A program made the translations under genes and the position numbers. The notes under the pieces are model-generated. The model searched no databases and was not told the origin of the DNA. It worked only from the letters and a program-made list of their open reading frames with translations. A stretch of DNA of 64,000 bases from Roseococcus suduntuyensis (GTDB lineage Bacteria; Pseudomonadota; Alphaproteobacteria; Acetobacterales; Acetobacteraceae): NCBI RefSeq assembly GCF_014196305.1, contig NZ_JACIDJ010000003.1, positions 62,001 to 126,000 on the forward strand, read 5' to 3'. This document shows, piece by piece, positions 1 to 64,000 of the stretch. The stretch's first letter is position 1. The number at the start of each line of letters is the position of its first letter.

Positions 1-601
1 GGTCGGCCAGCAGGTTGGAGAGGCCCTTGAGCAGGTTGGTCCCGCCCGTCTCGGCCGTGCGGCGCAGGACCTCTGGGTTGGTCAGGACGAAGTTCGCGGG
101 GCTCATCGCGTCCACGAATTGCCGCGTGTAGAAATCCACCTTCTGGGCGGTCTTCTCGTCCAGCCCGTCGGCGCTGTTCACCGCCGTGGTGAAATAGCGC
201 GCCGCCAGCAGGTAGGATTGGCGGATGAAGTCGAACACCTCGTTCTCGCGCCAGGCATCGTCCTTGAAGCGCCGGTCGCCCCGGGGCTCCTCGATGACGG
301 GGCCGGGGTCGCCCCCCATCATGCGCCGCGCGGTGTGCGACCAGAGCGTGATGTAGTCCTGCCAGAAGCCGAGCTGCGCCTCCATCAGCTTGGCCGGGTT
401 GGCCATCAGGCGGCTCGTCATCTCCATGAAGGCGCCGCCGATGTTCAGCGGGTCCGGGTTGGCGTCGGTCTCGGCCTGGCGCTTCAGGAAGTCGCCCACG
501 ATGCGCTGGCTGCGCTCGGCCACCTCGGCCATGGTGCGGGTGACGAGGCGGGGGTCGGGCAGGCGGAAGTCTGGCATCGGGTCGCCGGGCTTTTCGGTCA
601 T
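1..601 (-). CDS. phaC: Class I polyhydroxyalkanoate synthase, N-terminal part (runs off window)
   Basis: Polymerises (R)-3-hydroxyacyl-CoA into cytoplasmic PHA granules. The 200 residues visible are the N-terminal region of class I synthases: a predicted helical segment with LGFWQDYITLW near residue 75, then FKDDAWRENEVFDFIRQSYLL near residue 110, and SPANFVLTNPEVL followed by the T-x-G-x-N-L-L-x-G-L motif near the left edge. The lipase-like Cys box lies outside the window, so activity cannot be judged. The start is the ATG complementary to 599-601. The gene is divergent from the lipoprotein gene at 751. A PHB-depolymerase-type esterase at 23.5-24.7 kb supports an active polymer economy. The family call is firm; the 3' part is unseen. 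Confidence 0.9.
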   Translation of the reverse strand, partial: MTEKPGDPMPDFRLPDPRLVTRTMAEVAERSQRIVGDFLKRQAETDANPDPLNIGGAFMEMTSRLMANPAKLMEAQLGFWQDYITLWSHTARRMMGGDPGPVIEEPRGDRRFKDDAWRENEVFDFIRQSYLLAARYFTTAVNSADGLDEKTAQKVDFYTRQFVDAMSPANFVLTNPEVLRRTAETGGTNLLKGLSNLLAD

Positions 602-750
602 TCGAGGTCCTATGGGCGGGGTCCCGTGGCCGGGGCCGTCGTCTTGCCGCGCAGAATAGGCCCTTTCCGAGCGCCGCGCGAGTTTCGCGGTGCATTCCGG
701 CGTGCCGCGATCTGCTTTATCCAGGCAGGAGACGTCGGAGGGGACAACGC

Positions 751-1275
751 GTGCCGCGCCAGACCATGCCTGCCAAAGCCCTGCCGGGGCTCGCCCTGCT
801 GGCGCTGCTGCTGCCCGGCTGCGGCGCGCTGCCCGAGCGCGGCAACCCCCTGTCCCTCTGGCGGGACGCGACGGGGGCGAGCCTGGATGGGCGGCTGCCG
901 CCCCCGGGCCTCGACCAGCCCACGCCCAACCTGGCCAGCGTGCCGCCCGTGCCCAACCGGCCGGATCTGGCCACGCGCAACGCCATCCTGCGCGGGCTGG
1001 AGGGCACGCGCGACGCCGCCGCCGCCCCGCTGCCCGAGGGCCGGGACGATGCGCCCCGCGCCGCGGCCGCCTCGCCGGGCAACCCGCCCATCCCCGCCGG
1101 CCCGCCGCCCCCGCCACGCCTGGTGCGCGCGCCGGGCGTGCCCTGGGGGCCCGCGCGCGGGGCGGCGCCCGAGCCCGCGCTGCCGCCGCTGCCCCAGCCC
1201 GAGCCCGGCGCCCCGCCGCCGCCGCCCACGCCGGAGCTCCTGGCCCCGCCGCCGCCGAACCTGCGGGGCGGATGA
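751..1275 (+). CDS. Proline-rich putative lipoprotein
   Basis: Small exported protein of unknown function. A hydrophobic signal segment ends in a lipobox (L-L-P-G-C), with the Cys at residue 24 from the GTG start or 19 from the in-frame ATG at 766. It should therefore be lipidated and membrane-anchored. The rest is low-complexity, very rich in Pro and Ala, with stretches of consecutive prolines near the C-terminus and no recognisable domain. A GGAGGGG Shine-Dalgarno-like run at 737-743 lies 7 nt before the GTG, which is why GTG is preferred. Third-position GC is extreme, as in its neighbours. The lipoprotein call is supported; the role is unknown. Confidence 0.65.
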   Translation: MPRQTMPAKALPGLALLALLLPGCGALPERGNPLSLWRDATGASLDGRLPPPGLDQPTPNLASVPPVPNRPDLATRNAILRGLEGTRDAAAAPLPEGRDDAPRAAAASPGNPPIPAGPPPPPRLVRAPGVPWGPARGAAPEPALPPLPQPEPGAPPPPPTPELLAPPPPNLRGG

Positions 1276-1385
1276 CGCACTGCCACGACTCCGCTACACC
1301 CGCCCCATCATCAACCGCCAATGGTCCGCGCCCGCGGGCCTAGCCCGGCAGGCCCCGCGCCCGCCCGACCGAGGAGTGGCCACCC

Positions 1386-2615
1386 ATGGCCGAGGAATTC
1401 CACCGCATCCGCCGCCTGCCGCCCTATGTCTTCGCCGAGGTGAACACGGCCAAGGCCAAGGCCCGGGCCGCCGCGGAGGACATCGTGGACCTCGGCATGG
1501 GCAACCCCGACAGCCCCACGCCGCCGCATATCGTGGCCAAGCTGATCGAGGCGGTGCAGGACCCGCGCACGCACCGCTATTCCATGTCCAAGGGCATCCC
1601 CGGGCTGCGCAAGGCCCTGGCCGGCTACTATGCCCGCCGCTTCGGCGTGAAGCTGGACCCGGAGACGGAGGTGGTCGCGACGCTGGGCTCCAAGGAGGGG
1701 CTGGCGAACCTGGCCCAGGCCATCACCTCTCCGGGCGACACCATCCTGGTGCCGAACCCGTCCTACCCCATCCATCAGTTCGGCTTCATCATCGCCGGCG
1801 CCACCGCGCGCTCCATCCCCTACACGCCCGATGACGCGATGCTGGAGGCGATCACCCGCGCGGTGAAGCATTCGGTGCCCAAGCCCACCGCGCTGATCGT
1901 GAATTTCCCGTCCAACCCGACGGCGCTGCTGGCGAGCCGCGAATTCTACAAGGAGCTGGTGCGGATCGCGCGGCAGCACGAGTTGTTCATATTGAGCGAC
2001 CTGGCCTACGCAGAACTCTATTTCGACGAAGCGAACCCGCCGCCTTCCGTTCTGGAAATCCCGGGGGCGATGGATTGCACGGTGGAATTCACCAGCCTCT
2101 CCAAGACCTACAACATGCCGGGCTGGCGCATGGGCTTCGCCGCCGGCAACCCGCGGCTGATCTCGGCGCTGGCGCGGGTGAAGTCCTACCTGGACTACGG
2201 CGCCTTCACGCCCATCCAGGTGGCGGCGGCGGCGGCGCTCAACGGCCCCCAGGATTGCGTGGCGGAGATGCGGGCGCTGTACCGCGAACGGCGCGACGTG
2301 CTGGTGAAGGGGCTGCAACAGGCCGGTTGGGACGTGCCCCCCTGCGAGGGCTCCATGTTCCTCTGGGCGCCCATTCCGGAGCGCTTCCGTGACCTCGGCT
2401 CGGTCGGTTTCTCCAAGCTGCTGCTGGAGAAGGCCAAGGTCGCCGTCGCCCCCGGTGTCGGTTTCGGCGAGCATGGCGACGGACATGTCCGCATCGCGCT
2501 GGTCGAGAACAGCCAGCGCATCCGCCAGGCGCTGCGCGGCATCCGGACATTTTTGCAGGGGGACAATGTAGGACCCATTGGGGCCGCCCCCGTCGAGGAA
2601 CAGATCAAGGCATGA
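1386..2615 (+). CDS. alaC: Class I/II aminotransferase, AlaC-like
   Basis: PLP-dependent fold-type I aminotransferase of 409 aa, of the group annotated as alanine transaminase or LL-diaminopimelate-type aminotransferase; it would move an amino group between alanine or a related amino acid and 2-oxoglutarate in the cytoplasm. Visible marks are the N-terminal MGNPDSPTP substrate loop, NPSYPIHQ, NFPSNPTA, and the PLP lysine at about residue 240 in SLSKTYNMPGWRMGF. It is the first gene of a tight block: its TGA overlaps the ATG of hom by 4 nt. The alaC-hom-glpX-recJ order is familiar in alphaproteobacteria. The exact amino-acid preference cannot be read from sequence. Confidence 0.88.
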   Translation: MAEEFHRIRRLPPYVFAEVNTAKAKARAAAEDIVDLGMGNPDSPTPPHIVAKLIEAVQDPRTHRYSMSKGIPGLRKALAGYYARRFGVKLDPETEVVATLGSKEGLANLAQAITSPGDTILVPNPSYPIHQFGFIIAGATARSIPYTPDDAMLEAITRAVKHSVPKPTALIVNFPSNPTALLASREFYKELVRIARQHELFILSDLAYAELYFDEANPPPSVLEIPGAMDCTVEFTSLSKTYNMPGWRMGFAAGNPRLISALARVKSYLDYGAFTPIQVAAAAALNGPQDCVAEMRALYRERRDVLVKGLQQAGWDVPPCEGSMFLWAPIPERFRDLGSVGFSKLLLEKAKVAVAPGVGFGEHGDGHVRIALVENSQRIRQALRGIRTFLQGDNVGPIGAAPVEEQIKA

Positions 2616-3904
2616 CGTCCCCCCTCAAACTCGGCGTGGCGGGGCTCGGCACCGTCGGCGCCGGCGTGGTCTCCCTGCTGCGTGCCAATGCGGACCTCAT
2701 CACCGCCCGCGCGGGCCGGCCCATCGAGGTGGTGGCCGTCTCGGCGCGCGACCGCGGGCGGGACCGTGGCGTGTCGCTGGACGGCCTCGCCTGGCATGAC
2801 GACCCGGTGGAACTCGCCACCGCGCCCGGGCTGGATGCCGTGGTGGAGGTGATGGGCGGCTCGGAAGGCCCGGCGCGCGCGCTGGTCGAGGCGTCGCTCG
2901 CCGCCGGCCGGCCGGTGGTCACCGCCAACAAGGCGCTGCTGGCCACCCACGGCGTGGCGCTGGCGCGGCTGGTGGAGAAGACGGGCGCCACGCTTGCCTA
3001 TGAGGCCGCGGTGGCCGGAGGCATCCCCGCCATCAAGGCCCTGCGCGAGGGGCTGGCCGCCAACCGCATCACCCGCGTCGCCGGCATCCTGAACGGCACC
3101 TGCAACTACATCCTGACCGAGATGCGCGTGAAGGGCCTGCCCTTCGCCACCGTGCTCAAGACCGCGCAGGAACTGGGCTATGCCGAGGCCGACCCGGGCT
3201 TCGACATCGACGGCGTGGACGCGGCGCACAAGCTCGCCATCCTGGCCGCACTCGCCTTCGGACGGCCGGTGGACCTGGACGCGCTGCACATCGAGGGCAT
3301 CCGCCACGTCTCCGCACTCGACATCGCGCTGGCGGGCGAACTTGGCTACCGGATCAAGCTGCTGGGCATCGCCTCGCAGGAGAAGGGCGGCGTCACCGCG
3401 CGCGTCCATCCCTGCATGGTGCCGGAAGCAAGCCCGCTCGCGGCCGTGGAGGGCGTGTTCAACGCCGTCCTGGCGGAGGGCGATGCGGTGGGCCGCGTGG
3501 TGCTGCAGGGCAGGGGCGCCGGCGCCGGCCCCACGGCCAGCGCCGTGGTGGCGGACATCATTGACCTCGCGCGCGGACGCACGGCCCCGCTCTGGGGCGC
3601 GGCGTCCGAGACGCTCGACGCCTCACCCGCCTTGCCCATGGCGGCGCATCGCGGCGCCTACTACCTGCGGCTGATGGTGCTCGACCAGCCGGGCGTCATC
3701 GCGGACGTGACGGCGGTGCTGCGCGATGCGCGCATCAGCCTCGAATCCATGCTCCAGCGCGGCCGCGCGCCGGGCGAGGCGGTGCCGGTCGTGCTCGTCA
3801 CCCATGAATGCGAGGAAGCGCAGATGAGCCAGGCGCTCACCCGCCTCGCTGGCCTTCCCACCGTGGTGGAACCCCCCGCCATGATCCGCATCGAGGCGCT
3901 GTGA
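2612..3904 (+). CDS. hom: Homoserine dehydrogenase
   Basis: Reduces aspartate semialdehyde to homoserine with NAD(P)H, the branch step to threonine and methionine. The 430 aa comprise an N-terminal Rossmann domain with GLGTVG at residues 11-16, the conserved catalytic region around ILNGTCNYIL and GYAEADPGFDIDGVDAAHK, and a C-terminal ACT domain from about residue 350 (YYLRLMVLDQPGVIADV), the usual site of threonine feedback control. Length is standard for the monofunctional enzyme (no aspartokinase fusion). It overlaps alaC by ATGA and is followed 25 nt later by glpX, so it is probably co-transcribed. Confidence 0.96.
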   Translation: MTSPLKLGVAGLGTVGAGVVSLLRANADLITARAGRPIEVVAVSARDRGRDRGVSLDGLAWHDDPVELATAPGLDAVVEVMGGSEGPARALVEASLAAGRPVVTANKALLATHGVALARLVEKTGATLAYEAAVAGGIPAIKALREGLAANRITRVAGILNGTCNYILTEMRVKGLPFATVLKTAQELGYAEADPGFDIDGVDAAHKLAILAALAFGRPVDLDALHIEGIRHVSALDIALAGELGYRIKLLGIASQEKGGVTARVHPCMVPEASPLAAVEGVFNAVLAEGDAVGRVVLQGRGAGAGPTASAVVADIIDLARGRTAPLWGAASETLDASPALPMAAHRGAYYLRLMVLDQPGVIADVTAVLRDARISLESMLQRGRAPGEAVPVVLVTHECEEAQMSQALTRLAGLPTVVEPPAMIRIEAL

Positions 3905-3929
3905 GCGTCCACCCCCGGAGGAACGACCA

Positions 3930-4931
3930 ATGAGCGAGACCGAAGCCAAGCCCATGATGCAGGTGGACCGCAACCTGGCGCTGGAGCTGGTGCGCGTGAC
4001 CGAGGCCGCCGCGCTCTCCGCCAGCCGCTGGGTCGGCAAGGGCGACAAGAACGCGGCCGATGGCGCGGCGGTGGAGGCCATGCGCGCCGCCTTCGACAGC
4101 GTGGCCATTGATGGCACCGTCGTCATCGGCGAGGGCGAGATGGACGAGGCGCCGATGCTCTACATCGGCGAGAAGGTGGGGCTCTACGCCCGCTCGGGCG
4201 GCGGCATGCGCGCCGACATCGCGGTGGACCCGCTGGAGGGCACCAGCACCACGGCCAAGGGCGGCCCCAATGCCATGGCCGTGGTGGCGCTGGCCGGGCG
4301 CGGCGGCTTCCTGCACGCGCCCGACGTCTACATGGACAAGATCGCCGTCGGCCCCGGCCTGCCGGATGGCGTCGTGGACCTGGACCGCAGCCCGGAGGAG
4401 AACCTGCGCGCGCTCGCCGCGGCCAAGGGCGCCGAGGTGGGCGACCTCACCGTCTGCATCCTGGACCGTGACCGCCACAAGGACATCATCAAGGCCTGCC
4501 GCGCGGCCGGTGCGCGCCTCATGCTGATCCCGGATGGCGACGTCTTCGGCGTGCTGGCCGTGGCCCAGCCCGAGGCGGGCGTGGACATGTATCTGGGCTG
4601 GGGCGGCGCGCCCGAGGGCGTGCTGGCGGCGGCGGCGTTGCGCTGCATCGGCGGGCAGATGCAGGGGCGCCTCATCTATGAGGACGACACCCAGATCGAG
4701 CGCGCGCGGGAGATGGGCATCACCGACATCCACGCCAAGTATTCCATGGAGGAGATGGCCAAGGGCGATGTGATGTTCGCCGCCACCGGCGTCACCACCG
4801 GGCCGCTGCTGCGCGGCGTGCGCTTCTTCGCGGGCGGCGCGACCACGCATTCCATCGTGATGCGCAGCAAGTCCGGCACGGTGCGCTATGTGGAAGGCAA
4901 CCACAATTTCCGCGTGAAGCCCATCTTCTGA
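3930..4931 (+). CDS. glpX: Class II fructose-1,6-bisphosphatase
   Basis: Hydrolyses fructose-1,6-bisphosphate (often sedoheptulose-1,7-bisphosphate too) in gluconeogenesis or the Calvin cycle. The 333 aa match GlpX length. Metal and phosphate motifs are visible: GEGEMDEAPMLYIGE at about residue 68 and DPLEGTSTTAKG at about residue 98, with GGAPEGVLAAAALRC later. A GGAGGAA ribosome-binding site precedes the ATG. Its TGA shares one base with the recJ ATG (TGATG), indicating translational coupling. Position between hom and recJ is the common alphaproteobacterial arrangement. Confidence 0.96.
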   Translation: MSETEAKPMMQVDRNLALELVRVTEAAALSASRWVGKGDKNAADGAAVEAMRAAFDSVAIDGTVVIGEGEMDEAPMLYIGEKVGLYARSGGGMRADIAVDPLEGTSTTAKGGPNAMAVVALAGRGGFLHAPDVYMDKIAVGPGLPDGVVDLDRSPEENLRALAAAKGAEVGDLTVCILDRDRHKDIIKACRAAGARLMLIPDGDVFGVLAVAQPEAGVDMYLGWGGAPEGVLAAAALRCIGGQMQGRLIYEDDTQIERAREMGITDIHAKYSMEEMAKGDVMFAATGVTTGPLLRGVRFFAGGATTHSIVMRSKSGTVRYVEGNHNFRVKPIF

Positions 4932-6691
4932 TGGAGATCGCGCTCGGGGTCGAGCGCAGCCTGAGCGGGCGGGCCTGGTATTGGCGCCCATATGAGGGGC
5001 GGATCGCGGCCGGGCTGTCCCAGCGCCTGGGCCTGCCCGAGCTGGTCGGGCGGCTGATGGCGGCGCGTGGCGTGGGCCTCGACGCCGCGCAGGACTTCCT
5101 GAACCCCACGCTGCGCGCCTTGCTGCCCGACCCCTCCGTGCTGCTGGACATGGACGCGGCCGCCGCGCGCATCGCGGACGCGGTGGCGCGCGGCGAGCGC
5201 GTGGCCGTCTATGCCGATTACGACGTGGACGGCGCGTGCTCGGGCGCCATCATGCTGCACGCCCTGCGCCAATGGGGGATCGCCGCCACCCACTACGTCC
5301 CCGACCGCCTGGCCGAGGGCTATGGGCCCAACGGCCCGGCCATCGCGCGGCTGGTGGCGGCGGGGGCGAACCTCATCATCTGCGTGGATTGCGGGATCGC
5401 CGCGCATGAGGCGCTGGCCGTGGCCGCCGGCCAGGCCGATGTGGTGGTGCTGGACCACCACAAGAGCGATGGCGCGCCGCCGCGGGTGGTGGCGGCGGTG
5501 AACCCCAACCGCTTCGACTGCCCCTCGGGGCTGCGGCAGCTTTGCGCGGCGGGGGTGGCCTTCCTGGCGGTGGTCGCCATCCAGCGCGAATTGCGCCGGC
5601 GCGGCTTCTTCGCGGCGCGGCCGGAGCCCGACCTTCGCCTGCTGCTGGACCTGGTGGCGTTGGCCACGGTCTGCGACGTGGTGCCGCTGGTGGGCGTGAA
5701 CCGCGCGCTGGTGGTGCAGGGCCTGCGCGTGCTGGCGCGACGGGAACGCGCCGGGATGGCCGCGCTGCTGGACCTGGCCGCCGCGCGGGATGCGCCCAGC
5801 GCCCACACGCTGGGCTTCGTGCTGGGCCCGCGCATCAATGCCGGCGGGCGCATCGCGGCCCCCGACCTGGGCTTGCGCCTGCTGACCGAGGCCGACCCCA
5901 TCACCGCCCGCGCCATGGCCGAGCGGCTGGATTCCGTGAACCGCGAACGTCAGGAGGTTGAGGCGGGCGTGCTGGCTTCCGCCATGCGCCAGGCGGAGGC
6001 GCAGCGCGAGGCGGGCCATGCCGTGCTGCTGCTGCATGGCGAGGGCTGGCACCCGGGCGTGGTCGGCATCGTGGCGGGGCGCGTGCGGGAACGCTTCAAC
6101 CGCCCTGCCTGCGTGGCGGGTATCGCGGAGGGGGTGGCGAAGGGTTCGGGCCGCTCGGTGCCGGGCTTCGACCTGGGCGCGGCCGTGATCGCGGCGCGGC
6201 AGGCGGGGCTGCTGCTGGCGGGCGGCGGGCACGCCATGGCGGCGGGCTTCACCATCGAGGCCAGGCACCTGCCCGCGCTGCACGCCCTGCTGGACGAGGC
6301 GCTCGCCCCCGCGCGCGACCTGCCGGACATGGCGCCCATGGTGCTGGACGGCGCGCTGACGGTGCGCGGCGCCACGCTCGATCTGGCGCAATCCGTGGCG
6401 GGCCTCGGCCCCTTCGGCGCGGGCCATGACGAACCCGTGCTGGCCCTGACCCGCGCGCGCGTGGTGAAGGCGAGCCGCGTGGGGCGGGAAGGGACCACCA
6501 TCCGCACCTTCCTTCAGGGCGAGGATGGCGGGCGGCTCAAGGCCGTGTGCTTCCGCGCGGGGGATGGCCCCCTGGCCGCGGCGCTGGATTTCCCTGGCGG
6601 GGCATTGAACCTCTGCGGCTACCTGCGGACGGAACATTGGCAGGACCAGGTGGGGGTGGGCTTCCATATTCTGGACGCGGCGCGCTGCTGA
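4931..6691 (+). CDS. recJ: Single-stranded-DNA-specific exonuclease RecJ
   Basis: 5'-3' single-strand exonuclease of recombination and mismatch or base-excision repair. The DHH-family core is visible: YADYDVDGACSGAIML at about residues 93-108, LDHHKSD with the DHH at about 174-176, and the DHHA1 GGGHAMAAGF motif near residue 432. A C-terminal OB-like domain follows. At 586 aa it is a normal length for proteobacterial RecJ. It is the last gene of the alaC operon; the next 196 bp are AT-rich and start a new transcription unit. Confidence 0.95.
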   Translation: MEIALGVERSLSGRAWYWRPYEGRIAAGLSQRLGLPELVGRLMAARGVGLDAAQDFLNPTLRALLPDPSVLLDMDAAAARIADAVARGERVAVYADYDVDGACSGAIMLHALRQWGIAATHYVPDRLAEGYGPNGPAIARLVAAGANLIICVDCGIAAHEALAVAAGQADVVVLDHHKSDGAPPRVVAAVNPNRFDCPSGLRQLCAAGVAFLAVVAIQRELRRRGFFAARPEPDLRLLLDLVALATVCDVVPLVGVNRALVVQGLRVLARRERAGMAALLDLAAARDAPSAHTLGFVLGPRINAGGRIAAPDLGLRLLTEADPITARAMAERLDSVNRERQEVEAGVLASAMRQAEAQREAGHAVLLLHGEGWHPGVVGIVAGRVRERFNRPACVAGIAEGVAKGSGRSVPGFDLGAAVIAARQAGLLLAGGGHAMAAGFTIEARHLPALHALLDEALAPARDLPDMAPMVLDGALTVRGATLDLAQSVAGLGPFGAGHDEPVLALTRARVVKASRVGREGTTIRTFLQGEDGGRLKAVCFRAGDGPLAAALDFPGGALNLCGYLRTEHWQDQVGVGFHILDAARC

Positions 6692-6887
6692 CCGCAGCTT
6701 GTTCTGGATGCGTTCAGAATGTGTGAGAGAAAATTCCTGTAGATCACTGAAATTCCGGGAAGTCGCCCACCACGCGCGGTTGTGGTGCAAGAAAAATTTC
6801 AACCAAAGCCAAAAAGCCCTTTGCATGTGACAATTAACCTATGATTAAAATCACCTCGTGGCGTGGTAGGAATTAGGAGCACAATCC
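6692..6887 (+). promoter_or_regulatory. AT-rich leader/promoter region upstream of the orphan gene at 6888
   Basis: About 196 bp much richer in A/T than the surroundings, with runs such as AAAAATTTCAA and CAATTAACC. It contains TTGCAT and TATGAT-like hexamers (about 6821-6850) that could be promoter elements, and a TTAGGAG ribosome-binding site 8 nt before the ATG at 6888. Nothing coding is apparent. The promoter reading is an inference from composition and position. Confidence 0.4.
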
Positions 6888-7580
6888 ATGGGTGAAATTC
6901 TTCCTGTCATGAAGGGGCCTGTACTGGACCGAAAGGTGCGGGAATGCCTGGACCGCTGGCCCCAGCGCCCGCCCGGCATCGAGCCCTCGCTCAAGCAGCC
7001 GGGAACCTGGCTGAAGGCGCGCCCCGACAGCGCCTGCACCGTCCATCAACCCTATCTGAAGCTGCCGGGTTCCAAGCAGCTCAAGACCTTGCCGGATGGG
7101 CTCTACCTTCACTTCAGCCCTCGCCCGGACGAGCCTTATGTGGACATCCTCTGCATCGAGGCGTGCAGCACCTATCAGAACCTGCTGGACAAGCGTTCGC
7201 GTTTCGCGCCCTCCACGGGCTCCCTGCTCGCGGTATGTCCCGTGGACTGGCTGATGCAGCCCATCCGGCCCGGCAGCGCCATCCCGCGCTGGCGACTGAT
7301 CCGCACCATCAACCATGAGCCGCGCGCGCCGCTCATCCTGCCGGTGCGCGATGCGCGGGTGCTCTTCGCGCTGCGGCCGCAGCACTACATGGGCTTCGTG
7401 TCCTCGCAGACCGCCCATGCCCATGAATTCTACTGCCCCATGGACGCGCTGATGGACGAGGGCGGAGACCAAAATCCTGCCCTGCGCGCCCTGATGGCCC
7501 GTGCCGCCGCCGCGGCCAACTTCATGGAACTCCCCGCCCGCGCCGAGGGCTGGGATGGCGCCGCGCTGGACAAGGATTGA
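6888..7580 (+). CDS. Conserved-looking hypothetical protein
   Basis: Not recognised as a member of a known family. The 230 aa form a soluble protein without signal peptide or membrane segments. It has a basic, Pro-rich N-terminus, a central beta-rich stretch (LYLHFSPRPDEPYVDILCIE) and a Cys-containing segment (LLAVCPVDWLM) near residue 120. It is preceded by a TTAGGAG ribosome-binding site and an AT-rich leader, so expression seems individually controlled. It stands alone between recJ and a TauE exporter gene. Codon use is GC-rich like its neighbours, so coding status is likely. Confidence 0.6.
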   Translation: MGEILPVMKGPVLDRKVRECLDRWPQRPPGIEPSLKQPGTWLKARPDSACTVHQPYLKLPGSKQLKTLPDGLYLHFSPRPDEPYVDILCIEACSTYQNLLDKRSRFAPSTGSLLAVCPVDWLMQPIRPGSAIPRWRLIRTINHEPRAPLILPVRDARVLFALRPQHYMGFVSSQTAHAHEFYCPMDALMDEGGDQNPALRALMARAAAAANFMELPARAEGWDGAALDKD

Positions 7581-7682
7581 GCAAAGGCCGCGCGCCGGCA
7601 CCGCGACACGCACCGCCGGCGCATTCCCCAGGCAGCCGCTCCGGCCCATAAGAGGCGTCCCTCCCGGCCGAGGTCTCCCGCC

Positions 7683-8438
7683 TTGCTCATCACCGATCCC
7701 TGGTTCTACGCGCTCGCCATCCCGGCCTTCCTGCTGACGGGCATCAGCAAGGGGGGCTTCGCCTCGGGGGCGGGGAATGCCGCCGTGCCGCTCATGTCGC
7801 TGGCCATTCCGGCACCCCAGGCGGCGGGCATCGCGCTGCCGGTGCTGTGCGCCATGGACATCTCGGCGCTGCGCGCCTGGTGGGGGAAGTGGGACATGGC
7901 GCAACTGCGCGCCACCCTGCCGGGTGCGATGGTGGGCATCGGGGCCGGCAGCCTGGTCTTCGGCGCGCTGTCGGATGCGGCGGTGAAGCTCATCATCGGC
8001 GTCATCACGCTGGCCTTCATCGCCCGCAGCCTGTGGCTGGAGCGGGCGGGGGCCTCGCGCAAGCCCGCCGAAACCAGCCATGCCAAGGGCAATTTCTGGG
8101 GCGGCGTCTCGGGCTTCACCAGTTTCATCGCCCATGCGGGCGGGCCGCCGCTCGCCGTCTATCTCTACCCGCTGCGACTGGAGCGCGCGCGGTTGGCCGC
8201 CACCACCGTCTTCTTTTTCGCCAGCATCAACTACGTGAAGCTGGTGCCGTATTTCTTCCTGGGCGCGCTGTCCGTGCAGAATGTCCTGACCAGCCTGGTG
8301 CTGCTGCCGCTGGCGCCCATCGGCATCAGGCTGGGCGTCTGGCTTTCGTCGCGGGTGGATGACAAGCTGTTCTACCGCATCATCCACGTGCTGTTGTTCG
8401 TGACCGGCTGTCAGCTGGTCTATGAGGGGCTTCGATGA
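7683..8438 (+). CDS. TauE/SafE family sulfite/sulfonate exporter-like membrane protein
   Basis: Predicted inner-membrane transporter of the TauE/SafE (DUF81) family, whose members export sulfite, sulfoacetate or other organic anions. The 251 aa contain about eight hydrophobic segments, with the family's glycine-rich first helix (LLTGISKGGFASGAGN) and a second half-repeat beginning GFTSFIAHAGGPPLAVYLYPL. No ATG exists near the 5' end; a TTG at 7683 with GAGG 9 nt upstream is the best start. It overlaps the next gene by ATGA, so transporter and racemase are coupled, but the substrate is unknown. Confidence 0.85.
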   Translation: MLITDPWFYALAIPAFLLTGISKGGFASGAGNAAVPLMSLAIPAPQAAGIALPVLCAMDISALRAWWGKWDMAQLRATLPGAMVGIGAGSLVFGALSDAAVKLIIGVITLAFIARSLWLERAGASRKPAETSHAKGNFWGGVSGFTSFIAHAGGPPLAVYLYPLRLERARLAATTVFFFASINYVKLVPYFFLGALSVQNVLTSLVLLPLAPIGIRLGVWLSSRVDDKLFYRIIHVLLFVTGCQLVYEGLR

Positions 8439-9133
8439 CCAGGATCCTGGGTGTTTTGGGCGGCATGGGACCGCTGGCCTCGGCCGACTTCATGCGGCAA
8501 CTGACCTTGCTGACGCCGGCGGAGGACGACCAGGACCATATCCCCACCATCCTCTGGTCCGACCCGCGCGTACCCAACCGCACCGCGGCACGCCTCGCGG
8601 GTGGTGAGGACCCGCTGCCCGCGCTGATGCGCGGCATCCGGGGCCTGGAGGCGGCCGGCGCCGGCGCCGTCGCGATCCCCTGCAACACCGCCCATGGCTG
8701 GTTCGACGACATGGCGGCACAAACCCCGCTTCCCATCCTGCACATCGTGGACGCGGCGCGGGCCGACCTGTTGCGCCAAGGCGTCACCCAGGGCCCCATC
8801 GGGCTGATGGGCACGGCGGGGACGCTGGCCATGCGGCTGTATCAGGAGCGCATCGGCTTCGACTGCCTCACGCCGAGCGAGGAGGAGATGGCGCGCCTCG
8901 TCACCCCCGCCATCGGCGCCGTGAAGGCCAACCGCGTGGAAGCGGCCTACGCCCCGCTGGCCGAGGCCGCCCGCCTGCTGCGCGCGCGCGGTGCGAAGGC
9001 CGTGGTGCTGGGCTGCACCGAGATCCCGCTCGGCATCGCGGCCGGGCCGGCGCTGGAATTTCCGGTGGTGGACACGGTGGCGGCCCTGGCGCGGGCGGCC
9101 ATCCTCTGGTCGGGGCGTCAGCCCGTCCAGTAG
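8435..9133 (+). CDS. Aspartate/glutamate racemase family protein
   Basis: Cofactor-independent racemase family of 232 aa, probably interconverting enantiomers of aspartate, glutamate or a related acid. The two catalytic cysteines are visible, in IPCNTAHGW (about residue 83) and VLGCTEIPL (about residue 193). The N-terminal GVLGGMGPLASADF is the family's substrate loop. The start overlaps the TauE gene by 4 nt. The 3' end overlaps the convergent nucleoside deaminase gene by 16 bp, leaving no room for a terminator. Substrate is not defined by sequence. Confidence 0.9.
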   Translation: MTRILGVLGGMGPLASADFMRQLTLLTPAEDDQDHIPTILWSDPRVPNRTAARLAGGEDPLPALMRGIRGLEAAGAGAVAIPCNTAHGWFDDMAAQTPLPILHIVDAARADLLRQGVTQGPIGLMGTAGTLAMRLYQERIGFDCLTPSEEEMARLVTPAIGAVKANRVEAAYAPLAEAARLLRARGAKAVVLGCTEIPLGIAAGPALEFPVVDTVAALARAAILWSGRQPVQ

Positions 9134-9606
9134 CCCTGGTGGGGCCTCGCACCCTCGTCTTCCAGCAGCGGGCCCAGCACCGTGACGGGCTGGGCCGCAC
9201 TCTCCAGCACCGCCCGGCAGGAGAGGGAAAGCCCGGCATTCTCAGGCTTGGCGTTCCGCAAATGCAGGATGGCGCCCGCCGAAAGCCCGTACACCACCCG
9301 TCCCAGCCCTGTGTAGAAGATGGCCGCCGCGCACATGGCGCAGGGTTCGCCGCTGGAATAGATGGTCGCCGCCCGCAGCCTCTCGCGCGGGATGCCGGCC
9401 GCGATCACCGCCCCGCAGGCGTTCATCTCCGAATGGGCCAGTGTACCGCCGCCGCCCGCGCCTTGCGTGGACATGCCCTCCGCCAGCACCGTGCCGTCAG
9501 CCCCGGCGATCACCGCCGCGAAGGGCCGGTCCCCCCGTGCCCGCGCCTCGCCGGCCAGGGCGAAGGCGCGGCGCAGCAGCACCAGGTCCAGCGCGCTCGC
9601 CGTCAT
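9118..9606 (-). CDS. Nucleoside/guanine deaminase-like zinc hydrolase
   Basis: Cytidine-deaminase-fold protein of 162 aa that would hydrolytically deaminate a purine or related base. The zinc site is H58 with E60 in LAHSEMNA (HSE in place of the usual HAE) and C89/C92 in PCAMC. ATG is the complement of 9604-9606 and overlaps the M20 peptidase stop by 4 nt, so the two are co-translated. Context (binding protein, deacylase, deaminase) suggests catabolism of an N-containing compound. It is not TadA by context, but specificity is inferred. Confidence 0.85.
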   Translation of the reverse strand: MTASALDLVLLRRAFALAGEARARGDRPFAAVIAGADGTVLAEGMSTQGAGGGGTLAHSEMNACGAVIAAGIPRERLRAATIYSSGEPCAMCAAAIFYTGLGRVVYGLSAGAILHLRNAKPENAGLSLSCRAVLESAAQPVTVLGPLLEDEGARPHQGYWTG

Positions 9607-10889
9607 GCGATGGGCTTCACCCCGCACCAGTCCGCGATGAAGGTGGCCATCGCCAGCGTGGTGGTCTTGAGGTGCGCGAGGTTCGTCCGCTCGTCGAAGG
9701 CATGCGCGCCCTCGCCCTTGGGGCCGTAGCAGAGGGCCGGGATGTCGAAATACAGCCCGTAGAAGCGCGTGTCGTTCACCGCCGTCGTGATTCGTGCCGG
9801 CATGTCCTCGCCGAAGGCGGTGCGGTGGGCGTCGGCCAGCACGGCCTCGGCCTCGGTGCCGGGTTCCAGCACATAGCCATCGGCCAGGAAGCCGTGCCAG
9901 AGGATGTCGGGCGGGTTGTTGGCCAGGAAGTTGTTGGACCGCGCGGCGGCCGCCACGGCGCGCTCCACCCCGGCGCGCGCCTCGGCCACATCGGTGCCGG
10001 GCAGCAGGCCGATGCGGCAATCCACCTCGCACCAGGCGGGCGTGGAGCTCGCCCAGTCGCCGCCGCGGATGATGCCCGGGTTGAACTTCACCGGGTCCGG
10101 CACGTCCTTGTACCAGGGGTGGGATTTCGCGGCCTCGTTCACCGCCGCCGTGTGGTCGTAGAGCGCCTGGATGAGGTGATAGGCGCTCATGATCGCGTTG
10201 CTGCCGGTCTGCGCCACGGCCACATGCACGGGCACCCCGCGCACGCGGATGCGGAACCACAGCGTGCCGGTGTGGGCGCGGGTGATGGTGCCGCCGGTGG
10301 GCTCCGGGATCAGGCAGGCATCGGCGCGGTAGCCGCGCAGCAGCGTGGCGAGCGCGCCGTTGCCGGTGCTTTCCTCCTCCGTCACGGTCTGGAGATACAC
10401 GTCGCCGCAGGGCGCGTAGCCCGCGCGCGTGACGGCCTCCATGGCGAAGCACATGGCCGCCACGCCCGCCTTCATGTCATGCGCGCCGCGCCCATACATC
10501 CAGCCATCATGGATGGCGGCGGCATAGGGCGGGTGGCTCCACATCTCGTGCGGCCCCTCGGGCACCACGTCGATATGGCCCTGGATGATGAGGCTGCGGC
10601 CCGTGGCGGGCTCGGCCCGCTTCGTCGCCACCACCTGCATGGACAGCGCCGGGTCCACCTCCACCATGGGGCTCGCCTTCGGGTGGTCCTTCAGCGGCAC
10701 GTCGGCGATGGAGAAGCGGTCCACCACATAGCCGCGCTGCGCGAACCAGCGCGCGATATGGTCCTGCAGGGGCCCCTCGCGCCCGCGCAGCGAGGGGTGG
10801 CGGACGATCTCGGCCAGGAAGCGCACCTGCTCGTCGAAGCCCGCCTCCACCGCTTCGGAGAGGCGCTGGAGGATCGCTTGGTCAGCCAT
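9603..10889 (-). CDS. M20 family deacylase/peptidase (ArgE/DapE-like)
   Basis: Di-zinc amidohydrolase of 428 aa that removes an acyl or amino-acid group, as ArgE, DapE or carboxypeptidase relatives do. Metal ligands are visible: H105 and D107 in GHIDVVPEG, D138 in GRGAHDMKAG, catalytic and ligand Glu171/Glu172 in TEEES, and a later His in the GEGAHAFDE region. A dimerisation insertion lies in the middle. It sits between a peptide-type binding protein and a nucleoside deaminase in one minus-strand unit, which suggests it hydrolyses what the receptor captures. The precise substrate is unknown. Confidence 0.88.
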   Translation of the reverse strand: MADQAILQRLSEAVEAGFDEQVRFLAEIVRHPSLRGREGPLQDHIARWFAQRGYVVDRFSIADVPLKDHPKASPMVEVDPALSMQVVATKRAEPATGRSLIIQGHIDVVPEGPHEMWSHPPYAAAIHDGWMYGRGAHDMKAGVAAMCFAMEAVTRAGYAPCGDVYLQTVTEEESTGNGALATLLRGYRADACLIPEPTGGTITRAHTGTLWFRIRVRGVPVHVAVAQTGSNAIMSAYHLIQALYDHTAAVNEAAKSHPWYKDVPDPVKFNPGIIRGGDWASSTPAWCEVDCRIGLLPGTDVAEARAGVERAVAAAARSNNFLANNPPDILWHGFLADGYVLEPGTEAEAVLADAHRTAFGEDMPARITTAVNDTRFYGLYFDIPALCYGPKGEGAHAFDERTNLAHLKTTTLAMATFIADWCGVKPIA

Positions 10890-10903
10890 GGGACGGGTCC
10901 TGT

Positions 10904-12472
10904 TCAGGCCGGGGTGGCCAGGATGGCATTGGTGTAGAAGAGCGGCGAGGGGTCATAGCGCACGCGGTTCCGCAGCCCCGCCCAGTTGTTCCGCAGGTAG
11001 TGGACAGGAATGATGCCGAGGTCCGAGGTCAGCGCGCGCATGGCCTGCTGGGTCAGCGCGGTGCGGCGCGCCTCGTCCATGGTGCGCAGCGCCTCTTCCA
11101 GCGGGCGGTCCAGCTCGGGGTTGGAGTAGAGCAGGCGGTTGAAGGGGCCGACGCCGGTGGCGGGGTCCCGCGTCATGGCCACCTGGCGCATCATGTTGGC
11201 GGCGGTGCTGGTGGTGAAGGTGGCGAAGATCACGGAGAATTCGCGGGCCGTGGCGCGGCTGTAGAAATTGGCCGGCGGCAGCACCTCCACCCGCGTCTCG
11301 ATGCCCGCGCGCGTCCAGCCCTGGGCCACGGCCTGCAGCAGGTCCGCATCGCCGGGGATCCAGCCATTGGGGCCATGGATGTTGAGGCGGAAGCCCTCGG
11401 CCCAGCCCGCCTCGCGCAGCAGGGCGCGGGCGCGGTTCACGTCATAGGGCATCTCCGGCAGGTCCGGCACGCGGTCGGGCAGGGAGGGGGCGGCGAACTG
11501 GTTGGCCGGCCGCCCCTGGCCCTGGAACAGCCGCTCCACGATGCCCTGGCGCGGGATGGCGAGGCTGAGCGCCTGGCGCACCCGCACGTCGCGCAGCGGG
11601 TTGCGCTCCAGCGGCTGGCCCGCGCGGTTGAACATGTGCGGCGCCGGTTCGCGCACCGTGTCGGGCATGATGTAGCTGGTGGTGACGCTGTCCACGCTGA
11701 ACAGCGCGATGCGCGGGTCGTTGTTGAAGCGCGGGATGTCCTGGAAGGGGACGTTGTCGATCAGGTCCACATCGCCCGCCAGCAGGGCCGCGCTGCGCGC
11801 GCCGGCATTGGTCAGGAAGCGGAAGACGGCGCGCGGCCAGGGCGCGGTCTCGCCCCAGTATTCGGCGTTGCGCTCCACCTCCAGCCGCTCGCCCTGGGCG
11901 TAGGAGACGAACTTGTAAGGCCCGGTGCCGATCATGCCCCGGCCCGCGTTGAAGTCGGCCAGCGTCGCGTTCGCGTGGATGCGGCGCGAGAGCATGTGGA
12001 TGGAGATGATGTCGCGCGGGAAGAAGGGCGTGGGCGCGCTGGTGTGGAAACGCACCGTCACGGGGTCCACCACCTCCACGCGGCGCACGCTGCGGACCAT
12101 CGGCGTGAAGGGGCCGGGCGAGTTGGGCACCTGGGGCACGCGCTCGAAGCTAAAGGCGATGTCCTCGGGCTCGAAGGGCGTGCCGTCGTGGAAGCGCACG
12201 CCGGCGCGCAGTTTGAACTCCCAGGTCAGGTCATCCACGACCCGCCAGGATTCCGCCAGCCGCGGGCGCAGGCTGCCATCGGTGTGCAGCAGGACCAGCG
12301 TCTCGAAGATCTGGCCCAGCAGCGCGTTGTTGTTGTTGGTGCTGTGGAAATGCGGGTCCATGCCCGTGGGGATGCCGGCCATGCCGACCGTCAGCGGACG
12401 GTTGGGCTGGGCCAGCGCCGCCCCCGCGGGCAGGGCAAGGAAGGGCGAGGCGAGCAGGGCGCGGCGTTGCAT
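10904..12472 (-). CDS. ABC transporter substrate-binding protein, family 5 (peptide/nickel type)
   Basis: Periplasmic solute receptor of the DppA/OppA family, about 522 aa. The start chosen (complement of 12470-12472) gives MQRRALLASPFLALPAGAALAQ, a twin-arginine-like or Sec signal peptide with an AxA cleavage site; a longer frame to 12514 is possible but would bury the signal. Family features include TVGMAGIPTGMDPHF after the signal, LAESWRVVDDLTWEFKLRAGVRFHDGTPF, and many aromatic pocket residues. No permease or ATPase gene is nearby in the window, so the partner is elsewhere. It is the first gene of the M20-deaminase unit. Confidence 0.9.
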   Translation of the reverse strand: MQRRALLASPFLALPAGAALAQPNRPLTVGMAGIPTGMDPHFHSTNNNNALLGQIFETLVLLHTDGSLRPRLAESWRVVDDLTWEFKLRAGVRFHDGTPFEPEDIAFSFERVPQVPNSPGPFTPMVRSVRRVEVVDPVTVRFHTSAPTPFFPRDIISIHMLSRRIHANATLADFNAGRGMIGTGPYKFVSYAQGERLEVERNAEYWGETAPWPRAVFRFLTNAGARSAALLAGDVDLIDNVPFQDIPRFNNDPRIALFSVDSVTTSYIMPDTVREPAPHMFNRAGQPLERNPLRDVRVRQALSLAIPRQGIVERLFQGQGRPANQFAAPSLPDRVPDLPEMPYDVNRARALLREAGWAEGFRLNIHGPNGWIPGDADLLQAVAQGWTRAGIETRVEVLPPANFYSRATAREFSVIFATFTTSTAANMMRQVAMTRDPATGVGPFNRLLYSNPELDRPLEEALRTMDEARRTALTQQAMRALTSDLGIIPVHYLRNNWAGLRNRVRYDPSPLFYTNAILATPA

Positions 12473-12540
12473 GGGAAGGGGCTCTCGATCCGGCGGTGAA
12501 CGATGCCATGCCATGCGGAGGGCCGGCCCCTGTCAAGCCG

Positions 12541-12756
12541 TCACTCCACGCGGCGCCGGAAGAACAACAAGGGGATGCCGACGCCCGCCACCAGCGCGCC
12601 CAGCAGCATCCACTTGATCCAGGGCTGGTAGTGGGGCGCGCCGAACTTCTCCAGGAAGATGATGAAAATGACCGTGGCGCCGATGATGCTGAAGCCCACG
12701 AATCGGCCCGCGATGCTGACCTCGTGCCGCACCTGGCCCGCGCTTGTCTGGTCCAT
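12541..12756 (-). CDS. Small two-helix membrane protein
   Basis: 71-residue protein with two hydrophobic segments: about residues 19-36 (VGFSIIGATVIFIIFLEK) and about 48-66 (WMLLGALVAGVGIPLLFF). It ends in a basic RRR tail, so both termini are probably cytoplasmic. A GGGAGGA ribosome-binding site lies 5-6 nt before the ATG. It follows the ArsC-like gene by 23 nt on the same strand and is probably co-transcribed. The family is not recognised; no function is proposed. Confidence 0.65.
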   Translation of the reverse strand: MDQTSAGQVRHEVSIAGRFVGFSIIGATVIFIIFLEKFGAPHYQPWIKWMLLGALVAGVGIPLLFFRRRVE

Positions 12757-12779
12757 GTTGTCCTCCCTGTCCCGAAAGT

Positions 12780-13166
12780 TCAGTTGGGGCCGAGCGCGGC
12801 GGTGTAAAGCTCAGGCTTGAAGCCCAGCAGCCGCCGGTCGCCCAGGTCCAGCACGGGCCGCTTCACCATCGAGGGCTGAGCCAGCATCAGCGCCACGGCG
12901 CGCGCCTCGTCGAGGTCGCCGCGTTCGGCCTCGGGCAGCTTGCGGAAGGTGGTGCCGGCGCGGTTCAGCAGCGCCTCCCAGCCCAGCTCCCGCACCCAGC
13001 CGTGCAGCAGGGCAGGGGGCAGGCCGTCCGTCTTGAAGTCATGGAAGCGGTAGTCCACCCCCGCCTGGTCCAGCCAGGCGCGCGCCTTCTTCACCGTGTC
13101 GCAGTTGCGGATGCCGTGCAGCGTGATCAATGGCCGCGTCCTCGCCCTTTGTGCCGTGGCCAGCAT
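12780..13166 (-). CDS. ArsC/Spx-family protein (YffB-like)
   Basis: Thioredoxin-fold ArsC-family protein of 128 aa, of the YffB type often annotated arsenate-reductase-like without proven arsenate activity. The motif HGIRNCDTVKKARAWL gives the single active-site Cys (C22). WEALLNRAGTTFRKL and PSMVKRPVLDLGDRRLLGF are typical downstream signatures. An alternative TTG start at 13130, preceded by GAGGA, would remove twelve non-conserved N-terminal residues and begin directly at ITLHGIRNC. It precedes the small membrane protein gene. Confidence 0.85.
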   Translation of the reverse strand: MLATAQRARTRPLITLHGIRNCDTVKKARAWLDQAGVDYRFHDFKTDGLPPALLHGWVRELGWEALLNRAGTTFRKLPEAERGDLDEARAVALMLAQPSMVKRPVLDLGDRRLLGFKPELYTAALGPN

Positions 13167-13187
13167 GACGCCTTTCGGGGGTGCCGT

Positions 13188-13212
13188 GAAACCGGCTTCT
13201 GCGTCCGGCGTT
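13188..13212 (+). promoter_or_regulatory. EcfG-like general-stress promoter for the SDR gene
   Basis: GAAAC (13188-13192), 16 nt, then CGTT (13209-13212). This is one mismatch from the alphaproteobacterial EcfG sigma consensus GGAAC-N16/17-CGTT. It lies 25 nt upstream of the SDR start at 13238, in the correct orientation. Function is inferred from the pattern and from the stress-type genes downstream. Confidence 0.5.
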
Positions 13213-13237
13213 GCCGTTGCACACCCGGAGCATTCCC

Positions 13238-14095
13238 ATGGCCAAGCAACCCCCGCAGCATCAGGACCACCAGCCCGGCAGCGAGGCCGAGATGACGCCG
13301 CGCCCGCGCAGCTTCATGGAGGACTGGCCCGGCGGCGACGCGCTGGCGGGCAAGACCGCCATCATCAGCGGCGGCGATTCCGGCATTGGGCGCGCGGTGG
13401 CCATCGGCTTCGCCAAGGAGGGGGCCGATGTGGTGATCCTCCACAAGGAGGAGCACGAGGACGCCGCCGAGACCCTGCGCCACATCGTGGAGGCCGGCGG
13501 CCGCGGCCACGCCATCGCCGGCGACATCGGCGACCCGCAATTCTGCGCCCGCGCGGCGGCGGAGGCGGTGGAGTTCCTGGGCGGGCGCGTGGACATCCTG
13601 GTGAACAACGCGGCCGAGCAGCACCCCTGCGACGACTTCGCCGAAATCCCCATCGGGCAGGTGGACCGCACCTTCCGCACCAACATCCTGGGCATGTTCT
13701 GGCTGACCAAGGCGGTGCTGCCGCACATGCCCAAGGGGTCCGCCATCATCAACTCCACCTCGGTCACGGCCTACAAGGGCAGCCCGCAGCTGGTGGACTA
13801 CGCCTCGACCAAGGGCGCCATCGTGGGCTTCACCCGCAGCCTGGCGCTGGCCTTGTGGGAAGACCGGCAGATCCGCGTGAATGGCGTGGCGCCGGGCCCG
13901 ATCTGGACGCCGCTGATCCCCTCCTCCTTTGGCGAGGAGCGCACGTCCAAGCACGGTTCGGGCGTACCGATGGACCGGCCCGGCCAGCCGGACGAGGTGG
14001 CGCCCTGCTACCTCTTCCTCGCCGACCCGCTGCGCTCTTCCTACATGACGGGCCAGGTGCTCCACCCGAATGGCGGCACGGTGGTGAACGGGTGA
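13238..14095 (+). CDS. SDR family oxidoreductase (YghA/glucose-dehydrogenase-like)
   Basis: NAD(P)-dependent short-chain dehydrogenase of 285 aa, of the long-N-terminus type (YghA and stress-linked SDRs). It has an extended hydrophilic N-terminus (KQPPQHQDHQPGSE), a nucleotide motif SGGDSGIGRA, NNAA, the catalytic Ser region INSTS, YASTKGA with the Tyr-Lys pair, and a C-terminal LHPNGGTVVNG. ATG at 13238 is preceded by GGAG (13227-13230), whereas the longer frame lacks a site. An EcfG-like promoter lies upstream. Its TGA overlaps the GTG of the TspO gene. The substrate is unknown, probably a carbonyl produced under stress. Confidence 0.9.
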   Translation: MAKQPPQHQDHQPGSEAEMTPRPRSFMEDWPGGDALAGKTAIISGGDSGIGRAVAIGFAKEGADVVILHKEEHEDAAETLRHIVEAGGRGHAIAGDIGDPQFCARAAAEAVEFLGGRVDILVNNAAEQHPCDDFAEIPIGQVDRTFRTNILGMFWLTKAVLPHMPKGSAIINSTSVTAYKGSPQLVDYASTKGAIVGFTRSLALALWEDRQIRVNGVAPGPIWTPLIPSSFGEERTSKHGSGVPMDRPGQPDEVAPCYLFLADPLRSSYMTGQVLHPNGGTVVNG

Positions 14096-14475
14096 ACCGG
14101 GCCCAATGGTATGCCGGGCTGCGCAAGCCCGGCTGGAAGCCGCCTGACTGGGCGGTGCCGGTGGTCTGGGGGGTGCTCTACCCCATGATCCTGCTGGCCG
14201 GCTGGCTGGTGTGGCGCCGCGTGGGCTGGGGTGCCGAGATGGCCGCCTGGACCGCGCAGATGGTGCTGAACTTGGCCTGGCCCGCGGTGTTCATGGGGCT
14301 GCGTTCGCTGGGTGGCGCGGTGGCGCTGGCAGCCCTGCTGTGGCTGTCCATCCTGGCCTGCGTGGTGCTCTTCGCACCGGTCAGCGCCTGGGCCGCGGGG
14401 CTGATGCTGCCCTATCTGCTCTGGGTGGGCTTCGCCGTGGCGCTGACCGAGGGCATCCGGCGCCGCAACCCATAG
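14092..14475 (+). CDS. TspO/MBR family membrane protein
   Basis: Five-helix outer- or inner-membrane protein family binding porphyrins and linked to stress and tetrapyrrole regulation. The 127 aa begin at a GTG that overlaps the SDR stop (GTGA). KPGWKPPDWAVPVVWGVLYPM is the conserved first-loop and second-helix region, and TAQMVLNLAWPAVFMGL matches the family's N-x-x-W helix. It is co-translated with the SDR and so probably shares its stress promoter. The N-terminus is slightly shorter than full-length TspO, lacking most of helix 1. Confidence 0.8.
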   Translation: MNRAQWYAGLRKPGWKPPDWAVPVVWGVLYPMILLAGWLVWRRVGWGAEMAAWTAQMVLNLAWPAVFMGLRSLGGAVALAALLWLSILACVVLFAPVSAWAAGLMLPYLLWVGFAVALTEGIRRRNP

Positions 14476-14511
14476 AAAAAGGAAAAGGGCGCGAGGCATG
14501 GCCCCGCGCCC
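14476..14511 (-). terminator. Intrinsic terminator of the KGG-repeat stress gene
   Basis: Reading the minus strand, an 11-bp GC-rich stem (arms 14501-14511 and 14487-14497, one G-U pair) with a 3-nt loop is followed by TTTTCCTTTTT. It is placed 25 nt after the stop at 14536. On the plus strand there is no T run after the stem, so it acts for the minus-strand gene. Confidence 0.8.
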
Positions 14512-14535
14512 AGATCCGTCCCGCTGATCAGGAGA

Positions 14536-14940
14536 TCAGCTGCCGCGGCCGCCACCCTGACTGGCCTGGCCACCCTTGCGCCCGGCCTCGGCGGCGCGTC
14601 CGCGGTCCTGGGCGAAGTTGCCGCCACCCGACTTGGAGCCATCGCCACCACCGGACTGGTTGCCGCCCGACTGGTTTGCGCCCGACTGGTTGCCGCCGGA
14701 ATGGCTGGCCTGGCCGCCCTTGCGCCCGGCTTCGGCGGCCAGCGCATGATCCTTCGAGAAGGAGCGATCCCCGGGCGCCACGCTCTGCCCGCCCTTGCGG
14801 CCGGCTTCCGCGGCCAGTTCAGGGTCCTGCGAGAAGCTGCGCTTCTCGGCCGGCACACTCTGCCCACCCTTGGAGGCGATCTCACGCTGTTTGTCGTCAT
14901 CCATCGCGGCGAAGCCGCGTTCGCTCTTCTGGTCAGCCAT
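14536..14940 (-). CDS. KGG-repeat general stress protein
   Basis: Hydrophilic 134-aa protein with four KGG repeats (ASKGGQSV, two AGRKGGQ near the middle and one at the C-terminus) separated by a Gly/Ser/Asn-rich linker built of GGNQSG units. This is the YciG/GsiB (con-10-like) stress-protein type, thought to act as a hydrophilin-like protectant. A GGAGGAA ribosome-binding site lies just before the ATG. An EcfG-like promoter (14991-15015) and a strong intrinsic terminator bracket it, making a monocistronic stress gene. Confidence 0.85.
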   Translation of the reverse strand: MADQKSERGFAAMDDDKQREIASKGGQSVPAEKRSFSQDPELAAEAGRKGGQSVAPGDRSFSKDHALAAEAGRKGGQASHSGGNQSGANQSGGNQSGGGDGSKSGGGNFAQDRGRAAEAGRKGGQASQGGGRGS

Positions 14941-15300
14941 AATGTATTCCTCCAGTTGATCTGGCCCGCCTTAACGGCGGACATGAGATCAACCAGTCAG
15001 AATTGGTATAGTTCCTCGATGAACTGTGATGAAATATGTAAAGAGATTAACGGTGACTGGACACCACCGTGAGCTTGGCAGTTTTCGACGGATATTATTT
15101 AAAATGAATTTTAATTTTTCATTTTATTGGAAATGAGTGGCCGATAAAGGCGTGGGACCGCGGGGACCATGCAAATGCCCCGACTGCGCTGGACGCGATT
15201 TTGGCGGGGGCAGAGGCCGTTGTGGGAAGCTGGCGGCGGAGGGGCGACCCATGTGGCGCATCAGGGCCCGAAAAGGCCCGCAGCGTTCGCGAACACCCTC
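14941..15300. other. 360-bp gene-free, AT-rich stretch
   Basis: The right part (about 15080-15140) is strikingly A/T-rich for this genome. It includes an imperfect hairpin, AAAATGAA (15101-15108) against TTCATTTT (15118-15125). The left end holds the EcfG-like promoter and ribosome-binding site of the KGG gene. I see no convincing gene in it. Confidence 0.5.
14991..15015 (-). promoter_or_regulatory. EcfG-like general-stress promoter for the KGG gene
   Basis: On the minus strand GGAAC (complement of 15011-15015) is followed after 16 nt by GGTT (complement of 14991-14994). This differs by one base from the EcfG consensus GGAAC-N16-CGTT. It lies about 50 nt upstream of the ATG at 14940, a normal distance. 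Confidence 0.6.
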
Positions 15301-15591
15301 TCAGCGATACCCGTAGGAGTGCATGGTGCCCAGCGTGCCACCCAGCGCCGCCAGTGGGCATGAAAGCCCGATCGCGGCACCCAGGGGCTTGAACCGCTTC
15401 CTCTCCGCGTCGCGTGTCATGGGCTCCGTCCTCGCCCCCAGGATGAGCAGCGCCACGCCGGTGATGATGAGAGGCCCCACCAACGCCGAGACGACGGACC
15501 AAGTCCTGATCGAGGCCACACCCTGCGCGACGAACTGGATGCGCTCGGAGATGCTGGGCCAGGATATGAATGATTGCGGCGACGGGGCCAT
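15301..15591 (-). CDS. Small hypothetical membrane protein
   Basis: 96-aa frame with one clear hydrophobic segment (VVSALVGPLIITGVALLILG, about residues 34-53) and a second weakly hydrophobic Gly/Ala stretch near the C-terminus (LGAAIGLSCPLAALGG). These are separated by a charged loop TRDAERKRFK. No strong ribosome-binding site was seen, and the family is not recognised. It could be a real small membrane protein or chance; composition favours coding only moderately. Confidence 0.4.
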   Translation of the reverse strand: MAPSPQSFISWPSISERIQFVAQGVASIRTWSVVSALVGPLIITGVALLILGARTEPMTRDAERKRFKPLGAAIGLSCPLAALGGTLGTMHSYGYR

Positions 15592-15612
15592 CAGCCCCGA
15601 CGCCCACGCGCC

Positions 15613-15807
15613 TCAGCCGCGCGTCTTGTCGCGGGTTTCCGCCCCGGGCTTGCCGCCCAGGCGGCCGGCTTCCGCCACCCGGTCATGCTCCTGCGAGAAA
15701 TGGCGGGCGATCCCGGGCGAGGGGTTGGGCTCCTGGCGCGGAACACCGGTGAATTTGGGCTCGGCCAAGGCGGGATCGGGCCGATGGTCCTGCTTCTTCT
15801 GGGCCAT
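15613..15807 (-). CDS. Small hydrophilic KGG-like protein
   Basis: 64-aa charged protein beginning MAQKKQDHRPDPALAEPKF and carrying a single AEAGRLGGK motif near residue 47, related to the KGG repeats of the stress protein at 14536. The start is the ATG complementary to 15805-15807, with GGAGG 9 nt upstream. A longer frame to 15906 has no such site. A weak EcfG-like pair (GGAAA and CGGTT, about 15856-15882, minus strand) lies upstream. Probably a second small stress protein. Confidence 0.6.
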   Translation of the reverse strand: MAQKKQDHRPDPALAEPKFTGVPRQEPNPSPGIARHFSQEHDRVAEAGRLGGKPGAETRDKTRG

Positions 15808-15957
15808 TGTGGGGTTCCTCCTGTGTGGGCCGCGGCATGGCGCGGACAAGGGAAGAACCGGCGGAGGGGGCGGGTGGTTTCCCGACCTCTGCCCGATGTC
15901 ATCCATTCCTTTCCATGATATTCCTCAATTCAGAGCCGATTGAGAAGGACGAGGCGC

Positions 15958-16422
15958 ATGGCGCTGCTGGGACGGGCGAATTTCGCCTGGCAATCGGATT
16001 ATGGGCAATTCCATGTCATTGACACGGAAGATACCGGCTTCAGCCCGCCCGTGACCATCACGCCCGAGATGGAACGTCGCGGCCTGCATGTGCCGGAGAG
16101 CGGCCTCGTCATCTACACCCAGGACTGCCTGCAGCAGCACATCCGCATCGCCATCCATGGCTCGGAGCCCGCGCCCTCCGCCGCCGAGCCCATGCGCGGC
16201 CGGGCCTGGACGCGCGTCGAGACGGTGCGGGCGCGGTTTCCCTACCGCACCTTCACCCTCATCAGCCCCTCGGCGCCGGATGTGCTGCCCTGCGGCCCCT
16301 TCTTCGCCCTGCCGGCGAGCGACGTGATGGTACGGATCAGCTGGATGGAGTTCGAGGGCAGCCGCGACGACAGCCTGCCCGTCGAACCCGACGTGATCCA
16401 GCTGGAGTTCTGGCCTGCCTGA
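15958..16422 (+). CDS. Hypothetical protein
   Basis: 154-aa soluble protein not recognised as a known family. It has no signal peptide or membrane segment. Its sequence alternates in a beta-rich pattern (VTITPEMERRGLHV, VIYTQDCLQQHIRIAIHG, VMVRISWMEFEG) and it ends in VIQLEFWPA. The ATG at 15958 follows AAGGACGAGG; a TTG at 15940 is less likely. Convergent with guaA, with only 3 nt between stops. Transcribed away from the small KGG-like gene. Confidence 0.6.
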   Translation: MALLGRANFAWQSDYGQFHVIDTEDTGFSPPVTITPEMERRGLHVPESGLVIYTQDCLQQHIRIAIHGSEPAPSAAEPMRGRAWTRVETVRARFPYRTFTLISPSAPDVLPCGPFFALPASDVMVRISWMEFEGSRDDSLPVEPDVIQLEFWPA

Positions 16423-16425
16423 GGC

Positions 16426-17982
16426 CTACTCCCACTCGATCGTCCCCGGCGGCTTGCTCGTGATGTCATAGGTCACGCGGTTCACGCCGCGCACCTCGTT
16501 CACGATGCGGTTGGACACCCGCGTCAGGAAGGACATGTCGAAGGGATAGACATCAGCCGTCATGCCATCGGTGCTGGTCACGGCGCGCAGGGCGCAGGCG
16601 CTGTCATAGGTGCGGCCATCGCCCATCACGCCCACGGTCCGCACCGGCAGCAGCACGGCGAAGGCCTGCCAGATGGCGTCATAGAGGCCCGCCGCGCGGA
16701 TTTCCTCCAGGAAGATGCTATCCACCTTGCGCAGGATGTCCGCCTTCTCCCGCGTCACCTCGCCCGGGATGCGGATGGCGAGGCCAGGCCCGGGGAAGGG
16801 GTGCCGGCCCACGATCTCCTCGGGCATGCCCAATTCGCGGCCCAGCGCCCGCACCTCGTCCTTGAACAGGTCGCGCAGCGGTTCCACCAGCTTCATCCGC
16901 ATGCCGGCGGGCAGCCCGCCCACATTGTGGTGCGACTTGATGGTGACCGAGGGGCCGCCGGTGGCCGAGATGCTCTCGATCACATCCGGGTAGAGCGTGC
17001 CCTGGGCGAGGAAATCCGCGCCGCCGACCTTGTTCTGCTCCTCCTCGAACACCTCGATGAAGAGGCGGCCGATGGTCTTGCGCTTCACCTCCGGGTCCGT
17101 GACGCCGGAAAGCTGGCCCAGGAACAGGTCGGACGCGTCGCGGTGCACCAGCTTGATGTTGAAGCGGTCGCGGAAGGTCGCCACCACCTGCGCGCTTTCG
17201 TTGGCGCGCATGAGGCCATGGTCCACGTAGATGCAGGTGAGCTGGTCGCCGATCGCCTCATGGATCAGCACGGCGGCCACCGAGGAATCCACCCCGCCCG
17301 AGAGCCCGCAGATCACCCGGCCATTCCCCACCTGGGCGCGAATCCGGGCCACCGCCTCGGCGCGATAGGCGCCCATGGTCCAGTCGCCGCGGCAGCCGCA
17401 GACGCCCTGGGCGAAGTTCTGCAGGAGCTGGGCGCCATGCGGGGTGTGGACCACCTCCGGGTGGAACATGGTGCCGTAGAAGCGGCGGGCGTCGTCGGCG
17501 ATCACGGCGAAGGGCGCCCCCTCGCTGCTAGCCACCACGCGGAAGCCCGGCGGCAGCTTCGTGATGCGGTCGCCATGGCTCATCCAGACCTGTTCGCGCG
17601 CGCCGGGCGCCCAGATGCCCTTGGTGATGGCGCATTCGCCGGTCACATCCACGAAGGCGCGGCCGAATTCCTTGTGGTCGGAGCCCTCGACCAGGCCGCC
17701 CAGATGGTGCGCCATGGCCTGCTGCCCGTAGCAGATGCCCATCAGCGGCAGGCCCATCTCGAAGACCTCGGCGGGGGGGCGGGGGCTTTCGCCCTCGTTC
17801 ACGCTGGCTGGCCCGCCGGAGAGGATGATGCCCTTGGGCGCGAATTCCCGGATTCGCGCCTCTGGGGCGGCGTTGAAGGGCCAGATCTCGCAATAGACGC
17901 CGGATTCACGCAGGCGGCGCGCGATGAGCTGCGTCACCTGGCTGCCGAAATCGAGGATAAGGATGCGATCGTGCTGGCTCAT
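16426..17982 (-). CDS. guaA: GMP synthase (glutamine-hydrolysing)
   Basis: Converts XMP to GMP with glutamine and ATP. The 518 aa carry a class I amidotransferase domain with nucleophile Cys84 in [10 protein letters not shown] and HPEVVHT, then an ATP pyrophosphatase domain with the P-loop [10 protein letters not shown], and the C-terminal dimerisation domain ending [11 protein letters not shown]. The start at 17982 gives the family's usual [16 protein letters not shown]; a start at 17997 (five residues more) is preceded by GGGGAAAA and cannot be excluded. It lies on the same strand as guaB, with GNAT and rsmB between. Confidence 0.97.
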
Positions 17983-18032
17983 GGCCGCTTGGACCATTTT
18001 TCCCCGCGCCGCTCAAGCCGCCGCGTCGCGGG

Positions 18033-18596
18033 TCAGCGCGGCAGCTTGGTCGTGGCCGTCGCCGTCAGCAGGGTGTGGATGGGGTCCCAGGCATAGGCGA
18101 GCTGCTGGACGGGCTGGCCCGCGAAGCTCAGCCCCTCCCGCGCCACCAGCCGCGCGCCCAGCCTTTCGTAGAACCAGCGGGACGGGTTGCCCTCCAGCAC
18201 CCAGGCGAAGGCCGATTGCGCACCGAGCGAAGCCAGGTGCGAGGCGGTGGCGCGCATGAGCCGCCGGCCGATGCCACGCTCGCGGAAATCCTCCAGGAGG
18301 TAGAGCGTCTCGATCTCGCCCTCGGCCAGCCCCTCGCGGCGGGAGAGGCCGCCAGTGGCGAAGCCCACCACGCCCGAGCCCGCGGCCTCGTTGCCATCCG
18401 CCACCGCCACGAAGCCCGCATGGCCGCCGCGGCGCAGCATCATGGCGCGTTCGTATTGCGCGGCCTCCTGCGACACCGAGATCCCCGCCAGGTAGGCATC
18501 GGGCAGTATGCCGGCATAGGTCCCGCGCCAGCAGGCCAGGTGCACCAGGGCCATGCCCTGCGCGTCGCCCGGGCGGGCGCGCCGGATGGTGACCAC
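18033..18596 (-). CDS. GNAT family N-acetyltransferase
   Basis: Acetyl-CoA-dependent acyltransferase of 187 aa with unknown acceptor. The GNAT core is clear: an N-terminal IRRARPGDAQGMALVHLACWR, central strand IETLYLLEDFRERGIGRRLM holding the acetyl-CoA pyrophosphate loop (R-x-x-G-I-G), and NPSRWFYERLGARLV near the C-terminus. Same strand as rsmB upstream (16 nt between) and guaA downstream, so probably carried in the purine/RNA-modification unit. Confidence 0.9.
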   Translation of the reverse strand: MVTIRRARPGDAQGMALVHLACWRGTYAGILPDAYLAGISVSQEAAQYERAMMLRRGGHAGFVAVADGNEAAGSGVVGFATGGLSRREGLAEGEIETLYLLEDFRERGIGRRLMRATASHLASLGAQSAFAWVLEGNPSRWFYERLGARLVAREGLSFAGQPVQQLAYAWDPIHTLLTATATTKLPR

Positions 18597-18611
18597 CTCG
18601 CGCGCCGCCCG

Positions 18612-19919
18612 TCAGGCCGCGCGCGTGAGCACGGCGCAGAAGAAGCCGTCCGTGCCATGCGCGGCGGGGGAGAGCAGCAGATGCGGGCCAGGGCAGGGGG
18701 CATCTCCCGGCAGCCCGGCCTCGGCCCAGGCCTCGGCGAGGGGCACCGTGCCGAATTCGGGCCGGGCGTCGAGCAGATGCTGAACCTGCAATTCATCCTC
18801 CTCGGGCAGCAGCGAACATGTCGCGTAGATGAGCCTACCCCCAGGCTTCACCAGCTGCGCCGAGATTGCAAGAATTTCACGTTGCTTGGCGAGCAACTCC
18901 GCGAGGTCCTCCCCCGTGGTGCGGCTGCGCGCATCGGGGTTGCGGCGCCAGGTGCCCGTGCCCGTGCAGGGGGCATCCACCAGCACGCGGTCGAAGGTGC
19001 CGGCGCGGCGCTTGGCGAAGCGGTCGCCCGGGGTCAGCAGGTGGGTCTCGGCGTTGTGGACGCCCGCACGCCGCAACCGCTTCGTCGCCCCCTCGAGTCG
19101 CGGGGCGGAGACGTCGCAGGCGGTGATGCGGCCCTGGTTCTGCATGTCGGCCGCGATGGCGAGCGTCTTGCCCGCCGCCCCCGCGCAATAATCCAGCACC
19201 CGCATGCCCGGCCGCGCGGCGACCAGGGCGGCGATGAGCTGGCTGCCCTCGTCCTGCACCTCGATCAGCCCCTGGAGATAGGCGGGGCTGGCCGCGATGG
19301 GCGCGCGGTGGGGCAGGCGCAGCCCGTGGGGCGAGAAGCGCATGGGCTCGGGCTTCAGCCCCTCGGCGCGGAGCGCGGCCAGTGCCGCCTCGCGGTCGCC
19401 GCGCAGCCGGTTGGCGCGCAGGTCGAGGGGGGCATTGGCCTCCAGCGCCGCGGCCTCCTCGGCCAGGGTCGCGCCGAATCGGGCTTGCAGGCCGGGATAG
19501 GCCCATTCGGGCAGGTTCAGCCGTGGCGCCTCGGGCATGGCCTTGCCCGCCAGCGGCTTGCCCACCAGGGCCTGGGCCACGCCCAACTCGCCCACATCGA
19601 GGCTGCCCGCGCCATAGCGCCCGCCCTCAAAGCGGCGCCCGGCTTCGGTGGGCTTCAGCCCCTCCACCAGGATCAGATGCGCCAGCACCAGCAGGCGCGG
19701 CGTGATGCGCGCGCCGACCTCGGCCAACCACCATTCCAGGCGAAGCCGCTGCCGCAGCACCCCCCAGGCGAGGTCCGAGATGAAGCGGCGGTCGCTGCCG
19801 CCGATGTAGCGCCGCGCGCGGAAGAAATCCGCGGCGATGGCATCGGCCGGGCGGCGGGGCTGGTCCAGCACCGCGTGCAGCAGGTCAATGGCGGCGGCGT
19901 GCCGGCCTTCGGGGGTCAC
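18612..19919 (-). CDS. rsmB: 16S rRNA m5C methyltransferase (RsmB/NOL1/NOP2/Sun family)
   Basis: SAM-dependent RNA cytosine-5 methyltransferase of 435 aa. It has an N-terminal NusB-like helical domain (residues 1 to about 130), then the catalytic domain with SAM motif VLDYCAGAAGKTLA. It also has the DAPCTGTGTWRRNPDA motif (release Cys) and YATCSLLPEEDE (catalytic Cys). It is encoded 9 nt after the guaB stop and before the GNAT gene. RsmB is the likely assignment; other RCMT rRNA targets cannot be ruled out. Confidence 0.9.
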   Translation of the reverse strand: MTPEGRHAAAIDLLHAVLDQPRRPADAIAADFFRARRYIGGSDRRFISDLAWGVLRQRLRLEWWLAEVGARITPRLLVLAHLILVEGLKPTEAGRRFEGGRYGAGSLDVGELGVAQALVGKPLAGKAMPEAPRLNLPEWAYPGLQARFGATLAEEAAALEANAPLDLRANRLRGDREAALAALRAEGLKPEPMRFSPHGLRLPHRAPIAASPAYLQGLIEVQDEGSQLIAALVAARPGMRVLDYCAGAAGKTLAIAADMQNQGRITACDVSAPRLEGATKRLRRAGVHNAETHLLTPGDRFAKRRAGTFDRVLVDAPCTGTGTWRRNPDARSRTTGEDLAELLAKQREILAISAQLVKPGGRLIYATCSLLPEEDELQVQHLLDARPEFGTVPLAEAWAEAGLPGDAPCPGPHLLLSPAAHGTDGFFCAVLTRAA

Positions 19920-19928
19920 GGCCGGGGG

Positions 19929-21440
<1,512 letters not shown>

Positions 21441-21505
21441 TCACGCGCGACCTTGGCGCGCTCCCTTAACCCCCGCGTCCCATGCGGGCAAGGGAGGTTT
21501 GGAGT

Positions 21506-21593
21506 GCGATCCGCGAAGGCGGTATCGCCGGAGCGGTGAATCGCCCTCCCAGCCAAGGCTGGACCGTGATCCGCGGCGGCGGATCAGGGTCTA
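21506..21593. repeat. Two palindromic gene-end elements between guaB and rlmE
   Basis: The element at 21506-21546 (GCGATCCGCGAAGGCGG... to ...GGTGAATCGCCC) matches the 31.1-kb copy in inverted orientation. A second hairpin at 21568-21585 has perfect 7-bp arms GATCCGC/GCGGATC with loop GGCG and runs into the rlmE stop (CTA, 21591-21593). Same family as the elements at 33.0, 39.5, 43.3 and 63.7 kb. Confidence 0.65.
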
Positions 21594-22271
21594 GGGACGG
21601 AACCCTGTGGCCACGACATAGGTCTCGCTCGATTCCTTGCGGCTGGCGGGCGGCTTGGCGTGCCGGACCTCGGCGAAATGGGTTTTCAGGCGTGTCAGCA
21701 TGTCGCGCTCGGCGCCACCCTGGAACAGCTTGGTCACGAAGGCGCCGCCCGGGTTCAATACGCGCAGGGCGAAGTCCAGCGCCAGTTCTGCGAGCGCCGT
21801 GATCCGCAGATGGTCCGTCGCGCCATGGCCCGTGGTGTTGGGCGCCATGTCCGACAGCACCACATCGGCCGGGCCGTCCAGGGCTGCCAGCACGGCGCGC
21901 TCTGTCGCCTCGTCCTGGAAGTCGCCCTCCAAGATGGTGGCGCCCGCCACGCCGTCCATGGGCAGCAGGTCCAGCGCCACCACGCGGCCATGCGAACCGA
22001 CGCGGCTCATCGCCACCTGGGTCCAGCCGCCCGGGGCCGCCCCCAGATCCACCACGCGCTGGCCGGGCTTGAGCAGCTTGAAGCGGTCATCCAGCTCGGT
22101 CAGCTTGAAGGCGGCGCGGGACCGCCAGCCGGCCTGCTGGGCCGCCTTCACATAGGGATCGTTCAACTGACGCTGGAGCCAGCGCTGGCTGGCCGTGGTG
22201 CGGCCGCGCGCGGTCTTGAGGCTGGTGTGCGTCTGGCGCTTTCCAGGAGAAGGCGGGCGGGGAGGGGACAT
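21591..22271 (-). CDS. rlmE: 23S rRNA 2'-O-methyltransferase RlmE (FtsJ)
   Basis: Methylates U2552 of 23S rRNA during late 50S assembly. At 226 aa it is normal for alphaproteobacterial RlmE, with a short basic N-terminal extension (PPRPPSPGKRQTHTSLKTA). Visible are RSRAAFKLTELDDRF (first Lys of the K-D-K-E tetrad), the SAM motif VVDLGAAPGGWTQVA, LSDMAPNTTGH (Asp), FVTKLFQGG (Lys) and SSETYVVATGF (Glu). It follows the Ppx/GppA gene by 9 nt. Confidence 0.95.
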   Translation of the reverse strand: MSPPRPPSPGKRQTHTSLKTARGRTTASQRWLQRQLNDPYVKAAQQAGWRSRAAFKLTELDDRFKLLKPGQRVVDLGAAPGGWTQVAMSRVGSHGRVVALDLLPMDGVAGATILEGDFQDEATERAVLAALDGPADVVLSDMAPNTTGHGATDHLRITALAELALDFALRVLNPGGAFVTKLFQGGAERDMLTRLKTHFAEVRHAKPPASRKESSETYVVATGFRP

Positions 22272-22280
22272 GGGCCGGGC

Positions 22281-23321
22281 TTACGCCGCCCCGCGCCCGC
22301 CGTCACCACCTCTTCCCTCCGCTCGGCCGCCATCGCCGCGCATCAGGCGCATCAGCATGCCCTCGCGCAGGCCACGGTCGGCGACCGTCACCTCCGGCAT
22401 GGGCCAGAGGCGGCGGATGGCGGCATAGACGGCGCAGCCGGGCAGCACGAAATCCGCCCGTTCCGGCCCCACGCAGGGGTGGGCCACCAGCCCGGCCCGG
22501 CCCATGGCGAAGAGGGTTTCCAGCGCGTCATCGGCGGCGTCGGCGTTGATCCGTTGCCCGTCCACCAGTTGCCGGTTGTAGCGGGGCAGGGCGAGCACCA
22601 CCCCCGCAAGCGTGGTGACGGTGCCCGAGGTCCCGATCAGCCGCACGCCCCCCGCGCGGATTTCCTGGCCGATGCAGTGCAGCCGGTCGAAGGCGGCCAA
22701 CCGGTCCGCGATGTCGTCCACCACGGCGCCGAAGCCGCGGGTGGTGAAGCAATCCTCGCCTTCCGACAGCGTCACCACGCCGCAGGGGATGGAGAGGTAG
22801 CCGATGAGCTCCGGCCGCGGCCCTGTGCGAATCCAGGCGATCTCGGTCGAGCCGCCGCCGATGTCGAAGAGGATGGCGCGGCGGTCCCCCCGCTCCAGCA
22901 GGGGGGCGCAGCTTTCCATCGCAAGCTCGGCCTCCTCGCGGGGCGAGATGATGCGCGGGCGCAGACCCGTCTCCAACGCGGCGCGGGTCAGGAATTCCTG
23001 ACCGTTGCGGGCGCGGCGGCAGGCTTCCGTGGCAACGGCGGCCAAGCGCCGCACGGGGCGGCGTTCCAGCCGGTCGGCGCAGGCGGACAGCGCCGCCAGG
23101 GTGCGCTCCATCGCCGGCTCGGAGAGGGTGCCGGAGCGTGCCAGGCCCTCGCCCAGCCGCACCACGCGGGAAAAGCTCTCCACCACCCGGAACCCGCCGC
23201 GCACGGGCGCACCGATCAGCAGCCGGCAATTGTTCGTGCCCAGGTCCAGCGCCGCGAAGAGCTGTGGCGGGGGGGCGCGGAGGGGGGAGGCGCCGGACAG
23301 GGGCTGAAGGGAGGGGGGCAT
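22281..23321 (-). CDS. Ppx/GppA phosphatase family protein
   Basis: Exopolyphosphatase or guanosine-pentaphosphate phosphatase of the ASKHA fold, 346 aa: the short form lacking the C-terminal HD-like domain. ALDLGTNNCRLLIG is the first phosphate loop and LFDIGGGSTEIAW the second. SPREEAELAMES and TSGTVTTLAGV are further signatures. The gene lies directly upstream of rlmE, the usual alphaproteobacterial pairing. A role in polyphosphate or (p)ppGpp turnover is inferred from family only. Confidence 0.9.
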   Translation of the reverse strand: MPPSLQPLSGASPLRAPPPQLFAALDLGTNNCRLLIGAPVRGGFRVVESFSRVVRLGEGLARSGTLSEPAMERTLAALSACADRLERRPVRRLAAVATEACRRARNGQEFLTRAALETGLRPRIISPREEAELAMESCAPLLERGDRRAILFDIGGGSTEIAWIRTGPRPELIGYLSIPCGVVTLSEGEDCFTTRGFGAVVDDIADRLAAFDRLHCIGQEIRAGGVRLIGTSGTVTTLAGVVLALPRYNRQLVDGQRINADAADDALETLFAMGRAGLVAHPCVGPERADFVLPGCAVYAAIRRLWPMPEVTVADRGLREGMLMRLMRGDGGRAEGRGGDGGRGAA

Positions 23322-23458
23322 GAAGGGACACTATATGGTGTTCTTTGTCATGATCCCGAAGTGTTTCATCCGCTGCAAGGGGAAAGCGGGTTGGCAAGGC
23401 CGCGGGGCTTTGGTATCCACCCGGCCGAGCCAACGGCACCCCGGATGTGGGTGCCCGT

Positions 23459-23532
23459 TGGGGGATAGTTTAACGGTAGAACTCCCGACTCTGACTCGGG
23501 CAGTCTTGGTTCGAATCCAGGTCCCCCAGCCA
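23459..23532 (+). tRNA. tRNA-Gln (CTG anticodon)
   Basis: 74-nt cloverleaf. Acceptor arms TGGGGGA (23459-23465) and TCCCCCA (23522-23528) pair fully, with discriminator G and an encoded CCA. The anticodon arm is CCCGA-CTCTGAC-TCGGG with anticodon CTG, reading CAG codons. The T arm contains GGTTCGAATCC. It lies alone between the Ppx gene and an esterase gene. Confidence 0.96.
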
Positions 23533-23546
23533 CTTACCTCCAGCTT

Positions 23547-24680
23547 TCAGCTTTCCCGCGGCCCTCTCGGCTGTTCCAGGAAGAAGCGCAGCATCTCGCG
23601 CGAGGCATCCGGTCCCCTGGGGTCGGTGTAGGATCCCGCGCTGCTGCCGCCAGACCAGGCATGGCCACCCCCATGCACCACCCATTGTTCCAGCATCGGC
23701 CGGCCCGCCGCATCGGCATGGATGGTGCGGGTATAGGTGTGCCCGCCCGACACCTGGCCGCGCTCCGTCGTCACGCGAAGCCGGCTGCCGCCCGCCTGCG
23801 CGATCACCTGCTCACCATTGCGCGGGTGCACCGTGGTGTCCTGGTCCGCGTGGAAGACGATGGTCGGCACCAGGCGCCCGCCTGGGTCCGGGCGCACGCC
23901 CCCTTTGCGCATGGCGGCGAAGGCCGAGGGCATGTCGCGCGCCGCACCGCAGGCCAGCCCCGAATGCACGCCCGCCGCCGCATAGAGCTCCGGGTAGGCC
24001 TGCGCCATGATCGCCGCCGCCGCCCCGCCGGCGGAAAGGCCGGCCACGAAGACCCGCGCCGGGTCCGCGCCATGCTCCCGCACCACCTGCCGGGTGATCC
24101 CGGCGATGAGCGCGGGTTCCCCCTGGTCGCGCCGCTGGTCGGTCGGATTGAACCAGTTCCAGCACTTCTGGGGGTTCGCCGAGGAGGTCTGCCCAGGATA
24201 GACCACCAGGCAGCCATGCGCCTCCGCCAGCGCGTTCATCCGCGTGCCGGCCGCGAAATCCTCGGGCGACTGCGTGCAGCCATGCAGCATGACCAGGAGC
24301 GGCCTGGGCCCCGCGGCCGGAGTGCCGGGGATGTAGAGCCTGTAGCTCCGGCCGCCCGCCGCACCGGCGAAGCTGCCGGCGAGGAAGCGCGCGCCTTCGG
24401 GCAGCACAGGCGCGGGGGCGGGGCCACCAGGCCCGAAGGGTGAGCGCGGGCCGCGCAACGCCTCGCCCATCGCCCCGCCGCCGCGCCAGACTTGGGACGC
24501 GTGGGCCTCGCCGCTGCGGGGGTCCACGTCGAACAGGCGCCCCTGGCGGGCGGCCGGTGGGGCTGGCGGGGCCGGGGCGCCGGAAAAGCCGCCCTGCAAC
24601 AGCGCGGTCGCTTCGGCGAGCTTGCCCTCACGGGTGAGGCGTGTCGCCTCACGCATGAGGTCGGCGGAAAACGCGTTCAT
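23547..24680 (-). CDS. PHB-depolymerase family esterase
   Basis: Alpha/beta-hydrolase of 377 aa of the LpqC/extracellular type-1 PHB depolymerase catalytic family. Evidence: SYRLYIPG, LLVMLHGCTQSPEDFAAGT (oxyanion region), the Ser nucleophile in FVAGLSAGGAAA (about residue 213), FHADQDTTVHPRN and the His in VHGGGHAWSGG. No signal peptide is visible; residues 1-110 form a long Pro-rich hydrophilic N-terminus, so it may act inside the cell. The next gene upstream encodes a ribbon-helix-helix regulator. With phaC at the window start, a PHA role is plausible, but other esters are possible. Confidence 0.85.
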   Translation of the reverse strand: MNAFSADLMREATRLTREGKLAEATALLQGGFSGAPAPPAPPAARQGRLFDVDPRSGEAHASQVWRGGGAMGEALRGPRSPFGPGGPAPAPVLPEGARFLAGSFAGAAGGRSYRLYIPGTPAAGPRPLLVMLHGCTQSPEDFAAGTRMNALAEAHGCLVVYPGQTSSANPQKCWNWFNPTDQRRDQGEPALIAGITRQVVREHGADPARVFVAGLSAGGAAAAIMAQAYPELYAAAGVHSGLACGAARDMPSAFAAMRKGGVRPDPGGRLVPTIVFHADQDTTVHPRNGEQVIAQAGGSRLRVTTERGQVSGGHTYTRTIHADAAGRPMLEQWVVHGGGHAWSGGSSAGSYTDPRGPDASREMLRFFLEQPRGPRES

Positions 24681-24737
24681 GTGACTGTGCTTTCAAGCGG
24701 CGCGGAGGTTCCACGCCTGGGTTCGTGCGGGAGGCGC

Positions 24738-25160
24738 TCAGCGCATCCGGTCGGCGAGCGCGGCCTTCACCTCGGCGCTGGCCTGCAGCGCCCCCAGCAC
24801 CGAGAGGGAGGCGATGGCCGCGCGCGCCAGCTCAGGCGTCACATCGGCCGCGATGCTGGCGAGGCCCAGCACCCGGATGTCGAGGGGCCGGCCCGAATCC
24901 CGCGCCGCCTCCAGGTCCGCCCGGGTGAAATGCCGCAGCCCCAGGTCCAGGCTGCGCCGTGCCACGGATTGCCGGGCGGCGTCGGCATGGCGCTCGACCT
25001 GGTTGCGGATGGCGGTGCGGATGAAGTCGGTGCGGTTGGCGTAGAAGCCGTCCTGCACCAGCAGGTCTATGTGGCCGAGGTCCACATAGCCGAGGTTGAT
25101 CGTGATCTTCTCGGAATCGCCGCCGGCCTTGGGCCGGAGTTCCTGCACATTGCCGGCCAT
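24738..25160 (-). CDS. CopG-type ribbon-helix-helix regulator
   Basis: 140-aa protein whose N-terminal half (residues 18-55) is a ribbon-helix-helix DNA-binding unit: a beta strand KITINLGYVDLG followed by helices DLLVQDG and RTDFIRTAIRNQVERH. The C-terminal half is an Ala-rich helical region of unknown role, perhaps ligand-sensing. It is encoded just upstream of the PHB-depolymerase-type esterase on the same strand (57 nt between). A perfect inverted repeat sits 17 nt before its ATG, fitting autoregulation. Control of PHA use is inferred. Confidence 0.8.
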   Translation of the reverse strand: MAGNVQELRPKAGGDSEKITINLGYVDLGHIDLLVQDGFYANRTDFIRTAIRNQVERHADAARQSVARRSLDLGLRHFTRADLEAARDSGRPLDIRVLGLASIAADVTPELARAAIASLSVLGALQASAEVKAALADRMR

Positions 25161-25176
25161 CTGAACGCCATCCTCT

Positions 25177-25196
25177 TACCATCCGTGTGGATGGTA
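25177..25196. promoter_or_regulatory. Perfect inverted repeat upstream of the RHH regulator gene (likely operator)
   Basis: TACCATCC (25177-25184), spacer GTGT, GGATGGTA (25189-25196): an exact 8-bp dyad with a further CCATCC direct copy at 25168-25173. No T run follows on the minus strand, so it is not an obvious terminator for the ABC gene ending at 25228. RHH proteins bind such short dyads and tandem half-sites. Confidence 0.6.
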
Positions 25197-25227
25197 GGTG
25201 GCGAGTGGCGGTGGTGCATTCAAGGCG

Positions 25228-27027
<1,800 letters not shown>

Positions 27028-27092
27028 GGCCCAAGGGATAAACTGTCAGTCATCCTGGACGGCGGCGCTGTCAGCCGACTAGCCTCGTGCCC

Positions 27093-28304
27093 ATGGACCA
27101 CGCCCATCCCGGCCCGATGACGCCCCCCTTGCGCCCCGCGCCGCACCGCAACCTCTGCACCGATTGCGGCGTCTCGCGCATGGAGGACCCGAAGGCCTGC
27201 GGCCGGGCCTGCCAGTTCGTGGCGCCCGACTATCCGGCGCTGGAGGCGCAGGTGCATGGCCGCGCGCGCGACCCCGCGCGGCCGGACGAGCTGCATTTCG
27301 GGCCACACCTGCGCATGCTGCGCGCCCGGCTGCGCGCGCCGCTGCCCGGCGCGCAATGGACCGGCATCACCACGCGGCTCGCCGCCCGGCTGCTGGAGGT
27401 GGGGGCGGTGGACGCCGTGCTGACCATGGCGCCCGACCCCCAGGACCGCTGGAAGCCCACCCCCGTCCTGGTGACGCGGGCCGAGGACATGGCGGGCGTG
27501 CGGGGCATGCGGATGGGCTACGCGCCGCTGCTGGCCCTGTTGGAACCCGCGCGGGCGGCGGGGCACCGGCGCCTCGCGGTGATCGGCATTCCCTGCCAGG
27601 TCTATGCGCTGCGGGCGCTGGAGAAGGAGCTGGGGTTCGACAGGCTTTACGTCATCGGCACGCCCTGTTCCGACAACACGACCACGGAAAATTTTCATCA
27701 GTTCCTGGCGCTGCTGGATGAAGACCCCGGAACCATCACCTATCTGGAATTCCGCGCCGATTTCCACGTGGAGCTGCGCTACGCGGACGGACGGCGACGA
27801 GAGATTCCTTTCCTGCAACTCCCCATCTCAAAACTGCCCAAGGACTTCTTTCCGCTGACCTGCCGCAGCTGCGTGGACTACACCAACGTCCTGGCCGACA
27901 TCACCGTGGGCTACATGGGCGGTGAGGGGCAGCAATGGCTCATCCTCCGCAACGCGCGCGGCGAGGAACTGCTCTCCCTGCTGGGCGATGAGGTCGAAAC
28001 CGCGGCCCCCGGCAGCGCCGGCAAGCGTGCGGGGCCGGTGAAGGGTTTCCTCGCCAACACCCAGCGCGCGGCGGGCGGGCTGCCGCTGCGGCGCATGCCG
28101 AACTGGCTGCGGCCGATCGTGGGTTGGCTCATGCCCCGCATGGGCCCGCGCGGCCTGGAATTCGCCCGCGCGCGGGTGGAGATGAAGGCGGTGGAGAGCG
28201 TCATCCACCTCCAGCGCGAACAGCCCCGCCGCGCCCCGCGCATGATCCCGGCCCATGTGTGGGAGCTGGTGCGGCCCTACGGGTTGGGGCCGCGCAAGGA
28301 CTAA
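27093..28304 (+). CDS. FrhB-family Fe-S flavoprotein (BciB / 7-hydroxymethyl-chlorophyll reductase-like)
   Basis: 403-aa member of the coenzyme-F420-hydrogenase beta-subunit family. The N-terminus has Cys22, Cys25, Cys36 and Cys40 (NLCTDCG... KACGRACQF). Later motifs are IGIPCQVYAL, the diagnostic GTPCSDNTTTENFHQFL, and CRSCVDYTN, the pattern of ferredoxin-dependent 8-vinyl reductase BciB and 7-hydroxymethyl chlorophyll a reductase. Some Acetobacteraceae are aerobic phototrophs, so a bacteriochlorophyll role is possible, but no other bch gene is in the window. ATG at 27093 is preferred over GTG at 27087. The 3' end overlaps the convergent PEPC-like gene by 4 nt. Confidence 0.75.
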   Translation: MDHAHPGPMTPPLRPAPHRNLCTDCGVSRMEDPKACGRACQFVAPDYPALEAQVHGRARDPARPDELHFGPHLRMLRARLRAPLPGAQWTGITTRLAARLLEVGAVDAVLTMAPDPQDRWKPTPVLVTRAEDMAGVRGMRMGYAPLLALLEPARAAGHRRLAVIGIPCQVYALRALEKELGFDRLYVIGTPCSDNTTTENFHQFLALLDEDPGTITYLEFRADFHVELRYADGRRREIPFLQLPISKLPKDFFPLTCRSCVDYTNVLADITVGYMGGEGQQWLILRNARGEELLSLLGDEVETAAPGSAGKRAGPVKGFLANTQRAAGGLPLRRMPNWLRPIVGWLMPRMGPRGLEFARARVEMKAVESVIHLQREQPRRAPRMIPAHVWELVRPYGLGPRKD

Positions 28305-31066
28305 CCGAAGGCCCCCACCTCATGGCTGACGGCGGCCGAGCAGTTCCGCAGCAGGTCGAACATCTGCCGCATGGGGCCGAAGATCTCGGCATGCTCGCGC
28401 CCATAGCTCGGCCCCTCGTCAGGTGCCGCTGGCTCATGGAAGTCGAGGCCCGTCACCGGGTCGGGTGCCGAGGGGAAGATCTGTTCCAGCAAGGTCACGG
28501 CCGGCTCCACGTCCAGCGCCAGGATGCGCGCCAGCACCCCCTCGCGCGTCGCGCCGTGCCTGGGACTGAATTCCGGCACCCGCACCGCCAGCAACCAGAG
28601 CCGATGGATCAGCGCGAGGCGCAGCGCGTGCAGCAGCACCAGGCGTTCGGGCATCTGGGGCAATTCGGGCCAGGCGGCGCGCAGTGCCAGGTGATCGGCC
28701 TTGAGGCGCCGGTAGAGGCGGCGCAGCGGCGCTTCCAGCTCCATCGCGTCCAGCGGGTCCGCCACGGCCAGCAGCGCCTCGCGCCGGCCAGGCCGCAGGG
28801 TGGCGGAAGCGCGGTCCAGCCAAGTGCCCGGGTCCAGCGTGCCGATCACCGCCCGCACCACCCCGATGTCGGAACACTCCGCCGCCCGCAGCGCCATCCC
28901 CAGCGCGCGCCGGAAGCGGGGGGAACGCGCGCGCAGGTCATGGAAGGCCTCGGGGTTCGCCGTCACCGCCGCGCCCAGCCCGTGCAGCGTGTTCGCCAGC
29001 CACCCCACCTGGTGCAGGATGGCGTTGTTCGGGATGGCGCGCAGCTGCGAGGGGTGGGTCAGCCGCGCGGGCCCGCCCACGCCATCCGTCTGCCGCGCGG
29101 AGGGGCGGGAGCCGGTGCGCTCCAGCAGCCCCGGCCCGAACCCGCCCAGCAGGGCCGCGTAGCCCGGGTCGGCCACCAGCGCCTGCACCTCGCGCCGCAG
29201 GGTCGCGAAGAAGTCCGCGCCATAGTCGCTCTCGGTGTAGATGGGGTCCACGCCGGCGGGCAGGGCGGCGAAGGCGTGTTCGGCGATGCGGGCCACGGTG
29301 GCGCGGGCCAGTTCGGGCGTGGCCCAGAGCAGGTAGCCATCACCGCCCTGGAAGCTCGATTCCTCGCGCGCCGGCAGCCCGGCCTCGGCCAGGGCAGCCC
29401 GCGCCTGGGGCGGAAAGAGGTAGTCCAGCCGGTCCATCAAGCTGTCCGGGTGACCGCCGCGGCCGATGCTCTCGCCATGGGTGTCGAACAGCACGACCTC
29501 GATCCCCGAGAGCCCGTGTTTCCGCAGCAGTTCCGCCAGCCGCAGCTTCAGCCGCTCCACCAGGTAGGAGGCGGCGAGCTGCCCGACATAGCGCCCGGAA
29601 TCCGAATAGCCGAACTGCAGGCAGAGCCGCCCATGCAGGCGGAGATAGTCGCGGAAGGAGGGGCTGCGCAGCGCCTCGTCCAGCACGCGCTCGCCACGTT
29701 CCAGCGCATCGGCGGTCTCGAAGAGCGGCGAGATCTCCACATGCCGCTCGCAGCCGAAATGCCGCGCGAGCCACAGCGCCGCCAGCAGGGTGAAACCCGT
29801 CTCCGTCTCCGCGATCAGGAAGCGGATGGGCGCGGTGCGGTCCACATGCTTCGCGATCTGCGCGACATTCATCATCAGCTTGGCGGCCGAGGCCTGTTCG
29901 GCCAGCAGGGCGCCGTAATCCACCGGCCGGGCCTGCACGTTCGCGAGCGCCGCGTTCACCTGGGCCAGCAGGGTGCGGCGCTGGGCCATGTCCTCGGGCG
30001 CGGTGGTGATGTCCAGGCGCTGGCGCACGGCATTATGGACCTGGGTCGCATTCAGCCGGACATGGGTGTGGGCGAGCGAAAGCCCATGGGCCACCAGCCC
30101 CGCCCGCGCCACGGCCAGCTTGCGGCGGGCGGCGTCGTCCGCGGCCTCCTCCAGCGCGGCGTCGAAGAGGGTGAGCAGGGGCGTCAGATCCGTCATCGCC
30201 GCCTCCCGCCGGGCCAGCATCTCGGCCGCCATGGCCTGCACCGCGGCGGGCGTGGGCCGGTCCGGCACGGAGGCGATCTGCATGATGACGGCGTCCACCG
30301 CCTGTTCGGCGCGCTCGGCGATGGCGGTGCCGGGAAGCTGGGCGGCCAGCCGTTCCAGTTGCAGCCGCTTCATGATGAGGCGCAGCCGCAGCGTGTCCCA
30401 CCAGCCGATATCGGTGCGCCCATCCGTGTCATAGCCCACCCAGGAGGCGAGCTTCACGGGCGAGGGCCGCAACTGCGCCCAGCGGTCGGGCCAGATGGCG
30501 CGGGCGGCGTCGAGCAGGCTGCCCGCGAATTCATCCAGCGCGTCGCGGCCGCGCAGGATCGCGGCGCAGGCCTGGTCGAATTCCTCGGTCAAGGTCACCG
30601 GCGCGGGGCGGTGGGGCAGGCCACGCGCCGGGGCCTCGCCCGTGCTGGCGGCTTCGGCCAGCGCGCCATGGGTCGCGGGCGGCAGCGAGAAGGTGGGGTG
30701 CGCGGTGAAGACGGCCGCGAAGCGTGCGCGCTCGACCAGGGCGCGATAGGCGGCGAAGGGGATGGGGCTGTCCAGCGGGTCGGGCCGCGCCAGGCGTTGC
30801 GCGAGGCCGGGGAAGGGGTCCGCCCCGGTTGTATGGCCCAGATAGCGCGCCAGCCGCCGCGCCCGCCCCGCCATGGCGTCATCGGCCAGTTGCTGGATGA
30901 TGTCGCCAAGCCGCCCGAGGTCGAGCGAGCCGTCATCCAGCCCGCGGCTGACCGAAAGCGCCGTCAGCAGCACAGGGTCGCCGAAGGGGTCCTGGGCGGA
31001 GGCCGCGCGTGCGTCGCGCATCCGGCCGAGCAGGCGCGGGAGGAGATCGGGGTTGGTTCCATCCAT
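28301..31066 (-). CDS. Phosphoenolpyruvate carboxylase-like protein with altered active site
   Basis: 921-aa protein with the overall PEPC layout, which would make oxaloacetate from PEP and bicarbonate, but key residues differ. The TAHPTE-RR motif appears as TAHPTFSLPP (His123 kept, Arg pair lost). GYSDSxKDAG reads GYSDSGRYVG (catalytic Lys to Arg). FHGRGGSIGRGG reads FDTHGESIGRGG (catalytic His to Asp, Arg to His), with the last Arg kept. The usual C-terminal NTG end is absent; it finishes HEVGAFG. It may be a divergent PEPC or a pseudoenzyme. Start ATG is at 31066; a GTG at 31132 lies inside a repeat. It is downstream of the lrp-like gene. Confidence 0.75.
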   Translation of the reverse strand: MDGTNPDLLPRLLGRMRDARAASAQDPFGDPVLLTALSVSRGLDDGSLDLGRLGDIIQQLADDAMAGRARRLARYLGHTTGADPFPGLAQRLARPDPLDSPIPFAAYRALVERARFAAVFTAHPTFSLPPATHGALAEAASTGEAPARGLPHRPAPVTLTEEFDQACAAILRGRDALDEFAGSLLDAARAIWPDRWAQLRPSPVKLASWVGYDTDGRTDIGWWDTLRLRLIMKRLQLERLAAQLPGTAIAERAEQAVDAVIMQIASVPDRPTPAAVQAMAAEMLARREAAMTDLTPLLTLFDAALEEAADDAARRKLAVARAGLVAHGLSLAHTHVRLNATQVHNAVRQRLDITTAPEDMAQRRTLLAQVNAALANVQARPVDYGALLAEQASAAKLMMNVAQIAKHVDRTAPIRFLIAETETGFTLLAALWLARHFGCERHVEISPLFETADALERGERVLDEALRSPSFRDYLRLHGRLCLQFGYSDSGRYVGQLAASYLVERLKLRLAELLRKHGLSGIEVVLFDTHGESIGRGGHPDSLMDRLDYLFPPQARAALAEAGLPAREESSFQGGDGYLLWATPELARATVARIAEHAFAALPAGVDPIYTESDYGADFFATLRREVQALVADPGYAALLGGFGPGLLERTGSRPSARQTDGVGGPARLTHPSQLRAIPNNAILHQVGWLANTLHGLGAAVTANPEAFHDLRARSPRFRRALGMALRAAECSDIGVVRAVIGTLDPGTWLDRASATLRPGRREALLAVADPLDAMELEAPLRRLYRRLKADHLALRAAWPELPQMPERLVLLHALRLALIHRLWLLAVRVPEFSPRHGATREGVLARILALDVEPAVTLLEQIFPSAPDPVTGLDFHEPAAPDEGPSYGREHAEIFGPMRQMFDLLRNCSAAVSHEVGAFG

Positions 31067-31120
31067 GGCCAGGATGCTGCACCTGCGAATGGGTGCGAGG
31101 CCAGTGAAATCCAAGCTGAG

Positions 31121-31168
31121 AGAGCAATTCACCGCGACGGCGATTCCGCCTTCGCGGATCGCGCTCTA
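31121..31168. repeat. Palindromic gene-end element between the lrp-like and PEPC-like genes
   Basis: AGAGC...ATTCACCGCGACGGCGATTCCGCC... ending GCGGATCGCGCTCTA. The outer arms AGAGC/GCTCT and inner ACCGCG/CGCGG pair. The right end supplies the TAG stop of the minus-strand Lrp-family gene (CTA at 31166-31168). It is an inverted match to 21506-21546. Confidence 0.65.
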
Positions 31169-31612
31169 CCCGGTCACCACCGCCCGGATGGCGAAGCTGG
31201 ACTGGATCCGCGCCACGCCGGGCATGCGGCTGAGCTGTTCCTTGTGGATGCGTTCGTAGTCGGCCGCGTCGCGGCATTCCACGCGCAACAGGTAATCGGC
31301 CATCCCGGTCATCAGGTAGCATTCGCGCACCTCCGGGCAGCGACGGATGGCGGCCTCGAAGCGGGTGAGGTGCTGTTCCGTCTGCCGGTCCAGCGTGATC
31401 TGCACGATGACCGTGACCTGGCCCGCCCGCTGCGGCTCGGCCAGCAGTACGGTATAGCCGCGGATGACGCCGCGATGTTCCAGCAGCCGCAGACGCCGCA
31501 GGCAGGCCGAGGGCGACAGCCCCACCGCCTGGGCCAGCTTGGCGTTGGTGATCCGCGCATCCAGGCGCAGTTCGCGCAGGATGGCGAGGTCGGTCTCGTC
31601 CAGGGCGTGCAT
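31166..31612 (-). CDS. Lrp/AsnC family transcriptional regulator
   Basis: 148-aa feast/famine regulator. It has an N-terminal winged helix-turn-helix ([42 protein letters not shown]) and a C-terminal RAM/ACT-like effector domain with [18 protein letters not shown]. The start is the ATG complementary to 31610-31612; the much longer open frame upstream is spurious. It is divergent from dadA across a 133-bp region containing an Lrp-like palindrome, the classic alanine-catabolism pairing, so it probably responds to alanine or a branched-chain amino acid and controls dadA. Confidence 0.92.
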
Positions 31613-31641
31613 GGTGGTTTGTGCCACTTCCTCGCAGAATC

Positions 31642-31659
31642 TTGCAAGAATTCGCGCAA
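31642..31659. promoter_or_regulatory. Lrp-like operator in the lrp/dadA divergent region
   Basis: TTGCAAGAATTCGCGCAA is an imperfect palindrome centred on GAATTC, with TTGC/GCAA arms as in known Lrp-family sites. Further TTGC/GCAA half-sites lie at about 31634-31646 and 31670-31677. It is located between the divergent starts at 31612 and 31746. Confidence 0.5.
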
Positions 31660-31745
31660 ACGCCCGGTTCTGCGCAAGATGCGCCGGAACCACGCATGAT
31701 CCTCCCGATACTGTCAGCCCTGTTCCGGTTCTTCTGGAGGCGGCG

Positions 31746-33005
31746 ATGCGGGTTCTCGTTCTCGGCAGTGGTGTGGTCGGTGTCACCAGCGCCTGGTATC
31801 TCGCCCAGGCGGGCCATGAGGTCACGGTGCTGGACCGCCAGCCCGGCGCCGGCATGGAGACCAGCTTCGCCAATGCGGGCCAGGTCTCGCCCGGCTATTC
31901 GGCGCCCTGGGCCGGTCCCGGCATCCCCATCAAGGCGATGAAGTGGCTGATGATGCGCCATCGCCCGCTGGTGTTCTGGCCCCAGGCGAAGGGCGGGCTC
32001 TACCCCTGGCTGGCGCGCATGCTGGCGAACTGCACCGAGGGCGCCTACGCCACCAACAAGGCCCGCATGGTCCGCATCGCGGAATATTCGCGCGACGCCC
32101 TGCTGGCCCTGCGCGCCGAGACGGGCATCCAGTACGATCAGCGCACCCAGGGCACGCTGCAGCTTTTCCGCACGCAGAAGCAGCTCGACGCCGTGCAGGC
32201 CGATGTCGCCGTGCTGCGCGAAAGCGGCGTGCCGCATGAACTGCTGGACATGGCCGGCTGCATCGCGGCCGAGCCGGCCCTGGCGCGCGTGGCGGAAAAG
32301 TTCGTGGGCGGGCTGCGCCTGCCGGGCGACGAGACGGGCGATGCCTTCCTCTTCACCCAGCGCCTCGCCGAGATGGCCGCCGCGCGCGGCGTGGTGTTCC
32401 GCCAGGGCGTCTCCATCCAGGCCATCGAGCATGCGGGCGGCGAGGTGACGGGCGTCGTCACGGACCAGGGCCGCTTCACCGCCGACCGCTACGTCGTGGC
32501 ACTCGGCAGCCATTCGACGGCGCTGTTGCGGCCGCTCGCAGTCTCCATCCCCGTCTATCCGGTGAAGGGCTATTCGCTGACGCTGCCGGTGCGCGACGCG
32601 GACGCCGCCCCCGTCTCCACCGTGATGGACGAGACCTACAAGATCGCGGTGACGCGCCTGGGCGACCGCATCCGCGTGGGCGGCACGGCGGAGCTGGCGG
32701 GCTTCTCGCTCAAGCTGCGCCGGCCCCGGCGCGAGACGCTGGAACACACGCTGACCGACCTCTTCCCCGATGCCGGCAACCCCGCCGAGGCCCAGTTCTG
32801 GACCGGCCTGCGGCCGATGACGCCGGACGGCACGCCCATCGTGGGCCCCACGCGCTACCGCAACCTGTTCCTGAACACGGGCCATGGCACGCTGGGCTGG
32901 ACCATGGCCTGCGGCTCGGGGCGCCTGCTGGCGGACCTGGTCAGCGCCCGCGCGCCCGAGATCGCGCATGACGACCTCGCGCTGGCGCGCTACGCGCCGG
33001 CGTGA
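31746..33005 (+). CDS. dadA: D-amino acid dehydrogenase
   Basis: FAD-dependent oxidative deamination of D-alanine and other D-amino acids, with electrons passed to the respiratory chain at the inner membrane. The 419 aa start at ATG 31746 behind [32 protein letters not shown] is the FAD Rossmann motif, [20 protein letters not shown] is characteristic of DadA, and [17 protein letters not shown] with [20 protein letters not shown] forms the C-terminal FAD contact. Regulation by the divergent Lrp-family gene is likely. No alanine racemase gene adjoins it. Confidence 0.94.
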
Positions 33006-33008
33006 AGT

Positions 33009-33044
33009 GAGCGGCTGATCCGCCGCTCGGACGACCAGACGCTA
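33009..33044. repeat. Palindromic gene-end element between dadA and the MBL gene
   Basis: GAGCGGC (33009-33015), loop TGATCC, GCCGCTC (33022-33028): a perfect 7-bp hairpin, followed by GACCAGACGCTA, whose CTA is the TAG stop of the convergent MBL gene. It shares the GATC and CAGACGCTA features with the 43.3-kb copy. Probably a bidirectional terminator. Confidence 0.6.
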
Positions 33045-34607
33045 GCCCAGCAACGCGGCCTTGAGCCGCGCGATCAGTGCCGCCCGCGCGGCAGGGTCTG
33101 CCGCGTGCTCAATGGCCTCCTCCACGCCCAGCAGCAGCGCGGCGCGTTCATTGTGCCAGTCGGGCCGGGCCAGGGCCTCCGGGTCCATTCGGCGGACATT
33201 CTCGGGCGCGGGCAGCGCCACGGGCGGCGCGCCGGCCGGCTGGCGCCAGCGCGAATCCAGCACGGGTTGCACCACCTGGTTGCCCAGCCGGGCGGCGAGA
33301 CCCTCGATGGCCTCGGGCTCGCCATGGGTCAGGAAGATGCCGCCCGAAATGGGCCGCCGCGCCTCCACCCAGCGGGCCAGCTCCGGCCCGTCGGCATGGC
33401 CGGAATAGCCCTCGATGCGCGTGATGCGGGCCGCCACCTCGATGGTCTCGCCCTGGATGCGGACGCGCGGCGCGCCTTCCTGCAGCAGCCGGCCCAACGT
33501 GCCGCTGGCCTGGAAGCCCACCAGCACCACCATGGCCGCCGGGTCCCACAGCCGGGACTTCAGGTGTTCCCGGATACGCCCCGCATCGCACATGCCCGAG
33601 CCCGCGATGACGATGTGAAAGCCCTTGTGCTGCGCCAGCTTCCGGCTGGCCGCCCCCTCCACCACATGCACGAGGCGATGTGATTGCAGGGCGGCGCGCA
33701 GCGCCTCGCCCTCCTCCATCCCATGCGCGTGCCGGGCGAAGACCTTGCTCGCGCGGGTGGCGAGCGGGCTGTCCATGTGGATGGTCGTGGCCGGGATATC
33801 GCCGCGCTGCATCAGCAGCACCAGGTCCAGCACCACCTCCTGCGCGCGTTCCACCGCGAAGCTCGGGATCAGCAGGGCGCCGTCACGCTCCGCGGCCTCG
33901 CGCACCAGCGCGGCCAGGGCGGCGCGGCGGGCCTCAGGCGTGATGAGGGGCCGGTCCTCATCGCCATAGGTGCTTTCGCAGATGAGGTGATCGAGGCCCT
34001 GCGGCCCTTCCGGCTCCGGGTGCAGGGTGCCGTCATCGGGGCCGATGTCGCCCGAGGCCAGCACGCGCACATCGCCGAACTCCATCTCGATGGAGGAGGA
34101 GCCCAGCATGTGCCCCGCATTCCACCAGCGCGCCCGCAGGCCCTTGGCGGGGCTGATCCACTCGCCATAGGCCACGGGCCGAAAAGCCTCCAGCGCCGCA
34201 TCGGCATCGGCGGGACCGTAGATAGGGCGAACCTCCTCGCGCCCGCGCCAGCGGCGGCGGTTGCGGCGGTTCAACATCCGCACCTCGCTCTCCTGGATGT
34301 GGCCGCTGTCGGGCAGGAGGCAGGCGCAGAGCTCGATGGTGGCGGGGGTGGCGTGGATGGCGCCGCGGAAACCCTCCTTCACCAGGCGCGGCAGCAGCCC
34401 GCTGTGGTCCATGTGCGCGTGGGTCAGCAGCACGGCGTCGAGGCTCGCGGGGTCGAAGGGGAAGGGCTCGTGGTTCAGCGCCTTCAGCGTCTTGGGGCCC
34501 TGGAACATGCCGCAATCCACCAGCACATGCGCGCCCGGCGCCTCGAAGCGCAGGCAGGAACCGGTGACGGTGCGTGCCGCGCCATGGACATGCAGGGTGA
34601 CGGACAT
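33042..34607 (-). CDS. MBL-fold/beta-CASP RNA-specificity hydrolase
   Basis: 521-aa metallo-beta-lactamase protein of the CPSF/YSH1-like class. The zinc motif THAHMDHSGLLPRL (H63, H65, D67, H68) is complete, GDIGPDD and GHMLGSSSIEME follow. A beta-CASP domain is seen in CESTYGDEDRP...PSFAVERAQEVVLDL, then IAGSGMCDAGRI and RMMBL-like EGYSGHADGPEL. Members are RNA endo/exonucleases or related hydrolases. Divergent from the LOG gene at 34691; convergent with dadA. Confidence 0.88.
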   Translation of the reverse strand: MSVTLHVHGAARTVTGSCLRFEAPGAHVLVDCGMFQGPKTLKALNHEPFPFDPASLDAVLLTHAHMDHSGLLPRLVKEGFRGAIHATPATIELCACLLPDSGHIQESEVRMLNRRNRRRWRGREEVRPIYGPADADAALEAFRPVAYGEWISPAKGLRARWWNAGHMLGSSSIEMEFGDVRVLASGDIGPDDGTLHPEPEGPQGLDHLICESTYGDEDRPLITPEARRAALAALVREAAERDGALLIPSFAVERAQEVVLDLVLLMQRGDIPATTIHMDSPLATRASKVFARHAHGMEEGEALRAALQSHRLVHVVEGAASRKLAQHKGFHIVIAGSGMCDAGRIREHLKSRLWDPAAMVVLVGFQASGTLGRLLQEGAPRVRIQGETIEVAARITRIEGYSGHADGPELARWVEARRPISGGIFLTHGEPEAIEGLAARLGNQVVQPVLDSRWRQPAGAPPVALPAPENVRRMDPEALARPDWHNERAALLLGVEEAIEHAADPAARAALIARLKAALLG

Positions 34608-34690
34608 CGCTTGGCATCCCTTCGCCGCGCCGCTGGTTGGAGGGGGGCGCTTGCGGGCGCATCATGCGCGCCACGGCGCGGGGGGAGAAG

Positions 34691-35452
34691 ATGACGGAAC
34701 ACGACGACAACCCGGCCTATCGCCTGGCCCTGCTGGACGAGGATTTCCTGCGCGGCCCCGCCATGCGCGGCGTGCGGCTGCAAGTTGAGGCGGTGAAGGC
34801 CGACGAGGCGCTGCGCGCGGCGCGCGTGGGCTCCACCATCGTGGTCTTCGGCGGCGCGCGCATCGCGGAGGACGGGCCGGGCCACCACCCCCGCTGGTAT
34901 GCCGAGGCGCGGCGCTTCGGGCAGATCGCCTCCATGCGCGGCGGCGCGCTGGAACCCATAGACGGCTGGCGCGAGAACGTGATCGCGACCGGCGGCGGGC
35001 CCGGCATCATGGAGGCCGCCAACCGCGGCGCGCATGACGTGGGCGCCCCCAGCATCGGCTTCAACATCCAGCTGCCGCATGAACAGCGCCCGAACCGCTA
35101 CTCCACGCCCAACCTGACCTTCCAGTTCCACTACTTCGCCATCCGCAAGCTGCATTTGGCCATGCGGGCGCGGGCGCTGGTGGTGTTCCCGGGCGGCTTC
35201 GGGACGCTGGACGAGCTGTTCGAGATCCTGACGCTGCGCCAGACCGGCCGCACGCCGGCCGTGCCGGTGGTGCTGGTGGACAGCGCCCATTGGCGCGGGC
35301 TGATCAACTGGCAGGCCTTCCAGGATGCCGGCCTGATCGGCGCGGCGGACATGGGCCTGCTGCATTTCGTGGACGATGCGGAGGCCGCCTGGGCCGTCAT
35401 CGCCGCCCATGAACCGCCGGTTTTGCCGCGGGGCCCCGGTGTGGGTATGTGA
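34691..35452 (+). CDS. LOG family protein (TIGR00730-type)
   Basis: Lysine-decarboxylase-like Rossmann protein of 253 aa. Family members release free cytokinin bases or act as nucleotide 5'-monophosphate phosphoribohydrolases. Signature motifs are ATGGGPGIMEAANRGAHD and VVFPGGFGTLDELFEILTLRQTG. The ATG at 34691 is preceded by GGGGGAG (3-nt gap); the longer frame from 34637 has no better site. It is followed 21 nt later by gmhA and may be co-transcribed. Physiological substrate unknown. Confidence 0.87.
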   Translation: MTEHDDNPAYRLALLDEDFLRGPAMRGVRLQVEAVKADEALRAARVGSTIVVFGGARIAEDGPGHHPRWYAEARRFGQIASMRGGALEPIDGWRENVIATGGGPGIMEAANRGAHDVGAPSIGFNIQLPHEQRPNRYSTPNLTFQFHYFAIRKLHLAMRARALVVFPGGFGTLDELFEILTLRQTGRTPAVPVVLVDSAHWRGLINWQAFQDAGLIGAADMGLLHFVDDAEAAWAVIAAHEPPVLPRGPGVGM

Positions 35453-35473
35453 GACCCCGGCGAGGAGGGGCGC

Positions 35474-36067
35474 ATGGAACTGGCGGAACACATGGCGGGC
35501 CAACTCGCGCGATCGGCGCGGGTGCTGGAGGCGATGGCGGGCGATGCGGCCCTTTGCGCCACCGCCGCCCGCGTGGCCGAGGTGACGGTGGCGGCGCTTC
35601 AGGGCGGCCGCAAGCTGCTGCTCTGCGGCAATGGCGGCAGCGCGGCCGACGCCCAGCACTGGGCGGCGGAGCTGGTGGGCCGCTTCCTGCATGACCGTCC
35701 GCCGCTTCCGGCCATCGCGCTGACGACCGACAGCTCGGCGCTGACCTGCATCGGCAATGACTACGGCTTCGACCAGGTCTTCGCCCGCCAGGTGGCGGCG
35801 CTGGGGCAGGGGGGGGATGTGCTGTTCGCGCTCTCCACCTCCGGCAATTCGGCGAATGTGCTGGCGGCACTGGAAGCGGCACGGGCGCGGGGGATGGTGT
35901 GCGTGGGCTTCACGGGCGCGCGCGGGGGCCGCATGGGCGCGCTGTGCGACCACCTGCTGCGCGTGCCCAGCACCGAGACGGCCCGCGTCCAGGAGGGGCA
36001 TGAGGCGCTGGGCCATGCGCTGTGCGGCGCCATCGAGGCCGCGTTGTTCCCACCGCCTGGGCCATGA
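35474..36067 (+). CDS. gmhA: Phosphoheptose isomerase (sedoheptulose-7-phosphate isomerase)
   Basis: First step of ADP-heptose synthesis for LPS inner core: sedoheptulose-7-P to D-glycero-D-manno-heptose-7-P. The 197 aa are a SIS-domain protein with [33 protein letters not shown] and the C-terminal [16 protein letters not shown], all diagnostic for GmhA. A GGAGGGGCGC site precedes the ATG. It overlaps gmhB by ATGA. hldD follows at 38.1-39.1 kb on the other strand. Confidence 0.94.
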
Positions 36068-36615
36068 CGGGTCGGCGCGCGCTTTTCCTCGACCGCGACG
36101 GGGTGGTGAACGAGGATCTGGGCTACGTCCACCGCATCGAGGATTTCCATTTCCGGCCGGGCATCTTCGAGCTGTGCCGGGCCGCGCGTGGGCTCGGCAT
36201 GGCGCTGGTGGTGGTGACGAACCAGTCGGGCATCGGTCGCGGCATGTATTCCGAAGAGGATTTCGCGGCGCTCACGGCCTGGATGTGCGCGCGCTTCGCA
36301 CAGGAAGGCGCGGCCCTGGACCGCGTGGAGCATTGCCCGGATGTGGCCCCGAGCCGCCGGCGCAAGCCCGCCCCGGGGATGATCCTGGATGCCGCGGCGG
36401 CGCTGGAACTCGACGTGGCGGCCTCGGTGATGGTGGGGGACCGCCGGACGGACATGGCGGCGGCGAAGGCGGCGGGGGTGGGCCTCAGGCTGTTGTTCCC
36501 AAATGACATCGTGGAAGTTTCTGATAATTGTCCTAGGACAATCATTTTTCCTGTTGGGTCCTCGCTGGCATTGGCGATTTCCTTCCTGTCGGCGGGTTCT
36601 GGTAAATCTTCCTAG
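36064..36615 (+). CDS. gmhB: D-glycero-D-manno-heptose-1,7-bisphosphate 7-phosphatase
   Basis: HAD phosphatase of ADP-heptose synthesis, 183 aa. Catalytic Asp10/Asp12 are in [12 protein letters not shown], with [18 protein letters not shown], the Lys in [10 protein letters not shown] and [16 protein letters not shown]. The zinc loop of classical GmhB (C-x-H ... C-x-C) is reduced to [12 protein letters not shown], so the zinc ligands are missing. The last ~37 residues after LLFPN come from a noticeably A/T-rich stretch and do not resemble the family, suggesting a displaced stop. It overlaps gmhA by 4 nt. Confidence 0.88.
36527..36542. promoter_or_regulatory. 16-bp perfect palindrome inside the gmhB 3' end
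   Basis: ATTGTCCTAGGACAAT is self-complementary and lies in a local A/T-rich segment, followed by CATTTTTCC. It could be an operator or promoter-region site for the enoyl-CoA hydratase gene about 140 bp downstream. Alternatively it is a weak hairpin terminator (ATTGTC-CTAG-GACAAT then T5). Confidence 0.45.
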
Positions 36616-36684
36616 GGTCATACCCCTGTCCCGCCGCCTCATCCCGCGCGAGAAATGCTCCAAACCAGCCCCAAGGACATGCCG

Positions 36685-37485
36685 ATGGACACGCCGCCGC
36701 AACTCGACACCATCGCCCTCGAAACCCCCGCCCCCCATGTGCTCGTGGCAAGGCTGAACCGGCCCGAGGTCTCCAACGCGCTGAACACCCAGATGGGGCG
36801 TGACCTGCTGACCCTCTGGACCCACCTCACGGCCGAACCCGGCGAGACGCGCTGCGTCATCTTCACCGGCACCGGCGGCCGCGCCTTCTGCGGCGGCGGC
36901 GACCTGAAGGAGCGCAACGGCATGACCGACGCGCAATGGATCGCCCAGCACGAGATCTTCGAACGCGCCTTCTGGGCGCAGATGGATTGCCCCATCCCCA
37001 TCATCGCGGCCGTGAACGGCCATGCCTATGCGGGGGGGCTGGAAATGGTCCTGGCGTCGGATTTCGCCTATGGCCAGCCCGGCACCCGCTTCGCGCTGAC
37101 CGAGGTCACCATCGGCATCATGCCGGGTGCGGGCGGCACCATGACGCTGCCCCGCACGGTGGGCGAGCGCCGGGCCAAGGAAATCATCCTGACCGGCAAG
37201 CCCGTCACCGCCGAACAGGCGCTGGAATGGGGCATCCTGAACGCGCTGCACCCGGCCGAGGCGCTGTTCGACGCCGCGCTGGAGACGGCGCGCACCATCG
37301 CGGGCAATGCGCCGCTTTCGGTGCGGCAAGCGAAGAAAAGCATCCATTTCGGCATGCAGATGGACCTCCGCACCGGGCTGCGCTTCGAGGTGGAGGCCTA
37401 CAACCGCCTGGTGCCCACCGAGGACCGGCGCGAGGGCATCGCGAGCTTCAACGAGAAGCGCCGGCCGGTGTTCAAGGGGCGCTGA
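36685..37485 (+). CDS. Enoyl-CoA hydratase/isomerase family protein
   Basis: Crotonase-fold enzyme of 266 aa acting on an acyl-CoA thioester. The oxyanion-hole motifs are GRAFCGGGDLKER and AAVNGHAYAGGLEMVLASDFAYG. The acidic catalytic region is FALTEVTIGIMPGAGGTMTLPR, consistent with a hydratase. The C-terminal FxEKRRPVFKGR tail is usual. AAGGAC lies 6 nt before the ATG at 36685; in-frame ATGs at 36655 and 36679 are alternatives. It stands alone between heptose genes and a secreted protein gene; the exact substrate is not readable. Confidence 0.87.
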   Translation: MDTPPQLDTIALETPAPHVLVARLNRPEVSNALNTQMGRDLLTLWTHLTAEPGETRCVIFTGTGGRAFCGGGDLKERNGMTDAQWIAQHEIFERAFWAQMDCPIPIIAAVNGHAYAGGLEMVLASDFAYGQPGTRFALTEVTIGIMPGAGGTMTLPRTVGERRAKEIILTGKPVTAEQALEWGILNALHPAEALFDAALETARTIAGNAPLSVRQAKKSIHFGMQMDLRTGLRFEVEAYNRLVPTEDRREGIASFNEKRRPVFKGR

Positions 37486-37554
37486 CGCCACCCCTGGTTG
37501 CAGGCGCGCGCCGATGCCGGCAGGATCGCGCCACAACCCAGGGAGGAAACCTGC

Positions 37555-38133
37555 ATGACCTCGACCCCGCTCCGCCTCATGGCCGGCGCCGCCCTGGTGG
37601 CGCTCTCGGTGGCGGCCGCGCCCGCCCGGGCCGATGACATCCGCGACGCCATCGCCGAGGCGGCGCGCACCTACGCCGCGGGGGACCTGGCGGGCGCCCG
37701 CGCGGCGCTGGGCGAGGCGCAGCAGCTGCTTCAGCAGCGCGCCGCCGATGGCGTGGCGGCCGCCCTGCCGGACGCGCTGCCCGGCTGGACCGCTGAGGAC
37801 GCCGAAACCCAGGCGGCGGGCGTGTCCCTGTTCGGCGGCATGACCCAGGCCTCGCGCCGCTATCGCAACGCGGCGGGCGAGACGGTGGAAATCCAGATCA
37901 TGGCGGACAACCCGATGCTGGCGCAGTTCGCCATGATCCTGGCCAACCCCGCCATGGCGGGGGCGATGGGCCGGTTGATCCGGGTAGGGCCGCACCGCGC
38001 CGTGCAGGGCAATGACGGGCAGATCACCATGCTGCTGAAGAACCGCTACCTGGTGCAGGTGGGCGGCAGCGCGCCGGCGCCCGCGCGCCTCGCCTATGCC
38101 CAGGCGGTGGACCAGGCGCGTTTGCCGGATTGA
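37555..38133 (+). CDS. Exported hypothetical protein
   Basis: 192-aa periplasmic protein. The Sec signal peptide LRLMAGAALVALSVAAAPARA is followed by a helical, Ala-rich N-domain (IRDAIAEAARTYAAGDLAGARAAL, TPR-like) and a C-terminal domain with VEIQIMADNPMLAQFAMILANPAMAG. The ATG follows GGGAGGAAACCTGC. Family not named with certainty; the layout resembles uncharacterised alphaproteobacterial proteins. Convergent with hldD, 6 nt between stops. No function proposed. Confidence 0.7.
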   Translation: MTSTPLRLMAGAALVALSVAAAPARADDIRDAIAEAARTYAAGDLAGARAALGEAQQLLQQRAADGVAAALPDALPGWTAEDAETQAAGVSLFGGMTQASRRYRNAAGETVEIQIMADNPMLAQFAMILANPAMAGAMGRLIRVGPHRAVQGNDGQITMLLKNRYLVQVGGSAPAPARLAYAQAVDQARLPD

Positions 38134-38139
38134 AGGCGG

Positions 38140-39117
38140 TCAGCCCGCGCGGTTCCAGAGATTCTCCGAAAGCCACGCCACATAGCGTTGCACCCCCTCC
38201 TCCAGGGAGGTGGGGGGCTGCGCGAAACCCGCCTGGCGCAGCCGCGCCATGGGGGCCTCGGTGAAATACTGGTATTTCCCGGCCAGATCCGCCGGCATGG
38301 GAACGTATTCGATGTCCGGCGCCCGCCCGAGTGCGGCGAACAGCGCCCCCGCCAGGTCGGCGAAGCTGCGCGCCCGCCCGCTGCCCAGGTTGAACAGGCC
38401 CGAGACGCGGGGGGTGTCCAGCAGCCAGATCATGGCCGCCACCGCATCGCCCACCCAGACGAAGTCGCGCATCTGCCCGCCATCCGGGATGCCCGGTCGG
38501 TCGGAGGCGAAGAGGCGCGCGGGCTGTCCCGCCATCACCTCGCGCCACTTGTGCAGCACCACGCTGGCCATGCGGCCCTTATGGGCCTCGCGGGGCCCAT
38601 ACACGTTGAAGAATTTCAGCCCGGCCCATTGCGGCGGGGCAGGGCGGCCAATGGCCAGCATCTGCGCCACCCGCCGGTCGAAGGCGTGCTTGGACCACCC
38701 ATAGAGGTTCAGTGGCCGGAAGCGGGCCAGACCCGCCGCGTCCTGCACGTCGTCGAAGCCTTCCGCCCCATCGCCATAGGTGGCGGCGGAGGAGGCATAG
38801 ATCAGCGGCACCTGCCGGGCCGCGCACCACTCCCAAAGTCGCAGCGACAGCATCAGGTTGTCGGCCGCCACCGCATCGCCGTCGGTCGCCGTGGTGGCGC
38901 TGATGGCGCCCAGATGCACCACGGCGCGCGGCACCATGGCGAGTGCCGCGTCCAGCGCCTCGGGCGGCCACAGCCCGGCCAGCACGCAGCCTTCGAGGTT
39001 GCGCCACTTCTCCCCCTCGCCAAGCCGGTCGAGGACCACCACCTCCTCCCCACGCGCGCTCAGCGCCTGGACGAGGTTGGAGCCAATGAAGCCGGCGCCG
39101 CCGGTGACGAGGATCAT
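38140..39117 (-). CDS. hldD: ADP-L-glycero-D-manno-heptose 6-epimerase
   Basis: Last step of ADP-heptose synthesis for LPS. The 325-aa extended SDR has the Rossmann motif LVTGGAGFIGSNL, YASSAATYGDG (Ser/Thr), the Tyr-Lys pair in NLYGWSKHAFDRRV, and the family's KFFNVYGPREAHKGRMASV and RDFVWVGDA motifs, which separate HldD from general epimerases. It lies close to gmhA/gmhB but on the other strand. The hldE kinase/adenylyltransferase gene is not in the window. Confidence 0.95.
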   Translation of the reverse strand: MILVTGGAGFIGSNLVQALSARGEEVVVLDRLGEGEKWRNLEGCVLAGLWPPEALDAALAMVPRAVVHLGAISATTATDGDAVAADNLMLSLRLWEWCAARQVPLIYASSAATYGDGAEGFDDVQDAAGLARFRPLNLYGWSKHAFDRRVAQMLAIGRPAPPQWAGLKFFNVYGPREAHKGRMASVVLHKWREVMAGQPARLFASDRPGIPDGGQMRDFVWVGDAVAAMIWLLDTPRVSGLFNLGSGRARSFADLAGALFAALGRAPDIEYVPMPADLAGKYQYFTEAPMARLRQAGFAQPPTSLEEGVQRYVAWLSENLWNRAG

Positions 39118-39178
39118 GGGCGCGGGTTATAGCCAGCTTGGGGCGGCGGCAAGCGCGGCCGCCAAGGAAGGACAGGAC

Positions 39179-39478
39179 ATGCGGAACGAGGCAAGGCAGC
39201 GGCTGGACGACATCGCGGGAGTGGCGGGCGGCGCCTTCTCGCTGCTGTCGGGCATGCGCGCGGAGATGGAGGCCATGGCCCGCGCCCAGGCCGAGGGCAT
39301 GGTGCGGCGCCTGGAACTGGCCCGCGCGGCCGACCTCGACGCCGTGATGGAGGTGGCCCGCCGCGCCCGCGAACAGGCCGAGGCGCTGGAAGCGCGCGTG
39401 GCGGCGCTGGAGGCCGAGCTTGCCGCGCTGCGCGCCGCCGACCCGGAGCCGGAGCCGGTGGCCGGCGCGACTGGCTGA
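39179..39478 (+). CDS. ubiK: UbiK/BMFP family accessory factor
   Basis: 99-aa helical protein of the membrane-fusogenic/UbiK family that assists ubiquinone biosynthesis in proteobacteria. QRLDDIAGVAGGAFSLLSGMRAEMEAMARAQAEGMVRRLEL is the amphipathic N-terminal region. The end (REQAEALEARVAALEAELAALRA) is a trimeric coiled coil. The ATG at 39179 follows AAGGAAGGACAGG. A hairpin with a T run follows the stop. The symbol is by family; function in this organism is inferred. Confidence 0.85.
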   Translation: MRNEARQRLDDIAGVAGGAFSLLSGMRAEMEAMARAQAEGMVRRLELARAADLDAVMEVARRAREQAEALEARVAALEAELAALRAADPEPEPVAGATG

Positions 39479-39484
39479 CCGACC

Positions 39485-39526
39485 GATTCACGGCTTCGGC
39501 GGCCACCGAAGCCGATCGGGCGTTTT
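39485..39526 (+). terminator. Hairpin plus T run after ubiK (gene-end element copy)
   Basis: CGGCTTCGG (39491-39499), 6-nt loop, CCGAAGCCG (39506-39514): a perfect 9-bp stem, then ATCGGGCGTTTT. Intrinsic-terminator-like for the plus-strand ubiK gene. It is the first of two tandem copies of the palindromic element family. Confidence 0.7.
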
Positions 39527-39537
39527 CCTGACCGTCC

Positions 39538-39578
39538 GATTCACGGCTTCGGTGACCACCGAAACCGATCGGGCGCTA
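39538..39578. repeat. Second tandem copy of the palindromic gene-end element
   Basis: GATTCACGGCTTCGGTGACC... to ...CGATCGGGCGCTA repeats the 39485 copy nearly base for base. A change to CCGAAACCG alters one stem pair. Its last three bases (CTA, 39576-39578) are the TAG stop of the minus-strand DUF1028 gene. It faces the convergent gene and should terminate it. Confidence 0.65.
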
Positions 39579-40316
39579 CCGACTAAGCCGCAGATCCAGC
39601 CCCTTGCGGCGCCACCCCTCGTCAATGTCGTCGAGGTCGGTGAGGCCCGAGGGGTTGGCCCGGCTCGGGCTGTCACGCAGGCCAGGTTCGCGCAGGGTGC
39701 GCCACAGCTTCATCAGGCGCTGAAGCTCATCCAGCGGCGCGCGGTGGTCGTCCACGCGCAGGTCTATGTCCGGGAAATCCTCGACCGTGGTCAGGAGCAG
39801 GGCCGCGGATTGCCGGCCGCGGCGGTCGCCACCCGCGGCCTCGCCCGCCTGCATGGCGGCCAGCATGCGCTCGGGCATGGGCAGTTCCTCGCGCGTGAGG
39901 AAGGCGGCGGCGGTGTCGGAGATCACCTCCTCGCCCGAGAGCATGTTGCCCGCCACCGACCAGCCCTGGCCGCTGCGGGAACCCGCATGCGCCACGCAGT
40001 TCCGCCCGGTCCAGACCGCGGCGCGGCCGTGCCGGTCCAGCGCATGGACCTGGCGCAGATGCTTGCCGTCATCGCCCACCAGCGCGCCCTCGATGGCGGC
40101 CTGGGGCGAGAGGCCACGCGCCAGCCCCGCCAGCACCGCCGGCCCCAGGTAGCGGTTGGTCAGCGACTGGGTGGAGACCGCGCCCACCCCGCTGCGCACG
40201 AAGGGGCAGGAGGCCCCGACCGCGAGGTTGCAGGTGGTGATCGCCACGGCGAAGGCCTGGCTCTCGGGGTCATGAACAAGCAGGGACCAAGTCACAGGCG
40301 ACCTTCCTTTTCCCAT
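39576..40316 (-). CDS. DUF1028 domain-containing protein
   Basis: 246-aa protein of the DUF1028 family, an Ntn-hydrolase-like fold of unknown substrate often found near amino-acid or peptide catabolism genes. Motifs are TWSLLVHDPESQAFAVAITTCNLAVGASCPF, GVGAVSTQSLTNRYLGPAVLAGLARG, and GWSVAGNMLSGEEVI. A shorter GTG start at the VTWSLLV segment (40295) is possible. It is divergent from a Bug-family receptor gene, which suggests a linked uptake role. Confidence 0.85.
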   Translation of the reverse strand: MGKGRSPVTWSLLVHDPESQAFAVAITTCNLAVGASCPFVRSGVGAVSTQSLTNRYLGPAVLAGLARGLSPQAAIEGALVGDDGKHLRQVHALDRHGRAAVWTGRNCVAHAGSRSGQGWSVAGNMLSGEEVISDTAAAFLTREELPMPERMLAAMQAGEAAGGDRRGRQSAALLLTTVEDFPDIDLRVDDHRAPLDELQRLMKLWRTLREPGLRDSPSRANPSGLTDLDDIDEGWRRKGLDLRLSR

Positions 40317-40539
40317 TTTCTAGCACGGAGACGCCGGAAATTGGCAAGCCGGACCTTCTGATTGAGTGGTGGAGCCACCCAAACCATATACCCATGAATT
40401 ACATGCACGTTTCGCGTGTACTGTGCGGCCATAGCAATCCCTCACGCGGGTATCCCGCCGCGCCCTGCAAGCCCCGCATCTTCCCGTTGTGGCGCCGCCC
40501 GCCCAGGCTAAAGTCGCGGCCAAGGGAGGAACGAATCCA

Positions 40540-41520
40540 ATGATCAAGATCACCCGCCGCGCGGCCGGCGCCGCGCTGCTGCCGTTGCTGGCGGCCCCCG
40601 CGCTCCAGGCCCAGCCCGCCTGGCCGGACCGCAACATCCGCCTCATCGTGCCCTTCGGCGCGGGCGGCGCGGTGGACACGCTCTCGCGCATCGTGGCGGC
40701 CCGCTTCCCGGAGGTGGCGAATGGCCACACCCTGGTGGTGGAGAACCGACCCGGCGCGGGCGGCACCATCGCCGGCGCCTTCACCGCCCAACAGCGCCCC
40801 GACGGGCAGACGCTGATGATGGCGGACATCGGCGCCAACGCCATCGGCAAGGAGCTGAACCCCTCGCTGTCCTACGACCCGATGACGGGCTTCACCCCCA
40901 TCATCCACCTGGTGAACCTGCCCTCCGTGCTGCTGGCCCACCCGACCATCGAGGCCCGCACCACGCAGGAGGTGATCGACCTCGCCCGCGCGCGGCCCGA
41001 TGGCTACACCTATTCCTCGGCCGGGAATGGCAATGGCTCGCACCTCTTCATGGAGCTGTTCCTGCGCCGTGCCGGCATCCGCATGGTCCATGTGCCCTAC
41101 CGCTCGGGGGCCGAGCTGGTCACGGCGCTGGTCCGCGGCGATGTGCAGTTCGCCTTCCCCTCCGTCTCCTCGGCGCTGTCCATGATCCGCGAGGGCAGGG
41201 TGCGCGCGGTGGGGGTGGGCTCGCCCGCCGGCACGCCGCTGCTGCCGGACATCCGCCCCGTGGCCGATGTGCTACCCGGCTTCAACACCGCCATCTGGCA
41301 CGGCATCCTGGGTCCGGCCGGCATGGACCGGGACCTCGCCCTGCGCATCAACGCCGTCTTCGCCCGCATCGCCGCCATGCCGGAGGTGGTCGAGCAGGTG
41401 GCGCGCCAGCAGGCGGGGCAGATGGTGCCCGGCACGCCCGAGGCCTTCGCCACCCATATCCGCACCGAGTTCGACACCTGGGCGCCCATCATCCGGGAGG
41501 GGAATATCCGCGCCTCCTGA
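40540..41520 (+). CDS. Bug/TctC family solute-binding protein
   Basis: Periplasmic tripartite-tricarboxylate-transport receptor of 326 aa. The signal peptide ITRRAAGAALLPLLAAPALQAQ (twin Arg present) precedes WPDRNIRLIVPFGAGGAVDTLSRIVA. VENRPGAGGTIAG, SYDPMTGFTPI, and PGFNTAIWHGILGPAGM are Bug signatures. The start at 40540 follows GGGAGGA; the longer frame is not needed. No TctA/TctB membrane genes are adjacent, as is common for Bug receptors. The ligand is probably an organic acid or amide. Confidence 0.92.
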   Translation: MIKITRRAAGAALLPLLAAPALQAQPAWPDRNIRLIVPFGAGGAVDTLSRIVAARFPEVANGHTLVVENRPGAGGTIAGAFTAQQRPDGQTLMMADIGANAIGKELNPSLSYDPMTGFTPIIHLVNLPSVLLAHPTIEARTTQEVIDLARARPDGYTYSSAGNGNGSHLFMELFLRRAGIRMVHVPYRSGAELVTALVRGDVQFAFPSVSSALSMIREGRVRAVGVGSPAGTPLLPDIRPVADVLPGFNTAIWHGILGPAGMDRDLALRINAVFARIAAMPEVVEQVARQQAGQMVPGTPEAFATHIRTEFDTWAPIIREGNIRAS

Positions 41521-41561
41521 TGGTCTGGCCAAGCGGCGCCGCCCGCGCTTGAGTGGCGCCC

Positions 41562-42308
41562 ATGGACACGCCAGCCCCCGCCAAGCCCCGCCCCGCCGCC
41601 ACCATCCTCCTGCTGCGCGACGGCGCGGCGGGGCTGGAGGTGCTGATGGTGGCCCGCGCGCGGGAGGTGGATTTCGCCTCCGGCGCGCTGGTCTTTCCGG
41701 GCGGGCGGGTGGAGGCGGCGGATTCGGCCCTGGCCCCCGAGGGCGACCCGCTGGGCCACTACCGCATCGCCGCCATCCGCGAGGCCTGGGAGGAATGCGG
41801 CCTGCTGCTGGCCCGCCCCCCGGCACCCCCGCCGGCCGAAGGCCCCTTCGCCGCGCACCTGGCGGGCCTCGGCCTGCGCCCGCACCACGAGGCGCTGACG
41901 CCCTTCGCCCATTGGGTGACGCCGGTCCACAGCCCCAAACGCTTCGACACCCATTTCTTCGTGGCACCGGCCCCCGAGGACCAGGTGGCCGTGCATGACG
42001 GGCACGAGATGGTGGAGGCCGTCTGGATGCGCCCTGGCCAGGTGCTGGAGGAGGCCGAGGCCGGCCGCCGCACCCTGGTCTTCCCGACGCGGCTGAACCT
42101 CGGCCGCCTCGCGCGTCACCGCAGCATGGAAGAGGCCATCAAGACCGCCCGTGCCACCCCCATCGTGACCGTGATGCCCGAGCCCGTGCCGGACGGGGAG
42201 GGGAATGTGATGCTCCGCATCCCCGAGGCGGCGGGCTATGGCGGCAGCCTGTTCCCGGCGAAGGACCGCCCGGCCTCGGGCGGGCGCTGGCCGGGGCAGA
42301 AGGGGTAG
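41562..42308 (+). CDS. NUDIX hydrolase (NUDT19/NUDT7-like)
   Basis: 248-aa Nudix-fold hydrolase that would cleave a nucleoside diphosphate linked to another moiety, possibly CoA. The Nudix box is split by an insertion: FPGGRVEAAD then about 19 residues before REAWEECGLLL, a spacing seen in NUDT19-type proteins. Flanking motifs are VLMVARAREVDFASGALV and FDTHFFVAPAP. No signal peptide. Start ATG at 41562 rather than the ATG at 41553. It follows the Bug receptor gene by 41 nt. Confidence 0.83.
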   Translation: MDTPAPAKPRPAATILLLRDGAAGLEVLMVARAREVDFASGALVFPGGRVEAADSALAPEGDPLGHYRIAAIREAWEECGLLLARPPAPPPAEGPFAAHLAGLGLRPHHEALTPFAHWVTPVHSPKRFDTHFFVAPAPEDQVAVHDGHEMVEAVWMRPGQVLEEAEAGRRTLVFPTRLNLGRLARHRSMEEAIKTARATPIVTVMPEPVPDGEGNVMLRIPEAAGYGGSLFPAKDRPASGGRWPGQKG

Positions 42309-42450
42309 GAGCAGCCAACTCGGGCATCGGTTGGCGCTTACCTGGGCAACTCGTCACCCGCACCAAAAAGCTGCCCGGTTTTACGCCAGAAAGGCTTGCC
42401 CTTCAGTATGATGGCGCGTCATGCTGTTCGCCATCACCGCGGAGGCGCCG

Positions 42451-43302
42451 ATGCCCAAGCACCTCGACGACGCCGCCATCGCGCAATATCGCCGCGACGG
42501 CTATGTCACGCCCCTGACCGCCTGCAGCCCCGAACAGGCGGAGGCCTGGCACCAGCATGTGCTGCGTTGCTGCGCCGAGGCGACGCGGGCCAGTTCGGAG
42601 GCCGGAATCCGCCAGCCCTCGACGCGGGTGAAGCCTTATCTGCTCTTCCCCTGGGCGGCCGAGATCGTCCGCCACCCGGCGATCCTGGACGCGGTGGAGG
42701 ACCTGATAGGCCCCGACATCCTGGTCTTCCACACCACGCTCTGGTGGAAGCCCGCGCATTCCGAGGGCTTCGTGCCCTGGCACCAGGATTCGACCTATTT
42801 CGGCCTGGCGCCGCATGAGCATGTGACCGCCTGGCTGGCGCTGACCCCGAGCACGGAGGAGGCCGGCTGCGTCACGATCCTGCCCGGCTCCCACCGCCAC
42901 GGGCAGTTGCCCCATGCCGACCGGAAGGATCCGCGGGTGATGCTCTCACGCGGGCAGAGCGTGGCGGTGGAGGTCGAACCGCGCGCGGCCGTACCCATTC
43001 CGCTGCAACCCGGTCAGTTCTCCTTGCACGACACGCTGGCGCTGCACGCCTCCCAGCCCAACCGCGCGGCGCATGACCGGATCGGGCTTGGCATCAGCTA
43101 CATCCCGGCGCGGGTGCGGCATGTGGGGCCGACGCGGCTCTCGGCCACGCTGGTCCGTGGCCAAGACACCCATGGGCATTTCGACCTGGAGCCGACGCCG
43201 CGCGCGGAGGCCGATGCGGCGGCCCGCGCCGTGCATGCGGACAGCATCGGCCGCTTCTGGACCGCCAGCGAATCCATCCCGGAGATGAGCCTGGCGCATT
43301 GA
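42451..43302 (+). CDS. Phytanoyl-CoA dioxygenase (PhyH) family protein
   Basis: Fe(II)/2-oxoglutarate-dependent oxygenase-like protein of 283 aa. The facial triad is visible: HxD in VPWHQDSTYFGL and the distal His in HDTLALHASQPN, with the 2-oxoglutarate Arg plausible in NRAAHDRIGLGISYIP. ATG at 42451 follows GGAGG by 6 nt; an ATG at 42421 is an alternative. Substrate unknown (bacterial PhyH members hydroxylate many small molecules). Ends next to a palindromic element, convergent with mazG. Confidence 0.86.
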   Translation: MPKHLDDAAIAQYRRDGYVTPLTACSPEQAEAWHQHVLRCCAEATRASSEAGIRQPSTRVKPYLLFPWAAEIVRHPAILDAVEDLIGPDILVFHTTLWWKPAHSEGFVPWHQDSTYFGLAPHEHVTAWLALTPSTEEAGCVTILPGSHRHGQLPHADRKDPRVMLSRGQSVAVEVEPRAAVPIPLQPGQFSLHDTLALHASQPNRAAHDRIGLGISYIPARVRHVGPTRLSATLVRGQDTHGHFDLEPTPRAEADAAARAVHADSIGRFWTASESIPEMSLAH

Positions 43303-43320
43303 AGCCCTGGCTGAGCGGCT

Positions 43321-43363
43321 GATTCACGGCTTCGGCGATGCCGCCGAAGCCGATCAGACGCTA
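43321..43363. repeat. Palindromic gene-end element between the PhyH and mazG genes
   Basis: CGGCTTCGGC (43327-43336), loop GATGCC, GCCGAAGCCG (43343-43352): a perfect 10-bp stem preceded by GATTCA and followed by ATCAGACGCTA. The final CTA (43361-43363) is the mazG TAG stop. Very close to the 39.5-kb copies. Probably a bidirectional terminator between convergent genes. Confidence 0.7.
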
Positions 43364-44161
43364 CAGCCCCCGCGCCTTGGCCGCCCGCCACTCCGCCTCC
43401 ATCGCCTCCAGCCCGGCATCGGCCGGCGCCTGGCCGCGTTCAGCCAGCGCCGCCTCCACCGCGGCGAAGCGGCGTTCGAACTTGGCATTGGCCTGGGCGA
43501 GGCAGGACTCGGGGTCCAGGCCCAGCTTGCGGGCCAGGTTGGCCATCACGAACAGCATGTCGCCCAGCTCATCGGCCAGCCGGGCGGGATCGGCGGCCGG
43601 CAGTTCGGCGCGCAACTCCGCGGTTTCCTCGGCCAGCTTGTCCAGCACGCCCGCGGCATCGGGCCAGTCGAAGCCCACACGGGCCGCGCGCTTGGTCAGC
43701 TTCTCGGCGCGGGTGAGGGCGGGCAGGGCGGTGGCCACCCCGGCGAGCGCACCCGTCTCGGCCCGGGCCGCGCGTTCGGCGGCCTTGGCGTCCTCCCAGG
43801 CGGCGGTCTGGGCGGCGGCGTCGGCGATCTCGGCCGCGCCGAAGACGTGCGGGTGGCGGCGGATCATCTTGGCGGTGATGCCGGCGGCCACATCGGCGAA
43901 GGCGAACCAGCCGCGCTCCTCCGCCATGCGGGCGTGGTAGGCGACCTGGAGCAGCAGGTCGCCCAGCTCGTCCCGCAACATGGCCGGGTCCGGGCCGCGC
44001 CGGATGGCATCCGCCACCTCATAGGCTTCCTCGATCGTGTAGGGCGCGATGGAGGCGAAATCCTGCGCCACGTCCCAGGGACAACCGGAATCCGGATCGC
44101 GGAGCCGGGCCATGACGGCCAGCAGGGCGAGGGTGGCTTCGGCGGGGTCGGGAGGGGTCAT
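43361..44161 (-). CDS. mazG: Nucleoside triphosphate pyrophosphohydrolase MazG
   Basis: All-alpha NTP pyrophosphohydrolase of 266 aa that cleans up aberrant or excess nucleotides. The two MazG domains are visible. The first has LRDPDSGCPWDVAQDFASIAPYTIEEAYEVADAI and LRDELGDLLLQVAYHARMAEE. The second has KLAEETAELRAEL and LADELGDMLFVMANLARKLG. Both carry ExxE and ExxD metal motifs. Start at 44161 (MTPPDPAEATLALLAVMARLR); the longer frame to 44206 is A/T-rich and unlikely. An AT-rich 112-bp gap lies upstream. Confidence 0.93.
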   Translation of the reverse strand: MTPPDPAEATLALLAVMARLRDPDSGCPWDVAQDFASIAPYTIEEAYEVADAIRRGPDPAMLRDELGDLLLQVAYHARMAEERGWFAFADVAAGITAKMIRRHPHVFGAAEIADAAAQTAAWEDAKAAERAARAETGALAGVATALPALTRAEKLTKRAARVGFDWPDAAGVLDKLAEETAELRAELPAADPARLADELGDMLFVMANLARKLGLDPESCLAQANAKFERRFAAVEAALAERGQAPADAGLEAMEAEWRAAKARGL

Positions 44162-44273
44162 GGGGGCGGGTTCTCGCGCGGTCATACACAACTGTCCACA
44201 GGCCATGGATACCGCATAAGATTTATTATGGAATTTTTTGAGGTGGGGAAAAGCCTGTGGATCAAGCCTGGGA
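44162..44273. other. AT-rich intergenic segment with DnaA-box-like words
   Basis: 112 bp. TCATACACA (44182-44190) and CTGTCCACA (44192-44200) differ by two bases each from TTATCCACA; TGTGGATCA (44256-44264) is the complement of TGATCCACA (one mismatch). Between them is a run of A/T (about 44215-44241, AAGATTTATTATGGAATTTTTTG). It could be an origin-like or promoter segment; no neighbouring replication-initiation gene supports oriC. Confidence 0.3.
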
Positions 44274-45050
44274 TCACGGGTGCAGCTCCATCCCGTCGAA
44301 GCCGGGCTCGACCCCCTCGGGCAATTCGGCGCGCAGCGTGGCGTAGTCCAACGCGCCGCTCATGTGGGTCAGCACCGTGCGCGGCCGCCCCAGCGCCGCA
44401 CGCCATTCCAGCACCTGGTCGAGGTTGGCATGCACGGGGTGCGGCACGCGCTGGAAGCAGCCCACCACCCAGAGCGACAGCCCGTGCAGCCGCGCGAAGC
44501 TTTCAGGCGGGAAATCCACCACATCGGTCGTGTAGGCGAAGCGGCCGATGCGAAGGCCCAGGCTGCGCATCACCCGGTGGTCCTGGTCGAGCAGCTCCAC
44601 CTCCAACCCGCCCAGGCGCAGGGTCTGGCCGGCTTCCACCTCGCGCGCGTCCAGCGCCGGGCGGTAGAAGCCGCGCGTGGGCGGCAGGAAGCAGTAGTCG
44701 AAGCGCGCCCGGAGTGCGGCCAGCGTGGTGGCCGTGGCATAGAGCGGCAGCGCCTGCCCCATGCGGCGGTTGATGGCCCGCATCTCATCCAGCCCCGCGA
44801 TGTGGTCCGCATGGGCATGGGTGATGAGCAGCGCGTCCAGCCGGTCCACCCCGGCCGCCAGCAATTGCGCGCGAATGTCGGGCCCCGCGTCCACCAGCAG
44901 CCGCGTGCCGTCCGAGGCCTCGATCAGGGCCGCGCTGCGGGTGCGCTGGTTGCGCGGTTCGGTGGGGTCGCATTCGCCCCAGAGCCCGCCCAGCTCCGGC
45001 ACGCCCTGGGATGGCCCGGTGCCCAGCAGCCGGACGCGCACCCTGTTCAC
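44274..45050 (-). CDS. MBL-fold metallo-hydrolase (PhnP/lipoate-like group)
   Basis: 258-aa metallo-beta-lactamase hydrolase with the tRNase-Z/PhnP-like layout: RVRLLGTGPSQGVPELGG, RTRSAALIEASDGTRLLVDAGPD, the zinc motif LITHAHADHIAGLDEMR, TTDVVDF and a C-terminal LTHMSG. In alphaproteobacteria this gene commonly follows tatD and metG. Its ATG overlaps the tatD stop by 4 nt, so it is translationally coupled. Substrate unknown; a phosphodiesterase is likely. Confidence 0.88.
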   Translation of the reverse strand: MNRVRVRLLGTGPSQGVPELGGLWGECDPTEPRNQRTRSAALIEASDGTRLLVDAGPDIRAQLLAAGVDRLDALLITHAHADHIAGLDEMRAINRRMGQALPLYATATTLAALRARFDYCFLPPTRGFYRPALDAREVEAGQTLRLGGLEVELLDQDHRVMRSLGLRIGRFAYTTDVVDFPPESFARLHGLSLWVVGCFQRVPHPVHANLDQVLEWRAALGRPRTVLTHMSGALDYATLRAELPEGVEPGFDGMELHP

Positions 45051-45817
45051 GCGGCTTTCGTGAAAAGCCGGTGGAAATTGGCCGTGGTGGTGGCCGCGAT
45101 CTCCTCGGGCGCCACACCGCGCGCCTCGGCCAGCACCTTGGCGGTCAGCGCCGTGTAGCCAGGTTCACAACGCTTGCCGCGGAAGGGCACGGGCGCGAGG
45201 TAGGGCGAATCCGTTTCCACCAGCAGCCGGTCCGCCGGCAGCCGCGCCGCCAGCTCCCGCAGCTCGGCCGAGCGCGGGAAGGTCAGGATTCCGGAGAAGG
45301 AAATAAATCCTCCCATCGCGATCGCGGCATCGGCCAGGGCGGGCGTGGAGCTGAAGCAGTGCAGCAGGAAGGCGAAGGACCCCCCTGCCCGCTCTTCCTC
45401 CAGGATGGAGGCGATGTCGTCATCGGCGTCGCGCGCATGGACCACCAGCGGCAGGCCGGCCGCGCGCGCCGCGCGGATGTGGCGGCGGAAGCCCTCGCGC
45501 TGGGTGTCGCGCGGCGCCTTGTCGTAGAAGTAGTCGAGGCCGCTTTCGCCGATGCCGATCACGCGCGGGTGCTGGGCCAGCGCGACCAACTCCTCCACCG
45601 TCGGCATGGTGCCCTCGCCCGCCCGGTGCGGATGCACGCCGATGGTGCCCCAGACCTGCGGGAAGCGTTCGGCCAGCGCCGTCACCGCCGCCGCTTGGGG
45701 GATGGAGGTGCCGATGGTGACCATCCGCTCCACCCCCGCCTCATGGGCGCGGGCGAGGATGCCCTCGATCTCGGCCTCGGTGAAATAGTCCAGATGGCAG
45801 TGGGAATCTATCAACAT
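45047..45817 (-). CDS. tatD: TatD family metal-dependent deoxyribonuclease
   Basis: 256-aa TIM-barrel hydrolase; family members are Mg-dependent DNases acting in DNA fragmentation or repair. The ligands are visible in LIDSHCHLDYF, GESGLDYFYDK (Glu), LVVHARDADDD (His), LLHCFSS and VETDSPYLAPVPFRGKRCEP (Asp). The start chosen is the ATG complementary to 45815-45817; the longer frame to 45934 lies within metG and is spurious. It is 7 nt after the metG stop. Confidence 0.94.
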   Translation of the reverse strand: MLIDSHCHLDYFTEAEIEGILARAHEAGVERMVTIGTSIPQAAAVTALAERFPQVWGTIGVHPHRAGEGTMPTVEELVALAQHPRVIGIGESGLDYFYDKAPRDTQREGFRRHIRAARAAGLPLVVHARDADDDIASILEEERAGGSFAFLLHCFSSTPALADAAIAMGGFISFSGILTFPRSAELRELAARLPADRLLVETDSPYLAPVPFRGKRCEPGYTALTAKVLAEARGVAPEEIAATTTANFHRLFTKAA

Positions 45818-45824
45818 CAGAGGA

Positions 45825-47351
45825 TTACGCCGGATTCTGGATTTTCTGGAAGAGCGGCGCGGGGGTGGGCAGCGCCAGCCCCTCGGGCAGCGGCGTGGCC
45901 AGCGACGACAGGCTGCGGGCCTCTTCCGGCACACCCAGCTGGTCCAGCAAGCGGGCCATGGTGTCGGGCATGAAGGGCTGCAGCAGGGTGGCGAAGACGC
46001 GCAGAGCGTCGTGCAGGTTCCGCAGCACGGCCAGCATCCGGACGGGGTCGGTCTTCTTCAGGGCCCAGGGGGCCTCGCGGGTGATGTAGCCATTGGCCTC
46101 GCGCACCGCCTCGAAGATGGCTTCCAGCGCCAGATGGAATTCCATCTTCTCAAGCCGTTGGGCCATACGGCTCTCAAGCGGGTCGAGGAATGCGCCGAAC
46201 AATCCGGCGCTGTCGGCGTCCGAGCGCGCCACGCCCGGCAGCTTCCCCTCGCAATTGCGCTGGATCAGGCTCAGCACCCGGTTGGCGAGGTTCCCCAGCG
46301 CATCCGCCAGTTCCCCATTCAGCCGGTTGGTCAGCGCGGCGCGCGAGAAATCGCCATCCTGGCCGAAGGGCACCTCCCGCAGCAGGAAGTAGCGCACGGG
46401 GTCCAGGCCGAATTCCTGCACCAGCGCCAGCGGGTCAATGACATTGCCCACGGATTTGCTGATCTTCTGCCCCTCATTCGTCCACCAGCCATGGGCGAAG
46501 ACGCGCCGCGGCGGGGGCAGGTCGGCCGCCATCAGGAAGGCCGGCCAGTAGATGGCGTGGAAGCGGACGATGTCCTTGCCCACCATATGCACATCCGCCG
46601 GCCAGAAACGCCAAAGCTCCGCCTTTTCATCGGGATAGCCGAGGGCGGTGATGTAGTTTGTCAGCGCATCCATCCAGACATACATCACATGCGCGTCATC
46701 GCCCGGCACCGGCACGCCCCAGCGGAAGGAGGTGCGCGAGATGGACAAATCCGTCAGGCCCGACTTCACGAAGGCCATCACCTCGTTGCGGCGCGTGGCG
46801 GGCTGGATGAAGTCCGGGTTGTCTTCGTAGAATTTCAGCAGCTTGTCGCCCCAGGCGGAGAGGCGGAAGAAGTAGGAAGGCTCCCTCACCCACTCCACCG
46901 GAGCCCCTGACGGCGCGTATTTCACCCCGTCCCGCTCGGTCAGCTCGTCAGGGCCATAGAAGGCCTCGTCGCGCACCGCATACCAGCCCTCATAGGCGCC
47001 GAGGTAGATCTCGCCCTTCTCCGCCAGCCGCTGCCACAGCGCCTGGCAGGCGGCGCGGTGGCGCGGCTCGGTGGTGCGGATGAACCCGTCATTGGAGAGG
47101 TTCATGGCCCCGGTCAGGTCGCGGAAGGCCTGGCTCACGCGGTCGGTGAAGGCCTGGGGGTCCTGCCCCGCATCCTGGGCGGCCTTCTCCACCTTCTGGC
47201 CGTGCTCATCCGTGCCGGTGAGGAAATAGACCTCCTCCCCGGCCAGGCGGTGCCAGCGGGCCAGCACATCGGTCGCCAGGCTCGTGTAGGCGTGGCCGAT
47301 ATGGGGCTTGTCGTTCACGTAGTAGATGGGCGTGGTGAGATAGACGGGCAT
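45825..47351 (-). CDS. metG: Methionyl-tRNA synthetase
   Basis: Charges tRNA-Met. The protein of 508 aa (from MPVYLTTPIYYVND at 47351) is the short alphaproteobacterial type without a C-terminal tRNA-binding EMAP domain. The ATP motifs are KPHIGHAYTSLATD (HIGH) and GQKISKSVGNVIDP (KMSKS as KISKS). FLTGTDEHGQKVEKAA and YVWMDALTNYITALGYPDE are conserved. AAGG lies 5-6 nt before the chosen start; ATG at 47363 and 47387 are alternatives. It follows holB and precedes tatD. Confidence 0.96.
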   Translation of the reverse strand: MPVYLTTPIYYVNDKPHIGHAYTSLATDVLARWHRLAGEEVYFLTGTDEHGQKVEKAAQDAGQDPQAFTDRVSQAFRDLTGAMNLSNDGFIRTTEPRHRAACQALWQRLAEKGEIYLGAYEGWYAVRDEAFYGPDELTERDGVKYAPSGAPVEWVREPSYFFRLSAWGDKLLKFYEDNPDFIQPATRRNEVMAFVKSGLTDLSISRTSFRWGVPVPGDDAHVMYVWMDALTNYITALGYPDEKAELWRFWPADVHMVGKDIVRFHAIYWPAFLMAADLPPPRRVFAHGWWTNEGQKISKSVGNVIDPLALVQEFGLDPVRYFLLREVPFGQDGDFSRAALTNRLNGELADALGNLANRVLSLIQRNCEGKLPGVARSDADSAGLFGAFLDPLESRMAQRLEKMEFHLALEAIFEAVREANGYITREAPWALKKTDPVRMLAVLRNLHDALRVFATLLQPFMPDTMARLLDQLGVPEEARSLSSLATPLPEGLALPTPAPLFQKIQNPA

Positions 47352-47394
47352 GGGCGCCTTCATGGCGCCCGGACGCGCGCGCGGCAAGGTGGCT

Positions 47395-48381
47395 TCACCG
47401 CCCGCGCAACGTCTCCATGGCCACCAGCACCGCCTGGCGGCGGTCGAGCGAGAGGCGCTCGGCCTCCTGCGCCTGTCGGGTCAAGGCGCTCGCCGCCTCG
47501 GCCCAGGCCGCCAAGGGGCGGGTGGCCAGCCAGCCGGGCATGGCCCCGCCCCGCGCCGCCTCCCGCACGGATTGCGTCAATTGCCGCACCAGCAGGGCGA
47601 AGAAGGCCGGGAAAGCGAGCGCCGCGTCGCGTCCCGCGATGCGGTCGGCCAGGGCATGGGCGCCGGCGGCATCGGGCAAGGATTCGAGCACGGCGCGGGC
47701 CAGCTTCGCCAGTTCCACCCCCTGCCCTTCCGCCAGTTCCAGCGCGCGGCCGGGCGCGCCCTCGGCCAGTTCCATCAGCGCGGCGCGGTCGGCCTCCGAC
47801 GTCTCGGGCAACAAGCTGGCGAGGCACGCCGCCATGTCGCCCTCCTCCAGCGGGAACAGATCGAGCCGCCGGCAGCGGCTGCGGATGGTGGGCAGCAGCC
47901 GCCCCGGCGCATCCGTCACCAGGATCAGCACGGTGCGCGGCGGCGGTTCCTCCAGCGTCTTCAGGATGGTGTTGGCCGATGCCGCCTCCATCGCCTCGGC
48001 GCCATCCACCAGCACCACGCGCCAGCCGCCCTCGGCCGCGGTGAGCGCCAGGAAGTGGCGGGCGGCGCGCACCTCCTCCACCTTGATGATGCGCCGCTTG
48101 CCCGGCTCGGCCTGGGGGGCGAGTTCCAGCACATCGGCATGTGCACCCGCCGCCACGCGGCGGAACACGACGTCCTCCGGTGGCACGTGCAGGGGCGGCT
48201 TGGCATGCGGCCCGCCCGCCAGCACCCAGCGGGCGAAACGCCAGGCCAGCGTCGCCTTGCCGATCCCGGGCGGCCCGCAGAACAGCCAGGCATGGGCGAG
48301 GCGCCCGGAATGGAAGGCCCGGGCGAGGCTTGCCTCCGCCTCCGCATGGCCGAACAGAGTCGCGGTGGCGCGCGGGCTCAT
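47395..48381 (-). CDS. holB: DNA polymerase III subunit delta-prime
   Basis: AAA+ clamp-loader subunit, 328 aa. It has a P-loop-like AWLFCGPPGIGKATLAWRFA, followed by IIKVEEVRAARHFLALTAAEGGWRVVLVDGAEAMEAASANTILKTLEEPPPRT (sensor and SRC region with IRSRCRRLDL). The zinc-binding Cys cluster seen in some homologues is not obvious. The C-terminal collar domain is Ala-rich. It overlaps tmk by 4 nt, the usual tmk-holB arrangement, and precedes metG. Confidence 0.93.
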   Translation of the reverse strand: MSPRATATLFGHAEAEASLARAFHSGRLAHAWLFCGPPGIGKATLAWRFARWVLAGGPHAKPPLHVPPEDVVFRRVAAGAHADVLELAPQAEPGKRRIIKVEEVRAARHFLALTAAEGGWRVVLVDGAEAMEAASANTILKTLEEPPPRTVLILVTDAPGRLLPTIRSRCRRLDLFPLEEGDMAACLASLLPETSEADRAALMELAEGAPGRALELAEGQGVELAKLARAVLESLPDAAGAHALADRIAGRDAALAFPAFFALLVRQLTQSVREAARGGAMPGWLATRPLAAWAEAASALTRQAQEAERLSLDRRQAVLVAMETLRGR

Positions 48382-48998
48382 GGCGCGCCCAGCCGCTGGC
48401 GGCAGGCCTCCAGCATGGCGGCCAGCACCTCGGGCGCGGGGCGCGTGGCGTCCAGCACGGCGAAGCGCGCGGGTTCCTCCGCGGCCTGGGCCAGGAAGCT
48501 GGCGCGCACCCGCTCATGGAAACCCTGGCCCAGCGCGTCATAGCGGTTGACCTCGCCGCGCGCCTGGGCGCGGGCCAGCCCGGCCGCCACCGGCAGATCC
48601 AGCAGCAGGGTAAGATCAGGCGCGGCCTCGCCCAGGGTCGCGGCGCGCAGCGCGGCCCAGGTCTCGCGGGGCGCCCCCTGCCCGCCCACCTGGTAGGCCA
48701 GCGTGCTGTCGAAGAAGCGGTCGCACACCACCCAGATGCCGGCCTGAAGCGCGGGCGCGATGGTGCTGGCCCAATGCTCGCGGCGGGCGGCGAAGTGCAG
48801 CGTCATCTCCGCCACCGGGTCCCACCCGCCGCGGCCCAGCAGCAGGGCGCGGATGGCCTCCGCCCCCGCGCTGCCGCCCGGTTCGCGCGTGCGAAGCACC
48901 GGCAGGCCCGCCCGCGCCAGGGCGGCGGCAAGCGCGCGCCCCTGGGTGGACTTGCCCGCCCCCTCGCCGCCTTCCAGCGAGATGAAGCGGCCGCGCAT
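48378..48998 (-). CDS. tmk: Thymidylate kinase
   Basis: Phosphorylates dTMP to dTDP. At 206 aa it has a standard length. The P-loop FISLEGGEGAGKSTQGRALA, the TREPGGSAGAEAIRALLL dTMP motif, CDRFFDSTLAYQVGGQG (DR[YF]xDS) and a LID region LARAQARGEVNRYDALG are all present. It sits between dacA (8 nt) and holB (4-nt overlap) in one minus-strand unit. Confidence 0.96.
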   Translation of the reverse strand: MRGRFISLEGGEGAGKSTQGRALAAALARAGLPVLRTREPGGSAGAEAIRALLLGRGGWDPVAEMTLHFAARREHWASTIAPALQAGIWVVCDRFFDSTLAYQVGGQGAPRETWAALRAATLGEAAPDLTLLLDLPVAAGLARAQARGEVNRYDALGQGFHERVRASFLAQAAEEPARFAVLDATRPAPEVLAAMLEACRQRLGAP

Positions 48999-49006
48999 GG
49001 CGGCCG

Positions 49007-50242
49007 TCAGCGCCCCAGCAGGCCGCGCGCCAGCACGGGAATGCGGGCCAAGAGGCCGAGCTGGTCCACATCCGCCCCGGCATAGAGCGGCAGGCTGAGC
49101 GGCGTGACGCCCGCGCCCGCCACCTCCATCCGCGCCAGCTCCTGCCCGCGCAGCACGGGCGCGGGCACGGGCGTGTCATAGCGCAGCCGCACCTGCAGCT
49201 GGTCGCGCCAGCCGCGCGGCAGGGTGACCACCACATCGCGCCCGCCCACCAGCGGCACGCTGGCGCGCTCGCCCATATGGACGGGCACGTCCTCGATGGT
49301 GTCGGCGGCGCGGAACAGCACGACATTGTCGAAGGCCTGGAAGCCCCATTCCATCAGCCGCTCGCTCTCCTCCGCGCGGGCGCGTTCGCTGGCGAGGCCC
49401 GCCACCACCAGGATCAGCCGGCGGTTCTCGCGCAGCACGCTGGCGGTGAGGCAATACCCCGCCTCATCCGTGCGGCCGGTCTTGAGGCCATCGGCGCCGC
49501 GCATCCGCTCCAGCAGCGGGTTGCGGTTGGGCTGGTTGATGTTGTTCCAGCGGAAGGACCGCTCGGAATAGAAGCGGTAATGGTCCGGGAAGTCCGTGAT
49601 CAGGCGCCGCGCCAGGGTCGCGAGGTCGCGCGGCGTCATCCGGTGCTCGGGGTCGGGCCAGCCGGTGGCGTTGCGGAACACGCTGTCCCGCAGGCCGATG
49701 GTGGGGGCCACGGTGTTCATCAGGTCCGCAAAGGCGCGTTCGCTGCCGGAGATGGCCTCGGCCAGCACCACGCAGGCATCATTGCCCGACTGGATGATGA
49801 CGCCCCGCGCCAGATCCTCGACCGTGACGCGGCTGTTGAGTTCCAGGAACATGCGGCTGCCGCCCATGCGCCAGGCGGCCTCGCTGACCGGCAGCGTCTG
49901 GTCCAGCCGCAGTCGGCCCTGCCGGATCTGGTCGAAGACCACATACATGGTCATCAGCTTGGACATGGAGGCGGGCGGGATGGACTGGTCCGCCCCCTTG
50001 TCGAGCAGCACGGAACCCGTGTCGAAATCCATCAGCAGGGCGTTGCGGGCGATGGTCTCGACGGGCCCGAGCGGCGACTGGCCCGGGGTGGCGGGCGGGG
50101 CCGCGGGCCTGGCGGCGCGGGCGGCCGGGCGCGGGGCCTGCGCCAGGGCGGGCATGGGTGCCAGGGCGGCGGCGCCGGCCAGCAGGGCCGTGCGGCGGGT
50201 GGAATGGGTCGGGCGGTTCACCATGTCCGGGACTTCGCGCAT
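49007..50242 (-). CDS. dacA: D-alanyl-D-alanine carboxypeptidase (S11 family)
   Basis: Penicillin-binding protein trimming the terminal D-Ala from peptidoglycan pentapeptides in the periplasm. The 411 aa start with a twin-Arg-containing signal (TRRTALLAGAAALAPMPALAQ) and a Pro/Ala linker. The motifs are PPASMSKLMTMY (SxxK), QSGNDACVVLAEA (SxN) and DGLKTGRTDEAGYCL (KTG). A C-terminal beta domain follows (about residue 300 on). An alternative start is 50224. It follows rlpA by 3 nt. Symbol by family; dacC or dacD cannot be excluded. Confidence 0.92.
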   Translation of the reverse strand: MREVPDMVNRPTHSTRRTALLAGAAALAPMPALAQAPRPAARAARPAAPPATPGQSPLGPVETIARNALLMDFDTGSVLLDKGADQSIPPASMSKLMTMYVVFDQIRQGRLRLDQTLPVSEAAWRMGGSRMFLELNSRVTVEDLARGVIIQSGNDACVVLAEAISGSERAFADLMNTVAPTIGLRDSVFRNATGWPDPEHRMTPRDLATLARRLITDFPDHYRFYSERSFRWNNINQPNRNPLLERMRGADGLKTGRTDEAGYCLTASVLRENRRLILVVAGLASERARAEESERLMEWGFQAFDNVVLFRAADTIEDVPVHMGERASVPLVGGRDVVVTLPRGWRDQLQVRLRYDTPVPAPVLRGQELARMEVAGAGVTPLSLPLYAGADVDQLGLLARIPVLARGLLGR

Positions 50243-50245
50243 CTC

Positions 50246-51139
50246 TCAATCCACCACAAGGCGCAGTTCGGTGAGCCCCACCGCGATGGCGCGGGCGAAG
50301 GCCGCATCGGCCTCCGCGAGGCCGCGATAGGGGCCGGTGCGGACGCGGAACTGCTGCTGCCGCCCGCGCGGGCCGCCGGCAACGCCCAAGGGCTCCACCC
50401 GGCCGCCGCTCAGGCGCGCGGCCTCGCGCGCGGCCAGTTGCCTGTTGAAATAGGTCCCGGCCTCGATCCAGAGCAGGCCCGGGCGGGGCGCGCCCTGAGT
50501 CACCTGTTCGGGCAGGCGTTCGGGCGGGCGGGCGGTCGCGGAGGTGGCCACGGTCTGCACGGCCGGGCGCGCGGCGCGCGGCGCGGCGGTGGCGAGGCCG
50601 CGCGCGCCAGGCGGCGGGGCCAGGGCCTCGCGCCCCACCTCGCCCACCGGGGCGGCGGCGACGGGCAGCGCCTCGGCCTGCCCCGCGAGGCCCGCGATGG
50701 CGGCGCGGGAGGCCTCGGCGTCAATCACCACCCGCGCCTGGAAGGGGCCGGCCGCGCCCAGCAAGGCGGCGGCGCGCGGCGCCACGGCGATGACGCGCCC
50801 AGGCTCGGCCGGGCCCCGATCATTCACCCGCAGCCGCAGCGAGCGGCCGTTTTCCAGGTTGGTCACGGTGACGATGGCGGGCAGTTGCAGCGTGGGGTGG
50901 GCGGCGAACATGCCATCCTCCCGTCGCTCGCCATTGGCGGTGAGCGTGGCGGCGGCGCGGCGCGGCAGCAGGGAAGCGATGCCCGTCTGGTTCAGCGCGA
51001 AATCCTCGCGCGGATAGGCCCAGAGCGGGCCCTGCCGCCAGGGTTCGCCCAGATGGTAGCGCGCCTCGGTGGGCGGCGGCGCGCGGCCGCACCCCGCCAG
51101 CATGGCCAGCGCCAGCAGCCCCGCCAGGGCGCGCCCCAT
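50246..51139 (-). CDS. rlpA: RlpA-like septal ring lytic transglycosylase lipoprotein
   Basis: Outer-membrane lipoprotein acting on denuded glycan strands at division. The signal ends in a lipobox with Cys17 (LAMLAGCGR). A double-psi beta-barrel follows (TGIASLLPRRAAAT..., VTNLENGRSLRLRVNDRGP, RVIAVAPRAAALLG), then a Pro/Ala linker and a C-terminal SPOR domain (LLWIEAGTYFNRQLAAREAARLSGG...RTGPY). 297 aa. It lies between mltB and dacA, forming a cell-wall unit. Confidence 0.9.
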   Translation of the reverse strand: MGRALAGLLALAMLAGCGRAPPPTEARYHLGEPWRQGPLWAYPREDFALNQTGIASLLPRRAAATLTANGERREDGMFAAHPTLQLPAIVTVTNLENGRSLRLRVNDRGPAEPGRVIAVAPRAAALLGAAGPFQARVVIDAEASRAAIAGLAGQAEALPVAAAPVGEVGREALAPPPGARGLATAAPRAARPAVQTVATSATARPPERLPEQVTQGAPRPGLLWIEAGTYFNRQLAAREAARLSGGRVEPLGVAGGPRGRQQQFRVRTGPYRGLAEADAAFARAIAVGLTELRLVVD

Positions 51140-51141
51140 GG

Positions 51142-52113
51142 TCAGGCCACGCGGTCCGACAGCAGCCCCACCGCCGTCGCGTAGAAATTGGAGGGGTTGT
51201 AGCGGCGGATGGCCATGAAGTTGGCGCCCACCAGGAAGGCTTGGCTGTCGCCGCGCGAAAGGCCCGGCATGACGATGGCCCATTCCCCGCCCATGTCCGG
51301 CAGCCCGCCTGCCCCGGCGCGCGTCACGCGCATCCGCGCCCATTCGGCCACGGGGCGCATGCGCCGGTGGTCGGCCAGGGCGGTGTCGAAGCCCGGCGGC
51401 AGCGTCACCTCGAAGCCCCAGGGTGCGGGCTCGCGCCAGCCATGGTTCGCGAGGTAGTTGGCGATGGAGGCGAGCGCATCGGCCCGGTTGTCCCAGATGT
51501 CGCGGCGGCCATCGCCGTCGAAATCCACCGCCAGTCGCTCGAAGCTGGTCGGCATGAATTGCGGGTTGCCCATGGCCCCCGCATGGCTGCCGCGCATGCG
51601 GCTGACATCCACATGGCCGGCATCGAGGATGCGCAGCGCGGCCATCAGCTCGGCACGGAAGAAGGCGGCGCGGCGGCCTTCCCACGCCAGGGTCGCCAAT
51701 GCCTCGATCACGTTGAAATTGCCGGTGAAGCCGCCGTAATTGGTCTCCAGCCCCCAGATCGCGACCACCACGCGGCCACTGACCCCATGCCGGGCCTGGA
51801 TGGATTCCAGCAGGGTGCGGTTCTGGGCATAGGCGCGGCGGCCGGCCTCGATTCGCTGGGGCGAAAGCCGCGCGTCGCGGTATTGCGGCCAGGTCTGGGT
51901 GAATTCGGCCTGACGGCGGTCGAGCTCGATCACCCGCTCATTGGGCTGCAGGCCGGAAAGCGCGCGGTCCAGCGTGGCCTGGCGGATGCCCGCCCGGCGG
52001 GCTTCGGCGCGGACGCCCTGGAGAAAGGCGGCAAAGCTTTCCTGCGCGAAAGCGGGCCGGGCCGCGAACGCGCCGGCGGCGGTTCCGGCGAATAGGCTGC
52101 GTCGGGTGAACAT
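51142..52113 (-). CDS. mltB: Lytic murein transglycosylase (MltB type)
   Basis: Cleaves peptidoglycan glycan strands in the periplasm. 323 aa from ATG at 52113, with a Tat-like signal FTRRSLFAGTAAGAFAARPAFAQ. The catalytic Glu is in VVVAIWGLETNYGGFTGNFNVIEALATLAWEGRR. GSHAGAMGNPQFMPTSFERLAVDFDGDGRRDIWDN is the MltB substrate region. The longer frame to 52248 runs through a tandem repeat and is not used. rlpA and dacA follow directly. Confidence 0.9.
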   Translation of the reverse strand: MFTRRSLFAGTAAGAFAARPAFAQESFAAFLQGVRAEARRAGIRQATLDRALSGLQPNERVIELDRRQAEFTQTWPQYRDARLSPQRIEAGRRAYAQNRTLLESIQARHGVSGRVVVAIWGLETNYGGFTGNFNVIEALATLAWEGRRAAFFRAELMAALRILDAGHVDVSRMRGSHAGAMGNPQFMPTSFERLAVDFDGDGRRDIWDNRADALASIANYLANHGWREPAPWGFEVTLPPGFDTALADHRRMRPVAEWARMRVTRAGAGGLPDMGGEWAIVMPGLSRGDSQAFLVGANFMAIRRYNPSNFYATAVGLLSDRVA

Positions 52114-52150
52114 AAGGGGATAGGTGCCACTTCTGACCGGCCAGCGCAAT

Positions 52151-52215
52151 TCGAACCGGCCGCTTGCGCCGCACTCGAACCGGCCGCTTGCGCAGCACTC
52201 GAGCCGCCCGGTTCC
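52151..52215. repeat. 24-bp tandem repeat in the mltB/PrpD divergent region
   Basis: Two nearly identical 24-bp units begin TCGAACCGGCCGCTTGCG (52151-52174, 52175-52198), followed by a degenerate third (TCGAGCCGCCCGGTTCC). They lie between the divergent starts at 52113 and 52269. They could be tandem regulator sites or simple slippage repeats. Confidence 0.6.
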
Positions 52216-52268
52216 AGCCCGGCGGAAGACGGCGTAGCATCGGCGCAATTGCGAAAGGAAACACGTCC

Positions 52269-53678
52269 ATGGTCGCGGTCACCGAAACCTTCGCCCGTTA
52301 CGCCGCCTCGATCCGCCACGCGGACCTGCCGGCCGAGGTCGAGGCGCGCACGCGCTTCCTCATCCTGGATCTGGTGGGCAACATGGTCCGCGGCGGGGTC
52401 GAGGCCGAGAGCAGCCCGCCGCTGCGCGCCGCCGCCCGCGCCATGGGCCTGGGCCACGGCCAAGCCGCCGTGTTCGGCGAGGCCGCCCGCTGGTCGCCCG
52501 CCGGGGCCGCGTTGCTGAATGGCGCCTATGCCCACAGCCTCGACTTCGACGACACCCATGCCGCCGGCAGCCTGCACCCGGGCGCCCCCGTGATCCCGGC
52601 GGCGCTGGCCGCCGCCGAGATGTGCGGCGCCAAGGGCGCCGACGTGATCGCCGCCATCGTGGCGGGCTACGAGGTGACGAACCGCCTGGCGGTCGCCCTG
52701 CCCGCCGGCGACCATTACGACCGCGGCTACCACCCGACGGCCACCTGCGGCGCCTTCGGCGGTGCCGCCGCCGCCGCGCGGGTCATGGGCCTGTCCGAGG
52801 CTCAGATCACGGACGCCTTCGGCATCGTGCTCAGCCAGGCCGCCGGCAGCCTGCAATTCCTGGCCAATGGCGCCTGGACCAAGCGCTGGCAGGTGGGCTG
52901 GGCGGCCATGGCCGGCCTCTCCGCCGCGCTGCTGGCGCGCGAGGGCTTCCGCGGCGCCGCCCAGGCCATGGAGGGCAAGGCGGGCTTCCTCAGCGCCTAT
53001 GCCCCCAACCCCATCCCCGAGCGCGCCATCCGCAACCTGGGCGGCGAGTTCGAGCTGATGGAAACGGCGGTGAAGCCCTACCCCTCCTGCCGCTACGGCC
53101 ATGCCAGCGTGGACGCGGCGCTGATGCTGCGCGCCGAGCACGGGCTGCGACCGGAGGAGATCGAGAGCGTCACCATGGGCCTGCCCAACAAGGGCATGCT
53201 GCTGGTGGGCGCGCCGCTGGAATACAAGCAGCACCCGAAGAACACGGTGGATGGCCAGTTCAGCGGCCCCTTCGTCGTGTCCTGCGCGCTGGGCCACGGC
53301 CATTTCGGCTGGGACAGCTATGCCCGCATGGACGACCCCGTTCTGCGTGCGCTGATGCCGAAGGTGACCTGCGTCGAGGACCCGGAGGTGCAGGCCGAAT
53401 TCCCGCGCAACATGTCGGGCAAGCTGACCATCCGCGCGCGCGGGCAGGAATTCACCAAGTTCGTCGTGGTGCCCAAGGGCGAGCCCGGCAACTTCCTGAC
53501 CGAGGCCGAGCTGCGCGCCAAGTTCCATGGTCTCTCCGACCAGGTGCTGGGCGCGGACCGCGCGGCCGCTCTGGCCGATGCGGTGCTGGGGCTGGCAGGA
53601 GCCGCGGATGTGAACGCGATGATGCGCCTGGGCAGCACCCTGGGCGCTGAGCCGGCCGCGCGCCTCGCGGGGGAGTGA
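52269..53678 (+). CDS. MmgE/PrpD family protein
   Basis: 469-aa protein of the 2-methylcitrate dehydratase/iminodisuccinate-epimerase-like family. It has ILDLVGNMVRGGVEAESSPPLRAA, NGAYAHSLDFDDTHAAGSLHPGAPVIPAALAAAEMCG (conserved acid/His region), ATCGAFGGAAAAARVMGL, VKPYPSCRYGHASVDAAL and a C-terminal lid domain. Proteobacterial relatives mostly act in catabolism of organic acids, but no prp genes are adjacent, so methylcitrate dehydration is not implied. ATG at 52269; a longer frame from 52164 is repeat-derived. Confidence 0.88.
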   Translation: MVAVTETFARYAASIRHADLPAEVEARTRFLILDLVGNMVRGGVEAESSPPLRAAARAMGLGHGQAAVFGEAARWSPAGAALLNGAYAHSLDFDDTHAAGSLHPGAPVIPAALAAAEMCGAKGADVIAAIVAGYEVTNRLAVALPAGDHYDRGYHPTATCGAFGGAAAAARVMGLSEAQITDAFGIVLSQAAGSLQFLANGAWTKRWQVGWAAMAGLSAALLAREGFRGAAQAMEGKAGFLSAYAPNPIPERAIRNLGGEFELMETAVKPYPSCRYGHASVDAALMLRAEHGLRPEEIESVTMGLPNKGMLLVGAPLEYKQHPKNTVDGQFSGPFVVSCALGHGHFGWDSYARMDDPVLRALMPKVTCVEDPEVQAEFPRNMSGKLTIRARGQEFTKFVVVPKGEPGNFLTEAELRAKFHGLSDQVLGADRAAALADAVLGLAGAADVNAMMRLGSTLGAEPAARLAGE

Positions 53679-53722
53679 TCCCCTCGCGCGGCGCGCGCGG
53701 CGGCTGTATAGGCGGGCGCCGG

Positions 53723-53812
53723 GGACAGGTGGCCGAGTGGTTTAAGGCAGCGGTCTTGAAAACCGCCGTGGGGGCAACTCTACCGTGGGTTCGAATCCCA
53801 CCCTGTCCGCCA
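53723..53812 (+). tRNA. tRNA-Ser (TGA anticodon)
   Basis: 90-nt type II tRNA. Acceptor arms GGACAGG (53723-53729) and CCTGTCC (53802-53808), discriminator G and encoded CCA. The anticodon arm GCGGT-CTTGAAA-ACCGC has anticodon TGA, reading UCA codons. A long variable arm and the T arm with GGTTCGAATCC are present. It marks the left edge of the accessory segment at 53.9-62.6 kb. Confidence 0.97.
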
Positions 53813-53873
53813 CCCACCTCTCTCAACGGATTGATGCGGCGAAAATCCCCCACGGGCCGCGTGCAGGCCCGCT

Positions 53874-54482
53874 TCAGAACGCGTAGCCGCCCCAGTCCAG
53901 CTCCTCGCGGAACCGCGCCTCGACCAGTTCCCGCAACTCGGCATCGTAGTAGGTCCGGTAGGGCGCATGGTCGCCGCGGTTGCGGTGCGGCAGCGCCCGT
54001 GGCGGCAGGCCGATGGCCTGGAGCAAGGCAGCGACCTCCCGCTCGAGGCGCTCGAAACGCAGGAGCATGTCCAGCTCCGCGTCCAATGCGCCGCCGGGAC
54101 CGGTGCGGATAAAGTCGCGCAGGGTCGCCTGGCTGATGATCAGCTGCCGGAAGGCGTCCCGGTCAAACCCCTGGATGCGCCCGTCCGCCACACGGTGTGG
54201 TGAGAAATAGGCGCTCACCAACCGCTCATACGGATTGCGAATGACGGAGAACTTATAGAGCCGGTCGAACAGCTCGGCCGGCAGAGCCCGCTTGTAATCC
54301 GCGAGGCGGGAGTGCTTGCGGGTGCCGAAGCCGTCGTTCCGCACGTCGAAACGCTCGGTCCCGTCCTGGGAACCGGTGACGCTCTTGCTGTCCTCGGAAT
54401 AGGGCAGCAGTATCTCTGATATCGAATTCCCGCCCGACTTGCCACGATGGATAAACAGGAAGTCGTGGCGAATCGAGATCAT
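53874..54482 (-). CDS. Sulfotransferase family 2-like protein
   Basis: 202-aa protein resembling membrane-associated or Golgi-type sulfotransferases that move sulfate from PAPS to a hydroxyl group. The 5'-phosphosulfate loop is FIHRGKSGGNSISEILL and the 3'-phosphate site VIRNPYERLVSAYFS. The middle is acidic and Arg-rich (RFDVRNDGFGTRKHSRL). Composition is somewhat A/T-richer than the genes around it. It is divergent from the second sulfotransferase-like gene and lies next to tRNA-Ser. Acceptor unknown. Confidence 0.8.
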   Translation of the reverse strand: MISIRHDFLFIHRGKSGGNSISEILLPYSEDSKSVTGSQDGTERFDVRNDGFGTRKHSRLADYKRALPAELFDRLYKFSVIRNPYERLVSAYFSPHRVADGRIQGFDRDAFRQLIISQATLRDFIRTGPGGALDAELDMLLRFERLEREVAALLQAIGLPPRALPHRNRGDHAPYRTYYDAELRELVEARFREELDWGGYAF

Positions 54483-54593
54483 AGGTTTGAAAGAATAGCA
54501 GTCCGGGTTACGCCTCGTCCAGGAACGCCCCCGCCGGACCAGGGCGCTGGCCTGCCGGGAGAGGCATCACCGCGCACACCCACCGGGGCCTCC

Positions 54594-55889
54594 ATGCTGG
54601 CTGCACGCAAGATCTTCCACCTGCACATCTCGAAATGCGGCGGCACGGCGCTGAACGCCGCGCTCGACTCCGAAACCCATGCCGAGCGCGCGCGTCCGCC
54701 CGCCGAGTTCGGGCAGCGCCTGCGCGACCGCGGCATCGCCCATGCCGACATCGCCGCCCTGCAGGACCCCGCCTTGCGCCCCACCCTCGCCGAGGCCGCG
54801 CGCGAGAGCATCGCCTGGTTCGACGTGCTGCACGGCCATGTGGACATCGCCCCCTGGCTGGACGCGGACGACCATGTCTTCACGGTGCTGCGCCGGGCCG
54901 ACCGGCGCGCCCTGTCGCAGTTCCAGGACTATCGCCGGCTGGCGCCGCACGACTACGCCCACAAGCCCGACGACTGGCGCCGGATGCACGAGGCCTGCCG
55001 CGAACTTCCCGACTTCGCCCGGCTGCGCGCCGCCTGCGGCGACGCCCTGCCCTTCCGCAGCATGTTCGAGGACCACCAGTGCCGCGCCCTGACGCAGCAC
55101 AGCGTCAGCGCGGAGGCCTTCGACGCCATGCCGCCGGAGGAGCGCGCCGCGCAGGCCTGGCGCACGCTGCAACACTACGGCGCCCGCATCGGCGTGCTGG
55201 AGGAGGTGGACCGGCTGCGCGGCGAGCTGGCGCGCGACATGGGCTGGTGCCCCCCCGCCCCGCTGGAGGTTCGCAACCGGACCGCGCCGGAGGAACATGG
55301 CGAGGCCGCGCGGGCCGCCGCCGCCGCGGTCACCACGGGCGACCGCCTCCTGCACGACCGCGCCGTGGCGGCGCTGCGCGCGGCCCCTGCCCGCGACTAC
55401 ACGCTCGCGGAGTTCGAGGCCGAGTTCGTCGCCGCGCGCCTGTCCGCGCTGGCGCCGATGCGGATCGGCGCGGAGCATGTCTTCGACATGAACATGCCGC
55501 TGGTCGGCCGGGGCCTGCACGGCCGCGACGCCGCCGGCAGTCGCGAGTGCTGCCGCTGGCTGGGTGCCGACCGCGACGCCCTGATCTACCTGCCGGTGCC
55601 GGGGCCGGGCGCGCGGCTGACGCTGCGCCTCTACAACAAGGGCTGGGTGGACCCTGGCCTGCGCGACCGGCTGACGGTGACGGTGGACGGCATGCCGGTG
55701 CGGAGCTGGTCCGAGCCGCGGCGCGAGGTGGCCGAGGCGATCTGCTTCCGCGCGGTCGCGCGGCGCGGCTGGGTGCGCATCGGGCTGCATGGCGAGCATG
55801 CGCTGACGGACACCGAGGCCGGCCGGCCCAGCGACGACGGCCGCCCCAAGATCTTCAACCTCTGGCGCTACAGCTACCAGGCCGACTGA
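54594..55889 (+). CDS. Sulfotransferase-like protein with extra C-terminal domain
   Basis: 431-aa protein. The N-terminus IFHLHISKCGGTALNAALDSE is the sulfotransferase phosphate loop, and VFTVLRRADRRALSQFQDY matches the downstream Arg/Ser 3'-phosphate region only loosely. Residues about 300-431 form a beta-rich domain with LTLRLYNKGWVDPGLRDRLTVTVDG and VRIGLHGEHAL that looks like a carbohydrate- or ligand-binding jelly roll; this joining is unusual. ATG at 54594. It stands upstream of the operon starting at 55974 in the same direction. Confidence 0.6.
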   Translation: MLAARKIFHLHISKCGGTALNAALDSETHAERARPPAEFGQRLRDRGIAHADIAALQDPALRPTLAEAARESIAWFDVLHGHVDIAPWLDADDHVFTVLRRADRRALSQFQDYRRLAPHDYAHKPDDWRRMHEACRELPDFARLRAACGDALPFRSMFEDHQCRALTQHSVSAEAFDAMPPEERAAQAWRTLQHYGARIGVLEEVDRLRGELARDMGWCPPAPLEVRNRTAPEEHGEAARAAAAAVTTGDRLLHDRAVAALRAAPARDYTLAEFEAEFVAARLSALAPMRIGAEHVFDMNMPLVGRGLHGRDAAGSRECCRWLGADRDALIYLPVPGPGARLTLRLYNKGWVDPGLRDRLTVTVDGMPVRSWSEPRREVAEAICFRAVARRGWVRIGLHGEHALTDTEAGRPSDDGRPKIFNLWRYSYQAD

Positions 55890-55973
55890 CGCCGAGGCCG
55901 CCCAACGGCCCGCTTCGCCAATATCCCTGGCGAAAAGCTTCTGGCATCCTTCAACTCTAAATAGTTTTTTGCC

Positions 55974-57434
55974 ATGCTTCTTCCTATGGAAACGACGGCG
56001 GGCGAAAACGGGGAGGCGGGGCAGCGGCCGCGATGCGGCTGCGTGGCCGCGATACCGCAGGATGAGCGCGCTCGCCTCCTGGCCAGGGCGCGGCAGGCAC
56101 ATGACGGCGGTGATCATGCGGCGGCGCTGCCCCTGTGGGACGAGGCCCTGCACCGCTGGCCGGAACATGCCGGCCGCGACGAGACCCTCGCCTTCGCCCG
56201 CCTGCTGCTTGCCTTCAACACGCCGCGCCGGCCGGAGGATGCGCTGGTCCCGCCGCACGCCGCCGGGGCCCTGGCCCGGCTGCACGCGCGCTGGCCGGAG
56301 GAGCCGCTGGGCTGGATCGGGCTCGCGAAGCTCGCCGAATGGCGCCTGGTCTGGCCCGAAGCCATGGGTCACTGGCAGGCGGTGTTCGAGCGGTTCGACG
56401 CCGTGGCCGAGCCGGGCTGGTACGAGCAGGCCATGACGGTGGCCTGGCTTGCCCATGCCGGTCCCGTCTTCAAGGCGCTCCGCGCCAGCCTGCGCCAGCG
56501 CTGGCCGGATCACGAAACCTGGTGGGACCAGCGCGCCTATGGCCGCCGCGGCAGCGCCGGCGGCAGCCCCACGCCCGCCGGGCCGCCAAGCCTGCGGGAC
56601 GTGGAGAATCTTCTCCGCTTCAGCACGCCCTCCGAGGCGAAGCGGGTGCTGGAGACGCTCCCCGCGCTCGATCGGGAGAGCGCCACCGGCCGCGCCTGCG
56701 CCCACATCATCCGCACCCTGGAGCACAGCGGCCTGCTGGAGGACCTCGAGGCCGGGGGCGCGGAACCCGCGCGGCCCGGCACCACCCTGGTCTGGCGCAA
56801 CCCCGCCGGCGGCGACCGGGCGCTGATCGTCTTCTCCGGCGGCGCGCGGGGCTATTGGCTGCTGCTCGACGAATTGCACCGCGTGCTGCGCGGCTGCGGC
56901 GTGCACCTGATCTATCTGAGGGGCCTTGGCGCCAGCTTCTACATGGCTGGCGATCCGGATCTCGGCATCGCGGACTATGCCGGCCTGCTCGACCTGCTGC
57001 GCGCGCAGGCCGCCGGGCTGGGTGCCACGCACCTTGCCTGCCTCGGCAATTCGGCCGGCGGCTACGCGGCGCTGCGCTATGCCCTCGACCTGGGGGCGGA
57101 AGGGGCGCTCGCCTTCAGCATGCTGACCAATCCGCAGACGCGGCATGACCCACAGTTCGCGCCGGCCATCAATGCCATCGCGCAGCGCAACCCCGGCCTC
57201 GTCTTCGACCTGGCGCAGGCCTATGCCGCGGCCGCGCGGCCCCCGCGCACCATCCTGTGCTTCGGTGAAGGCCATGAGACGGACCGCCGGGAGGCCGCGC
57301 GGATGCGGGGCATCCCCGGCGTGCGGCTGGTGGCGGCCGAGGGCCTGGCCGACCACGGCGCCATCCGCTGGTTCCTGCGGCGGGGCGAGGTGCCCGGCCT
57401 GGTCGCCTCCCTGTTCGAGGCGCCGCCGGCGTGA
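55974..57434 (+). CDS. TPR-like plus alpha/beta-hydrolase protein
   Basis: 486-aa protein. Residues 35-200 are helical repeats (LLARARQAHDGGDHAAALPLWDEAL, GWIGLAKLAEWRLVWPEAMGHW) of TPR type. Residues 265-486 resemble an alpha/beta-hydrolase with a Ser elbow CLGNSAGGYAALRYAL, a following FSMLTNPQT segment and a C-terminal His candidate in GLADHGAIRWF. It may be a thioesterase or deacylase. ATG at 55974; a second ATG is at 55986. Its TGA overlaps the ATPase gene by GTGA, tying it to the importer operon. Confidence 0.6.
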   Translation: MLLPMETTAGENGEAGQRPRCGCVAAIPQDERARLLARARQAHDGGDHAAALPLWDEALHRWPEHAGRDETLAFARLLLAFNTPRRPEDALVPPHAAGALARLHARWPEEPLGWIGLAKLAEWRLVWPEAMGHWQAVFERFDAVAEPGWYEQAMTVAWLAHAGPVFKALRASLRQRWPDHETWWDQRAYGRRGSAGGSPTPAGPPSLRDVENLLRFSTPSEAKRVLETLPALDRESATGRACAHIIRTLEHSGLLEDLEAGGAEPARPGTTLVWRNPAGGDRALIVFSGGARGYWLLLDELHRVLRGCGVHLIYLRGLGASFYMAGDPDLGIADYAGLLDLLRAQAAGLGATHLACLGNSAGGYAALRYALDLGAEGALAFSMLTNPQTRHDPQFAPAINAIAQRNPGLVFDLAQAYAAAARPPRTILCFGEGHETDRREAARMRGIPGVRLVAAEGLADHGAIRWFLRRGEVPGLVASLFEAPPA

Positions 57435-58198
57435 GGATCACGCTGCAGGGCATCGGGCTGGACTATCCCGGGCCGCGGGGCCCGCTGCGCGCCGTGGACG
57501 GGCTGGACCTGGAGGTGGCGCCCGGGGAGTTCCTGGGCCTGATCGGCCCCAGCGGCTGCGGCAAGTCCTCCCTGCTGGCGATGCTGGCCGGGCTGCGAGC
57601 GCCCAGCGCCGGCCGCATCGGCTTTCCCGGCTGGACCGGCCCCCGCCCGCCCCGCCGCCTGATGGCCTTCCAGGAACATGGGCTGCTGCCCTGGCTGAGC
57701 GTGCTGGACAATGTCGCCTTCGGCCTGGAGGCCCAGGGCATGCCGCGCGCCGCGCGCGAGGCCCGCGCCCATGCCATGCTGCGCCGCCTGGGGCTGGAGG
57801 GCTTCGCCACGTCGCGCCCGGACCAGCTCTCGGGCGGCATGCGCCAGCGCGCGGCCCTCGCCCGCCTCTTCGTCGCCGAGGCCGAGGCGATGCTGCTGGA
57901 CGAGCCCTTCTCCGCCCTCGACGCGCAGACCCGCGTGGTGCTGCAACAGGAGCTGCTGGACCTCTGGTCCGGCACCGGGCGCAGCGTGGTCTATGTCACC
58001 CATGACATCGAGGAGGCGCTGCTGCTCTGCGACCGCGTGGTGGTGCTCTCGGCGCGGCCGGGGCGGGTGATCGCGGACATCACGGTGCCCTTCCCCCGCC
58101 CGCGCCGCATCATGGGCCCACCCCCGCCGGAGGTCGCCGCCCTGCGCTGGCGGATCTGGGACATGCTGGCGCCCACCATCACGCCGCCGGCCGCCTGA
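57431..58198 (+). CDS. ABC importer ATPase (nitrate/sulfonate/taurine type)
   Basis: 255-aa nucleotide-binding subunit of an SsuB/TauB/NrtC-type importer. Walker A is GLIGPSGCGKSSLLAML, Q-loop AFQEHGLLPWLSVLDN, signature QLSGGMRQRAALARL, Walker B AMLLDEPFSALD and H-loop VVYVTHDIEEALLL. GTG start overlaps the hydrolase stop, and its TGA shares a base with the permease ATG. Substrate is set by the binding protein encoded downstream. Confidence 0.92.
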   Translation: MRITLQGIGLDYPGPRGPLRAVDGLDLEVAPGEFLGLIGPSGCGKSSLLAMLAGLRAPSAGRIGFPGWTGPRPPRRLMAFQEHGLLPWLSVLDNVAFGLEAQGMPRAAREARAHAMLRRLGLEGFATSRPDQLSGGMRQRAALARLFVAEAEAMLLDEPFSALDAQTRVVLQQELLDLWSGTGRSVVYVTHDIEEALLLCDRVVVLSARPGRVIADITVPFPRPRRIMGPPPPEVAALRWRIWDMLAPTITPPAA

Positions 58199-58899
58199 TG
58201 GCGCACCTGCTCGCCCTCCTCCTCGCCGCCGCGGCCTGGGAAGCCGCCGCGCGGGCCGGCTGGGTGGCCATGCTGCTCTTTCCCCCGCCTACGATCATCC
58301 TCGCCTGGCTGGTGGAGAGCCTGCGCAACGGCGAGATGGCCGAGAGCCTGATGGCGAGCGGGCAGCGCCTCGTGCTCGGCTTCGGCCTGGGGGCCGGGCT
58401 GGGCACGCTGGCCGGGCTCGCGATGGGCCTCGCCCCGCGCCTGCACCGTGCGCTCGACCCCGTGATCGCCGCCCTGCACCCGATGCCCAAGGTGGCGCTG
58501 CTGCCGCTGTTCCTGGTGCTGTTCGGCTTCAGCGAGAAGGCGCGGATGGTGCCGGTGGCGCTGGTCGCCTTCTTCCCCGCGGCCATCGCGGGCGCCGTCG
58601 CCGTCCGCGCCATTGATCCGCTGCTGTGGAATGTCGCACGCAACTATGGCGCGCCGCCCCTGATGGTACTGCGCCGCCTGGTGCTGCCGGGCGCCTGGCC
58701 GGTGCTGCGGGCGGGGCTCAGGCTGTCGCTCAACGCCGCGATCGTGGTGCTGATCTCGGTCGAGATGCTGAGCGGCAATGACGGGCTGGGCGCCGCGGTC
58801 TGGCAGTCCTGGCAGACCATGCGGGTAGAGCAGCTCTACGGCACGCTGCTGGTCCTGGCCATGCTCGGCCTTGTCTTCAACCGCTGTCTCGGCCGCTGA
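58198..58899 (+). CDS. ABC importer permease (SsuC/TauC type)
   Basis: 233-aa inner-membrane protein with about six hydrophobic segments, the binding-protein-dependent transport fold. The coupling (EAA) loop is visible as VARNYGAPPLMVLRRLVLPGAWPVLRAGLRLSL. PMPKVALLPLFLVLFGFSEKARMVPVALVAFFPAAIAGAVAV is typical of sulfonate/nitrate/taurine systems. Start shares a base with the ATPase stop. The short length omits an N-terminal helix seen in some relatives. Confidence 0.9.
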   Translation: MAHLLALLLAAAAWEAAARAGWVAMLLFPPPTIILAWLVESLRNGEMAESLMASGQRLVLGFGLGAGLGTLAGLAMGLAPRLHRALDPVIAALHPMPKVALLPLFLVLFGFSEKARMVPVALVAFFPAAIAGAVAVRAIDPLLWNVARNYGAPPLMVLRRLVLPGAWPVLRAGLRLSLNAAIVVLISVEMLSGNDGLGAAVWQSWQTMRVEQLYGTLLVLAMLGLVFNRCLGR

Positions 58900-58938
58900 G
58901 CGGGTGTGGCGGGCCGCCTTTTGGAAGGATCAGGTGAG

Positions 58939-59928
58939 ATGCTGAAGAGGCGAGGATGGACGCGGATCGCCCGCGTCGCGGCACGGGCCGGCCGGGTGCT
59001 CGGCCTGGCGCTGTGCCTCGCGGCGCTGCTGCCGGCCGCGCCGCGGGCGGAGCGGGTGAAGCTCGTGGTGCTGCCCTTCCTGTCGCAGGCGCCGATCTTC
59101 ATCGCGCTGGAGGAGGGCCTCTTTGCCCGCGAGGGCATCACGATCGAGCCGGTCGCCCTCTCCTCCTCCCATCTCGCCCTGCCGGGGCTGATGAGCGGGG
59201 ACCTGGACGCCGGCATCCCCCAGGCCTCACCCGCGCTGTTCAACGCGGTGGCGCGCGGCGGCCGCGCCCGGCTGGTGGCCTCCGGCGTGATGCTGGCGCC
59301 GGCCCCCTGTTCCTACGCCGCCTTCTACGGCACCGGGCTCACGCTCGCGGCGCTGACCTCGGGCGAGGCGCGTTCGCTGCGCGTCAGCGCCGACCCCAAC
59401 GCCTTCGAGGGCTTCCTGGTGGACCTGCTGCGGCAGCGGCGCGGCGCCGAGCGGCTGCAGGTGCAGTTCCGCGAGATGCCTGTGCCGGCGCAGCAGGCGG
59501 CGCTGGCCGCCGGCGCGCTGGACCTCGCCTTCCTCTCCGAGCCCTGGGTGGCGCGGCTCGATCAGGCCGGGGTGGGCCGCGTCGCCGTGGGGGCGGAGGA
59601 ATTGCTCCCGGGCGGCCAATTCACCGCGCTGATGTTCTCCGAGCGGATGCTGGCCGATGGCCAGGCGCTGGGCCGCCGCTTCCTGCGCGCCTACCGCGCC
59701 GCACTGGTCCGCTACAATGAGGGCAAGACGCCGCGCAACCTCGAAATCCTGGCGCGCGCCACCCGGCTTTCGCCCGAGCTGCTGGAGCGCGCCTGCTGGC
59801 CCAGCATGCCGGCCGATGGCGCGCTGAACCTGGACAGCCTGCTCGCCTATCAGGACTGGCTGCGGCAGCGGCGGCTGATTGACCGCGTGCTGGCGCCGTC
59901 CGACCTGGTGGCGGAGATCACGCCGTGA
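58939..59928 (+). CDS. ABC importer substrate-binding protein (SsuA/THI5-like)
   Basis: 329-aa periplasmic binding protein. The signal sequence VLGLALCLAALLPAAPRAERV precedes VKLVVLPFLSQAPIFIALEEGLFAREGITIEPVALSSSH, the NMT1/SsuA opening. It has ASPALFNAVARGGRARLVASG and LLVLSEPWVARLDQ-type features (DLAFLSEPWVARL). This family binds sulfonates, nitrate, pyrimidines or aromatic acids. ATG at 58939 after a GGTGAG site; a GTG at 58906 is possible. It overlaps the next gene by GTGA. Confidence 0.88.
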   Translation: MLKRRGWTRIARVAARAGRVLGLALCLAALLPAAPRAERVKLVVLPFLSQAPIFIALEEGLFAREGITIEPVALSSSHLALPGLMSGDLDAGIPQASPALFNAVARGGRARLVASGVMLAPAPCSYAAFYGTGLTLAALTSGEARSLRVSADPNAFEGFLVDLLRQRRGAERLQVQFREMPVPAQQAALAAGALDLAFLSEPWVARLDQAGVGRVAVGAEELLPGGQFTALMFSERMLADGQALGRRFLRAYRAALVRYNEGKTPRNLEILARATRLSPELLERACWPSMPADGALNLDSLLAYQDWLRQRRLIDRVLAPSDLVAEITP

Positions 59929-61739
59929 TCCCCTTCGAACGCGCCGAATTCGACGGCAAGATGCCCTTCGAACGCGCCGAGTTCGACGGCACGATCCCAG
60001 CCCGGCTGCGCCGGATCGTCGAGGCCCTGCCGGAGGCCGAGGCGCTGGTCGAGGACGGGCGCGCCCTGACCTATGCCGCGCTGGACGCCGAGACCGACCG
60101 CGCGGCCGCCTCCCTCGCCGACCTGCCGGCGGGCGGCGCGGTGGCCCTGGTCTTCGGCATCGGCACCGAGGCCGTCATCGCCCTGCTCGGCGCGCTGAAG
60201 GCCGGCGTGCCGGCCATGCCGATAGACCCGGCCGCCCCGCCCGAGGATGTCATGGGCCTCTTCGCACAGGTGGCGCGCATCGTCACCGCGCCGGCGCAGG
60301 AGGCCTGGTGCCGGGACCGCGCGGGCCAGGTGCCGGTGCAGGTCGGCACGGCCCATCCGGCCCCCGCCCAGGCTGCACGGACGCCGCGGCCGGAGGACCC
60401 GGCCATCATCTACCTCACCTCGGCCAGCACCGGGCCGGCCAAGGGCGTGGTCCGCACCCAGCGCTCGCTGTGCTGGCATGCCGGGCTGCAGACCCGCCAC
60501 CACGGCTATGCGCCGGGCGAGCGCATCGCGCACCTCTCCTCCTTCGCCTTCGCGGGCTCGATCCCGGCCATCCTCGGCGGGCTGCTGGCCGGCGCCACGG
60601 TGGAGGTCTTCGACAGCCGCCGCCACGGCCTGCTCGGCCTCGGGCGCTGGGCGGCGGAGCGGCGGATCACCGTGCTGCCGGTGACGCCCCCCGTGCTGCG
60701 TGACCTCGTCGAGGCGCGCATGCCCGAACGCCAGGCCTGGCAGCCGCGCCGCATCATCGTGGGCGGCGAGGTGCTGCGGCCGGAGGATGTCACGGCGCTG
60801 CGCGACCGCCTGGGCTGGGACTGCGCCGTGGTGAACCGCCTGGCCAGCAGCGAGGCGGGGATGATCGCCGAATGGGTGGTGGACCCCGCGGCCGTGCAGG
60901 GGCGAGAGGCGGTGCCGGTCGGCTGGCCGGTCGAGGACCGCCACGTCACCCTGGTGGACGAGCAGGGCGAGCCGGTGCCCCTGGGCGAGATCGGGGAGAT
61001 CGTCGTCTCCGGCGACTACACGGCCATCGGCTACTGGGGGCGCCCGGAGCTGACGGCCGAGCGTTTCCGCCCCGACCCCGATCGCCCGGGGTGTTTCCGC
61101 GTCTTCAGCGGCGATCTCGGCCGGCTGCACCCGGACGGGATGCTGGAGCATCTCGGCCGGGCCGACCACATGGTGAAGATCCGCGGCTACCGCGTGGAAC
61201 TGGCCGCCGTGGAGGCGGTGCTGTGCCGGCAGGAGGGCGTGGCGGAAGGCGTCGTGCAGGCCGTGCGGACGTCGGGCGGCGACATGCGCCTGGCCGCCTG
61301 GGTGCAGCCCGCGCCAGGCGTGGAGATCAATGGCCTTGCCCTGCGGCGGCGCCTCGCCTCGCAGCTGCCGGACTACATGCTGCCCTGGCGGGTCGGCGTC
61401 TTCGAGGCCCTGCCGCGCTCGGCCGGCAACAAGATCGCCCGGGGCCGGCTGCCGACGCTCAGCGGCACGCGCCCCGACGGCATGGCCCCGCCGGTGCCGA
61501 CGCGCGGCGAGACCGAGTGGCTGCTGGCCGAGATCTGGTGCGAGATCTTCGAGGTGGACGAGGTCGGCCGCGAGGATGACTTCTTCGAATTCGGCGGGGA
61601 TTCGCTCGACATGCTGCAGGTGGCCGCCGGGCTCTACGAGCGCCGCGCGGTGTTCATCACCGATTCCGACCTGCTGGAGCACCCCCGCCTGGCCGATATG
61701 GCCGCGGCGGTGGACCGCCTCACGGAAGACGCGGCCTGA
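59925..61739 (+). CDS. Stand-alone adenylation-thiolation (NRPS-like A-T) enzyme
   Basis: 604-aa two-domain enzyme that would activate a carboxylic or amino acid as AMP ester and load it on its own carrier. Core motifs: IIYLTSASTGPAKGVV (A3), NRLASSEAGMIAEW (A5), GDLGRLHPDGMLEHLGRADHMVKIRGYRVE (A7-A8) and NKIARGRLP (A10 Lys near 503). The carrier domain has DDFFEFGGDSLDMLQ, phosphopantetheine Ser at about 560. No condensation or thioesterase domain is fused. The N-terminus is a repeated 11-residue unit (59928-59993). GTG start overlaps the binding-protein stop; ATG at 59961 is an alternative. Confidence 0.85.
   Translation: MIPFERAEFDGKMPFERAEFDGTIPARLRRIVEALPEAEALVEDGRALTYAALDAETDRAAASLADLPAGGAVALVFGIGTEAVIALLGALKAGVPAMPIDPAAPPEDVMGLFAQVARIVTAPAQEAWCRDRAGQVPVQVGTAHPAPAQAARTPRPEDPAIIYLTSASTGPAKGVVRTQRSLCWHAGLQTRHHGYAPGERIAHLSSFAFAGSIPAILGGLLAGATVEVFDSRRHGLLGLGRWAAERRITVLPVTPPVLRDLVEARMPERQAWQPRRIIVGGEVLRPEDVTALRDRLGWDCAVVNRLASSEAGMIAEWVVDPAAVQGREAVPVGWPVEDRHVTLVDEQGEPVPLGEIGEIVVSGDYTAIGYWGRPELTAERFRPDPDRPGCFRVFSGDLGRLHPDGMLEHLGRADHMVKIRGYRVELAAVEAVLCRQEGVAEGVVQAVRTSGGDMRLAAWVQPAPGVEINGLALRRRLASQLPDYMLPWRVGVFEALPRSAGNKIARGRLPTLSGTRPDGMAPPVPTRGETEWLLAEIWCEIFEVDEVGREDDFFEFGGDSLDMLQVAAGLYERRAVFITDSDLLEHPRLADMAAAVDRLTEDAA
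59928..59993 (+). repeat. Two 33-bp direct repeats at the 5' end of the A-T enzyme gene
   Basis: Unit 1 (59928-59960) and unit 2 (59961-59993) encode (I/M)PFERAEFDG plus two variable residues; only a few bases differ. The units keep frame (11 codons). The second copy begins with ATG, giving an alternative start. Confidence 0.85.
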
Positions 61740-61750
61740 GGAGCCCGGCG

Positions 61751-62560
61751 ATGTATCCCCTCGAACCCCGCGCGGGCGAGATCGGCCGGCTGGCCGCGCA
61801 AGGCGCCTGGCTCACGGAGGAGGCCGAGGCGCTGCTCTCCTCCATCGGGGTCGGGCCGGGCTGGCGCTGCCTCGACCTCGCCTGCGGCCTGGGCGACGTG
61901 ACGCGGCTGATGGCGGCGCGGGCCGGCGCGCCAGGGCTGGTGGTCGGCCTGGACCTGGAGCGGCGCTTCCTCGACCACGCGCGCGCCGAGGCGGCGGGCG
62001 CGGTCGAGTACCTGGAGGCGGATGCCTGCCGCACGGGCCTGCCCGATGGCGGCTTCGACCTGGTGCATGGCCGCTTCCTCTTCGCCGGCGCGGCGCAGTT
62101 CGACCCGCTGCTCACGGAGGCCATCCGGCTGGCCCGCCCAGGGGGAACAATCGCGCTGCAGGAGCAGGACCTCTCCAGCATGGCCTGCTTCCCGCCGCAC
62201 CCCGCCTTCGCGCGGCTGAAGGGGATGCTCGGCGCGGGGCTGGAGCAGAGCGGCACCGGCCGCGGCGTCGCCCGGCGGCTGTTCGGCCTGCTGCGGCAGG
62301 CGGGGCTGCGCGAGCTGCGCTACCGCCCCTTCCTGGTGTCCTGCCAGGCGGGCGACCCGCAGGCCGCCTGGCTTCCGGACATCGTGGACTCGCTGCGCGG
62401 CCCGTTGCTGCGCGCCGGATTGACCGACGGCCCCGCCCTGGACGAGGCCATCGCCGCCTGCCGGTCGCACCTCAACGATCCGGGCACGACGGCGATCCTC
62501 TACACCGTGGTGCAGGTCTGGGGGCGCAAGCCCGCCGGGGCGGCGGTGGAGGCAGGGTAG
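61751..62560 (+). CDS. Class I SAM-dependent methyltransferase
   Basis: 269-aa Rossmann methyltransferase. The SAM motif is CLDLACGLGDVTRLMAARAG, with GLDLERRFLDHARAEAAGAVEYLEADACRTGLPDGGFDLVHGRFLF (motifs II-IV) and PGGTIALQEQD. The C-terminal half is Arg/Leu-rich and specific. It starts 11 nt after the A-T gene stop and is the last gene of the accessory operon, so it probably methylates the loaded or released product. Acceptor atom unknown. Confidence 0.88.
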   Translation: MYPLEPRAGEIGRLAAQGAWLTEEAEALLSSIGVGPGWRCLDLACGLGDVTRLMAARAGAPGLVVGLDLERRFLDHARAEAAGAVEYLEADACRTGLPDGGFDLVHGRFLFAGAAQFDPLLTEAIRLARPGGTIALQEQDLSSMACFPPHPAFARLKGMLGAGLEQSGTGRGVARRLFGLLRQAGLRELRYRPFLVSCQAGDPQAAWLPDIVDSLRGPLLRAGLTDGPALDEAIAACRSHLNDPGTTAILYTVVQVWGRKPAGAAVEAG

Positions 62561-62809
62561 CGCGCGCCCACGCGGCGTGACGAAGGGAAGGTCCAGGTTC
62601 GGGGCGAGCCGTCGCGAAAGGAAGTCCCGCCGGTCCGCAACCGCATGATGGCGGCGTCCCCCTCGAGCCACCCCCAGGGCCTGCAGCGGCGGCAGGCGGC
62701 TTCCGGCGAAACCCTCCGCGAGCCGGGTCATCTCCGCAAGCTCCTCCTCTTCCGGAGCGAGCGGCTTGCCCTCGCGCGGCAGGCCCTGGCCCCGGCACGG
62801 GAGGGACAT
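62561..62809 (-). pseudogene. Possible 5' remnant of a truncated gene
   Basis: ORF begins MSLPCRGQGLPREGKPLAPE and continues with acidic EEEELAEMTRLAEGFAG and basic GRRHHAVADRRDFLSRR parts that look protein-like and codon-biased. It would run on into the opposite strand of the methyltransferase gene without a stop. No ribosome-binding site was seen. The family is not recognised. It could be chance in GC-rich DNA. Confidence 0.3.
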
Positions 62810-62888
62810 TGGTGGCCGCCGCAGGTAGGATTGGTTAAGCGATCCATCCCAAGGGGATACGCGACACTCTTTCCCACGGAGCCCCGCC
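62561..62888. other. 328-bp gap without a confirmed gene
   Basis: The plus strand shows no plausible gene. The minus strand from an ATG at 62809 reads with good codon bias (LPREGKPLAPEEEELAEMTR, then FAGSRLPPLQALGVARGG) but has no stop until inside the methyltransferase gene, so a truncated gene remnant is possible. The right end contains the short leader of the next gene. Confidence 0.4.
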
Positions 62889-63728
62889 ATGGCTGACGAC
62901 AAGGCTTCCCTCTCCGCCCGCATCGGCGTGGATCTCGGCGCGCGCCTGCGGCTGGAGGACGGGCTGGAATGGGCGTCGTCGGCGGGTTTCGCGCATCTGG
63001 ACATCCGCCTGGGCGATGCGGGCAATGAGTTCGACGGCTTCGACGGCGCACGGCTGCGCGCGGCGCGCGGGCTGAAGGAACGGCTCGGGCTCGAGCTTGG
63101 CCTGCACACGCTGTCGGCCGTGAACATGGCCGAGACCGCGCCCTACCTCGCCGCCGCCACCGACAACTACCTGCGCGCCTATGTGGACCTGGCCGGGCCG
63201 CTGGGCGCGGGCTGGATCGTGGTCCATGCCGGCTACCACTTCACCGACGACTACGACCGCCGCACCCAGGCCGCGCTGACCCGGCTGCGACGCCTGGGCG
63301 ACTACGCGCGCACCCAGGGCGTGCGCCTGCTGCTGGAGAACATGAACCCCGAGCCCGCGGATGCCGAGGTGCGCTACCTGGCCTGCGACATCCCCGAATG
63401 CGAGCGCTTCTTCGCGGCCCTGGACCCGGAGGTCTTCGGCTGGTCCTTCACCGCCAACCACGCGCACATGCTGCCCGTGGGCGTCGAGGGCTTCTACCGC
63501 CATTTCGGCCCGGCCCGGATGGCGGAGGTGCGCCTCGCCGACAACCGAGGGGCCAAGGAGGAGCACCTGTTTCCCGGCGAGGGCAACATGGACTTCAACG
63601 CCCTGTTTCGCCTGATCGAGGGCGAGGGCTATCGCGGCCACTACATGCTGGCCTTCGGCGGCCCGGACGACATGCGCGCGGGCCGCGACAAGCTGGTGGC
63701 GGAGTGGGAGATGGCGGCCCGCGCCTGA
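62889..63728 (+). CDS. Sugar phosphate isomerase/epimerase-like TIM-barrel protein
   Basis: 279-aa xylose-isomerase-like (AP endonuclease 2 superfamily) protein. ARIGVDLGARLRLEDGLEWASSAGFAHLDIRLGD, GLELGLHTLSAVNMAE, WIVVHAGYHF, LLLENMN, WSFTANHAHMLPVG, RLADNRGAKEEHLFPGEGNMDF and GYRGHYMLAFGG contain the metal-binding Glu/Asp/His pattern. Substrate unknown. It is followed by a palindromic gene-end element that overlaps the stop codon. Confidence 0.86.
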   Translation: MADDKASLSARIGVDLGARLRLEDGLEWASSAGFAHLDIRLGDAGNEFDGFDGARLRAARGLKERLGLELGLHTLSAVNMAETAPYLAAATDNYLRAYVDLAGPLGAGWIVVHAGYHFTDDYDRRTQAALTRLRRLGDYARTQGVRLLLENMNPEPADAEVRYLACDIPECERFFAALDPEVFGWSFTANHAHMLPVGVEGFYRHFGPARMAEVRLADNRGAKEEHLFPGEGNMDFNALFRLIEGEGYRGHYMLAFGGPDDMRAGRDKLVAEWEMAARA

Positions 63729-63802
63729 TCGCCTTCGGTGAACTCACCGAAGGCGTGCATCAGCCGCCCAACCAATCCGCCCGCGATCAACCGGCGTTGA
63801 TC
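63725..63802. repeat. Palindromic gene-end elements after the isomerase-like gene
   Basis: GCCTTCGGTG (63731-63740), AACT, CACCGAAGGC (63745-63754): perfect 10-bp stem beginning inside the TGATC that contains the plus-strand stop. A second hairpin GATCAA-CCGGCG-TTGATC (63785-63802) runs into the stop of the convergent deacetylase gene (63801-63803). Same family as other copies. Confidence 0.65.
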
Positions 63803-64000
63803 ACGCGTGCGGCGCCGGATGCAGCGCCGTGAACCAGTCGCCGATCTCGGACGAGGTGGCGAAAGCCACCTGCGGGTGCGCCGCCAGCTCCTCCATCGCG
63901 GCCCAGAAGCTCTCCATCCGGTGCGCCACGCCGATCACGTGCGGGTGGAGTGCGATGGTCATCACCCGCGTCCGCTCGAAGCCGCCACGCGCGTAGAAGG
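63801..64000 (-). CDS. Polysaccharide deacetylase family protein, C-terminal part
   Basis: The final 66 residues of a minus-strand gene that starts beyond the window. They read FYARGGFERTRVMTIALHPH and then VIGVAHRMESFWAAMEEL, ending in SSEIGDWFTALHPAPHA. ALHPHVIGxxHR is the C-terminal metal/His motif of NodB-homology deacetylases of the allantoinase-like (PuuE) group. The catalytic Asp/His part is off-window. Substrate may be an amide or N-acetylated sugar. Confidence 0.75.
   Translation of the reverse strand, partial: FYARGGFERTRVMTIALHPHVIGVAHRMESFWAAMEELAAHPQVAFATSSEIGDWFTALHPAPHA

Follow-up and report, generated by a model that had tools for sequence, protein, structure and literature searches.

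RalA is a bacterial example of the A-T-TE 'NRPS-like' enzymes. The fungal quinone synthetases are enzymes of the same type, as described in the available excerpts of PMC9047271 and PMC10316625. Four A-T-TE relatives of the locus described here (L064, L065, L070 and L117) resemble it in having an A and a T domain, no condensation domain and no Asp at pocket position 235, and carry an alpha/beta-hydrolase-type thioesterase match within the same protein; in the phylogeny they share a clade with the enzyme of this locus. For CmaA/CmaE (coronamic acid), LgnB/LgnA and CouN7, the excerpted portions of PMC8748450 describe carrier-bound acids served by trans transferases; these systems belong to larger pathways and act on amino acids or a pyrrole acid, and those portions mention no importer. 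PA1221, a stand-alone A-PCP of Pseudomonas aeruginosa (PDB 4dg9), is listed in the excerpted part of PMC11253843 with L-Val as substrate and its product as unknown. Among importers, SsuABC, TauABC and NrtABC are three-part systems of the superfamily to which the importer discussed below belongs.

The locus lies in a window of 64,000 nucleotides from Roseococcus suduntuyensis, the whole stretch of DNA analysed, where six plus-strand ORFs, all confirmed by an ORF check, are packed as one operon (55974-62560). The first gene (55974..57434, 486 aa) encodes a helical-repeat (TPR-like) region fused to an alpha/beta-hydrolase. It is followed by genes for a TauB/NrtCD/SsuB-like importer ATPase (57431..58198), an SsuC-like permease (58198..58899), an NMT1_2/SsuA-like substrate-binding protein (58906..59928, 340 aa), a stand-alone A-T enzyme (59925..61739, 604 aa) and a SAM-dependent methyltransferase (61751..62560, 269 aa; Pfam Methyltransf_25/11). 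Pfam and NCBIfam models support the ATPase, permease, binding protein, A-T enzyme (AMP-binding plus PP-binding) and methyltransferase assignments. The first gene and the ATPase gene overlap by 4 nt (57431-57434), as do the binding-protein and A-T genes (59925-59928); ATPase and permease share a TGATG junction with a 1-nt overlap at 58198, the permease and binding-protein genes are 6 nt apart, and 11 nt separate the A-T gene (ending at 61739) from the methyltransferase gene (61751). These coordinates bear out an earlier note, made from the sequence, which had described consecutive plus-strand genes with junctions at 57431, 58198 and 59925 and an 11-nt gap. Neither a promoter nor a terminator consensus turned up in the cassette region. 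PADLOC matched only the ATPase and the methyltransferase; we took both matches as generic and rejected a defence island.

The operon looks like a split A-T-TE enzyme, because Asp235 is missing as in the A-T-TE relatives and the hydrolase is a separate protein. We tentatively read it as a mobile cassette for an importer-coupled, split A-T-TE 'NRPS-like' enzyme, by which a carboxylic acid without an alpha-amino group would be taken up and modified on a carrier, a reading to which we give somewhat less than an even chance. Starting from the computed features (gene set, domains, conservation, loss of Asp235, Arg at position 322 by motif alignment, no condensation match and a single PPTase match), the operon could work as follows. 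The ABC importer would take up the acid, presumably the substrate of the A-T enzyme, and the A domain would adenylate it and load it onto Ser560 of its own carrier domain, primed in the window's genome apparently by housekeeping AcpS alone. The methyltransferase would modify either the acid while it is tethered or the product once it is released, and the hydrolase with its helical-repeat arm would release the acyl group or pass it to an acceptor; the order of loading, methylation and release is likewise putative. Searches of open-licence PMC papers, judged by listings and the openings of abstracts and supplemented by excerpts of PMC8776678 and PMC11253843, brought up no published pathway with such a set of genes.

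The importer's best NCBIfam matches are taurine, nitrate and aliphatic sulfonate systems. The TauB model gives 210.4 of 357 bits on the ATPase, SsuC 100.8 of 347 bits on the permease and SsuA_fam 45 of 163.5 bits on the binding protein, and among the models listed no importer gene reached a substrate-specific NCBIfam cut-off (for the ATPase, among the 25 best of 187 matches). The SsuABC-type importer named in the earlier note thus stands at superfamily level (SsuABC/TauABC/NrtABC-like), but its substrate class does not, the scores being below the cut-offs. We rejected a standard, well-known sulfonate operon since the scores lie far below the cut-offs and, in contrast to SsuABC and TauABC, the cassette has no SsuD/TauD-type enzyme, nor any monooxygenase. 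Importers of the taurine/nitrate/sulfonate family usually serve nutrient uptake, and the cassette is a mobile accessory one, which would suit an imported aromatic or organosulfur acid being carrier-activated only for breakdown or detoxification, with methylation as the detoxifying step. Carrier-bound activation is, however, unusual in catabolism, and the cassette lacks an oxygenase, hydratase or other degradative enzyme; we regard this explanation as improbable. Alternatively, the A-T enzyme, methyltransferase and hydrolase could convert an endogenous acid into a small chelator or signal that is then retrieved by the importer. Siderophore loci commonly carry importers for the cell's own small molecules, and a small acid or ester may do without an exporter; yet the cassette has neither an outer-membrane receptor nor a regulator and none of the importer's best matches is a siderophore importer, which leaves such re-uptake very doubtful.

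The A-T protein scores 174.1 bits with AMP-binding and 48.1 bits with PP-binding, has the features of an A-T didomain (Lys503 at position 517, GDLGR with the A7 Asp, and carrier Ser560 in GGDSLD), and ends after the T domain, with no fused C-terminal thioesterase. Its AF2 model (mean pLDDT 85.7) finds NRPS modules containing A-T as top PDB matches; PA1221 has the same didomain layout (TMq 0.79) at 24% identity. Pocket positions were numbered on GrsA by alignment to its motifs, not from a superposed structure. At the Asp235 position, where 55 of the 80 A-domain rows compared have Asp, the enzyme has Ala210, with Ala also in all three orthologs, and the A5 motif is NRLASSE rather than NxYGPTE in the window and the three orthologs. 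We narrow the substrate to an acid without an alpha-amino group because the Asp that binds this group is Ala; of the 'acid or amino acid' proposed earlier, only the acid part holds given Ala at 235 and NRLASSE at A5, and an ordinary amino-acid A-T enzyme was rejected for want of Asp235. A domains for hydroxy acids or keto acids have small or aliphatic residues at 235 (excerpt of PMC11253843). Position 322 holds Arg305, and none of 79 compared rows has Arg there (several loci are represented twice among the 80 rows, and the tally of the 12 most frequent letters at each position covers 79 of 80 rows at 322). We infer that Arg305 would recognise a second anionic group, for example a sulfonate or carboxylate. 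Some A-T-TE relatives have charged residues at other pocket positions (Arg at 299), so Arg305 may instead be structural.

In a FastTree phylogeny, the cassette A domains group with L069, L070, L072 and L117 in a 7-member clade (support 0.975), which relates them to the A domains of A-T-TE enzymes. A wider 14-member clade has support 0.80, and all of its other members (11/11) lack Asp235; outside the 7-member clade node support varies (0.477 at the next node, 0.80, 0.936 and 0.999). Five such relatives were scanned, of which four have a thioesterase match (three above the cut-off, one below) and one has a condensation domain. Because four of the five carry this match, we read the separate hydrolase as a putative detached (trans) thioesterase or acyltransferase, an arrangement like that of CmaA/CmaE, LgnB/LgnA and CouN7, where, in the excerpted text, an A-T didomain or carrier works with a transferase acting in trans to shift the acyl group. 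In contrast to the A-T-TE enzymes, the cassette encodes its hydrolase separately, with a helical region at the N-terminus, the operon adds an importer and a methyltransferase, and the pocket code differs. Relatives at about 41% identity or less lie in contexts without the cassette (nine neighbourhoods, two on 3-4 kb contigs); they are different proteins, mostly A-T-TE enzymes or NRPS modules. The A-T-TE relatives were rejected as the same system, their neighbourhoods holding no other cassette genes.

The product of the first gene scores 20.4 bits with Hydrolase_4, under the 27-bit Pfam cut-off, and sequence comparison of its hydrolase half with the PDB gave best E values of 0.4-0.9. It contains GNSAGG (GNSSGG in Falsiroseomonas tokyonensis), which we take to be the nucleophile-elbow motif. 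Residues 28-186 are predicted as helices (pLDDT mostly 65-88, with a dip at 84-90). Full-length relatives occur in 3 of the 299 family genomes sampled and in F. tokyonensis, and a scan of viral contigs found no relatives. The methyltransferase has only general methyltransferase matches among solved structures.

A search with PF00668 (condensation domain) returned no matches at E 0.001 in the window's genome and was positive in 4 of 14 named genomes, which served as a control. The pathway had been proposed to lack condensation domains, as this result supports, and the genome differs in this from the CmaA/CmaE, LgnB/LgnA and CouN7 systems. One PPTase match was found in the window's genome and one each in R. 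thiosulfatophilus (G044) and a second Roseococcus genome (G175), with a second match present in F. tokyonensis. The window genome's single PPTase, which lies between relA/spoT-like and lepB/rnc-like genes, was read by eye as the housekeeping AcpS. As AcpS is often poor on peptidyl carriers, priming may be inefficient. A more specific proposal, which we consider speculative and improbable, is an import-coupled, condensation-free pathway in which a sulfo- or dicarboxylic acid without an alpha-amine would be recognised by Arg, loaded on an AcpS-primed carrier, methylated and transferred by the helical-repeat hydrolase, giving a novel class of methylated, perhaps sulfated, acyl products. If the importer-coupled split-enzyme reading is right, bacteria with no detectable condensation domain would tie uptake of a specific acid to thiotemplate chemistry that forms no peptide bond, and a six-to-eight-gene system would be tractable for new A-domain specificity and for the AcpS-carrier question.

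The same gene order is present in four genomes: the window, R. thiosulfatophilus (G044 = L038), G175 and F. tokyonensis. A-T orthologs occur in 3 of 21 Roseococcus genomes, in 3/299 genomes of the family sample and in 4/395 of the order sample, the fourth being F. tokyonensis, and the importer genes adjoin the ortholog in all four; the samples overlap and the counts are not additive. The six-gene set is rare yet conserved. All four true-ortholog genomes keep importer, hydrolase, A-T and methyltransferase genes together, one with a frame-broken permease, so the gene-neighbourhood check called for earlier found no ortholog elsewhere without the importer. In 18 stretches around relatives, matches beyond the seeds were limited to ABC ATPases (25-36%) and, next to a relative of the first gene (L087), two weak and partial matches to the A-T enzyme; the L186 stretch has an A-T match alone. 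Between the window and F. tokyonensis, dN/dS is 0.20-0.35 for all eight genes of the block formed with the sulfotransferase-like pair described below (permease over 213 codons, first gene over 455), and together with the shared order this indicates that the arrangement is not due to chance.

The eight-gene block looks like a mobile cassette because its flanks differ in F. tokyonensis, where a resolvase-type recombinase and RepB/ParB adjoin it. Between the window and F. tokyonensis the cassette genes have pS 0.26-0.46 and pN 0.08-0.14, compared with pS 0.38-0.47 and pN 0.15-0.25 for three pqq genes between Roseococcus and Falsiroseomonas (named by eye, pqqB partial); with overlapping ranges, this crude test is no more than suggestive of a recent horizontal transfer between the two genera. 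A plasmid-borne close relative was dropped as a candidate, all of the 2501 matched plasmid records being below 60% identity. Mobility, the clear separability of the sulfotransferase pair and the G044 permease, which reads in two frames in this one assembly while the A-T gene is open, would fit an importer and A-T/methyltransferase/hydrolase genes that share nothing except a mobile unit. The start/stop overlaps that link the importer genes to the hydrolase gene (57431) and to the A-T gene (59925), and the order kept in four genomes, argue against such separate functions, which we think rather unlikely. Given the two-frame permease, three of the four genomes have an intact importer; the break is either a true frameshift or an assembly error, and if it is real, G044 would do without the importer and yet keep an open A-T gene.

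Directly upstream of the six genes in all four genomes is a divergent sulfotransferase-like pair: a Sulfotransfer_2 protein (53874..54482, minus strand, 202 aa; 33.7 bits, cut-off 22) and a larger protein (54594..55889, plus strand, 431 aa; orthologs at 78-89%). The start of the larger gene was shifted from 54447 to 54594, as conservation is poor over the first 49 aa. The 431-aa protein has no Pfam or NCBIfam matches, and its label follows from HISKCGGTAL, read by eye, which we take to be a sulfotransferase motif. The pair was absent from the earlier note's gene list, as was the mobile context. It suggests sulfation, a step outside the scheme above. The cassette's acyl group, perhaps methylated, might instead be put on a cell-surface glycan by a hydrolase-type transferase and the glycan sulfated by these neighbours, an explanation that we think unlikely though worth weighing. 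Besides the constant position of the pair, it gains from distant relatives of the 431-aa protein (L110 in the window's own genome, L109 in G099), whose surroundings resemble polysaccharide export clusters on inspection by eye, and from a giant PATR-repeat protein and a MethyTransf_Reg gene beside the cassette in G175 and G044. Against it, G044 and G175 have a broken copy of the small sulfotransferase (the window, F. tokyonensis and G195 each have an intact one); G195 has the pair without the six-gene operon; the cassette has no glycosyltransferase or exporter; and two proteins scanned from L110 gave no Pfam support for the polysaccharide reading.

At the right flank, the window lacks about 10.1 kb found in G175 and G044 and retains the C-terminal end of a MethyTransf_Reg gene as a remnant (62668..62806, minus strand). 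The left edge of the conserved block lies at about 53859-53874 by blastn and is adjoined by a tRNA-Ser(tga) gene (53723..53812, plus strand; ARAGORN). This tRNA gene is absent from the fetched stretches of G175 and F. tokyonensis; in G044 (L038/L062), as in the window, it lies beside the cassette.

The six plus-strand genes reported in the earlier note at 55974-62560 are all present as open reading frames, with GTGA overlaps at 57431 and 59925, TGATG at 58198 and an 11-nt gap before 61751. In domain searches gene 1 matched an alpha/beta hydrolase below cut-off; the three importer genes matched an ABC ATPase, an importer permease and a binding protein of NMT1_2/SsuA-like type; the adenylation-thiolation (A-T) gene has AMP-binding and PP-binding domains, and the last gene has a methyltransferase match. 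Ser560 is the carrier serine, as proposed. The count of six stands for the operon but not for the complete conserved unit, to which two previously unlisted sulfotransferase-like genes belong (53874-54482, minus strand, the small member; 54594-55889, plus strand, the larger).

We searched the window's proteins by tblastn against stretches from three other genomes (Roseococcus thiosulfatophilus, G044; G175, of the window's genus; and Falsiroseomonas tokyonensis, G840). In 3 of 3 the small sulfotransferase gene on the opposite strand, the larger sulfotransferase-like gene and then the six genes follow in identical order; importer, hydrolase and methyltransferase thus stay with the A-T orthologs in the neighbourhood check suggested earlier. 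dN/dS between the window and F. tokyonensis is 0.20-0.35 for all eight block genes, indicating that selection maintains them. R. thiosulfatophilus (L038 4218-4559) and G175 (L060 2824-3154) have a broken copy of the small sulfotransferase gene; its reading frame is open in F. tokyonensis, in G195 (a genome sharing genus label g95 with F. tokyonensis) and in the window. The G044 permease (L038 8272-8972) is split over two reading frames, either by a true frameshift or by an assembly error, and unless the latter applies it speaks against the importer being strictly required. The remaining block genes are open. G195 carries the sulfotransferase-like pair (71% and 68% identical) with no match to the six operon genes in the surrounding 19.9 kb, so the block consists of two modules. 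Distant relatives of the larger sulfotransferase-like protein (27-32% identical) occur in the window's own genome (G000:C2, L110 8267-10132) and in L109, L108 and L111; those of L110 and L109 sit, by eye, amid polysaccharide-export and glycosyl-transfer-like genes.

The window's genome comprises 4.14 Mb in 17 contigs. In genome samples that share members, a true A-T ortholog is found in 3/299 (family), 3/21 (genus), 1/385 (class, the window's own) and 4/395 genomes (order, the fourth being F. tokyonensis), and 92 of the 299 family genomes have some A-domain match at 1e-30. The orthologs of R. thiosulfatophilus (L038) and F. tokyonensis (L039) are 95% and 82% identical; beyond these, the best matches in the family sample are to different A domains, none above 39% identity. 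Full-length relatives of gene 1 occur in the same 3/299 family genomes, with partial matches in 15 more (14 to the hydrolase half only, one to the N-terminal part only).

The A-T structure model (20 sequences, mean pLDDT 85.7) matches best, in the PDB, NRPS modules containing A-T. By motif alignment the enzyme has Ala where Asp235 is expected, Lys517, Arg305 at position 322 and an A5 motif of NRLASSE rather than NxYGPTE, and 3/3 orthologs share all four features. Among 80 compared A-domain rows, which count some loci twice, Asp235 is present in 55 and Lys517 in 80; at position 322 neither Arg nor Lys occurs in the 79 rows listed. Excerpts of a review (PMC11253843) describe hydroxy-acid and keto-acid A domains as having small or aliphatic residues in place of Asp235. 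The start of the window's A-T protein (59925-59993) has 12 extra residues that are a near-repeat of the next ones (MIPFERAEFDGK/MPFERAEFDGT) and that the orthologs do not have.

In the tree, cassette A domains group with adenylation-thiolation-thioesterase (A-T-TE) enzymes in a 7-member clade (support 0.975); successively wider clades have support of 0.477, 0.80, 0.936 and 0.999, the widest taking in two large NRPS. Asp235 is absent from all 11 other members of the 14-member clade (the one with support 0.80). Five A-T relatives were scanned: a thioesterase scored above cut-off in three and below in one, and one has a condensation domain. The cassette is absent from the nine relatives' neighbourhoods examined, two being contigs of 3-4 kb. 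G248, a congeneric genome without the cassette, encodes a ~870-aa A-T-TE protein whose A domain belongs to the same clade (L186 9686-12283). In the L064 and L065 A-T-TE thioesterases Cys replaces, by eye, the usual Ser nucleophile (GNCFDG, GDCFGG).

In the gene 1 model residues 28-186, N-terminal, are helical and fairly reliable, and the remainder is unreliable; the aligned orthologs retain His461 and the GNS(A/S)GG serine. Because of the tree grouping and the relatives' thioesterase matches, we infer that gene 1, a putative hydrolase, may supply in trans what A-T-TE enzymes hold in cis.

The earlier assignment of an SsuABC-type importer holds at superfamily level for the ATPase, permease and SsuA-like binding protein; the top NCBIfam matches (taurine, nitrate and aliphatic-sulfonate transporters) all score far below their cut-offs. 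Against solved structures, the binding protein weakly matches parts of NrtC/CmpC chains (E ~2e-4 to 5e-4). An organosulfonate substrate, we conjecture, would suit the pocket Arg and the sulfotransferase neighbours.

No condensation-domain match was found across the window's genome, in agreement with the earlier note (control positive in 4/14 named genomes). Phosphopantetheinyl transferase matches number one each in the window's genome, G044 and G175, and two in F. tokyonensis. We read the window's match, by sequence and position, by eye, as AcpS. A carrier that works in Roseococcus has to rely on AcpS or on some unrecognised factor. The carrier's GGDSLD resembles the DSLD of fatty-acid carriers, a likeness that would fit AcpS.

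Most likely, a compound would be imported through the ABC importer, adenylated by the A-T enzyme, loaded on Ser560, methylated by the operon's methyltransferase and released or transferred by gene 1. Family knowledge gives the loading on Ser560 good support; that the importer takes up this compound, what the methyltransferase acts on and what the hydrolase does are inferred from operon structure and the CmaA/CmaE, LgnB/LgnA and CouN7 precedents (excerpts of PMC8748450). Stand-alone A-T and A-T-TE enzymes are both already known; to this theme the cassette adds an importer, a split hydrolase and a methyltransferase, a coupling of which we found no description in literature of incomplete coverage. 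Excerpts of an Acetobacteraceae survey (PMC8776678) report A-PCP-TE clusters and a hybrid NRPS-PKS cluster in R. tokyonensis, with no mention of the cassette.

The block looks like a mobile accessory cassette. On its left the window and G044 have prpD and tRNA-Ser, G175 has an ABC-transporter operon (by eye) and F. tokyonensis has pqq genes (by eye and Pfam); on its right F. tokyonensis has a resolvase-type recombinase and RepB/ParB. DNA that the window has in common with G175, F. tokyonensis and G195 starts 47-62 nt beyond tRNA-Ser in the window. At 62560-62890 the window is missing ~10.1 kb found in G175 and G044 (L059 4434-14527; L061 3021-13111). The missing segment codes for a MethyTransf_Reg methyltransferase and for a giant autotransporter-like protein with PATR repeats (~2850 aa in L059). 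The window retains 46 residues from the C-terminal end of that methyltransferase, and the 7-10 nt overlap at the junction is what a deletion would be expected to leave.
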